Shown here: in pieces, positions 1 through 32,019 of the stretch
How the letters are laid out: each line of letters begins with the position of its first letter
Position numbering within the stretch: the stretch's first letter is position 1
NCBI GenBank assembly: GCA_947587485.1
Contig: CANPXZ010000008.1
Location: 1 to 32,019 of the forward strand
Source of the DNA: an uncultured Oscillospiraceae bacterium
GTDB lineage: Bacteria > Bacillota > Clostridia > Oscillospirales > Oscillospiraceae
Direction of reading: 5' to 3'
Length of the DNA stretch: 32,019 nucleotides
Notes under the pieces: generated by a model
Databases searched by the model: none
What the model was told of the DNA's origin: nothing
What the model saw: the letters and a program-made list of their open reading frames with translations, nothing else
Program-made: the position numbers and the translations under genes

Positions 1-9
1 CTTTTTTCT

Positions 10-77
10 TTCACCCTCCCACGGTGTTGCACTTCGTATGATAACCTGCCACCTCCCCTTGCACAGGGGAGGCTTTC
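10..77. repeat. Partial palindromic intergenic repeat (MITE/REP-like)
   Basis: A hairpin lies at 51-76, with CCTCCCC and GGGGAGG arms around a short loop, and is flanked by GCCA. Read on the minus strand it gives a GCCTCCC-type arm, a loop, then GGGAGGTGGCA. That is the same arrangement as the hairpin at 10196-10220 in the larger repeat block at 10190-10410. The flanking sequence differs, so this is a diverged or partial copy. Family membership is inferred from these two copies only. Confidence 0.45.
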
Positions 78-119
78 GATACGGTGTCGTCTGACGGCGA
101 CAATTTCAATCTAAAATCT

Positions 120-156
120 AAAAACCCGCGCGCTTTCCGCTTGGAAAGAGCGCGGG
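120..156 (-). terminator. Intrinsic terminator, strongest on the minus strand
   Basis: The arms CCCGCGC...CTTTCC (125-138) and GGAAAG.GCGCGGG (143-156) pair around a GCTT loop with one G/A mismatch. On the minus strand the stem is followed by TTTTTAGATTTT, a good U-tract; on the plus strand there is only a weak GTT. It could end rarA read-through that has crossed the 241-585 gene in antisense, or a plus-strand gene left of the window. Confidence 0.6.
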
Positions 157-240
157 GGTTCTGATATCTCCTTCGTAACGCATGGTATGAACCTCCCGGA
201 ACTGGGAAAACTAACAGCAAATTTCCGGTGAGGTGACGAG

Positions 241-585
241 ATGACTACACAGATCACGGCGGTCTTTGACGACCGGGACGGAGCGGACCTGGCCCTGATG
301 CGTCTTCGGCGCAACGGCATCGAGTATTCCATCGCGGAGATGCGGGCCCCGGACCGGAAGGCGAAAAGCGACATGCCCCTGGTGAACATGAACCCCTCCT
401 ACGGCCTGACAGCCTCGGACAGCATCCTGCCCGGGGAGGTATACGCCGCAGTGCTGGGCTCAAGGGCGGTGATGGAGCGCACCAGCGCCGCCGCCGGCCG
501 TGCCCGGCTCACCCTGAACGTCCGGACAGACCAGGTGCTGCGGGCCAGAGAGATCATTTCGACAGTGAAAGGCCGCGTCCTTTAA
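241..585 (+). CDS. Small unknown protein, 114 aa, stress-protein-17M-like fold possible
   Basis: The protein starts with a beta-strand-like MTTQITAVFDD followed by an alpha-helical stretch (DGADLALMRLRRNGIEY). It ends with a similar strand-helix unit (ARLTLNVRTDQVLRAREIIS). Two such units suggest a small ferredoxin-like or general-stress-protein-17M/YflT-like domain, but this is a fold impression, not a recognised family. It has no signal peptide or membrane segment, so it is probably cytosolic. The ATG is preceded by GAGGTGA with 5-6 nt spacing, which supports this start. Its TAA overlaps the stop codon of convergent rarA, and no terminator lies between them. No convincing promoter was found in 160-230, so it may be read from upstream of the window. 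Function unknown. Confidence 0.75.
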   Translation: MTTQITAVFDDRDGADLALMRLRRNGIEYSIAEMRAPDRKAKSDMPLVNMNPSYGLTASDSILPGEVYAAVLGSRAVMERTSAAAGRARLTLNVRTDQVLRAREIISTVKGRVL

Positions 586-1847
586 CCTTGCCCTTTGATG
601 AGGTCCCAATATTTCTTGGCGGCCTGTTCGGTCTTGTTGTCGCCGTATTCGTAATAATGGGCGTCCTTCAGGCTGTCGGGCAGGTATTGCTGGGCCACCC
701 AGCGGTTTGGGAAATCGTGGGGGTACAGATACCCCTGTTCCCGCTCAAAGCCCGTGCCGTCGGCGTGGACGTTTTGAAGCTGACGGGGGATGGGTCCGGC
801 CTTGCCGGCCTTCACGTCGGCGATGGCGGCGTCGATGGCCATGCAGCCGGTGTTGGACTTGGGGCAGGTGGCGAGAAAGATGACCGCCTCCGCCAGGGGC
901 AGCCGGGCCTCGGGCAGCCCCAACTGCAACGCGGAGTCCACGCACGCCTTCACGATGGGCACCGCCATGGGATAGGCCAGGCCGATGTCCTCGCTGGCGG
1001 AGCACAATATCCTCCGGCAGGCCCCTAACAGGTCCCCGGTCTCCAAAAACCGGGCCAGGTAGTGCAGCGCCGCGTCCGGGTCGGAGCCCCGCATGGACTT
1101 CATCAGGGCGGACAGGATGTCGTAGTGTTCGTCTCCGTCCCGGTCGTAGCGCATGGAGCTCTTCTGGGTCACGGCCCGGGCGTCCGCCATGGTGAAGACC
1201 ATGCCGTCCTTGCCCACGCGGGCGGTGGAGTAGAGCATCTCCAGGGTGTTCAGGCTCTTTCTGGCGTCCCCGCCGCAGGCGGAGGCGATGTAATCCAGCA
1301 CGCCCTCCTCCGGGCGGATGGGAGCCCCGTCCCGCTCCTGCAAAAGGTCCAGCACCCGCTCCATGGCCTTTTTCACGTCCGCGGGGGTCAGCTGCTTGAA
1401 CTCAAAGACCGTGCTCCGGGACAATATGGCGTTGAACACGCAGAAATAGGGGTTTTCCGTGGTGGAGGCGATCAGGGTGATCTTGCCGTTTTCGATGAAC
1501 TCCAGCAACGACTGCTGCTGCTTTTTGTTGAAATACTGGATCTCGTCCAGGTACAAAAGCACCCCGTCCGGGGCCAGGAACGTGTCCAGCTCCTCGATGA
1601 TGGCCTTGATGTCGGCCAGACCTGCGGTGGTGGCGTTCAGCCGCCGCAGGGGCCGGTTCGTCCGCTGGGCGATGATCCGGGCCACGGTGGTCTTGCCGGT
1701 GCCGGAGGGGCCGTAGAAGATCATGCATGGGATATGGCCGCTGGCCGCGATGCGGCGCAGCATGCCGTCCTGGCCCAAAATATGCTCCTGGCCGAACACC
1801 TCGTCCAGGCTCTGGGGCCGGAATTCGTCCGCCAACGGTCGGTACAT
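582..1847 (-). CDS. rarA: Replication-associated recombination protein A (RarA/MgsA AAA+ ATPase)
   Basis: Encodes 421 aa from ATG at 1847. The track of upstream in-frame codons is discarded because AAAGGA sits 8 nt before this ATG and the protein then begins MYRPLADEFRP, the usual RarA N-terminus. Walker A is GPSGTGKT (residues 46-53) and Walker B is LLYLDEI (D101, E102). A sensor-type TTENP follows near residue 135, then the C-terminal tetramerisation and MgsA-type region containing LARFLETGDLLGACRR and the PKSNTGCMA stretch. RarA is related to clamp-loader and RuvB-type ATPases and acts at stalled replication forks. It has its own promoter (1879-1907), which overlaps the divergent nth promoter, so two genome-maintenance genes are paired. 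Length is near the family norm. Confidence 0.95.
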   Translation of the reverse strand: MYRPLADEFRPQSLDEVFGQEHILGQDGMLRRIAASGHIPCMIFYGPSGTGKTTVARIIAQRTNRPLRRLNATTAGLADIKAIIEELDTFLAPDGVLLYLDEIQYFNKKQQQSLLEFIENGKITLIASTTENPYFCVFNAILSRSTVFEFKQLTPADVKKAMERVLDLLQERDGAPIRPEEGVLDYIASACGGDARKSLNTLEMLYSTARVGKDGMVFTMADARAVTQKSSMRYDRDGDEHYDILSALMKSMRGSDPDAALHYLARFLETGDLLGACRRILCSASEDIGLAYPMAVPIVKACVDSALQLGLPEARLPLAEAVIFLATCPKSNTGCMAIDAAIADVKAGKAGPIPRQLQNVHADGTGFEREQGYLYPHDFPNRWVAQQYLPDSLKDAHYYEYGDNKTEQAAKKYWDLIKGQG

Positions 1848-1878
1848 AGCGTCAAGTCCTTTTCGGTAAGATATACAA

Positions 1879-1907
1879 ATTATAGAGAATCCACTTGGAA
1901 TTTGCAA
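1879..1907 (-). promoter_or_regulatory. Sigma-A-type promoter of rarA
   Basis: On the minus strand TTGCAA (1907-1902), a 17-bp spacer and a perfect TATAAT (1884-1879) lie about 30 bp upstream of the rarA start. The -35 lies within the spacer of the divergent nth promoter. Confidence 0.75.
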
Positions 1908-1923
1908 CTGGCCGTGATAAGAT
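1895..1923 (+). promoter_or_regulatory. Sigma-A-type promoter of nth
   Basis: TTGGAA (1895-1900), 17 bp, then TAAGAT (1918-1923). Predicted transcription begins near 1930, leaving a leader of about 22 nt that contains only the ribosome binding site. It interleaves with the rarA promoter on the other strand. Confidence 0.65.
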
Positions 1924-1951
1924 TTCTCCCAGAAAGATAAAGGTGGGATGC

Positions 1952-2602
1952 ATGATGAGAACGCCTGAACAGGTGGAGCATATCGTGAACGCCCTGGCAG
2001 AGGAATACCCCCTGGCGGACTGTACCCTGGACTACAAGGAGGCATGGCAGCTTTTGGTGCAGGTGCGGCTGGCCGCCCAGTGCACCGACGAGCGGGTCAA
2101 TATGATCTCCCCGGCCCTGTTCGCCCGGTTCCCGGACCCGGAGACCATGGCGGCGGCGGAGCCGGAGGACGTGGAGCCCTATATCCGCTCCTGCGGGTTT
2201 TATCACGGCAAGGCCAGGGACATCGTGGGGGCGGCCCGGATGCTGGTGGAGGACTTCCACGGCGTGGTGCCGGACAATATGGAGGACCTTTTGAAGCTGC
2301 CCGGCGTGGGGCGCAAGAGCGCCAACCTGATTTTGGGGGACGTGTACCGGGTCCCCGGCAGCGTGGTGGTGGACACCCACTGCATCCGGCTGTCCAACCG
2401 GATGGGCCTGGTGGACGACATGAAGGACCCGCCGAAGATCGAGACGGCTCTGCGGGCCATCCTGCCCCCGGAGGGGTGCTCGGACTTCTGCCACCGGATC
2501 GTGTACCACGGCAGGGCGGTGTGCTCGGCCAGAGCGCCCAGGTGCGGGGACTGCTGCGTGAAGCAGTGGTGCCAGACCTATGAGAAGGAGCATGATACAT
2601 AA
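1952..2602 (+). CDS. nth: Endonuclease III (DNA glycosylase/AP lyase)
   Basis: Encodes 216 aa, the usual length of the family. The helix-hairpin-helix LPGVGRKSANL carries the catalytic lysine, and VDTHCIRLSNR carries the catalytic aspartate of this superfamily. A C-terminal [4Fe-4S] loop with spacing C-x6-C-x2-C-x5-C lies within CSARAPRCGDCCVKQWC. The enzyme removes oxidised pyrimidines and nicks abasic sites in base-excision repair. The start is placed at ATG 1952 (or 1955) because AGGTGGG lies just before it; the longer in-frame extension lacks a ribosome binding site and overlaps the promoter. The gene is divergent from rarA and shares one base (TAATG) with the downstream phosphatase gene, so the two are probably translationally coupled. 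Confidence 0.95.
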   Translation: MMRTPEQVEHIVNALAEEYPLADCTLDYKEAWQLLVQVRLAAQCTDERVNMISPALFARFPDPETMAAAEPEDVEPYIRSCGFYHGKARDIVGAARMLVEDFHGVVPDNMEDLLKLPGVGRKSANLILGDVYRVPGSVVVDTHCIRLSNRMGLVDDMKDPPKIETALRAILPPEGCSDFCHRIVYHGRAVCSARAPRCGDCCVKQWCQTYEKEHDT

Positions 2603-3339
2603 TGTTTTATACCTTTGACGGCATTGAAAACGCCCGGGAGCTGGGAGGGCTCGCCCGGCCCGACGGGGCCAGGATAAGAGAAAACGTGCTGTTCCGCACG
2701 GGGCATTTGGGCCGCGCCTCCCAGGCGGACGTACAGCGCCTGGCGGACCGGGGCGTGAAGCTGGTGATCGACATGCGGGACCGGTGGGAGCGGGAGCGCT
2801 CGCCGGACAAAGATGTGCCGGGGGCGCGGAATCTGTGGCTGCCGCCGGTGCCGGACCTGCAGGAGGTCATCCCCATCAAGAGCACCGTGCCCCGGGAGGT
2901 CCGGGAGGTGTTCCACGAGTTTTATAAGCTCCTGGGCCTGCATCCTGCGGCCATCGACGCCTATGAAGGCTTTTTCCGGGAGCTGCTGGCCTCGGAGGGC
3001 GCGCCGGTGCTGTGGCACTGCACCCAGGGTAAGGACCGGACCGGCGTGGGGGCCATGCTGCTTTTGAGCGCCCTGGGCTTCGACCGGGAGACGGCCATTT
3101 GGGAGTATCTGCTCACCAACCAGTTCGCTCAGGGCCAGCTGGAGGCCATGCGCTTTGCCCGGGCCAGCGAGGAGGAGCTGGCGATCATGGGGGAGGTGTT
3201 CCCGGTGTTCGAGCGCAACGCCCGGTACTACTTTGACTGCGTCGACGTGGAGTACGGGAACATGGACAACTACCTGGAGCTGGCCCTGGGCGTAGGCCCC
3301 CGGGAGCGGGCCAGACTGGAGGAATATTATTTGGAGTGA
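2602..3339 (+). CDS. Tyrosine-protein phosphatase family protein (DSP/Y_phosphatase3-like)
   Basis: Encodes 245 aa. The active-site P-loop HCTQGKDRTG (139-148) has nucleophile C140 and arginine R146. This is the HCxxGKDRTG form found in bacterial tyrosine/dual-specificity or lipid-phosphate phosphatases. The N-terminus carries the typical NARELGGL and later VIDMRDRWERE motifs of the Y_phosphatase3 group. There is no signal peptide, so it is probably cytosolic. The ATG overlaps the nth stop by one base, with GAGAAGGAG inside nth as the ribosome binding site. Substrate cannot be told from sequence: phosphotyrosine, phosphoinositide-like or nucleotide phosphates are all possible. No clear terminator follows; a weak CCGGG/CCCGG pair at about 3346-3380 is followed by no U-tract. 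Confidence 0.88.
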   Translation: MFYTFDGIENARELGGLARPDGARIRENVLFRTGHLGRASQADVQRLADRGVKLVIDMRDRWERERSPDKDVPGARNLWLPPVPDLQEVIPIKSTVPREVREVFHEFYKLLGLHPAAIDAYEGFFRELLASEGAPVLWHCTQGKDRTGVGAMLLLSALGFDRETAIWEYLLTNQFAQGQLEAMRFARASEEELAIMGEVFPVFERNARYYFDCVDVEYGNMDNYLELALGVGPRERARLEEYYLE

Positions 3340-3438
3340 GGCATCCGGGCGCTCGACAGGTTCAGTGTGATTTTTCCCGGGAGCCATGTCATTATGATAG
3401 TGCGAACGGCATGGCGGCGGGAAGGATGTTGAAAAACC

Positions 3439-3467
3439 TTGCGCAAACCCGGAAGAAGTGTTAAAAT
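3439..3467 (+). promoter_or_regulatory. Putative promoter of the toxin-antitoxin-like pair
   Basis: TTGCGC (3439-3444), 17 bp, then TAAAAT (3462-3467). It lies 59 bp upstream of the 65-aa ORF. The spacer is ideal, the -10 is 5 of 6 and the -35 is moderate. Confidence 0.45.
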
Positions 3468-3525
3468 CACCATAACGATAGAGGTCACAGGCAGACCGTC
3501 CGGAATGAAACGGGGAAGGGTGGAT

Positions 3526-3723
3526 ATGGCCAGCACAAAGACGACGCGCGTTTGTAGGGCAGGACAGACAGACAAAATGACACGCAGCTTCTCCCGCGCG
3601 GTGCAGGATGCCGTACGGACGAGCAAGCAGTCAGGGCATCCCGTTGCCCGGTATGACGCCCAGCGCAGACAGGCATACCTGGAGTATCCGGGGAACCGCC
3701 GGGAGTATATCGATGGAAAGTGA
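3526..3723 (+). CDS. Small probable antitoxin of a zeta/COG4185-type module, 65 aa
   Basis: A basic 65-aa protein with an amphipathic middle (SFSRAVQDAVRTSK) and a C-terminal tail rich in Tyr, Arg and Pro (RRQAYLEYPGNRREY). The start at 3526 is favoured because GGGGAAGGG lies 5 nt upstream; a longer in-frame TTG start at 3439 would fall on the -35 box. It overlaps the downstream kinase gene by 11 bp, a layout typical of type II antitoxin-toxin pairs in which the small partner comes first and translation is coupled. It is not recognisably an epsilon antitoxin. The antitoxin role is inferred from position and size. Codon use and base composition of this pair are more AT-rich than in its neighbours, hinting at acquisition by transfer. 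Confidence 0.65.
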   Translation: MASTKTTRVCRAGQTDKMTRSFSRAVQDAVRTSKQSGHPVARYDAQRRQAYLEYPGNRREYIDGK

Positions 3724-4276
3724 GAAAAAACCGGAGATCGTGGTTTTTGCCGGGCCAAACGGGTCCGGCAAATCTACTATCACAGGCGGCGAGTGGATAA
3801 AGGGCGACTACATAAACGCGGACGATATCCAGGCTGAGCAGGGGCTGACAGCGTTAGATGCGGCCGCGCTGGCGGAGGAGAGCATGTATGACCACCTCCG
3901 GCGGGGTGAGACATTCACCTTTGAGACAGTTCTGTCGTCGCCCAGAAAGATGAAGCTGCTGCGCAAAGCGAAAGAAAAGGGCTACTTTATTCGGGGCTAC
4001 TATATCCTGACCTGTGACCCGATGCTGAATGTGGCGCGGGTAAAGGCGCGGGTGATCGGCGGGAAGCACGATGTTCCGAAAGAGAAAGTCATCAAGCGCT
4101 ACTGGAAGTCCCGCGCCAATGCTCCGGCGTTTTTCAAGCTGTGTGATATATGCCACATCTATGACAACACGGAAAAGCTGTTTCGTATATGTCGGAAGCA
4201 CAAAAACGAAATGACCTTCTACCAGAATGATTACTGGTCTTTTGAGAAGATCGACCAGCTCGTTTTCGGAAAATAA
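3713..4276 (+). CDS. Zeta toxin family / COG4185 P-loop kinase
   Basis: Encodes 187 aa from ATG 3713. Walker A is GPNGSGKST (14-22), followed by YINADDIQAE. The GETFTFETVLSS motif and an Arg/Lys-rich ARVKARVIGGKHDVP segment follow, ending near KRYWKSRANAP. This order matches COG4185, the short chromosomal relatives of zeta toxins. True zeta toxins phosphorylate UDP-N-acetylglucosamine using ATP and block cell-wall synthesis; whether this one uses the same substrate is unknown. All visible motifs are intact, so the gene looks functional. It follows its putative antitoxin with an 11-bp overlap and is followed by a terminator hairpin at 4295-4316, forming a self-contained module between two housekeeping-type operons. 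Confidence 0.88.
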   Translation: MESEKKPEIVVFAGPNGSGKSTITGGEWIKGDYINADDIQAEQGLTALDAAALAEESMYDHLRRGETFTFETVLSSPRKMKLLRKAKEKGYFIRGYYILTCDPMLNVARVKARVIGGKHDVPKEKVIKRYWKSRANAPAFFKLCDICHIYDNTEKLFRICRKHKNEMTFYQNDYWSFEKIDQLVFGK

Positions 4277-4294
4277 ATAATAGACCGATCGGAT

Positions 4295-4327
4295 GCGCGC
4301 TGCTTTCGCGGCGCGCTTTGCGCATTT
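4295..4327 (+). terminator. Terminator after the zeta-family kinase
   Basis: GCGCGCTGC (4295-4303) pairs with GCGGCGCGC (4308-4316), with one G-U pair and loop TTTC. It is followed by TTTGCGCATTT, a broken T-tract. It lies 19 bp after the stop codon and before the promoter of the next operon. Confidence 0.5.
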
Positions 4328-4342
4328 GAAAGGGAATGTCCA

Positions 4343-4371
4343 TTGCATCTTTCCGGTCAAAAGCGTATAAT
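4343..4371 (+). promoter_or_regulatory. Sigma-A-type promoter of the MMPL exporter operon
   Basis: TTGCAT (4343-4348), a 17-bp spacer and a perfect TATAAT (4366-4371). The predicted start is near 4378, 27 nt before the GTG start codon. Confidence 0.75.
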
Positions 4372-4404
4372 CAAATCTTACAGATCGGAAAGGAGGGATG
4401 CGCC

Positions 4405-6483
4405 GTGGAGAAATTCTATCGGGGCGTGGTGCGCCGCAGGCGGCTCATCCTGGTCCTGTTTTTGCTGGCGGCCGCAGGGTGCCTGGCGCTGAAGGGCATG
4501 GTCCGGGTCAACTACGACGTGAACAAATACCTGCCCGCGGAGACGGCCTCCACCGTATCCTTGCAGGTGCTGGGGGAGGAATTCCCCGGCGGCATCCCCA
4601 ACGCCCGTGTGATGGTGACCGGCGTCACCATCCCGCAGGCACTGGAGTATAAGGAAAGACTGGCGGCGGCCCCCGGCGTGGAGGCGGTGACCTGGCTGGA
4701 CGACGCGGCGGACCTCACCGTGCCCCTCGCCGTCATGGACCCGGACACCCTGGCGAGCTATTACCGGGACGGGGCGGCGCTTTTCACCGTCACGGTCTCG
4801 GAGGAGGACTATGTGGAGGCCGTGGCGGCCCTGCGGGACATCGCGGGGCCGGACGGCGCTGTCACCGGCAGCGCCGCGTCCCAGGCCGATTCCGCCACGG
4901 GCACCATGGACGAGGTGCGGCTCATCGGGGCCTTCGGCGTAGCCTTTGCCCTGGTGGTGCTGGCCCTGACCACCACAAGCTGGCTGGAGCCGCTGCTGGT
5001 GCTGGCGGGCCTGGGGGTGGCGGTGTTCATCAACGCGGGGACCAACCTGATCTTCGGGGAGATCTCCTTCGTCACCAACGCCTCCGGCAGCATTTTGCAG
5101 ATGGCGGTGAGCCTGGACTATTCCGTGTTCCTGCTGCACCGGTTCGAGGAATGCCGCTCGGCGGGGCGCGACGACGGCGAGGCCATGGCGGAGGCCCTGA
5201 GCAAGTCCACCGCCTCCATATTGTCCAGCGGCCTGACCACGGTGATCGGCTTTCTGGCCCTGGTGCTCATGCGCTTCGGCCTGGGGCGGGACATGGGCCT
5301 GGCCCTGGCCAAGGGCATCGGCATCAGCCTGATCACGGCGTTTTTCTTCGTGCCCAGCCTGCTGCTGTGCACGCTGCGCCTGGCGGATAAGCTCCGGCAC
5401 CGGCCCCTGACGCCGGGGCTGGGGGGCTTTGGCCGCCTGGTCCGGCGGGTGACCGCGCCGCTGGCGCTGGTGTTCGTGCTGGCCATCGCCCCGGCCTATC
5501 TTGCCTCCAACGCCAATGCGTTCTATTACGGCTCCGCCCAGATGTACGGCGAGCAGTCCGTCTACGGCCGGGACACCGCCGCCATCGAGTCGGTCTTTGG
5601 CCGCAGCGACACCTATGTGCTGATGGTCCCGGGGCGGGACACCGCCGTACAGGCGGCCCTCTCGGCGGACCTGCATGAGCTGGACCACGTGACCAGCGTC
5701 ATCTCCTATGTGGACATGGCCGGGGCGGAGGTGCCCCTGGAATACCTGGACGAGGCCACATTGTCCCTTCTCATGAGCGACGATTACAGCCGCATGGTCC
5801 TCACCGTAGACGTGCCAGCCGAGGGGGAGTCCACCTTCGCCCTGGTGGAGCAGGTCCGGGCCGTGGCGGAGAAGTATTACCCCGGCGCGTACTACCTGGC
5901 GGGCAACGGGGTGAGCACCTATGACCTGATGCAGACCGTCACCTCGGACCTGGCCAAGGTGAATCTTGTGGCGGTGGGGGCGGTGTTTTTGGTGCTGCTG
6001 CTGACCATGCGGTCGGCCTGGCTGCCGGTGCTGCTGGTGCTGTGCATCGAGACGGCCATCTGGCTCAACCTGGCGGTGCCCTACTTCGCCGGCACCCCCA
6101 TCTTTTACATCACCTACCTGATCATCAGCTCCATCCAACTGGGGGCCACGGTGGACTACGCCATATTGATGACGGACCGATACCGGGAGAACCGGACGGC
6201 TCTGCCCCGGAGGGAGGCCCTGGCCGCCACCGTGTCCGGCACGGCGGTGTCCATTTTGACCTCCGGCAGCGTGCTGGCGGTGGTAGGGCTTCTGATGGGC
6301 TATCTTTCCTCCAACCGGCTTTTGGCCCAGCTGGGCCTGCTGCTGGGACGGGGGGCGCTGTTCTCCCTGGCGGCGGTGCTGTTCGTACTGCCGGGGCTTC
6401 TGTCCATGACAGACAAGCTGGTGATGGGCCGGCGGGAGACGGCGGAAAAACGCTTGTGCGGAGAAAAGGGGGAGCGGACATGA
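4405..6483 (+). CDS. MMPL/RND-family exporter
   Basis: Encodes 692 aa. GTG at 4405 is chosen because AGGAGG ends 8 nt upstream; the ATG between them is out of frame. It has two similar halves, each with one membrane helix, a large outside loop and a block of about five helices. Helix 1 is near residues 13-32, the first loop runs to about 170, and the pattern repeats from about 353. The sequences SLDYSVFLLHRFEE and ATVDYAILMTDRYREN are the paired helix-4-type motifs of MMPL/RND proteins, each with a membrane Asp suited to proton relay. Such proteins export lipids or hydrophobic compounds by proton motive force. The stop overlaps the next gene by 4 bp (ATGA), so the partner is co-translated. 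Substrate unknown. Confidence 0.92.
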   Translation: MEKFYRGVVRRRRLILVLFLLAAAGCLALKGMVRVNYDVNKYLPAETASTVSLQVLGEEFPGGIPNARVMVTGVTIPQALEYKERLAAAPGVEAVTWLDDAADLTVPLAVMDPDTLASYYRDGAALFTVTVSEEDYVEAVAALRDIAGPDGAVTGSAASQADSATGTMDEVRLIGAFGVAFALVVLALTTTSWLEPLLVLAGLGVAVFINAGTNLIFGEISFVTNASGSILQMAVSLDYSVFLLHRFEECRSAGRDDGEAMAEALSKSTASILSSGLTTVIGFLALVLMRFGLGRDMGLALAKGIGISLITAFFFVPSLLLCTLRLADKLRHRPLTPGLGGFGRLVRRVTAPLALVFVLAIAPAYLASNANAFYYGSAQMYGEQSVYGRDTAAIESVFGRSDTYVLMVPGRDTAVQAALSADLHELDHVTSVISYVDMAGAEVPLEYLDEATLSLLMSDDYSRMVLTVDVPAEGESTFALVEQVRAVAEKYYPGAYYLAGNGVSTYDLMQTVTSDLAKVNLVAVGAVFLVLLLTMRSAWLPVLLVLCIETAIWLNLAVPYFAGTPIFYITYLIISSIQLGATVDYAILMTDRYRENRTALPRREALAATVSGTAVSILTSGSVLAVVGLLMGYLSSNRLLAQLGLLLGRGALFSLAAVLFVLPGLLSMTDKLVMGRRETAEKRLCGEKGERT

Positions 6484-7754
6484 GACGAGCGAAAATGACC
6501 CTGGCGGCGGCCCTGGCGGCAGCGCTGACGCTGGGCCTGGCCCCGGCTGCCTTGGCGGAGGCCGAGCCGGCGGGCAAGGAGGAAGTGGTTTACATAAATC
6601 TTGACTCCGCCGGGCAGGCGGAGTCGGTGGACGTGGTGAACATCTTCGACCTGGCCCAGGAGGGGCGGATCGTGGACCACGGGGATTACGCCACTGTGCG
6701 CAACATGACCGGCACGGAGGAGCTCACCCTCACGGACGGGACGGTGACGGCCCAGGCCGGGCCCGGGCGGCTCTACTACGAGGGCCGGCTGGAGGGCGCG
6801 GCGATCCCCTGGAACGTGTCGCTGCGGTACTTCCTGGACGGGCAGGAGCGGCCGGCGGCGGAGCTGGCGGGGGCAAGCGGCGAGCTGGAGATCCGCCTGA
6901 CGGCGGAGAAAAACCCCGACTGTCCCGGCACGTTCTTCGAGGACTATGCCCTACAGGCCACGCTGACCCTGGACGGGGACCGGTGCCAGGACATCGACGC
7001 CCCCGGGGCCACGGCGGCCAACGTGGGCGGCGACAAGCAGCTGACCTATACGGTCCTGCCGGGCATGGGCGCGGACGTGACGGTGAAGGCCCGGGTGACG
7101 GACTTCGAGCTGGAGCCGGTGGCCATCAACGGCGTGCGGCTGACGCTGGACGTGCCGTTGGAGGACGGGGCGCTCCGGTCCCGCCTGAGTCAGGCCGGCT
7201 CCGTGATCTGGTCCTTGAACGACGGCATCCTCCGGTTGGAGAGCGGCCTTGGGACCCTCCAGGGCCAGTCCGCTGAGATCACCGGCGGGGCCGACGGGGT
7301 GACGGAGGCCCTCTCGCAGCTGCAAACGGCGGCGGAGGCGCTGGACGCGTCGGACCCGGCCGAGGCGGAGCTTCTGGCGCAGATCGACGCCCTGGCGGAG
7401 CGGTACGAGGCCCTGGACGGCGGCCTGCGGGACTATACCCAGGCGGTGGGGGACGCCTACGATCAGACCGTGCAGCTGCGGGATGACGCGGGCTGGCTCA
7501 CCACCGGCGCGGCGCTGCTGGCGGTGATGGGGCCCTCCCTGCAGGATGAGGCGGACCGGCTGGGCCAGGTGCTGGACAGCGTGTCCGGCGGCGGGGAGAG
7601 CGTATCCTTTGCCTCGGCGGAAAACGGGACCGTGAAGGCGGTGCAGTTCGTGCTCCGTACCCCGGCCATCGAAAAACCGGCCCCGGAGGACCCGGCCCCG
7701 GAGCCGGAGCAGCAGGACCAGTCCTTCTGGGAAAAGCTGACGGCGCTGTTTTGA
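6480..7754 (+). CDS. Secreted partner of the MMPL exporter (YhgE-like extracytoplasmic protein)
   Basis: Encodes 424 aa. A signal peptide spans residues 1-26, with basic start MRRAK, an Ala/Leu core and the AALA cleavage site. A beta-rich region follows (to about residue 230), then a helical stretch of about 110 residues, and a Pro/Glu linker (KPAPEDPAPEPEQQ) ending in SFWEKLTALF. Layout and phrasing resemble secreted proteins that sit next to MMPL exporters in Clostridia and are related to YhgE/Pip proteins with X-X-X-Leu-X-X-Gly heptads; here the heptad region is poorly preserved. The final aromatic-amphipathic tail may touch the membrane or the exporter. The ATGA overlap with the exporter strongly suggests joint function, perhaps as an outside adaptor. 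That role is inference. Confidence 0.8.
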   Translation: MRRAKMTLAAALAAALTLGLAPAALAEAEPAGKEEVVYINLDSAGQAESVDVVNIFDLAQEGRIVDHGDYATVRNMTGTEELTLTDGTVTAQAGPGRLYYEGRLEGAAIPWNVSLRYFLDGQERPAAELAGASGELEIRLTAEKNPDCPGTFFEDYALQATLTLDGDRCQDIDAPGATAANVGGDKQLTYTVLPGMGADVTVKARVTDFELEPVAINGVRLTLDVPLEDGALRSRLSQAGSVIWSLNDGILRLESGLGTLQGQSAEITGGADGVTEALSQLQTAAEALDASDPAEAELLAQIDALAERYEALDGGLRDYTQAVGDAYDQTVQLRDDAGWLTTGAALLAVMGPSLQDEADRLGQVLDSVSGGGESVSFASAENGTVKAVQFVLRTPAIEKPAPEDPAPEPEQQDQSFWEKLTALF

Positions 7755-7763
7755 CAGATGAAT

Positions 7764-7800
7764 GTGCGCGTCCGGAAAACCGGACGCGCACATACTTTGT
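7764..7800 (+). terminator. Terminator of the MMPL operon
   Basis: A perfect 12-bp stem, GTGCGCGTCCGG (7764-7775) with CCGGACGCGCAC (7780-7791), closes an AAAA loop and is followed by ATACTTTGTT. It begins 10 bp after the stop codon. Confidence 0.75.
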
Positions 7801-7965
7801 TGAATGGGGCCCCCAACAGGCACGCCTGCCTGTTGGGGAAAGGAGGAAGGGTTTTGACCGATGAGTGGGCCTTGCCTGCAAGGACCGCGAATCTTCAAAA
7901 CTCTTCCGACGAACGGCTATTGCCGTTTACAGATCGAAAAACCGGGGCCCTGCCGATTTTTCTGC

Positions 7966-7994
7966 TTGCGTTACATGGAATAATGCGCTACAAT
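7966..7994 (+). promoter_or_regulatory. Promoter of the structured RNA at 8001-8213
   Basis: TTGCGT (7966-7971), 17 bp, then TACAAT (7989-7994). The predicted first base, 7 nt downstream, is 8001-8002, exactly where the closing stem of the RNA begins. No other promoter is visible before the 8289 gene, so this one may also serve it by read-through. Confidence 0.7.
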
Positions 7995-8000
7995 ATAGGC

Positions 8001-8213
8001 GCGAGATAAACAAAGGGCGGGACGTGAAAGACGGCAGTCCTTCACGCCCCTATGCAGGAGCCGTAACCTCCTACACAGCAGAATTACTGCGCCGGACCTA
8101 TTATAACCGCAACCCGTTCCTTTTACAAGGCCGGTTTATGCGGATGATGGGGTCGTGCTGTTGTTCCACGGTGTAGGGATAGAATGCCCTACGCCGTCTT
8201 TTGTTTGTCTCGG
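8001..8213 (+). ncRNA. Structured non-coding RNA, about 213 nt, family not assigned
   Basis: The two ends pair: CGAGATAAACAAA (8002-8014) with TTTGTTTGTCTCG (8200-8212), 12 Watson-Crick pairs and one G-U. Inside are four separate elements. A hairpin at 8015-8049 has GGG/CCC, CGTGAA/TTCACG and GAC/GTC. A small hairpin spans 8056-8072 (AGGAG/CTCCT). A long arm closes with ACAGCA (8075-8080) and TGCTGT (8156-8161) and contains GACC/GGTC, CCGCA/TGCGG and CCTT/AAGG. An 11-bp hairpin spans 8168-8197 (one G-U, 8-nt loop). The last hairpin followed by CTTTTGTTTG can also act as a terminator. A promoter fits the 5' end. There is no sensible ORF. The branched shape argues against 6S RNA; a raiA-type RNA or a new class is possible. 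Identity uncertain. Confidence 0.65.
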
Positions 8214-8288
8214 CGGGAAGGCTCGCGGGCGGGAGACCGCCCCGGGCCCGACTGCCGGGAAACAAAAAGAAAGGAACGGTATGATCTC

Positions 8289-10145
8289 ATGGCAAAGCGC
8301 AGTTTATGCATGCTCCTGGCGGTGGCGACGCTGTTCTCCCTGGCCGCCCCGGCCTTCGCGGAGGAAGCCCCGGCGGAGCCGGTCGTCACCGAGGAGCCCG
8401 TTGTCGAGGCGGCGGAAGAGCCCGTTGTGGAGGCGGAGGTCCCCGTCGAGGAAGCCGCCCCCGTTGAGGAAGCAACCCCCGTCGAGGAGCCCATGCCCGT
8501 CGAGGCGGCGGAAGAGCCTGTCGTCACGGAGGAGCCGGTCGAAGAGCCCGAGGCGGCCGAAGCTCTTGAGGAAGTCGAAGAGCCTGCGGCCATTGACGAG
8601 CCCATGCCGGCGGAGGGAGCGGCCACCTCCGGCAGCTGCGGGAACGGCGTCACCTGGTCTCTGTCAGGGGACGGCACACTCACCATCTCCGGCAGCGGAG
8701 CGATGGACGTTTTTGCGACCGATGATTACGGAAACGAGCTGTCCCCCTGGCGCGCTCTGCGCGATCAGGTCACAAAAATCGTCGTCCAGTTCGGCGTTAC
8801 CAGCATCGGCAGCAATGCGTTTTATCGCTGTGACAATCTGGTGAGCGTGGATATCCCGGCCAGCGTGACCAGCATTGGAGAGGATGTGTTTCCGTTATAC
8901 AGCATAACGGACATCTCGGTGGACGGGAACAATCAGAACTACGCCTCTGTGGACGGCGTGCTGTTCAACGCGGACAAAACGACGCTGATCCGCTATCCGT
9001 GCGCCAAGACGGCCGCCTCGTATGCCATTCCCGACACGGTCAGGACCATTGGCGAGGGCGCCTTCAGCTATACCACCAAGCTCACAAGCGTCCGCATTCC
9101 CGACGGCGTCACGGCGATCGGAAACGGCGCGTTCAACTGGTGCCTGAGTCTGACCGAAGTCAACATCCCGGCCAGCGTGAAGACCATCGGCAACTTTGCG
9201 TTTGACACATGCAAGATGACCTCTTTGGAGATCCCCGAGGGCGTGGTCAGCATCGGAGAGTGGGCGTTTCATGGCTGTAAACTGACCAGCGTGACGGTCC
9301 CTGCCAGCGTGACCTACCTGGGAGAGGAAGCGTTCTACACAGACACGTTAAAAAGTATAACAGTCCTGAACCCCGACTGTGTCATTGGCCATGAAACATA
9401 CAAAGAGGGCGACGAACATTATGCCTCCATAGATTTAACGCTTGGCGATTATGGTACAGTGATTTACAGTTATGACGGGTCTACGGCGGAGGCATATGCC
9501 AAGAGATGGGGTTATACCTTCAAATCTTTGGGGAGCGTACCCCAGCCTACCGCCACGCCCAAGCCCACCGCGACCCCCACGCCGGCTAAGCTGGCAACGC
9601 CCAAGATCACAAAGATGGAGAACACCGCCAGCGGCTTGAAGGTGACCTGGGGCAAGGTGGACGGCGCGGTCCGGTACACGGTGTTCTACAAGCTCAAGGG
9701 AGCCTCGAAGTGGACCAAGATCGGTACCACCACCGCCACCAGCTACACCCGCAAGGCCAAGGACCTGAAAAGCGGCAAGACCTACGTTTTCACTATCCGC
9801 TGTGTGAAAAACGACAAAAAGACCTACACCAGCGACTATGACAAGACCGGAAAGAGCCTGACCTATTATGCGGCCCCGACGGTGAAGATCGCGAAGGCAT
9901 CCAACGGCGGGATCAAGGTGACATGGAACAAGGTCGCGGGAGCCAGCCGCTATATGGTCTATTACAAGGAAAACGGCGGGAGCTGGAAGCGGATCGGCAC
10001 CACCACGGCTACCAGCTACACTCGGGCGGCGTCCAAGCTGAAAAACGGCGTGACCTATGAGTTCACGGTCCGGTGCGTGAAGAACGACAAGAAGACCATG
10101 CTGAGCTCGTATAAAGCCAGCAACAGTCTGAAGTATAAGAAGTAA
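8289..10145 (+). CDS. Secreted BspA-like leucine-rich-repeat protein with two FN3 domains
   Basis: Encodes 618 aa from ATG 8289. The start is chosen because it opens a clean signal peptide (MAKRSLCMLLAVATLFSLAA, cleavage after AFA); GAAAGGA lies 12 nt upstream, rather far. Residues 25-110 are Glu/Pro/Val-rich repeats (EEPV-type). Residues about 115-410 are BspA/LRR_5 repeats of the form SIGxxAFxxCxxLTSVxIPxSV. A PTATPKPTATPTP linker near 419-432 leads to two C-terminal FN3 domains that share GTTTATSYTR and RCVKNDKKT word for word, indicating duplication. There is no LPXTG or SLH anchor, so the protein is released or held non-covalently. BspA-like proteins bind host or bacterial surfaces. No promoter of its own is visible; transcription may come through the RNA upstream. 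Confidence 0.9.
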   Translation: MAKRSLCMLLAVATLFSLAAPAFAEEAPAEPVVTEEPVVEAAEEPVVEAEVPVEEAAPVEEATPVEEPMPVEAAEEPVVTEEPVEEPEAAEALEEVEEPAAIDEPMPAEGAATSGSCGNGVTWSLSGDGTLTISGSGAMDVFATDDYGNELSPWRALRDQVTKIVVQFGVTSIGSNAFYRCDNLVSVDIPASVTSIGEDVFPLYSITDISVDGNNQNYASVDGVLFNADKTTLIRYPCAKTAASYAIPDTVRTIGEGAFSYTTKLTSVRIPDGVTAIGNGAFNWCLSLTEVNIPASVKTIGNFAFDTCKMTSLEIPEGVVSIGEWAFHGCKLTSVTVPASVTYLGEEAFYTDTLKSITVLNPDCVIGHETYKEGDEHYASIDLTLGDYGTVIYSYDGSTAEAYAKRWGYTFKSLGSVPQPTATPKPTATPTPAKLATPKITKMENTASGLKVTWGKVDGAVRYTVFYKLKGASKWTKIGTTTATSYTRKAKDLKSGKTYVFTIRCVKNDKKTYTSDYDKTGKSLTYYAAPTVKIAKASNGGIKVTWNKVAGASRYMVYYKENGGSWKRIGTTTATSYTRAASKLKNGVTYEFTVRCVKNDKKTMLSSYKASNSLKYKK

Positions 10146-10157
10146 CACAAAAATGTT

Positions 10158-10183
10158 ATCCCCTCCGGCGAGCCGGAGGGGAT
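10158..10183 (+). terminator. Hairpin after the BspA-like gene
   Basis: ATCCCCTCCGGC (10158-10169) pairs perfectly with GCCGGAGGGGAT (10172-10183) around GA. It is followed only by TCATTAT, so it is a GC-strong but U-poor terminator. It begins 13 bp after the stop codon. Confidence 0.5.
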
Positions 10184-10189
10184 TCATTA

Positions 10190-10410
10190 TCGAACGCCTC
10201 CCTCTGACGAGGGAGGTGGCACGGCGAAGCCGTGACGAAGGGAGAGATACACCGGCACCGGAGGTGACTTGTCTCTCCCCCAGTCAGCGTCGTCGGAGCA
10301 CGCAAGCCAGGTCTCACTTTGCCGCAAGCGGCAAAGCTCGAATGGCTCGCGGCTCCTCCTCTCCCCAAGGGGCGCTGACAGCCCCCTCGTCAGAGGGGGC
10401 CGTCAATAAG
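10190..10410. repeat. MITE-like hairpin block between the BspA-like gene and uxaC
   Basis: About 220 bp without a gene. The left end has CCTCCCTC (10197-10204)/GAGGGAGG (10209-10216), then CACGGC (10220-10225)/GCCGTG (10229-10234). The right end has GCCCCCTC (10381-10388)/GAGGGGGC (10393-10400). The two ends are inverted copies around a shared CTCTGACGAGGG core. Inside are GGGAGAGA paired with TCTCTCCC and the palindrome TTTGCCGC-AA-GCGGCAAA. This is the layout of a non-coding mobile or REP-type element. A diverged relative lies at 10-77. Its hairpins may also end transcription of the two convergent genes. Confidence 0.6.
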
Positions 10411-10416
10411 GTCCGC

Positions 10417-11850
10417 TTACAGATCAAAATAGCGGGCGGCGTTGTAGTAGCAGATGCCCTCCACGATCTTCTTCAGGGCGGCCTCGTCGGCGGGGTACTC
10501 GCCGTTCTCCACCCACTTGCCGATCAGGTTGCACAGGATGCGGCGGAAGTAATCGTGCCGGGCGTAGCTGAGGAAGGACCGGGAGTCGGTGAGCATGCCC
10601 ACGAAGTTGCCCAGAAGGCCCAGGTTGGCCAGGGACTTCATCTGATCCTCCATGCCGGTCTTGTTGTCGTTGAACCACCAGGCGGAGCCGTGCTGGATCT
10701 TGCCGGGGATCTCGTCAGACTGGAAGCAACCCAGCATGGTGCCCAGCTGCTCGTTGTCGGCGGGGTTCAGGGAGTACAGGATGGTCTTGGGGCAGGCCCC
10801 CTCCTTGTCCAGGGCGGACAGGAACCGGGCGATGTCGCCGCCGCAGGTGTTCTGGGCGATCATGTCAAAGCCGGTGTCGGCCCCCAGCCGGGCGTACATG
10901 CGCTCGTTCATGTTCCGCAGGCAGGAGTAGTGCAGCTGCATGGCGATGCCCAGCCGGTGATATTCCTTGCCCAGGTGCATGAGGATGGCGGTCTGATAGC
11001 CCTCCGCCTGCTCCAAGGTGACCTCGCCGCCGTCCATGACCTTCTTGAAGGCCATGTCCGCCGCCGTGGCGCTCACGGGCCGGAAGGGGATGTAGTCCAG
11101 GCCGTGGTCGCTGGCCCGGCAGCCCATCTTCTTGAAGAACTCCAGCCGCTCGGTAAGGGCCGCGCACACGTCCGCCACGGTGTCCAGAGAGTCCTTGCCC
11201 ACGCTGGCCGCCAGCTTGCCGATGTACTCGGCGAAGCCGGGCTTGTTGATGTTGATGGCCTTGTCGGGCCGGAAGGAGGGGCAGACCTTGAACTTGATGG
11301 CGGGGTCGGCGGCGATCTTCTCGTGCCACTCCAGGGTGTCGATGGGATCGTCGGTGGTGCCGATCATGGCCACGTTGGCCTTTTCGATCAGGCCCCGGAC
11401 GGTCATCTTGGGGTCGTTTTGCAGCTTGTCCCTGGCCATGTCCCAGACCTCGTCCACGGTCTCCGGGCACAGGTACTTGTCATAGCCGAAGAACTGGTGG
11501 AGCTCCAGGTTGCACCAGTGGTACATGGGGTTGCCGATGGCCATGACCAGGGTCTCGGCGAACTTTTCAAGCCGCTCCTTGTTGGGCTTGTGGCCGGTGA
11601 TGTATTCCTCGCTGACGCCGTTGGAGCGCATCAGACGCCACTTGTAGTGGTCGCCGAAGAAGGTGCCGTCCGGATTCTCGCCCCCCAGCCAGACCTGGGT
11701 CAGGTCCTCGAACCGGCGGTCCTCATAGATCTCCTGGGGCGGGATGTGGCAGTGGTAGTCCACCAGGGGCAGGGGCTCGGCGTAGTCGTGGAACAGGTGC
11801 TTGGCGGTCTCGGTCTCCAGGATAAAATCCTTGTCCATAAATGCTTTCAT
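10417..11850 (-). CDS. uxaC: Uronate isomerase (glucuronate/galacturonate isomerase)
   Basis: Encodes 477 aa, close to the E. coli enzyme. The N-terminus has VDYHCHIPPQEIYEDRRF, whose HCH is the metal-binding pair of this amidohydrolase-superfamily enzyme. Further UxaC hallmarks are GGENPDGTFFGDHYKWRLMR, the later TTDDP segment, and a C-terminal GMLTDSRSFLSYARHDYFRR. It converts D-glucuronate to fructuronate and D-galacturonate to tagaturonate, the first step of hexuronate breakdown in the cytosol. AAGGAG lies 11 nt before the ATG. It has its own likely promoter at 11909-11936 and lies downstream of the arabinofuranosidase gene on the same strand, fitting use of pectin-derived sugars. No dehydrogenase or transporter for uronates is in the window. 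Confidence 0.96.
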   Translation of the reverse strand: MKAFMDKDFILETETAKHLFHDYAEPLPLVDYHCHIPPQEIYEDRRFEDLTQVWLGGENPDGTFFGDHYKWRLMRSNGVSEEYITGHKPNKERLEKFAETLVMAIGNPMYHWCNLELHQFFGYDKYLCPETVDEVWDMARDKLQNDPKMTVRGLIEKANVAMIGTTDDPIDTLEWHEKIAADPAIKFKVCPSFRPDKAININKPGFAEYIGKLAASVGKDSLDTVADVCAALTERLEFFKKMGCRASDHGLDYIPFRPVSATAADMAFKKVMDGGEVTLEQAEGYQTAILMHLGKEYHRLGIAMQLHYSCLRNMNERMYARLGADTGFDMIAQNTCGGDIARFLSALDKEGACPKTILYSLNPADNEQLGTMLGCFQSDEIPGKIQHGSAWWFNDNKTGMEDQMKSLANLGLLGNFVGMLTDSRSFLSYARHDYFRRILCNLIGKWVENGEYPADEAALKKIVEGICYYNAARYFDL

Positions 11851-11908
11851 CGTGTCGTGTGCTCCTTTCCATATTCAAAATTGACAGGTGTTACGCATAT
11901 CCAAAATA

Positions 11909-11936
11909 TTTTTACACAACAGACAGTTTTTTGCAA
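11909..11936 (-). promoter_or_regulatory. Putative promoter of uxaC
   Basis: On the minus strand TTGCAA (11936-11931), 16 bp, then TAAAAA (11914-11909) followed by TATTTT. It sits in an AT-rich gap of 166 bp between the arabinofuranosidase gene and uxaC. No operator could be identified with confidence. Confidence 0.4.
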
Positions 11937-12016
11937 GTGCGGCGGGATGTTTTCAGCGCTTTGCATAAAAACAAAGGGGAAATATCGCCAGAATGCCAAC
12001 GGGGGACGGGCTGGCG

Positions 12017-13531
12017 TCAGCACTCCTGGCCGAGGCGCAGGCGCAGCACGTTCCAGGAAAGCGGCGGCAGTACGGCCCGCAGCTCTCCGTCCTGCACGGT
12101 CCCGCCGGATACCCGCCGGGGCTTGAGTATCTCCTGCCCCGGCCCGTTCACCGCCAGGGGGTCCGGCCCGGAGAGGCAGAGGTGCTCCGCCAGGGTCCCG
12201 CCGCCGAAGGCCGCCAGAGGGCAGGCCAGCTCCAGGGGCTGGTCCTGGGCGCGGTTCACGGCGAAGATGTCCAGCTCGCCCTTGTCCTCATGCCAGACCG
12301 CGGCGGTCTCCAGATAGGGCACGTCCGTGAAGCTGAGGCTGTCGTACCTGGGGGAGACGACCGAGGCCCGCAGCACCGCGCCCCGGCCGTACAGGCTGCC
12401 GTGCAGGAAGGGCCAGTAGATGCTCTGCCGCCAGACGGGGCCCCCGCCCGGCTCGGTCATGATGGGGGCCAGCACGTTCACCAGCTGAGCCAGACAGGCG
12501 ATCCGGACCCGGTCCGCGTGGTTCAAAAGCGTGATGAGCATGCAGCCGAACACGGCCGCGTCCGCCATGGTGTACTGTTCCTCCAAAATGGCGGGGGCGT
12601 GCTGCCAGGGCTCGATGCGTTCCTCCTGGCCGCTGGTCTTGAACCAGACGTTCCACTCGTCAAAACTGAGCATCATCTTCTTTTTGGACCGGCGCTTGGC
12701 CTGGGCGCAGTCGCACACGGAGGCCACCGTGGAGATGAACCGGTCCGTGGTCAGGCTCTGGGCCAGGAAATCCCCCAGGTCGTTGGTGTAGTCCCCCAGA
12801 TACTGGTGCAGGGACAGAAAGTCGATGTCGTCATAGGCGTGGTCCAGCACCGTGGCCTCCCACTGGGGGAAGGTGGGCATATCCGGGTTGGAACTGCCGG
12901 AGGCGGTGAGCTTGACAGTGGGGTCCATCCGGCGCATGGCCCGGGCGGTCTCCACGGCCAGACGGCCGTATTCCTCCGCGGTCTTGTGGCCCAGCTGCCA
13001 GGGCCCGTCCATCTCGTTGCCCAGGCACCAGTATTTGACGGCGTGGGGCTGCTTCACCCCGTGGGCGATGCGCAGGTCGCTGTAGTGGGACCCGCCCGGC
13101 AGGTTGCAGTATTCCAGCAGGTCGCAGGCCGCCTGCACGCCCCGGGTGCCCAGGTTCACCGCCAGCATCAGCTCCGCGCCCACGTCCCGGCAGAAGCCGG
13201 CGAACTCGTTGAGGCCCACCTGGTTGCTCTCCAGGCTCCGCCAGGCGGTGTCCGGCCGGACCGGACGCCGGTCCCTGGGGCCCACGCCGTCCTCCCACCG
13301 GTAGCCGGAGACAAAGTTGCCCCCCGGATAGCGCAGCAGGGGGACCCGCAGCGTCCGGATGGCGTCCGCCACGTCCTGCCGGAAGCCCTGCTCGTCGGCG
13401 GCGGGATGGCCGGGGCAGTAGACGCCGTCGTAGACCGCCCGGCCCAGGTGCTCGATGAAGGAGCCGAACAGCTCCGGCGGGACCTCCGCCAGTTGGAAAT
13501 GGGGATCGAGATGCATGGAAGCCTTCAGCAT
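12017..13531 (-). CDS. abfA: Alpha-L-arabinofuranosidase, glycoside hydrolase family 51
   Basis: Encodes 504 aa. Family 51 hallmarks are LFGSFIEHLGRAVYDGVY, LRVPLLRYPGGNFVSGYRWEDG, the acid/base glutamate E173 in CLGNEMDG, and the nucleophile E292 in LSFDEWNVWF. The domain order is a (beta/alpha)8 barrel, then a C-terminal beta-sandwich. It releases terminal L-arabinofuranose from arabinan or arabinoxylan oligosaccharides. There is no signal peptide, so it works on imported oligosaccharides in the cytosol, as is usual for GH51. GGAGGG lies 7 nt before the ATG. Promoter at 13573-13601, divergent from the reductase gene. The short downstream gap and separate uxaC promoter suggest related but separable expression. 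Confidence 0.96.
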   Translation of the reverse strand: MLKASMHLDPHFQLAEVPPELFGSFIEHLGRAVYDGVYCPGHPAADEQGFRQDVADAIRTLRVPLLRYPGGNFVSGYRWEDGVGPRDRRPVRPDTAWRSLESNQVGLNEFAGFCRDVGAELMLAVNLGTRGVQAACDLLEYCNLPGGSHYSDLRIAHGVKQPHAVKYWCLGNEMDGPWQLGHKTAEEYGRLAVETARAMRRMDPTVKLTASGSSNPDMPTFPQWEATVLDHAYDDIDFLSLHQYLGDYTNDLGDFLAQSLTTDRFISTVASVCDCAQAKRRSKKKMMLSFDEWNVWFKTSGQEERIEPWQHAPAILEEQYTMADAAVFGCMLITLLNHADRVRIACLAQLVNVLAPIMTEPGGGPVWRQSIYWPFLHGSLYGRGAVLRASVVSPRYDSLSFTDVPYLETAAVWHEDKGELDIFAVNRAQDQPLELACPLAAFGGGTLAEHLCLSGPDPLAVNGPGQEILKPRRVSGGTVQDGELRAVLPPLSWNVLRLRLGQEC

Positions 13532-13572
13532 GAAAACGCCCTCCTTACAGGATGTATTGATGTATTATGTTA

Positions 13573-13601
13573 ATTTTACTATACCATCCCCCGGAATGCA
13601 A
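13573..13601 (-). promoter_or_regulatory. Promoter of the GH51 gene
   Basis: Minus strand TTGCAT (13601-13596), 17 bp, then TAAAAT (13578-13573). Its -35 is separated from the -35 of the divergent reductase promoter by only 3 bp. Confidence 0.6.
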
Positions 13602-13604
13602 GGC

Positions 13605-13633
13605 TTGTCAGCGGCCGTGGATACGGTTATAAT
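13605..13633 (+). promoter_or_regulatory. Sigma-A-type promoter of the flavin reductase gene
   Basis: TTGTCA (13605-13610), 17 bp, then a perfect TATAAT (13628-13633). It is back to back with the GH51 promoter, so one bound protein could affect both. Confidence 0.75.
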
Positions 13634-13673
13634 GGCTCCATACTTCCATACTAAAGATAAGGAGATATCCGGG

Positions 13674-14291
13674 ATGAAGGTATTGATGATCAACGGCAGC
13701 CCCCGCAAAAACGGGAACACGGCCCTGGCTCTGAGGGAGATGGAGAAGGTCTTTGCCGCAGAAGGGGTCGAGGCGGAGACCATGCACATCGGCAACAAGG
13801 CCATCCGGGGCTGCGTGGCCTGCGGCGGGTGCGCCAGGACCGGCAAATGCGCCTTTGACGACGCGGTCAACGAGGCGGCTCCCAAGTTCGAGGCCTGCGA
13901 CGGCCTGGTGGTGGCAAGCCCCGTCTATTACGCCTCCGCCAACGCCACGTTGGTGGCGTTTCTGACCAGGCTTTTCTACAGCACAAGCTTTGACAAGACC
14001 ATGAAGGTGGGGGCCTGCGTGGCGGCGGCCCGGCGGGGCGGCCTCACGGCCACCTACGACGAGCTGAACAAGTTCTTCGCCATCTCCGGCATGCCCATCG
14101 CCTCCGGCCAGTATTGGAACGGCATCCACGGCCAGGCACCCGGCGAGGCGGAGCAGGACGCGGAGGGCCGGCAGATGATGCGGACCCTGGCCCGGAACAT
14201 GACCTTCCTCATGAAGAGCATCGCCCTGGGCAAAGCGCAATACGGCCTTCCCCAGCGGGAAGCGCCACAGTGGACCAACTTCATCCACTGA
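13674..14291 (+). CDS. Flavodoxin-like NAD(P)H-dependent oxidoreductase, iron-sulfur flavoprotein type
   Basis: Encodes 205 aa. The FMN-phosphate loop GSPRKNGNT (8-16) follows the first strand MKVLMIN. Cysteines C47, C50, C53 and C59 form a compact C-x2-C-x2-C-x5-C cluster in GCVACGGCARTGKC, as in iron-sulfur flavoproteins (Isf) that carry one [4Fe-4S]. ASPVYYASANATLVAFLTR is the usual second flavin-contact region. The ATG at 13674 has AAGGAG 9 nt upstream; the longer in-frame ORF runs through the promoter and is rejected. The likely role is NAD(P)H- or ferredoxin-linked reduction, possibly of oxygen or peroxide in an anaerobe; the true electron acceptor is unknown. It ends at a bidirectional terminator shared with the MATE gene. 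Confidence 0.88.
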   Translation: MKVLMINGSPRKNGNTALALREMEKVFAAEGVEAETMHIGNKAIRGCVACGGCARTGKCAFDDAVNEAAPKFEACDGLVVASPVYYASANATLVAFLTRLFYSTSFDKTMKVGACVAAARRGGLTATYDELNKFFAISGMPIASGQYWNGIHGQAPGEAEQDAEGRQMMRTLARNMTFLMKSIALGKAQYGLPQREAPQWTNFIH

Positions 14292-14301
14292 ACCGGGACA
14301 A

Positions 14302-14347
14302 ACAAGCAAGGCCCCCGAAACGCTCGCGTTTCGGGGGCCTTGCTTGT
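14302..14347. terminator. Bidirectional terminator between reductase and MATE genes
   Basis: A perfect 21-bp stem runs 14302-14322 with 14327-14347 around a CTCG loop. The core is GGCCCCCGAAACG/CGTTTCGGGGGCC with CAAG/CTTG-type flanks. It lies between two convergent stop codons (14291 and 14357) and serves both. It lacks a pure U-tract but is very stable. Confidence 0.8.
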
Positions 14348-14356
14348 ATCCGGGGC

Positions 14357-15706
14357 TCAGGCGGGGATGTGGCGCTTGAGCCAGTTTTTCCGCAGATAGT
14401 ATACGATGAACACCGCCGCCGTGATGCCCCAGGTGACGGGATAGCTGGCCGCCACCATGGCGGGGGTCCGATGCAGGGGCAGCACGCCCCAGATCCAGAT
14501 CAGCCGCAGCACGCACACGCCGAAGATGGTGATGATCATGGGCTGCAATGCCTCGCCCACGCCCCGGGCCGCGCCGGAGAAGATCTCGATGAACACATAG
14601 GCGGCGTAGGCCGGGGCCCAGACCCGGATGAAGGCCGTGCCCTGGGCCACCACGGCCTCGTCCCCGGTGAAGACGCGCAATATGGGTCCGGCGAAGGCGA
14701 TCTCCAGCATGCTGAGGGCGAGGATGGTCCCCAGGGTCATCCCCAGGCACACCCGCGTGCCCCGCAGGACCCGGTCGTACTGGCCCGCGCCGAAGTTCTG
14801 GCCCGCGAAGGTGGTGACGGAGATGCCGAAGGCCCCCATGACCATCCACACGAAGCCGTCGATGCGGCTCACGGCGGACCAGCTGGCCACCGCGTCGGTG
14901 CCGAAGCCGTTCACCGCCGCCTGGATCACCAGGTTGGAGATGGAGTAGAGCACCGACTGCATCCCGGCGGGCAGGCCCAGCCGGACGATCCTTCTGAGCA
15001 TATCCGCGTGGAAGCGCACCTTCCGCAGACTGACCCGGTAGGCGTCTCTGGTCCGGACCAGCCGGAGCATCACCAGCACGGCGCTGACGGTCTGGGCCAG
15101 CACCGTGGCCAGGGCCACGCCGAACACGTCCCAGTGAAAGGCCACCACGAACAGCAGGTCCAGTACGATGTTCACCGCGCAGCAGGCGATCAGCACGTAC
15201 AGGGGCATTTTGGAGTCCCCGATGGCCCGGAGGATGGCGGTGCCCACGTTGTAGATGATACAGGGGATCAGGCCGGTATAGAAGATGTTGATGTAGGTCA
15301 TGGCCTCGTCCATGACCTCCTCCGGCACGTCCAGCAGCTCCAGGGAGAACCGGGCGGTGACAAGACCCACGGCCGTGAGCACGGCCCCGCCGGCCAGGGC
15401 CAGGGCGATGGAGGTGTGCACCGCCTTGGAGAGGTTTTCATGATTGCGGCCCCCGTAGAACTGGGAGATGATCACCGACGCGCCGCCGGACAGGCCGATG
15501 AAGAACCCCAGCCACAGATTGATGACGGTGCCGGTGCTGCCCACGCCGGCCAGGGCCTGCTTGCCCACGTACTTGCCCACGATGATGGTGTCCACCGTGT
15601 TATAAAGCTGCTGGAAAAAGGAGCCGATCAGGATGGGGAAGAAAAACAGCAGCAGCTGCTTCCAGATGACGCCCTCGGTGATCTCGTTTCGCTGGATGGT
15701 CTGCAA
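14357..15706 (-). CDS. MATE-family multidrug efflux transporter
   Basis: Encodes 449 aa from a TTG at 15706. This start is preferred to an upstream in-frame TTG (15736) because AGGAGG ends 8 nt before it; upstream there is no such site. About 12 membrane helices form two similar bundles. The first helix region reads FFFPILIGSFFQQLYNTVDTI and the second half repeats it at LGLPAGMQSVLYSISNLVIQ. AILRAIGDSKMP and GAARGVGEALQP are the matching motifs of NorM/DinF-type MATE proteins. These antiporters export cationic drugs or metabolites using sodium or proton gradients. The gene stands alone with its own promoter (15748-15775) and the shared terminator. Substrate unknown. Confidence 0.93.
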   Translation of the reverse strand: MQTIQRNEITEGVIWKQLLLFFFPILIGSFFQQLYNTVDTIIVGKYVGKQALAGVGSTGTVINLWLGFFIGLSGGASVIISQFYGGRNHENLSKAVHTSIALALAGGAVLTAVGLVTARFSLELLDVPEEVMDEAMTYINIFYTGLIPCIIYNVGTAILRAIGDSKMPLYVLIACCAVNIVLDLLFVVAFHWDVFGVALATVLAQTVSAVLVMLRLVRTRDAYRVSLRKVRFHADMLRRIVRLGLPAGMQSVLYSISNLVIQAAVNGFGTDAVASWSAVSRIDGFVWMVMGAFGISVTTFAGQNFGAGQYDRVLRGTRVCLGMTLGTILALSMLEIAFAGPILRVFTGDEAVVAQGTAFIRVWAPAYAAYVFIEIFSGAARGVGEALQPMIITIFGVCVLRLIWIWGVLPLHRTPAMVAASYPVTWGITAAVFIVYYLRKNWLKRHIPA

Positions 15707-15747
15707 CGGGCCGCCCTCCTTCGGGGGAAGTGACAAAATTCGGCATC

Positions 15748-15775
15748 ATCTTAGCACAACGGGCCGGATAGTCAA
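15748..15775 (-). promoter_or_regulatory. Promoter of the MATE gene
   Basis: Minus strand TTGACT (15775-15770), 16 bp, then TAAGAT (15753-15748), about 40 bp upstream of the TTG start. Confidence 0.55.
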
Positions 15776-15848
15776 GTGTTTTCCGGCGTGGGAGAAAAAA
15801 TCCCGTTCCGGGCCGTTTTTTCGTGGAAAACGCCGGGTCATATGGTGG

Positions 15849-15877
15849 TTGCTTTTGCGGAGAAATAGCGTTATAAT
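15849..15877 (+). promoter_or_regulatory. Sigma-A-type promoter of the amino-acid ABC operon
   Basis: TTGCTT (15849-15854), 17 bp, then a perfect TATAAT (15872-15877). Transcription should begin near 15884, 41 nt before the permease start. It is divergent from the MATE promoter, with about 70 bp between the two -35 boxes. Confidence 0.75.
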
Positions 15878-15924
15878 GGCGTACAATACATTTTGGGCCC
15901 CCGGGCCCGGCAAGAGGTAGCTTC

Positions 15925-16608
15925 TTGAGCGAGAGAGTCATCGACATTTTGATATCGTCCTTTCCCCGCATATTGGGCCAGGGCCTTCTGGTCACCATCC
16001 CCCTGACGGTGATCTCCTTCGCCCTGGCGATGGTGGTGGCGGTGATCTGCGCCATGATCCAGATCGCGGACGTGAAGGGCCTGAAGCAGATCGTGCGGTT
16101 TTACATCTGGATCATAAGGGGCACGCCCCTTCTGGTGCAGCTGTATCTTGTGTACTTCGGCCTGCCGGACCTGGGGCTGGTGCTGCCGGCGTTCCCCTGC
16201 GCGGTGGCGGTGTTCGCCCTGAACGAGGGGGCCTACTGCGCCGAGACGGTCCGGGCGGCCATCGAGTCGGTGCCCAAGGGCCAGATGGAGGCGGGCTACT
16301 GCGTGGGGCTCAGCTACATCCAGATCATGCGCCGGATCGTGCTGCCCCAGGCCTTCCGCACCGCGTTCCCGCCCCTTTCCAACTCCCTCATCAGCATGGT
16401 GAAGGACACCTCCCTGGCCGCCAACATCACCGTCACGGAGATGTTCATGACCACCCAGCGGGTGGCGGGCCGGACCTACGAGCACCTGGCGCTGTACGCG
16501 GAGGTGGCGCTGATCTACCTGCTGTTCTGCACGGTGATCACCTGGCTGCAGCGGCTGGGTGAGAAGAAGCTGAACGCCATGAACGGGGGGAACGTGATCC
16601 GTGCTTGA
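15925..16608 (+). CDS. Polar amino acid ABC transporter permease
   Basis: Encodes 227 aa starting at TTG 15925, with AAGAGGT 6 nt upstream. It has about five membrane helices of the HisM/GlnP type: a first helix in LGQGLLVTIPLTVISFALAM, and IRGTPLLVQLYLVYFGLP, a signature of this permease group. The EAA-type cytoplasmic loop EAGYCVGLSYIQIMRRIVLP docks on the ATPase. It forms the membrane channel, probably as a homodimer since only one permease gene is present. The 3' end overlaps the ATPase gene by 8 bp. Substrate is judged from the binding protein downstream. Confidence 0.93.
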   Translation: MSERVIDILISSFPRILGQGLLVTIPLTVISFALAMVVAVICAMIQIADVKGLKQIVRFYIWIIRGTPLLVQLYLVYFGLPDLGLVLPAFPCAVAVFALNEGAYCAETVRAAIESVPKGQMEAGYCVGLSYIQIMRRIVLPQAFRTAFPPLSNSLISMVKDTSLAANITVTEMFMTTQRVAGRTYEHLALYAEVALIYLLFCTVITWLQRLGEKKLNAMNGGNVIRA

Positions 16609-17344
16609 GATACGGGGACTGAAAAAGACCATCGGCGGGGCCGAGATACTGAAGGGCGTGGACCTGACCGTGGAAAAGGGGGACGTGCTGGCGGTGCTGG
16701 GCCCCTCCGGCGGCGGCAAGACCACGCTGCTGCGGTGCCTCAATTACCTGGAGCGGGCCGACGCGGGGACCATGACCTTCCTTGGCCAACAGATGGATAT
16801 GCCCACCGTGAGCCGGAAGGACGTGGCCGCCTACCGGCGGCACACCGCCTTCGTGTTCCAGAGCTTCAACCTCTTTGCCAACAAGACCGCGCTGCAAAAC
16901 GTGACGGAGGGGCTGATCGTGGCCCGGAAGATGCCCAAGGCGGACGCGGAGAGCCGGGCCCTTGCGGCCCTGGAGCGGGTGGGGCTGGCGGACAAGCGGG
17001 ACTCCTATCCCAGCCAGCTTTCCGGCGGACAGCAGCAGCGGGTGGCCATCGCCCGGGCCGTGGCCGGGGAGCCGGACGTGATCTTCTTCGACGAGCCCAC
17101 CTCCGCCCTGGACCCGGAGCTGATCGGCGGGGTGCTGGACGTGATCCGTTCCCTGGCCGAGGACGGCATGACCATGATCGTGGTGACCCACGAGGTCCGC
17201 TTTGCCAGGAACGTGTCCACAAAGGTGCTGTTCATGGAGGAGGGCCGGGCCCTGGCCTTCGGGCCGGCGGGGCCGTTTTTCGAGGAGCAAAAACTGGAGC
17301 GGATACAGACTTTTTTCCGCTCCCTTGACAGAAAGGATGAATAA
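16601..17344 (+). CDS. Polar amino acid ABC transporter ATP-binding protein
   Basis: Encodes 247 aa from GTG 16601. Walker A is GPSGGGKTT (34-42), the Q-loop glutamine is Q87 in FVFQSFN, the ABC signature is LSGGQQQ (140-146), Walker B is VIFFDE (160-165), and the switch histidine is H197 in VTHEV. All catalytic residues are present, so the protein should hydrolyse ATP for import through the neighbouring permease. Length and motifs match the GlnQ/TcyC group. It overlaps the permease gene by 8 bp and ends 1 bp before the chosen start of the binding-protein gene. Confidence 0.95.
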   Translation: MLEIRGLKKTIGGAEILKGVDLTVEKGDVLAVLGPSGGGKTTLLRCLNYLERADAGTMTFLGQQMDMPTVSRKDVAAYRRHTAFVFQSFNLFANKTALQNVTEGLIVARKMPKADAESRALAALERVGLADKRDSYPSQLSGGQQQRVAIARAVAGEPDVIFFDEPTSALDPELIGGVLDVIRSLAEDGMTMIVVTHEVRFARNVSTKVLFMEEGRALAFGPAGPFFEEQKLERIQTFFRSLDRKDE

Positions 17345-17345
17345 G

Positions 17346-18167
17346 ATGATGAAGAAGCTTGTATCGCTGGCGCTGGCGTTCGTGCTGTGCGCGGGATTGC
17401 TCTGCGGCGTGGGAGCCTACGCGGCGGAGGAGGAAGACGACCTTCTGGCCGCCATTCAGGAGAAGGGCGTGCTGACCATCGCCATGGAGGGCACCTGGGC
17501 CCCCTGGACCTATCACGACGAGGACGACGAGCTGGTCGGCTTCGACGTGGAGGTGGGCCAGTACATTGCCGACTATCTGGGCGTGGAGGCCCAGTTCGTG
17601 GAGGGCGAGTGGGACGGCCTGTTCGCCGGCATGGACTCCAAGCGCTACGACCTCGTCATCAACGGCGTGGACGTGACCGACGAGCGCAGCGAGAAGTACG
17701 ATTTCTCCGACCCCTATGCCTACATCCGCACCGCCCTGGTGGTCCGGGAGGACAACGAGGACATCGCCTCCTTCGAGGACCTGGACGGCAAGGTGACCTC
17801 CAACAGCATCGGCAGCACCTACATGGAGCTGGCGGAGCAGTACGGGGCCATGGTGGAGGGCGTGGACTCCCTGGGCGAGACCATGCAGATGGTCCAGTCC
17901 GGACGGGCGGACGCCACTCTGAACGCGGAGGTGTCCGTGTTGGATTACTTCACCCAGCAGCCCGACTCCGGATTGAAGATCGTGGCCTACACCGAGGAGG
18001 CCAACCTGGTGGCCATCCCCATGCGCAAGGGCGATGAGACCGCTTCCCTCCGGGAGGCGATCAATGAGGCCATCGCCGCCATGCGGGAGGACGGCACCCT
18101 GACGGAGCTGTCCGAGAAATACTTCGGCAGCGATATCACCGGCTCGGAAGAAGAAACGGGAGATTAA
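17346..18167 (+). CDS. Amino acid ABC transporter substrate-binding protein (cystine-like)
   Basis: Encodes 273 aa from ATG 17346; GAAAGG lies 9 nt upstream. An ATG at 17337 is in frame but sits directly on that ribosome binding site. The signal peptide (MMKKLVSLALAFVLCAGLL...) should be cut after AYA. There are cysteines in it but no proper lipobox, so the anchoring is unclear. GTWAPWTYHDEDDELVGFDVEV and INGVDVTDERSEKYDFSDPY are family-3 (SBP_bac_3) motifs. YDFSDPYAYI, DIASFEDLDGK and the later GRADATLN most resemble cystine binders of the FliY/TcyA group. Cystine is therefore the best guess, another polar amino acid the alternative. The C-terminus ends in an acidic tail. The next gene starts 3 bp after the stop. 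Confidence 0.9.
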   Translation: MMKKLVSLALAFVLCAGLLCGVGAYAAEEEDDLLAAIQEKGVLTIAMEGTWAPWTYHDEDDELVGFDVEVGQYIADYLGVEAQFVEGEWDGLFAGMDSKRYDLVINGVDVTDERSEKYDFSDPYAYIRTALVVREDNEDIASFEDLDGKVTSNSIGSTYMELAEQYGAMVEGVDSLGETMQMVQSGRADATLNAEVSVLDYFTQQPDSGLKIVAYTEEANLVAIPMRKGDETASLREAINEAIAAMREDGTLTELSEKYFGSDITGSEEETGD

Positions 18168-18170
18168 CGC

Positions 18171-20174
18171 TTGCAGACCCAGACCAAGGAACCGAATTTT
18201 CTTCGGCGGATGACGGGCCGGCTCCGGCCGGCCTTCTCCGCCCATCCATACCTGAGCACGGCGGCGCTGGCGCTGGTGCTGGAGCTGGCGCTGGAGATGC
18301 TGGGCCGGCACTCGCCATTGCAGGGCGTGGTGTTCCTGTTCGCCCACCCGGTGCACTTTCTGGCCAACGCGGGCATCATCATGACCACCCTGGCCGTCAG
18401 CCACCTGTTCAAGCGGCGCAACTTTTTCCTGCCCTTTTTCGCGGGACTGTGGCTGCTGCTGGGCCTGGCCAACGCGGTGGTGCAGTGCTTCCGGTCCACG
18501 CCCCTGGGGGCGGTGGACCTGGCGATCCTGCCCTCGGCGGTGTCCATCATCGGCATCTACATCGACGCATGGATGATCGCGCTGCTGGCGGCGCTGCTGC
18601 TGGCCTGCGTGGGGTGGATCGTTTCCGCCCTGATCCACAGCGACAAGCGCGCGCCGGACTATAAGCGGGCGGGGGCCTTCGTGCTGGCCAGCGCGTGTCT
18701 GGCGGCGGCGTGCTACGGGGCCACCCTCCTGGGCGATGGCCGGGAGAAGCGGAAAGAGGTCTATTCCAACATCATGGACGCCTACGACCGGTACGGTTTC
18801 GTGTACTGCTTCTGCACCGGGGCCCTGGACCGGGGCGTGGACGAGCCGGAGTTCTATTCCCAGGCCGACGTGGACCGGCTGGTGGACAGCCTGGAGCCCG
18901 GCGCCGTCCCGGAGGAGCGGCCGGACGTGATCATGATCCAGCTGGAGAGCTTTTTCGACGTGGCCCATCTGGACGACGTGTCCTATGACGAGGACCCGAT
19001 CCCCGTGTTCCGGGAGCTGAAGGAGAACTATTCCTCGGGCTTTCTCACGGTGCCCTCCGTGGGCGCGGGCACGGCCAACACGGAGTTCGAGGTCCTCAGC
19101 GGCATGAGTCTGGACTTCTTCGGCATGGGGGAGTATCCCTACATGACCGTGCTCCAGGAGGAGGCCTGCGAGACCGTGGCCACGGACCTGAAGGACCTGG
19201 GCTATAAGGCCCACGCGGTGCACAACAACACCGGCACGTTCTATATGCGCAACGTGGTCTTCTCCCAGCTGGGCTTCGATACCTTCACCCCCATCGAGTT
19301 CATGAACGGCATCGAGTACAACCCCATCGGCTGGGCCAAGGATGAGATCCTGACAGGCGAGATCATGAAGGCGCTGGAAAGCTCCGACGAGCCCCACTTC
19401 GTCTTCGCCATCACCGTCCAGGGCCACGGCAAGTACCAGCGCGGCATCGACAGCGCGGAGGCGGAGAGCCTGAACATCACCTGGGCCGACGACGAGGAGG
19501 ACCAGGACGCCCTGGCCTATTACCTGAGCCAGCTGCGGGAGACGGACGCGTTCATCGGCGCGCTCCGGGACGCGCTGGAGCAGCGGGGCAGACCTGCGGT
19601 GCTGGTGCTGTACGGGGACCATCTGCCCAACTTCGACATCGGCTCCGACCAGCTGGAGAATGGGGACATCTTCCAGACGGAGTACGTCATCTGGGACAAC
19701 ATGGGTCTGCCGGCGGAGGACAAAGACCTGGAGGCCTATCAGCTGTCCGCCCATGTGCTGGAAAAGCTGGGCATCGGCGGCGGCATCCTGACCCGGTACC
19801 ACCAGCAGATGGCCGGCAGCCCGGATTACGAGACCGGCCTGCAGCTTTTGGAGTACGACACCCTTTACGGGGACTTCTACTGCTACGGCGGGACCAATCC
19901 CTATACCGCCTCGGACCTGCGCATGGGCCTGGACCCCATCGTTGTCAGGGATGCGTCCTGGTCCGACGGGGTGCTGACCGTGACGGGGGACGGCTTCACC
20001 GCCTGGAGCCGCGTCGCCGTGGGCGAGGACGAGCTGGACACGGTCTTCGTGGACGAGCACACGGTGACGGCGGAGCTGGACGAGCCGCCGGAGGCGGAGA
20101 CGCCCCTCACCGTCCGCCAGCGGGCCGCCAACAAGTCCGGCGTCCTGGGCGAGAGCGAGCCCTACTATTGGTGA
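18171..20174 (+). CDS. LTA-synthase-family membrane sulfatase/phosphoglycerol transferase
   Basis: Encodes 667 aa from TTG 18171, with GGGAGA 9 nt upstream. About five membrane helices occupy residues 27-187. An outside sulfatase-fold domain follows, with E259 in MIQLESF, the likely catalytic T301 in GAGTANTEFEVLSG, and D483-H484 in LYGDHLP. These line up with the metal ligands and catalytic threonine of LtaS (E255, T300, D475, H476 in S. aureus). LtaS-type enzymes polymerise glycerol phosphate from phosphatidylglycerol. Residues about 585-667 form an extra beta-rich tail (WSDGVLTVTGDGFTAWSRV) resembling an IPT/TIG sandwich, absent from classic LtaS. It follows the amino-acid importer with 3 bp between them, so it is probably co-transcribed. 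Polymer type is not proven. Confidence 0.9.
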   Translation: MQTQTKEPNFLRRMTGRLRPAFSAHPYLSTAALALVLELALEMLGRHSPLQGVVFLFAHPVHFLANAGIIMTTLAVSHLFKRRNFFLPFFAGLWLLLGLANAVVQCFRSTPLGAVDLAILPSAVSIIGIYIDAWMIALLAALLLACVGWIVSALIHSDKRAPDYKRAGAFVLASACLAAACYGATLLGDGREKRKEVYSNIMDAYDRYGFVYCFCTGALDRGVDEPEFYSQADVDRLVDSLEPGAVPEERPDVIMIQLESFFDVAHLDDVSYDEDPIPVFRELKENYSSGFLTVPSVGAGTANTEFEVLSGMSLDFFGMGEYPYMTVLQEEACETVATDLKDLGYKAHAVHNNTGTFYMRNVVFSQLGFDTFTPIEFMNGIEYNPIGWAKDEILTGEIMKALESSDEPHFVFAITVQGHGKYQRGIDSAEAESLNITWADDEEDQDALAYYLSQLRETDAFIGALRDALEQRGRPAVLVLYGDHLPNFDIGSDQLENGDIFQTEYVIWDNMGLPAEDKDLEAYQLSAHVLEKLGIGGGILTRYHQQMAGSPDYETGLQLLEYDTLYGDFYCYGGTNPYTASDLRMGLDPIVVRDASWSDGVLTVTGDGFTAWSRVAVGEDELDTVFVDEHTVTAELDEPPEAETPLTVRQRAANKSGVLGESEPYYW

Positions 20175-20213
20175 GCCGCTCCGTTCGCTGGAATATCAGG
20201 AAGTATGCGATAT

Positions 20214-20248
20214 CCGCACCCGCGGCCCGTCCGCGGGTGCGGAACTTT
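20214..20248 (+). terminator. Terminator of the ABC/LTA-synthase operon
   Basis: A perfect 12-bp stem, CCGCACCCGCGG (20214-20225) with CCGCGGGTGCGG (20231-20242), has loop CCCGT and is followed by AACTTTA. It begins 39 bp after the stop codon. Confidence 0.6.
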
Positions 20249-20554
20249 ATGGCCGAAGCCTCGGGCGCGTATGCGGCGGGCGGCGAATATGCATAATATA
20301 TTCTGATGGGCTGAAAAGAAAACGAGCAAGATAAGTTATAGACGTTGGACAGGATCAGAAAAACAGCAGGATTTTTTCAAAAAAAGCAAAAAAAGTTTCC
20401 GTTTTTGTGAGCCGTTTTCTTCTTTTTTCCCGTCTGTATATAATGGAAGCGTTATAGCATATAGCTATGCGCGCAGACAGTATGCGGACGGATCGGCATA
20501 TGCGGGGCGATCGCCTTTTGTGCCGGCACAGGCGTCTGCGGGGAGGTTTAGACA
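20249..20554 (+). other. AT-rich intergenic region with a promoter-like -10 and short inverted repeats
   Basis: About 306 bp without a supported gene. It contains runs of A and T (20371-20430), unusual for this GC-rich window. A TATAAT at 20439-20444 has no good -35 (TTTCTT at 17 bp). A GCATA-TAGC-TATGC inverted repeat (20458-20471) lies just after it and could be an operator. A purine/pyrimidine-rich leader of about 100 nt precedes the 20555 gene. No known riboswitch was recognised. Confidence 0.4.
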
Positions 20555-20860
20555 ATGAAAAGCAGCAGTCGTTTCGTGGCCCTTATGCTGGTGTTTCTGC
20601 TGGTGTTCGGGAATCTGGGCACAGCGGTCCTGGCTGCGGAGGCCGCCGGACCGGAGAGTGAGGACCGGACCTATACGCTGACCGAGGAGGTGGTCATCCT
20701 GGATGACGGGACGCCTCTCGGCTCCGCGCCCACGGAGGCGGAGTGCTGCATCCTGCACTTCCTTTTGATGCTGTGCGCCCTGGGCGTGACGGTGTACTAT
20801 GTCTTTGACCGGAAGCGCCATCAGACGATCGAGTTTGAGCTCCGGTCCGCGTTGATGTGA
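20555..20860 (+). CDS. Small exported membrane protein with a degenerate sorting-signal-like tail, 101 aa
   Basis: The first 28 residues are a clear signal peptide (MKSSSRFVALMLVFLLVFGN, cleavage after VLA). A short acidic outside part of about 30 residues (ESEDRTYTLTEEVVILDDG) follows. Then come TPLGSAPTEAE, a hydrophobic helix (CCILHFLLMLCALGVTVYYVF) and a basic tail (DRKRHQ). This order copies LPXTG sorting signals, but the TG is replaced by EAE, so sortase processing is doubtful. A plain type I membrane protein is more likely. GGGAGG lies 8 nt before the ATG. It is followed after 30 bp by another tiny membrane-protein gene and then a terminator, so the two form a mini-operon. No family recognised. 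Confidence 0.75.
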   Translation: MKSSSRFVALMLVFLLVFGNLGTAVLAAEAAGPESEDRTYTLTEEVVILDDGTPLGSAPTEAECCILHFLLMLCALGVTVYYVFDRKRHQTIEFELRSALM

Positions 20861-20890
20861 ACGGCGGATGGCCCGCAAAGGAGATAACAT

Positions 20891-21079
20891 ATGCACGAGT
20901 ATTTTCATACAAGATTCGGCTTTTGTTTGTGGGACATCGGCGCTGCCGCCGCGTTGGCGGCCATCGTGATCATTCTTGTGGTGCACACCGTCAGGCAGAG
21001 AAAGCGCGAGCAGGATTTTGAGGCGGAGCTCTCGGCGCAGATGGCCGAAAAGATCAGCAGGGACAACGAGGACAAGTGA
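20891..21079 (+). CDS. Tiny single-pass membrane protein, 62 aa
   Basis: One membrane helix (residues about 15-33, DIGAAAALAAIVIILVVHTV) is followed by a highly charged cytosolic tail (RQRKREQDFEAELSAQMAEK) likely to be helical or coiled. AAAGGAG lies 7 nt before the ATG, a strong translation signal. It is the second gene of the mini-operon begun at 20555, which it resembles in topology: short outside part, one helix, basic then acidic tail. The strong ribosome binding sites and the terminator directly after it support both being real genes. Function unknown. Confidence 0.75.
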   Translation: MHEYFHTRFGFCLWDIGAAAALAAIVIILVVHTVRQRKREQDFEAELSAQMAEKISRDNEDK

Positions 21080-21092
21080 AAAGTATAAGCAG

Positions 21093-21126
21093 CTGCCCGG
21101 CGGGATGTATCCGCCGGGCAGTTTTA
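21093..21126. terminator. Terminator, probably bidirectional
   Basis: CTGCCCGGCGG (21093-21103) pairs perfectly with CCGCCGGGCAG (21111-21121), loop GATGTAT, then TTTT. On the minus strand it is preceded by AAAA and followed by a TACTTTTC stretch. It lies between convergent genes ending at 21079 and 21137. Confidence 0.8.
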
Positions 21127-21136
21127 CATGGTCGAT

Positions 21137-21364
21137 TCAGGTCAAGGATGAGATGAGGTCAAGGACGCTCTGCCAAAGGGTACGGAGATCGTTTTGCAGG
21201 ATGTCCCAGTTGGCCGCCAGGCGCTCGCCGTATTGGGCCAGGTGGCCGTGGGCCTGGAGGGCGGAGGGGGAGCTGCCGGTGAAGAAGGCCACGCCGATGG
21301 CGGCCACGCCCAGAAGGAAGCAGATCATGGACACGCCGCTGACGATGTGCCACAGCTTACGCAT
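21137..21364 (-). CDS. Small membrane protein, 75 aa, partner of the DUF1700-like gene
   Basis: One N-terminal membrane helix or uncleaved signal (LWHIVSGVSMICFLLGVAAIGVAFF, about residues 4-28) is followed by a helical tail of about 45 residues. Its ATG lies inside the last codons of the upstream 297-aa gene, overlapping by 8 bp, so it is translationally coupled to it. No family was recognised. The arrangement suggests a subunit of the neighbouring membrane protein. Confidence 0.65.
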   Translation of the reverse strand: MRKLWHIVSGVSMICFLLGVAAIGVAFFTGSSPSALQAHGHLAQYGERLAANWDILQNDLRTLWQSVLDLISSLT

Positions 21365-22250
21365 GGGGGATCACCTTCTTTCCAAGGGTGAGATGGCTCA
21401 CGGCCTGCCAGCCCCGGACAAAGAGCGACACGATGCCCACGTCCAGCCGCAGCCCGCACCACAGCGTCACCAGCGCCACGCTCAGGATCAGAAAGGCCAG
21501 CCCGAACAGCATCAGCGCGTCGGCGATGTAGCTGGTGCACCACAGCCCGCCCACGGCGGCCAGGTACGTGCCCAGCAGCAGCGCCAGGCCCGGCAGGAGC
21601 AGCACCGGCAAAAGCAGCAGGCAGATAAGCCCGATGGGCAGCGCCAGCACGATCAGGCAGATGATGAAAAGCGGCACGCCTACCCACAGGGGCATGGCCC
21701 GCTCGATGATCACGTCCGGCGCCTCCTCCGGTACATCCTCCGGCCCGTCGTCATGGTCCAGGGGCATGGAGATGAAGCGGGGACCGTCCAGGTTGGGGGC
21801 CGGCGCGGGCGCTTCGGCGGGGGTCTCGGGCCCCGGTCCGTCCTCCGGCGGCGTATCCACCGGCTCCGGCTCGTTCGCCTGGGGCGGGATCATCTCAAAG
21901 CCGGACAGGTCGTCCATCACCAGCGGGGGCACGTCCAGGTCCGGCAGGCCCTCCACCATGTCCGGCACGGCGGGTTCCGGTTCTGCCTCCGGGACGGGCT
22001 CCGGCTCCGGTGCGGGAGCGGGGGCGGGCAGGTCCAGGGAGCTCAGGTCCAGCCGGCCCGGCTCATAGGTGCGGCTCAGGCGGATGGATACTCTGGTGGG
22101 CGAGCCGATGTGGGCGATGAGGTCATCGATGCCGTCGGGCCCGGCCTGGTCGAACAGCTGGCCGCAGCGGGCGACGGTCCTGTCCCGGTCGGCGGAGGTC
22201 ATGAACACCAGAAGCCGGCGCAGCTCGCCAAGATATTGGGGCTTGTTCAA
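21357..22250 (-). CDS. HAAS/DUF1700-like multi-pass membrane protein with Pro/Glu-rich linker
   Basis: Encodes 297 aa from TTG 22250, with AAGGAG about 8 nt upstream. Residues 1-65 form a small helical domain (YLGELRRLLVFMTSADRDRT ... DDLIAHIGSPTRVS) similar to HAAS domains at the start of DUF1700 proteins. Residues about 73-175 are a low-complexity linker rich in Pro, Glu and Ala (PAPAPEPEPVPEAEPEPAVP). Residues about 185-275 hold three to four membrane helices. DUF1700/HAAS proteins are envelope-related and often controlled by PadR regulators; no PadR gene is present here. A strong promoter lies at 22289-22317. Proline-rich linkers of this length often span a distance or bind a partner domain. 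Family assignment is moderate. Confidence 0.7.
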   Translation of the reverse strand: MNKPQYLGELRRLLVFMTSADRDRTVARCGQLFDQAGPDGIDDLIAHIGSPTRVSIRLSRTYEPGRLDLSSLDLPAPAPAPEPEPVPEAEPEPAVPDMVEGLPDLDVPPLVMDDLSGFEMIPPQANEPEPVDTPPEDGPGPETPAEAPAPAPNLDGPRFISMPLDHDDGPEDVPEEAPDVIIERAMPLWVGVPLFIICLIVLALPIGLICLLLLPVLLLPGLALLLGTYLAAVGGLWCTSYIADALMLFGLAFLILSVALVTLWCGLRLDVGIVSLFVRGWQAVSHLTLGKKVIPHA

Positions 22251-22288
22251 AAGATCAACTCCTTACGCGCCTGTAAGTAGACATAATC

Positions 22289-22317
22289 ATTATACTTTGA
22301 AAATGCCCGCCGGTCAA
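22289..22317 (-). promoter_or_regulatory. Sigma-A-type promoter of the DUF1700-like gene
   Basis: Minus strand TTGACC (22317-22312), 17 bp, then a perfect TATAAT (22294-22289). The start codon is 39 bp downstream. Confidence 0.75.
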
Positions 22318-22343
22318 GTCCCTGTGGGAGGGCTGGAATGGGC

Positions 22344-22372
22344 TTGACAAGGACCGGCGTCCTATATAAAAT
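22344..22372 (+). promoter_or_regulatory. Sigma-A-type promoter of proS
   Basis: A consensus TTGACA (22344-22349), 17 bp, then TAAAAT (22367-22372). The leader to the proS start is only about 33 nt, too short for a T-box. Confidence 0.8.
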
Positions 22373-22411
22373 AGGTGGGTCTATTGAAACAAGCGAAAGA
22401 GGGATCGTATT

Positions 22412-23842
22412 ATGGCTAACGACAAGCAGGTGACCCAGATCACCTCCATGGATCAGGATTTCGCCCAGTGGTACACCGACGTGTGCACCAAGGCGGAGCT
22501 GGTGGACTACTCCGGCGTGAAGGGCTTTTTCGTCATGCGCCCTTACGGCTACGCCATCTGGGAGAATATCCAGGCCTGGCTGGACGGCGAATTCAAAAAG
22601 ACCGGCCACGAGAACGTGTCCATGCCCATGTTCATCCCGGAATCGCTGCTGCAAAAGGAGAAGGACCATGTCCAGGGCTTCGCCCCGGAGTGCGCCTGGG
22701 TGACGGTCGGCGGCAGCGAGGAGCTGCCCGAGCGGCTGTGCGTGCGGCCCACCAGCGAGACGCTTTTCTGCGACCACTGGAAGAATATCCTCCACTCCTG
22801 GCGGGACCTTCCCATGAAGTACAACCAGTGGTGCAGTGTGGTCCGCTGGGAAAAGACCACCAGACCCTTCCTCCGGGGCCGGGAATTCCTCTGGCAGGAG
22901 GGCCACACCCTCCACGCCACCGAGGAAGAGGCCCGTGCCGAGACGCTGCAGATGCTGGATATCTACGCCCGGTGCTATGAAGAGCTTCTGGCCATGCCGG
23001 TCATCAAGGGCGACAAGACCGAGAAGGAGAAGTTCGCCGGCGCGGAGAACACCTACACGGTGGAGTGCATGATGCACGACCACAAGGCCCTCCAGTCCGC
23101 CACCAGTCACTATTTCGGCGACGGCTTCGCCCGGGCCTTCGACATCACCTTCCAGGACAAGAACAACCAGGCCGTGTACCCCCACCAGACCAGCTGGGGC
23201 TTCACCACCCGGTCCATCGGCGGGCTCATCATGACCCACGGCGACGACCGGGGCCTGGTGCTGCCGCCCCATGTGGCCCCCATCCAGGTGATCGTGCTGC
23301 CCATCGCCGCCCACAAGCCCGGCGTCACCGAGGCGGCGGAGAAGCTGGTGGAGCGGCTGAAGGCTGCGGGATTGCGGGTCAAGGGCGATTTCTCCGACAA
23401 CAGCCCCGGCTGGAAGTACGCCGAGTATGAGATGAAGGGCGTGCCCCTGCGACTGGAGATCGGCCCCCGGGACCTGGAGAACGGCCAGGCCGTGGCGGTC
23501 CGGCGGGATGACCAGGCCAAGACGTTCATCCCCCTGGATGAGCTGGAGAGCGCCGTGCCCGCCCTGCTGGAGACGGTCCAGCAGGCCCTCTATGACAAGG
23601 CCAAGGCCAATCTGGAAAGCCACACCTGGCCCGCCTCCACGGTGGAGGAGGTCAAGGAAAAGGCCCAGGACGGCTTCGTCAAGACCATGTGGTGCGGCGA
23701 CGCCGCCTGCGAGGAAAAGATGAAGGAGCTGGCCGGCGTGTCCAGCCGGTGCATCCCCTTCGCCCAGGAGAAGCTGGGGGAGACCTGCCCCTGCTGCGGC
23801 CGTCCCGCCAAACACAGCATCATCTGGGGCATAGCCTACTGA
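22412..23842 (+). CDS. proS: Prolyl-tRNA synthetase, type 3 (archaeal/eukaryote-like)
   Basis: Encodes 476 aa. Class II motif 2 lies in VVRWEKTTRPFLRGREF with WQEGHTLHAT after it. Motif 3 lies in GLIMTHGDDRGLVLPP, followed by the anticodon-binding domain (IQVIVLPIAAHKPGV...). The C-terminal domain has cysteines in MWCGDAACEEK and CPCCGRPAK that can bind zinc, and it ends in WGIAY; the terminal aromatic is typical of this form. It lacks the editing insertion of the usual bacterial ProS, and its length fits the short type found in many Firmicutes and Bacteroidetes. It charges tRNA-Pro. AGAGGGA lies about 8 nt before the ATG. It stands alone between a strong promoter and a bidirectional terminator. 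Confidence 0.97.
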   Translation: MANDKQVTQITSMDQDFAQWYTDVCTKAELVDYSGVKGFFVMRPYGYAIWENIQAWLDGEFKKTGHENVSMPMFIPESLLQKEKDHVQGFAPECAWVTVGGSEELPERLCVRPTSETLFCDHWKNILHSWRDLPMKYNQWCSVVRWEKTTRPFLRGREFLWQEGHTLHATEEEARAETLQMLDIYARCYEELLAMPVIKGDKTEKEKFAGAENTYTVECMMHDHKALQSATSHYFGDGFARAFDITFQDKNNQAVYPHQTSWGFTTRSIGGLIMTHGDDRGLVLPPHVAPIQVIVLPIAAHKPGVTEAAEKLVERLKAAGLRVKGDFSDNSPGWKYAEYEMKGVPLRLEIGPRDLENGQAVAVRRDDQAKTFIPLDELESAVPALLETVQQALYDKAKANLESHTWPASTVEEVKEKAQDGFVKTMWCGDAACEEKMKELAGVSSRCIPFAQEKLGETCPCCGRPAKHSIIWGIAY

Positions 23843-23858
23843 GGCGAAAGAACGACAA

Positions 23859-23890
23859 AAAATGGAGCACCTCTCGAGGTGCTCCATTTT
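23859..23890. terminator. Bidirectional terminator between proS and the COG0523 pair
   Basis: A perfect 14-bp stem, AAAATGGAGCACCT (23859-23872) with AGGTGCTCCATTTT (23877-23890), around CTCG. The A-run on one side and T-run on the other let it work on both strands. It lies between convergent stops at 23842 and 23896. Confidence 0.85.
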
Positions 23891-23895
23891 CGTTA

Positions 23896-24840
23896 TCAGT
23901 AGAACGTGGCCACGGTCTGGGCCGGAGGCGCGGCGCTCTCCAGCTTTTCCACCGTCAGCACCGGGCCTTTTTTGCCGTAGCCCCGGTGCCACTTCACCTC
24001 CACGCGGGCGGTGACCGTCAGCCACTGGCCCTTCTCCAGGCTGGCCGCCTCCGGCCAGCGGCAGATGAGCCCGGCGAACTGGATGTCGTTGGCGCAGCAC
24101 ATCATCAGCTGCCGCCCAAAGACGAAGTTGTCCTTGGCAAGCCTTGGGCTCTTGGCCACCAGTCCCTTGTAGCGCAGGGTCTTGCCGTCGTACTTGGAGA
24201 AATCCTCGGAAAGGTCTGTGTAGAACAGCGCGTAGTCCTCGTCCTTGATGTCGACCACCGGGGCCTCCAGATCAAAGGGCAGGGGGTCCTCGATGTCGTC
24301 GTAGGACACCGAGCCGTCCGGGGCCTCGTAGGCGATGTCGCACCGGCGGTTGGCGGCCCGGACGATCTTGTGCAGCTCCATCTTGTCCAGACCGGGCTTG
24401 CAGCGGTTGAACACCACCAGCTCGCAGCTTTTCAGCTTGTCATAGACCAGCTGGCGCATGTTGGCGTTGTAGCTGACGAAGGTGTTGGAGTCGCAGAACA
24501 GAAACTCCTGGGCCACCACCCACGCCTCGGGCATGCGCTGGTAGAGGTCGTCCAGCAGCCACATGCCGTTGTACTCGATCAGGACCCGCTCGGCCCGGCA
24601 TTCCTTCTCCATGGCCTCCAGGGTCTGGGGCCGGAGATCGTCCTCGCTGTCCAGGGTGCGGATGAACACGTTTTTGCCGGAAAAGCTGTCCGGCTCATAT
24701 TCCTCCACGCCCTCCTCGCACAGCAGCAGGAGCGTCCGCTCCCCCTGGTTGAAGCGCCGGTCCTCCAGAGTCTCCTGGATGAATTTGGTCTTGCCGGCCT
24801 CCAGAAAGCCGGTGAACAGATAGACGGGGATCTGGTTCAC
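23896..24840 (-). CDS. COG0523/CobW-like GTPase fused to a YcgQ/DUF1980-like C-terminal domain
   Basis: Encodes 314 aa from GTG 24840, overlapping the stop of the upstream GTPase gene by 4 bases (GTGA). Walker A is GFLEAGKT (11-18) in the CobW style. The CxCC metal motif of COG0523 is missing, and the guanine-specificity motif is altered (FNRCKPG in place of NKxD). Residues about 211-300 (YDGKTLRYKGLVAK ... FVFGRQLMMCCANDIQFAGL) resemble the C-terminal domain of YcgQ/TIGR03943 proteins: an OB-like strand set with a conserved CC and a later Cys. Those proteins are linked to membrane permeases. The cysteines suggest a metal site. The gene is co-translated with its His-rich neighbour. Fusion and metal role are inference. 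Confidence 0.8.
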   Translation of the reverse strand: MNQIPVYLFTGFLEAGKTKFIQETLEDRRFNQGERTLLLLCEEGVEEYEPDSFSGKNVFIRTLDSEDDLRPQTLEAMEKECRAERVLIEYNGMWLLDDLYQRMPEAWVVAQEFLFCDSNTFVSYNANMRQLVYDKLKSCELVVFNRCKPGLDKMELHKIVRAANRRCDIAYEAPDGSVSYDDIEDPLPFDLEAPVVDIKDEDYALFYTDLSEDFSKYDGKTLRYKGLVAKSPRLAKDNFVFGRQLMMCCANDIQFAGLICRWPEAASLEKGQWLTVTARVEVKWHRGYGKKGPVLTVEKLESAAPPAQTVATFY

Positions 24841-25934
24841 AGCCCGAACAGCTCCTTCACAGCGTTCTCGTTGAGGTTCGCGCCGATGACGCACACCCGG
24901 CCGGCCACGTTGGCGGCGCCGGTGCGGATATCCTTCTCGCCGGGGGTGTAGTCAAAGTGGACCCAGGTCCCGTCCGGGGCGGGCACATAGCCCTTGGCCC
25001 GGACCACGAAGCCGTAGGCCTCCGCGTCCGCCAGCTTGTCCAAAATGGCGTCGATGTCCGCCGCGGCGTACTTCTTGGAGGTCTCCGCCCCCCAGCTCTG
25101 GAACACCTCGTCCGCGTCGTGGCCGTGATGGTGGTGATGGTGATGATGGTGGTGCTCGTGCTCGTCCTCATCATCGTCGTCGTGGTCATGGTGGTGATGG
25201 TGGTGCTCGTGCTCGTCCTCATCGTCGTCATCGTGATGATGGTGGTGATGGCACTCGCATTCGGGGTCGTCGCACTCGTCGTCCTCTTCATCTTCTTCCT
25301 TGTAGTGCTCCTCCAGCAGAGCGGCCAGCTCTGCGGAGATGGAACTGCGCTGGTCGATGGCGTCCAGGATCTGCCGGCCGGTGAGCGCGTCCCAGTCGGT
25401 GGAGACGATGACGGCGTCGGGGTTTTTCTCCCGCAGCAGCGCCTCGGCCTGGGCCACCTTCTCCGGGGCCAGGTTCCCGGTCCGGCTCAGGACGATGCAG
25501 TTGGCGGACTGGACCTGGTTATCGAAGAACTCGCCGAAGTTCTTCATATACATCTTGGCCTTGGCCGCGTCCACCACGGTGGTGAGGCCCCCCAGGACGA
25601 ACTGGTCCCCGGCGGACTGGACCGCCGCCACGATCTCCGACAGCTTGCCCACGCCGGAGGGCTCGATGAGGATGCGGTCGGGCTGGTACTGCTCCGCCAC
25701 CATCCGCAGGGCCTTGCGGAAGTCGCCGGTGAGGCTGCAGCAGATGCAGCCGGATTCCAGCTCGTTGACCACGATGCCGGCGTCCTTCAAAAAGCCGCCG
25801 TCGATGCCGATCTCGCCGAATTCGTTCTCGATGAGCACCAGCTTCTGCCCCTGATAGCCGTCGGCCAGGAGCTTTTTGATGAGCGTGGTCTTTCCGGCTC
25901 CAAGGAAACCGGAAAAGATGTCGATCCTTGTCAT
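24837..25934 (-). CDS. COG0523 metallochaperone GTPase with a long His/Asp-rich insert
   Basis: Encodes 365 aa from ATG 25934, with AAAGG about 8 nt upstream; a longer in-frame start lacks a site. Walker A is GFLGAGKT (9-16), the metal motif GCICC has C63, C65 and C66, and ILIEPSG (88-94) follows. The usual NKxD reads LSRTGN. Residues 229-272 contain 26 histidines among Asp/Glu, and ECDDPECEC precedes them. A CobW C-terminal domain follows (AYGFVVRAKGYVPAPDGTW). COG0523 proteins deliver zinc, nickel or cobalt to client proteins; the His tract would store or gather metal. The second COG0523 gene is translationally coupled downstream. Zinc is the likeliest metal but is not shown. No Zur box was identified. 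Confidence 0.92.
   Translation of the reverse strand: MTRIDIFSGFLGAGKTTLIKKLLADGYQGQKLVLIENEFGEIGIDGGFLKDAGIVVNELESGCICCSLTGDFRKALRMVAEQYQPDRILIEPSGVGKLSEIVAAVQSAGDQFVLGGLTTVVDAAKAKMYMKNFGEFFDNQVQSANCIVLSRTGNLAPEKVAQAEALLREKNPDAVIVSTDWDALTGRQILDAIDQRSSISAELAALLEEHYKEEDEEDDECDDPECECHHHHHHDDDDEDEHEHHHHHHDHDDDDEDEHEHHHHHHHHHHGHDADEVFQSWGAETSKKYAAADIDAILDKLADAEAYGFVVRAKGYVPAPDGTWVHFDYTPGEKDIRTGAANVAGRVCVIGANLNENAVKELFGL
25119..25250 (-). repeat. In-gene tandem duplication encoding the His/Asp tract
   Basis: A 28-bp stretch at 25145-25172 recurs exactly at 25196-25223, an offset of 51 bp or 17 codons. It encodes a repeated DDDDEDEHEH-type unit with polyhistidine. The codons are almost only CAC/CAT and GAC/GAT/GAG, so slippage could change tract length without a frameshift. 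Confidence 0.75.
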
Positions 25935-26031
25935 GTATATCGCCTTTCTGACAGTGAAGAATAAAATAAAACTTTGTTCACACAACCTGGGATGATATTG
26001 GGTATAATCAAGATCCCGGGTCCAATAAGCT

Positions 26032-26040
26032 ATTGTAGCA
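26032..26040 (-). promoter_or_regulatory. Putative extended -10 promoter of the COG0523 pair
   Basis: On the minus strand TGCTACAAT, an extended -10 (TACAAT at 26037-26032). The -35 region is weak (TTTTCT or TTTCTT). The leader is about 90 nt, and a GGGAT/ATCCC pair in it could form a loop around 25990-26018. Confidence 0.4.
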
Positions 26041-26131
26041 CATTTTTCTTATAAAGAAAAGGAAAAGTACAGGATTTCTTGGCTTCCGGGGCGATATTTT
26101 CGATTTGAGTATGGCATTATTTGCACCGCTA

Positions 26132-26140
26132 TGCTATAAT
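26132..26140 (+). promoter_or_regulatory. Extended -10 promoter of the SLH/transglutaminase gene
   Basis: TGCTATAAT, with a perfect TATAAT at 26135-26140 and the TGn extension. The -35 is weak (TGGCAT at 26112-26117, 17-bp spacer). Transcription should start near 26147, giving a leader of about 116 nt. Confidence 0.55.
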
Positions 26141-26146
26141 GCCCCT

Positions 26147-26262
26147 AATGCGGCTATTATACATGACGGCCTTCAGCCCGTTTTGGCTGGAAGGCGGCCG
26201 CGCTGCCCGGCGTACGCCGGGGCTGAGCGGTATGGCAGTATAGCCGCTGTCGGAGGAAGGGT
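26147..26262 (+). other. Structured leader of the SLH/transglutaminase gene
   Basis: Two stem-loops precede the ribosome binding site. One is GCCTTC-AGCC with GGCT-GGAAGGC around CGTTTT (26169-26195, one bulge). The other is CCCGGCG (26206-26212) with CGCCGGG (26215-26221), essentially a perfect palindrome. GGAGGAAGGG follows before the ATG at 26263. No known riboswitch class was recognised. A 26-codon ORF from 26163 lacks a ribosome binding site. Confidence 0.4.
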
Positions 26263-28497
26263 ATGAGACGATCCCGCTTTGTCATCATTATTGTGTGTGT
26301 TTGTTTGCTGGTGTGCGCGCTTGCCGCCTGCATCGGAAGAGACGGCCCGGAGCAGTCGCCCCAGCTGAGCGAATCGGTCCAATTCCAGGACGGCGGCGAG
26401 ACCGCGTCTGCGGCCGCGCCCACGGCTGCCCCGCAGCCGGGCCTGATGCGGGCCGATCATGTGCAGTATATCACGGCGGAGGGCGGCTATTTCCGCCCCA
26501 ACGAGCCGGTGACGAGAGGCCAGCTGGCCCAGATCCTGTGCCAGCTCCTGTCGGAGGACGCGGCGGCCCCGTCCGGCGGCGCGTCGTTTACGGACGTGCC
26601 GGCGGACAGCCCCATCCGGGCCGATGTGGAGCGCCTGGCGGCGTTGGGCGTGGTGAACGGCTACGGCGACGGGACCTTCCGGCCGGATGAGGCCGTCACC
26701 CGCAGCGAGATGGTGGCGCTGCTGTGCCGGCTGACGCAGAAGGAAGAGCTGGCCGCTCTGGCCTTCCAGGATGTGCCGGCGGAGCACTGGGCCATGGGCA
26801 GCGTGGCGGCGGCCATGGTCAGCGGCTGGCTTTCCGGCTATCAGGACGGCGGGTTTTATCCCGACGCGCCCCTGACCCGGGCGGAGGCGGTGGCGCTGCT
26901 GAACCGGGCCCGGGGCCGGACCCCCAACAGGACCGCCATCGACGTGGCCTGCGCCTCGTCCCCCTATCAGGACGTGCCCCAGAGCTTCTGGGCCTACTAT
27001 GACATCATGGACGTGGCCTTCAGCAACGAGATGCTCTCCTACATCATGGGCGAGGCGGAGGGCGCCGCCCAGGGCATGATCTTCCTGAACGATCATCTGT
27101 GCCACATCAACGCCGAACTGCGCCTGGACTATTTCCAGAAGGGGTTCCACACCATCCAGGACGGTCTGGCCACCGACGGGCTGTACTACGCGCCGGAGGA
27201 CGGGTACTTCCTCCAGCGGAGCCTGCCCGGCCTGCAGGAGCTGGACGGGTCCATGTTCTATGTGCTGAGCGCGGACGGTCCCTTCGTCACGAATTATGAC
27301 CTGGGCTACCTCCACTTCGGCGAGAACGGCCGCTATACCTCCGGCGACGCGGAGGTGGACGGCTACGTGGACGCCATCATGGCGGGTATCATCCAGGGCG
27401 ATACCGCGAGCCTGCTCAACGAGGATAAGCTGCGCCAGGCCTACAACGTGCTGCTGTTCGGGGACTACGACTATATGACCCGGCCTCTCGGCTGGACCCG
27501 GGGCAGTACGACCTGGTCCCTGGAGTGCGCCAAGACCATGTATGAGACGAAGAAGGGCTCCTGCTATTTCTGGGCTGCCTCCTTCCTGTACCTGGCCCGG
27601 CGGCTGGGCTTCCAGGCATATCCCGTCTGCGGCGGCGTCAATGAGAACAACGCCCTGCACGCCTGGGTCATGATCGACCACGGCGACATCGACGATAACG
27701 ACGTGAACACCGAGCAGAGCAAAAACGAGCTGACCCGGGTGATCGACCCGGACGAGTATATCTACGACATAGAGCTGGACTGGGCCTACCGGACCGGCGC
27801 CCACGGCCGGGTGCCGATCCGTCCGGGACGGGACCTGTTCAAGCAGACCCGGGGACAGGCGGTCTGCGTCTATATCTTCCCCGGGGATACATGGATCGCG
27901 CCGCCCAAGGACGATACCGACGCGCTGGGCGGCGACGGTGAGGACGGCGGGAACAATGGCGACATCACCCAGCCCGAGGAGCCCATCGGCGGCGGCCTGG
28001 TAGAGGGCGTGGACTATACCATGTCGTATGTCAACAACGGCGACGGCACGATCGCTGTCACGATCACCTATCTGACCGGGCCTCAGGCCGGTACGTCTCT
28101 CAGCTATACGATGGAGGACCCGAACTATGACCCGAACGCGGGCGCGCCTGCCGTAGACCCGAACGCGGGAGTCGTCACGGACCCGAACGCGGTCACGCCT
28201 ACCACAGACCCGAACGCGGGAGTCGTCACGGACCCGAACGCGGTCACGCCTACGGCGGACCCGAACGCGGGGGTCGTCACGGACCCGAACGCGGGGACCG
28301 TCACGGACCCGAACGCGGGGACCGTCACGGACCCGAACGCGGGAGTCGTCACGGACCCCAACGCGGGAGCGCCCGCAGACCCGAACGCGGGAGCGCCCGT
28401 GGACCCGAATGCGGCGGCCGGAGTCGTGACGGCCGCCGATGTGGGCCAGCCTGCCGGCGGGGACGTCGCGCAGCCCGCGGAGGTCATCGCGGAATAA
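26263..28497 (+). CDS. SLH-domain lipoprotein with transglutaminase-like domain and DPNA-repeat tail
   Basis: Encodes 744 aa. The signal peptide ends in a lipobox, LAAC, with C23 as lipidation site. Three SLH modules follow, near residues 65-100 (GGYFRPNEPVTRGQLAQIL), 110-165 (VVNGYGDGTFRPDEAVTRSE) and 168-225 (GWLSGYQDGGFYPDAPLTRA). After a mixed region of about 190 residues comes a transglutaminase-like core with C434 in KKGSCYFWAASF and H466 in LHAWVMID; the third residue may be in VIDPDE. A Pro/Gly/Asp-rich linker and 12 DPNA-type repeats end the protein. Transglutaminase-like folds in bacteria are usually proteases or amidases. Lipid and SLH anchors together would bind it to both membrane and wall polymer. 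The exact activity is unknown. Confidence 0.9.
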   Translation: MRRSRFVIIIVCVCLLVCALAACIGRDGPEQSPQLSESVQFQDGGETASAAAPTAAPQPGLMRADHVQYITAEGGYFRPNEPVTRGQLAQILCQLLSEDAAAPSGGASFTDVPADSPIRADVERLAALGVVNGYGDGTFRPDEAVTRSEMVALLCRLTQKEELAALAFQDVPAEHWAMGSVAAAMVSGWLSGYQDGGFYPDAPLTRAEAVALLNRARGRTPNRTAIDVACASSPYQDVPQSFWAYYDIMDVAFSNEMLSYIMGEAEGAAQGMIFLNDHLCHINAELRLDYFQKGFHTIQDGLATDGLYYAPEDGYFLQRSLPGLQELDGSMFYVLSADGPFVTNYDLGYLHFGENGRYTSGDAEVDGYVDAIMAGIIQGDTASLLNEDKLRQAYNVLLFGDYDYMTRPLGWTRGSTTWSLECAKTMYETKKGSCYFWAASFLYLARRLGFQAYPVCGGVNENNALHAWVMIDHGDIDDNDVNTEQSKNELTRVIDPDEYIYDIELDWAYRTGAHGRVPIRPGRDLFKQTRGQAVCVYIFPGDTWIAPPKDDTDALGGDGEDGGNNGDITQPEEPIGGGLVEGVDYTMSYVNNGDGTIAVTITYLTGPQAGTSLSYTMEDPNYDPNAGAPAVDPNAGVVTDPNAVTPTTDPNAGVVTDPNAVTPTADPNAGVVTDPNAGTVTDPNAGTVTDPNAGVVTDPNAGAPADPNAGAPVDPNAAAGVVTAADVGQPAGGDVAQPAEVIAE
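28129..28419 (+). repeat. Minisatellite-like repeats encoding DPNAGVVT-type units
   Basis: Twelve units begin GACCCGAACGCG or close variants. Most are 24 bp (DPNAGVVT, DPNAGTVT, DPNAGAPA) and a few 27 bp (DPNAGAPAV, DPNAVTPTT, DPNAVTPTA). An extra DPNY precedes them. Units GVVT and GTVT are nearly identical in DNA, pointing to recent expansion. The repeat unit is a multiple of 3, so copy-number change keeps the frame. Confidence 0.9.
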
Positions 28498-28509
28498 TAC
28501 GACATTTTG

Positions 28510-28541
28510 CATCCCCGGAGAGCGTCCGCTCTCCGGGGATG
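28510..28541 (+). terminator. Hairpin between the SLH gene and the dipeptidase gene
   Basis: A perfect 14-bp stem, CATCCCCGGAGAGC (28510-28523) with GCTCTCCGGGGATG (28528-28541), loop GTCC. There is no U-tract after it. It may be a weak terminator or an mRNA stability element, allowing partial read-through into the dipeptidase gene 34 bp downstream, for which no separate promoter is visible. Confidence 0.5.
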
Positions 28542-28574
28542 ACTGGCAGCCCGGAGGGCGGAGAGGAGAAAACA

Positions 28575-29981
28575 ATGGAAAAAGACGCGCGGATCGTCTC
28601 CTGGATGGAGGCCCACCGGGAGCAGCTCCTGGAGGACCTGAAGACCCTGTGCCGCATCCCCAGCATGGGCGGCCCGGCGGAGCCCGGCGCGCCCTACGGC
28701 CGGGAGGCGAAGCGGGCGCTGGAGAAGGCCATGGAGCTGTGCGCCGGCTACGGCTTCGCCGTGACCAACCACGGCGACCGGGTGATGACGGCGGACATGG
28801 GGCCGGAGGAGCCCGTGCTGGACATGCTGGCCCACCTGGACGTGGTGGGTCCCGGCGACGGCTGGGACACGGACCCCTTTGAGCCGGCGGTGAAGCCGGA
28901 CGGGTACGTCTACGGCCGGGGCGTGGCGGACGACAAGGGCGGCGCCATAGCGGCGCTGTACGCCATGCGGTGCGTGAAGGAACTGGGCCTGCCCGTCAAT
29001 GGCCGCTGCCGGCTGATCCTGGGTACCGACGAGGAAAACGGCTCCGGCGACGTGGCGTACTATTACGAGCATGTGAAGCCCGCGCCCCAGACCTTTACCC
29101 CGGACTCCGACTTTCCCGTGTGCAACGGCGAAAAGGGCTTTTACCGGCTGCGGTTCACCCAGCGCTGGGAGCCGGAGACGGCCTTGCCCCGGGTGGCGGA
29201 GCTGCACGGGGGCTTCCGGGTGAACGTGGTGCCGGGGGAGGCGTCCGCGCTGATCGCGGGCATGGACCGGGCCGCGCTGCTGGCCGCCGCCGAGCCTTTG
29301 GCGGCGGAGCTGGGCGCGTCCGTCCGGGCGGAGGAGACATCCGGCGGCGCGAAGCTCACGCTGACGGCCAAGGGCTGCCACGCGGCCATGCCGGAGACCG
29401 GGAACAACGCCAACACCGCCCTCGTGCGGGTGCTGAGCGGCCTGCCCCTGGCGGACTGCGCGTCCACCCGGGCGATACACGGGATCGATAAGGTCCTGCC
29501 CCACGGGGACTATTACGGCAAGGCCCTGGGCATTGCCCAGCGAGACGACGTGACCGGGCCTCTTACCTGCTCCTTCACCCAGATCGACTTCACGGATACT
29601 GGCCTTGCGGGCCTTTGCGACTGCCGGGTGCCGGTGTGCGCCAGCGAGGCCAACTGCAAGGCCGTGGCGGACAGGACCATGGCCGCCCTGGGCTTTGAGA
29701 CGGAGGGCGGCATGGTGCCGCCCCACTACACCCCGGCGGAGGGGAACTTCATCCGGACCCTGAACCGGTGCTATGAGACCTATTCCGGCCGGGCCGGCGG
29801 GTGCTATTCCATGGGCGGCGGCACCTACGTGCACGACGTGCCCGGGGGCGTGGCCTTCGGCGTGGTGATGCCGGGGGAGGACGTGCGCATGCACGGGGCC
29901 AACGAGCGCATCAGGGTGGAGGACCTGGTCACCGCCGCCGAGATCTTCGCCCAGGCCGTGGCGGATCTGTGCGGGCAGTGA
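28575..29981 (+). CDS. pepV: M20-family dipeptidase, PepV-type
   Basis: Encodes 468 aa from ATG 28575, with GAGAGGAG 6 nt upstream; an in-frame ATG at 28539 lies in the hairpin and is rejected. Metal and catalytic residues are H87 and D89 in LAHLDVVG, D119 in RGVADDKG, E153-E154 in TDEENGS, D177 in PDSDF and H440 in RMHGANE. These positions coincide almost exactly with those known for Lactobacillus PepV (H87, D119, E153, E154, D177, H439). It is a cytosolic zinc dipeptidase of broad specificity with no signal peptide, so it acts on imported dipeptides. It follows the transglutaminase-like surface gene closely and may be co-transcribed through a hairpin, linking peptide release outside to peptide use inside (inference). 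Confidence 0.95.
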   Translation: MEKDARIVSWMEAHREQLLEDLKTLCRIPSMGGPAEPGAPYGREAKRALEKAMELCAGYGFAVTNHGDRVMTADMGPEEPVLDMLAHLDVVGPGDGWDTDPFEPAVKPDGYVYGRGVADDKGGAIAALYAMRCVKELGLPVNGRCRLILGTDEENGSGDVAYYYEHVKPAPQTFTPDSDFPVCNGEKGFYRLRFTQRWEPETALPRVAELHGGFRVNVVPGEASALIAGMDRAALLAAAEPLAAELGASVRAEETSGGAKLTLTAKGCHAAMPETGNNANTALVRVLSGLPLADCASTRAIHGIDKVLPHGDYYGKALGIAQRDDVTGPLTCSFTQIDFTDTGLAGLCDCRVPVCASEANCKAVADRTMAALGFETEGGMVPPHYTPAEGNFIRTLNRCYETYSGRAGGCYSMGGGTYVHDVPGGVAFGVVMPGEDVRMHGANERIRVEDLVTAAEIFAQAVADLCGQ

Positions 29982-29996
29982 GACTGTAAAAACGAT

Positions 29997-30031
29997 GTTC
30001 GTCGGCGGGCGCGGTGCGTCCGCCGACGAAC
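29997..30031 (+). terminator. Terminator after the dipeptidase gene
   Basis: GTTCGTCGGCGGGCGC (29997-30012) pairs with GCGTCCGCCGACGAAC (30016-30031) around GGT, 16 bp with a G-U pair. There is no U-tract, but the stem is very stable and sits 16 bp after the stop codon. Confidence 0.6.
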
Positions 30032-30099
30032 TATGCACAATCGCTAAAAATTCCCAGTTCTTTGCCGGAAACTTGTCTTTCCCTGAAGGACGGAAGCGA

Positions 30100-30129
30100 T
30101 TGACTTCATATTTCCCCTATTGTTATAAT
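30100..30129 (+). promoter_or_regulatory. Sigma-A-type promoter of the purine operon
   Basis: TTGACT (30100-30105), 18 bp, then a perfect TATAAT (30124-30129). Start near 30136. The gap 29982-30253 holds only this promoter, the preceding terminator and the purE leader. Confidence 0.75.
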
Positions 30130-30135
30130 AAAGAC

Positions 30136-30253
30136 ACAAGGAAACAGGCATGGGCCGGCGGACAGAGACGCCGGACTCATATCGCCAAGCGCCTGGGCAG
30201 TTCTATTTGCGAGAGAATAGGGCTGCTCAAACTGCTTTAAAGGGAGAACTTAT
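30136..30253 (+). other. Structured leader of the purine operon
   Basis: The 118-nt leader holds CCGGCG (30155-30160)/CGCCGG (30169-30174). It also holds a long hairpin, GGGCAGTTCTATT-type arm (30195-30207) with AATAGGGCTGCTC (30216-30228), about 13 bp including G-U pairs, with an 8-nt loop. It does not show the conserved loops of the purine riboswitch, and no U-tract follows. It may control purE translation or RNA stability; role unproven. Confidence 0.4.
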
Positions 30254-30754
30254 ATGAAGAAAGTCGCCATTGTCATGGGCAGCGACAGCGACCTGCCCGT
30301 GGTGGAGAGAGCGGCGGGAACGCTGGAGGAATACGGCGTGCCCTTCGAGGTGCACGTGTTCTCCGCCCACCGCACCCCGGACCAGGCCCGGGCCTTCGCC
30401 CGAGGCGCCCGCGAGAACGGCTTCGGCGTGCTCATCGCCGCCGCCGGCATGGCCGCGCACCTGGCCGGGGCCCTGGCCGCCAACACGACCCTGCCCGTGG
30501 TGGGCATTCCCTTAAAATCGAAAGCCTTAGACGGCGTTGACGCTCTTCTGTCCACGGTGCAGATGCCCTCCGGCATCCCGGTCGCCACCGTGGGTATCGA
30601 CGGAGCCGTCAACGCCGCCTTGCTTGCGGTCGAGATCCTGGCCCTGTCGGACGAGGCCCTGGCCGCCAGGCTGGACGCCGCCCGGGCCGCCGGAACGGAA
30701 AAGGTCCTGGCCAAAAACGCCGCCATTGAGGCGCGGTTCAACGGCAGTCGCTGA
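30254..30754 (+). CDS. purE: N5-carboxyaminoimidazole ribonucleotide mutase, class I PurE
   Basis: Encodes 166 aa, the class I length. The phosphate-binding [10 protein letters not shown] (8-17), SAHRTPD (near 37-43), and [11 protein letters not shown] and GIPLKS motifs are all present. The enzyme moves the carboxylate of N5-CAIR to give CAIR in IMP synthesis. Class I PurE normally needs PurK; no purK lies between purE and purC, so it would be elsewhere or absent. GGGAGA lies about 6 nt before the ATG. First gene of a purE-purC-purF run with its own promoter and a structured leader. An unusual chain of hairpins separates it from purC. Confidence 0.97.
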
Positions 30755-30765
30755 TAAACGGACCT

Positions 30766-30900
30766 GCCTGTCCGCAACAGCGGACAGGCGCGAAGCCCGG
30801 TCAGGGCGAGCCGCGCGGCATTCCCGCGCGTCAAAGTCAAAATCCGCTGTGCGACAGGATTTTGACTTTCTGCAAGGGGGAATTCACTTTCCCCTTGCAG
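30766..30900 (+). other. Chain of four perfect stem-loops between purE and purC
   Basis: GCCTGTCCGC/GCGGACAGGC (30766-30775 with 30780-30789); CGCGCGG/CCGCGCG (30812-30818 with 30824-30830); AAAGTCAAAATCC/GGATTTTGACTTT (30833-30845 with 30857-30869); CTGCAAGGGG/CCCCTTGCAG (30870-30879 with 30891-30900). The last two abut without a spare base. There are no U-tracts, so they are not classical terminators. The block could be a REP-like insertion, an RNA processing or stability element, or an attenuator. Confidence 0.6.
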
Positions 30901-30938
30901 TTCAAATCACGAACATTCATCAAACGGAGGATATTCCC

Positions 30939-31646
30939 ATGACGAAAAAGGAACAGTTATACGAAGGCAAGGCCAAGAAGGTCTACGCCACCGAGGACCC
31001 CGATCTGGTCATCGTCTCCTACAAGGACGACGCCACCGCCTTCAACGGCCTGAAAAAGGGCCAGATCGCCGGCAAGGGCGCCATCAACAACCGGGTCACC
31101 AACTACCTGATGCAGCTGCTGGAGGCCGAGGGCGTGCCCACCCACTTCGTCCGGGAGCTGAACGACCGGGAGACGGTGGTGCGCAAGGTCTCCATCGTGC
31201 CCCTGGAGGTCATCATCCGCAACATCTCCGCCGGCAGCTTCGCCAAGCGCTACGGCGTGGAGGAGGGCATCGTGTTCGCCGCCCCCACCTTCGAGACCTC
31301 CTATAAAAACGACGATCTGGGCGACCCCCTCATCAACGACTACCACGCCCTGGCCCTGGGCCTGTGCACGGCGGAGGAGCTGGATACCATCAAGGCCATG
31401 GCCTTCAAGGTCAACGACGTGCTCAAGGCCTTCTTCAAGGCGGTGAACGTGGACCTGGTGGACTTCAAGCTGGAGTTCGGCAAGACCTCCGACGGGAAGC
31501 TGGTGCTGGCCGACGAGATCAGCCCCGACACCTGCCGGTTCTGGGACAGCGTCACCCACGAGAAGCTGGACAAGGACCGCTTCCGCCGGGATCTGGGCGG
31601 GGTGGAGGACGCCTACGCCGAGATGATGCGGCGCATTTTGGGCTGA
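30939..31646 (+). CDS. purC: Phosphoribosylaminoimidazole-succinocarboxamide synthase (SAICAR synthetase)
   Basis: Encodes 235 aa, the usual bacterial length. YEGKAKKVY (9-17) is the ATP-loop start. [11 protein letters not shown] and [14 protein letters not shown] follow, then [20 protein letters not shown], the SAICAR synthetase signature, and [14 protein letters not shown]. It joins CAIR and aspartate with ATP to form SAICAR, the step after PurE. GGAGG lies 8 nt before the ATG. purF follows after 44 bp in the same direction, so the three genes are one operon unless the hairpin chain upstream uncouples purE. Confidence 0.97.
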
Positions 31647-31690
31647 GGGACCATCAGCGAAGCATAAGAGCGAGGTATCAAGGTTTTAAC

Positions 31691-32019
31691 ATGAGCGGGA
31701 ATCTTCATGAAGAGTGTGGGGTGTTTGGGATATTTGCGCCGGAGCGCATGCCTATCGTCTCCACGGCCTATTACGGCCTGTACGCCCTCCAGCACCGGGG
31801 TCAGGAGAGCTGCGGCATCGTCATCAACGACGACGGCCTGTTCAGCTTCTACAAGGACCTGGGGCTGGTCAGCGACGTGTTCAGCCACCGGGTGCTGCGG
31901 GCACTGCCGGAGGGGAACATGGCCGTGGGCCACGTGCGCTACGGCACCACCGGCTGCAGCGGCCGGGAGAACTGCCAGCCCATGGTGGTCAACCACATCA
32001 AGGGCCGCATGGCCCTGGC
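31691..32019 (+). CDS. purF: Amidophosphoribosyltransferase, N-terminal part (cut by window end)
   Basis: The first 109 codons are present and the gene runs off the window. A short propeptide, MSGNLHEE, precedes C9 in CGVFGI, which becomes the N-terminal nucleophile of the glutamine amidotransferase domain after processing. ALQHRGQESCGI and GHVRYGTTG are the glutamine-binding motifs. It makes phosphoribosylamine from PRPP and glutamine, the first committed purine step. The ribosome binding site is weak (AAGG about 10 nt upstream), and the 44-bp gap after purC holds nothing else. Confidence 0.95.
   Translation, partial: MSGNLHEECGVFGIFAPERMPIVSTAYYGLYALQHRGQESCGIVINDDGLFSFYKDLGLVSDVFSHRVLRALPEGNMAVGHVRYGTTGCSGRENCQPMVVNHIKGRMAL

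Follow-up and report, generated by a model that had tools for sequence, protein, structure and literature searches.

What is encoded between positions 7966 and 8213 of the 32,019-nucleotide stretch of Oscillospiraceae DNA analyzed here (the window)? An initial annotation had read this region as a stand-alone, self-closing structured RNA of about 213 nt with its own promoter, perhaps raiA RNA or a new class. The promoter, TTGCGT-17-TACAAT, is present on the plus strand at 7966-7994, with a start predicted at ~8001, and it recurs in related copies, though taken alone it agrees with the consensus at just 8 of 12 positions, lies under the cut-off of the promoter scan and is not listed there. The closing stem P1, in which 8002-8014 pairs with 8200-8212 on the plus strand, also forms, being part of the MFE structure of 8002-8207 and of longer segments. 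The plus-strand fold of 8002-8214 has a free energy of -96.2 kcal/mol (z -5.96), with none of 200 shuffles as good, and an ORF check found no convincing open reading frame that would explain the region. The promoter, the stem and the hairpins are thus real, but they do not make up one self-closed RNA. What is structured and conserved here is instead the leader in front of a protein gene, with a predicted antisense RNA lying across it.

Rfam 15 gave no gathering-score match in the window, and 24 related loci (sixteen found with the core pattern and eight further ones) gave tRNAs only. 6S RNA, tmRNA, SRP RNA, T-boxes and the known riboswitches were likewise without a gathering-score match in the window and these loci. 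Even at E values up to 10, the scan of 7900-8300 matched no family beyond a single spurious snoRNA (E 9.4). raiA RNA ranges over the Firmicutes and is of similar size, about 210 nt (209 model positions in RF03072), but its gene association and strand logic differ. The suggestion of raiA was rejected, as RF03072 did not reach its gathering score and gave no match between 7900 and 8300 even with E values of 10 allowed. A search for raiA in 20 relatives found none, but 14 control genomes likewise gave no match, so that this search carries no weight of its own.

Covariance models find 11 copies of the element, this one included, in its own genome, which is 74% complete. Related copies are carried by many gut bacteria, some with ten or more per genome. 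Counts over contexts refer to 137 distinct sequences from 166 matches kept; there were five failures, and matches near locus ends were skipped and left uncounted. Contexts were selected by the -10 of a minus-strand promoter and by the CUAUGCAGGAG/CUCCYACACAGC core, so the conservation of these two is partly by construction; the -35 TTG and the promoter spacing played no part in the selection.

When a base pair changes by way of G.U in one strand, the other strand shows A.C at that position, and by this measure the hairpins of the element belong to different strands. In the plus reading the 5' hairpin P2 (8019-8050) has 145 A.C cells against 4 G.U (91 sequences; alignment A3, from 132 unique cores). 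It wobbles solely in the minus reading and is therefore conserved as minus-strand RNA. The sense terminator (0 A.C vs 111 G.U cells), the 3' hairpin (2 vs 113) and P1 over its four inner pairs (1 vs 16), each counted over 61 sequences (alignment A1, from 70 copies), are rich in G.U and not in A.C, and are therefore plus-strand structures. For the minus strand we aligned 52 sequences (A4: 46 of the 132 unique cores and six of eight distant matches, L199 and L201 being omitted as doubtful). For hairpin H2 this gives 369 Watson-Crick and 146 G.U cells, with 2 A.C and 3 of other types; the corresponding counts for H3 are 531, 69, 5 and 14. H1, with 173 Watson-Crick, 10 G.U, 11 A.C and 14 other cells, favours neither strand clearly.

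Covariation among the homologues is strong, and the plus alignment and the minus model both beat shuffles. In the minus RNA model 95.5% of the cells are paired, 18 pairs are altered on both sides, and 0 of 500 shuffles attain any of five measures (52 sequences). The 5' half of the plus alignment outdoes shuffles on most measures, 0 of 500 attaining the cells paired or the covariation score. Its further pair types are no better than chance, 456 of 500 shuffles reaching the count vs 0 of 500 for the minus alignment, which is a different set of sequences. A stand-alone structured plus-strand RNA, raiA-like or new, would explain the stable plus fold and the measures on which the plus alignment succeeds. 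It would leave unexplained the chance-level pair types and a leader that runs on into the gene, it has no counterpart in Rfam, and the minus strand folds more significantly than the plus (z -8.03 vs -5.96); we regard it as extremely improbable. The locus is a warning that an RNA on the opposite strand can yield strong plus-strand folds and covariation.

The minus strand also has the better promoter. A scan of 7600-8500 listed one site, TTGTAA-17-TATAAT on the minus strand at 8100-8128, inside the element. It agrees with the consensus at 10 of 12 positions and has a predicted start at ~8093. The conserved plus-strand motifs CATTATA and CAAG are the reverse complement of its -10 and -35. The -35 begins with TTG in all 137 contexts and scores on average 4.07 of 6, compared with 2.54 at displaced control positions. 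Its distance to the -10, taken as the best of five spacings tried (15-19), is 17 nt in 134 contexts, 18 in two and 16 in one. The RNA predicted to start here is about 85 nt long (8010-8093, minus strand), folds into three hairpins and is supported by covariation; 8094-8006 folds at -48.2 kcal/mol, and covariance model R2 matches the window copy at 8007-8097 with an E value of 3.4e-22. Hairpin H2 (8050-8077, minus strand), identified from the minus reading of related copies, carries a hypervariable loop. H3 with its U-rich tail (8010-8050, minus strand; covarying stem 8050-8019) is terminator-like by its stem and tail U-runs, the run being short in many contexts (length 2 in 20 of 137 and 3 in 73).

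On the plus strand, conservation does not end at 8214. It runs on through the hairpin at 8209-8259, and in aligned copies one conserved block spans promoter to start codon, including the T, A, A, A and T positions of the sense -10, which are kept in 133 to 136 of 137 contexts. We therefore describe 8001-8288 (plus strand) as the 5' leader of the gene that follows. RNAalifold on alignment A1 gives 39 pairs and leaves the middle unpaired. An intrinsic terminator lies at 8168-8207 (plus strand; ACGGUGUAGGG / CCCUACGCCGU, then CUUUUGUUUG), on the evidence of a terminator scan, folds and the wobble counts. Between it and the ribosome-binding site stands the 3' hairpin (8209-8259, plus strand), found in the fold as well as in the wobble counts. 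P1 is a plus-strand pairing as annotated, yet its inner half joins the tracts of two terminators: an A-rich stretch that corresponds to the U-tract of the antisense terminator pairs with the sense terminator's U-tract. On its 3' side P1 shares bases with that U-tract and with the beginning of the 3' hairpin. Within 8200-8259 the bases CUCG serve both in the 3' strand of P1 and in the outer pairs of that hairpin, which puts the two stems in partial competition. In L101, L104 and L119 the GAGA-type sequence of P1 recurs, by eye, in the 3' strand of the 3' hairpin. A strong terminator-like hairpin also lies upstream, at 7762-7793 on the plus strand, just after an ORF that ends at 7754.

The 5' arm of the terminator doubles as the 3' strand of a predicted antiterminator. 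In the MFE structures of transcripts ending at 8178-8190, CUCCUACAC (8068-8076, plus strand) pairs with GUGUAGGGA (8171-8179), and when the window leader was folded stepwise as it grows this pairing held over those ends and the terminator took over from 8198. The uncut leader favours the terminator; in the window copy the antiterminator duplex is worth -12.5 kcal/mol and the terminator hairpin -19.4. The same switch was looked for in the 136 of 137 contexts with a recognised terminator arm. Truncated before the 3' arm, the leader forms the antiterminator in 104 and has an MFE without it in 32; the complete leader folds the terminator in 132, and both states are found in 100. A U-run of at least 3 follows the terminator in 135 of the 136, and the antiterminator contact is -12.3 vs -7.4 for shuffled arms. 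The table of antiterminator pairs lacks 7 contexts, and some of its rows took an upstream GUGUGG and not the terminator arm. Ten more divergent contexts keep the pairing in nine (duplexes of -11.5 to -14.1), with linked changes of CCAUACAC together with GUGUAUGG or GUGUGUGG in L256-L258. In the tenth, L254, CCGUACAC stands opposite GUGUAAGG with one G.A mismatch by eye.

Some copies have additional hairpins. Ten (L007, L008, L009, L031, L045, L061, L062, L066, L068 and L069) have an extra GC-rich hairpin with a U-rich tail after the leader, which may be a second termination point. In two distant single copies, L202 (G081) and L203 (G370), the last hairpin holds the GGAGGG ribosome-binding site paired with CCCTCC, which suggests extra translational control.

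Two features of the antisense attenuator class are present at the sequence level, an internal promoter for a counter-transcript and an intrinsic terminator ahead of the gene, and a third is predicted, an alternative antiterminator whose 5' strand lies under the antisense RNA. The element is thus probably a chromosomal antisense-RNA transcription attenuator, a reading in which we have good confidence. RNA polymerase would initiate at ~8001 and transcribe the leader of a gene for a secreted leucine-rich repeat (LRR) protein. In an unbound leader, CUCCUACAC would pair with the emerging GUGUAGGGA, and this antiterminator would block the terminator so that the gene is read. The constitutive-looking minus promoter within the leader would supply the ~85-nt antisense RNA, which covers 8010-8093 and with it the antiterminator strand. 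On binding of its loops to the nascent leader the antiterminator strand would be occupied, the terminator would form, and transcription would stop ahead of the gene. The G.U pairs of the antisense stems are A.C mismatches in the sense strand; the antisense RNA would therefore form rigid hairpins and leave the sense strand free for the antiterminator. Recognition through hypervariable loops would restrict each antisense RNA to its own leader. The strand of each hairpin, both promoters, the alternative pairings, the distribution and the gene association are read from sequence comparison; that both RNAs are made, that antisense binding triggers termination and that the loops set specificity we infer from the same features.

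Both RNAs could also be real and the terminator a fixed brake, the antisense RNA acting on finished mRNA (through RNase III cleavage or decay, or blocked translation) or the polymerases colliding. The antisense promoter and its RNA are the firmest part of the evidence, and the two promoters are convergent and ~100 nt apart. Such routes would not need an antiterminator pairing kept with linked changes in divergent lineages, however, and the antisense region stops ~195 nt ahead of the start codon, so we consider them unlikely.

Attenuation by antisense RNA has precedents. Leaders of staphylococcal and streptococcal rep genes have two mutually exclusive folds, and the antisense RNA causes a terminator to form ahead of the ribosome-binding site (PMC8383071). 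In pT181 the lower part of a kissing hairpin has a C-A interior loop and holds the antiterminator (PMC3753616). The pT181 repC and pIP501 repR attenuators have the same architecture as the present element. They control plasmid copy number, whereas the present element is chromosomal, has many copies per genome and precedes secreted-protein genes. We rejected a plasmid copy-control module on the grounds that the gene here encodes an LRR protein, no rep was among the downstream Pfam matches and none of 72,556 plasmid records matched the window copy by blastn. Two chromosomal or virulence-plasmid antisense RNAs that end transcription of a non-replication gene are RnaG, acting on icsA in Shigella, and RNAbeta, acting on the fat operon of Vibrio anguillarum; one of the targets is a surface protein (PMC8383071). 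These are described there as single loci, whereas the present modules are paralogs of one another and form a family in which the loops vary. By analogy of architecture, the element would work like the pT181/pIP501, icsA/RnaG and fat attenuators. Searches of Rfam and of open-access literature yielded no earlier description, though the many thousands of unnamed candidate motifs reported in PMC8040213 may include the element. Antisense attenuation is textbook material in the case of individual genes and a handful of plasmids; the present family seems to use it as a repeated chromosomal module for secreted and surface proteins.

The gene downstream (8289-10145, plus strand, ATG at 8289) encodes a BspA-type LRR protein of 618 aa with a signal-peptide-like N-terminus, the first 477 aa of which match LRR_5 at an E value of 3.5e-64. 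LRR_5 was found in 33 of 51 downstream proteins scanned with Pfam, out of 68 ORFs called; of the other 17, three ORFs and four groups were sampled. Downstream ORFs look secreted in 106 of 133 contexts (55 of 66 from named contigs and 51 of 67 from the genus set) vs 137 of 653 control ORFs, with four of the 137 contexts lacking an ORF, several of the cases called not secreted looking like wrong start choices, and the controls having a longer length limit and a stricter ribosome-site rule and including some downstream genes. Exceptions include AMP-binding enzymes (L031, L069), acyltransferases (L008, L068) and small non-secreted proteins. In the distant copy L258 a small membrane protein follows. 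The chromosomal type I toxin-antitoxins ldr/rdl and ibs/sib are also paralogous sense/antisense pairs with pair-specific recognition. Their targets are short hydrophobic toxins, whereas those of the present element are mostly large secreted proteins; with a gene of 618 aa here and not a short hydrophobic toxin ORF, this class was rejected.

Dispersed copies, ends with inverted A-rich and U-rich tracts, and the frequent position of the copies of genome G565 near contig ends could also be expected of a non-autonomous, MITE-like mobile repeat with inverted termini. We give this the least credence of all, virtually none. The leaders stand directly upstream of genes that look secreted far more often than the control ORFs, and the compensatory changes and fixed promoter spacing point to selection on the RNA and the promoters.

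The most variable parts of the element are the H2 loop and the H3 apex. This bears on whether the leader could be a plus-strand ligand riboswitch or protein-binding leader with incidental minus-strand signals. A dispersed leader with a terminator and an antiterminator before related genes does resemble riboswitch regulons. Here, though, the loops are the least conserved part, a promoter of fixed spacing runs backward across the would-be pocket and the G.U wobbles of the 5' hairpin fall on the opposite strand from the one this reading needs, making it very improbable. The single plus-strand RNA, riboswitch and MITE readings were all rejected.

Under the preferred antisense attenuator, variable loops would set which RNAs recognise each other. 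Comparing copies within each of four genomes gave 164 pairs, 33 of which have minus-promoter spacers with two mismatches or fewer over 17 positions. Among these close pairs a single one has identical H2 loops, and a single one identical H3 apices. Their loops differ by 0.47 and 0.38 of length, compared with 0.24-0.30 for the plus spacer, linker and 3' hairpin, these pairs being partly non-independent and copies cut at contig ends missing; random loop pairs differ by 0.57. Thirty pairs chosen by linker similarity gave 0.53 and 0.40 vs 0.23-0.30. That loops differ even in close paralogs suggests private specificity, and the divergence fits selection for private recognition, which it does not prove. 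Across all genomes an H2 loop is shared by 2 of 182 pairs within a genome and by 5 of 2096 pairs between genomes; loops are therefore not unique in a strict sense, and sharing is no rarer within genomes than between them.

A broader reading, which we hold tentatively and with somewhat more doubt than belief, is that a genome carries a set of mutually orthogonal antisense attenuators, one antisense RNA per surface-protein gene, whose loops diversify under selection after duplication. A dozen or more surface proteins could then be set or varied singly, or be expressed by turns through cross-talk between look-alike loops. The carriers are common, poorly studied gut Clostridia, and their surface variation would become directly testable. 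Orthogonality is a stated bottleneck for synthetic biology (PMC3753616), to which the family would supply a natural library of candidate orthogonal attenuators.

We also surveyed how widely the element occurs. Of 60 genomes searched at the DNA level, 24 had copies, and all of these belong to the window's genus (24 of 35 inside it and 0 of 25 outside). Within the same family the element is in 49 of 150 genomes and 40 of 106 genera, with the highest copy numbers in G565 (28) and G474 (14); of the 101 genomes without it, one (G016) is of the same genus. Under stricter filters, and counting the window genome, it was found in 9 of 393 genomes of the class sample (first model) and 8 of 398 of the phylum sample (second model). 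In three genomes of one distant genus (f198/g492) the copies number 2, 4 and 7. The core pattern occurs in at least 111 stretches of named genomes, many of them rabbit caecal Oscillospiraceae bins, and among the matches listed are records labelled Flintibacter, Flavonifractor, Oscillibacter and Lachnospiraceae.

With the window copy as blastn query, neither 72,556 plasmid nor 50,697 phage records gave a match, and a plasmid or phage origin was rejected on this ground. The core pattern does occur in one viral contig (L204), near-identical to the bacterial L114 and ahead of a signal-peptide-like ORF. In G565, whose copies include L239-L248, many of the copies are close to the ends of contigs, and the genes after L241 and L244 encode small non-secreted proteins that are nearly identical; the module may thus be carried there on a repeated, perhaps mobile unit. 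Two weak matches, L199 (G351) and L201 (G225), have a similar 5' hairpin, a CAGGAG/CTCC hairpin, ATTATA and CAAG. They adjoin a small ORF, presumably phage-like, and are possibly a reduced relative of the element.
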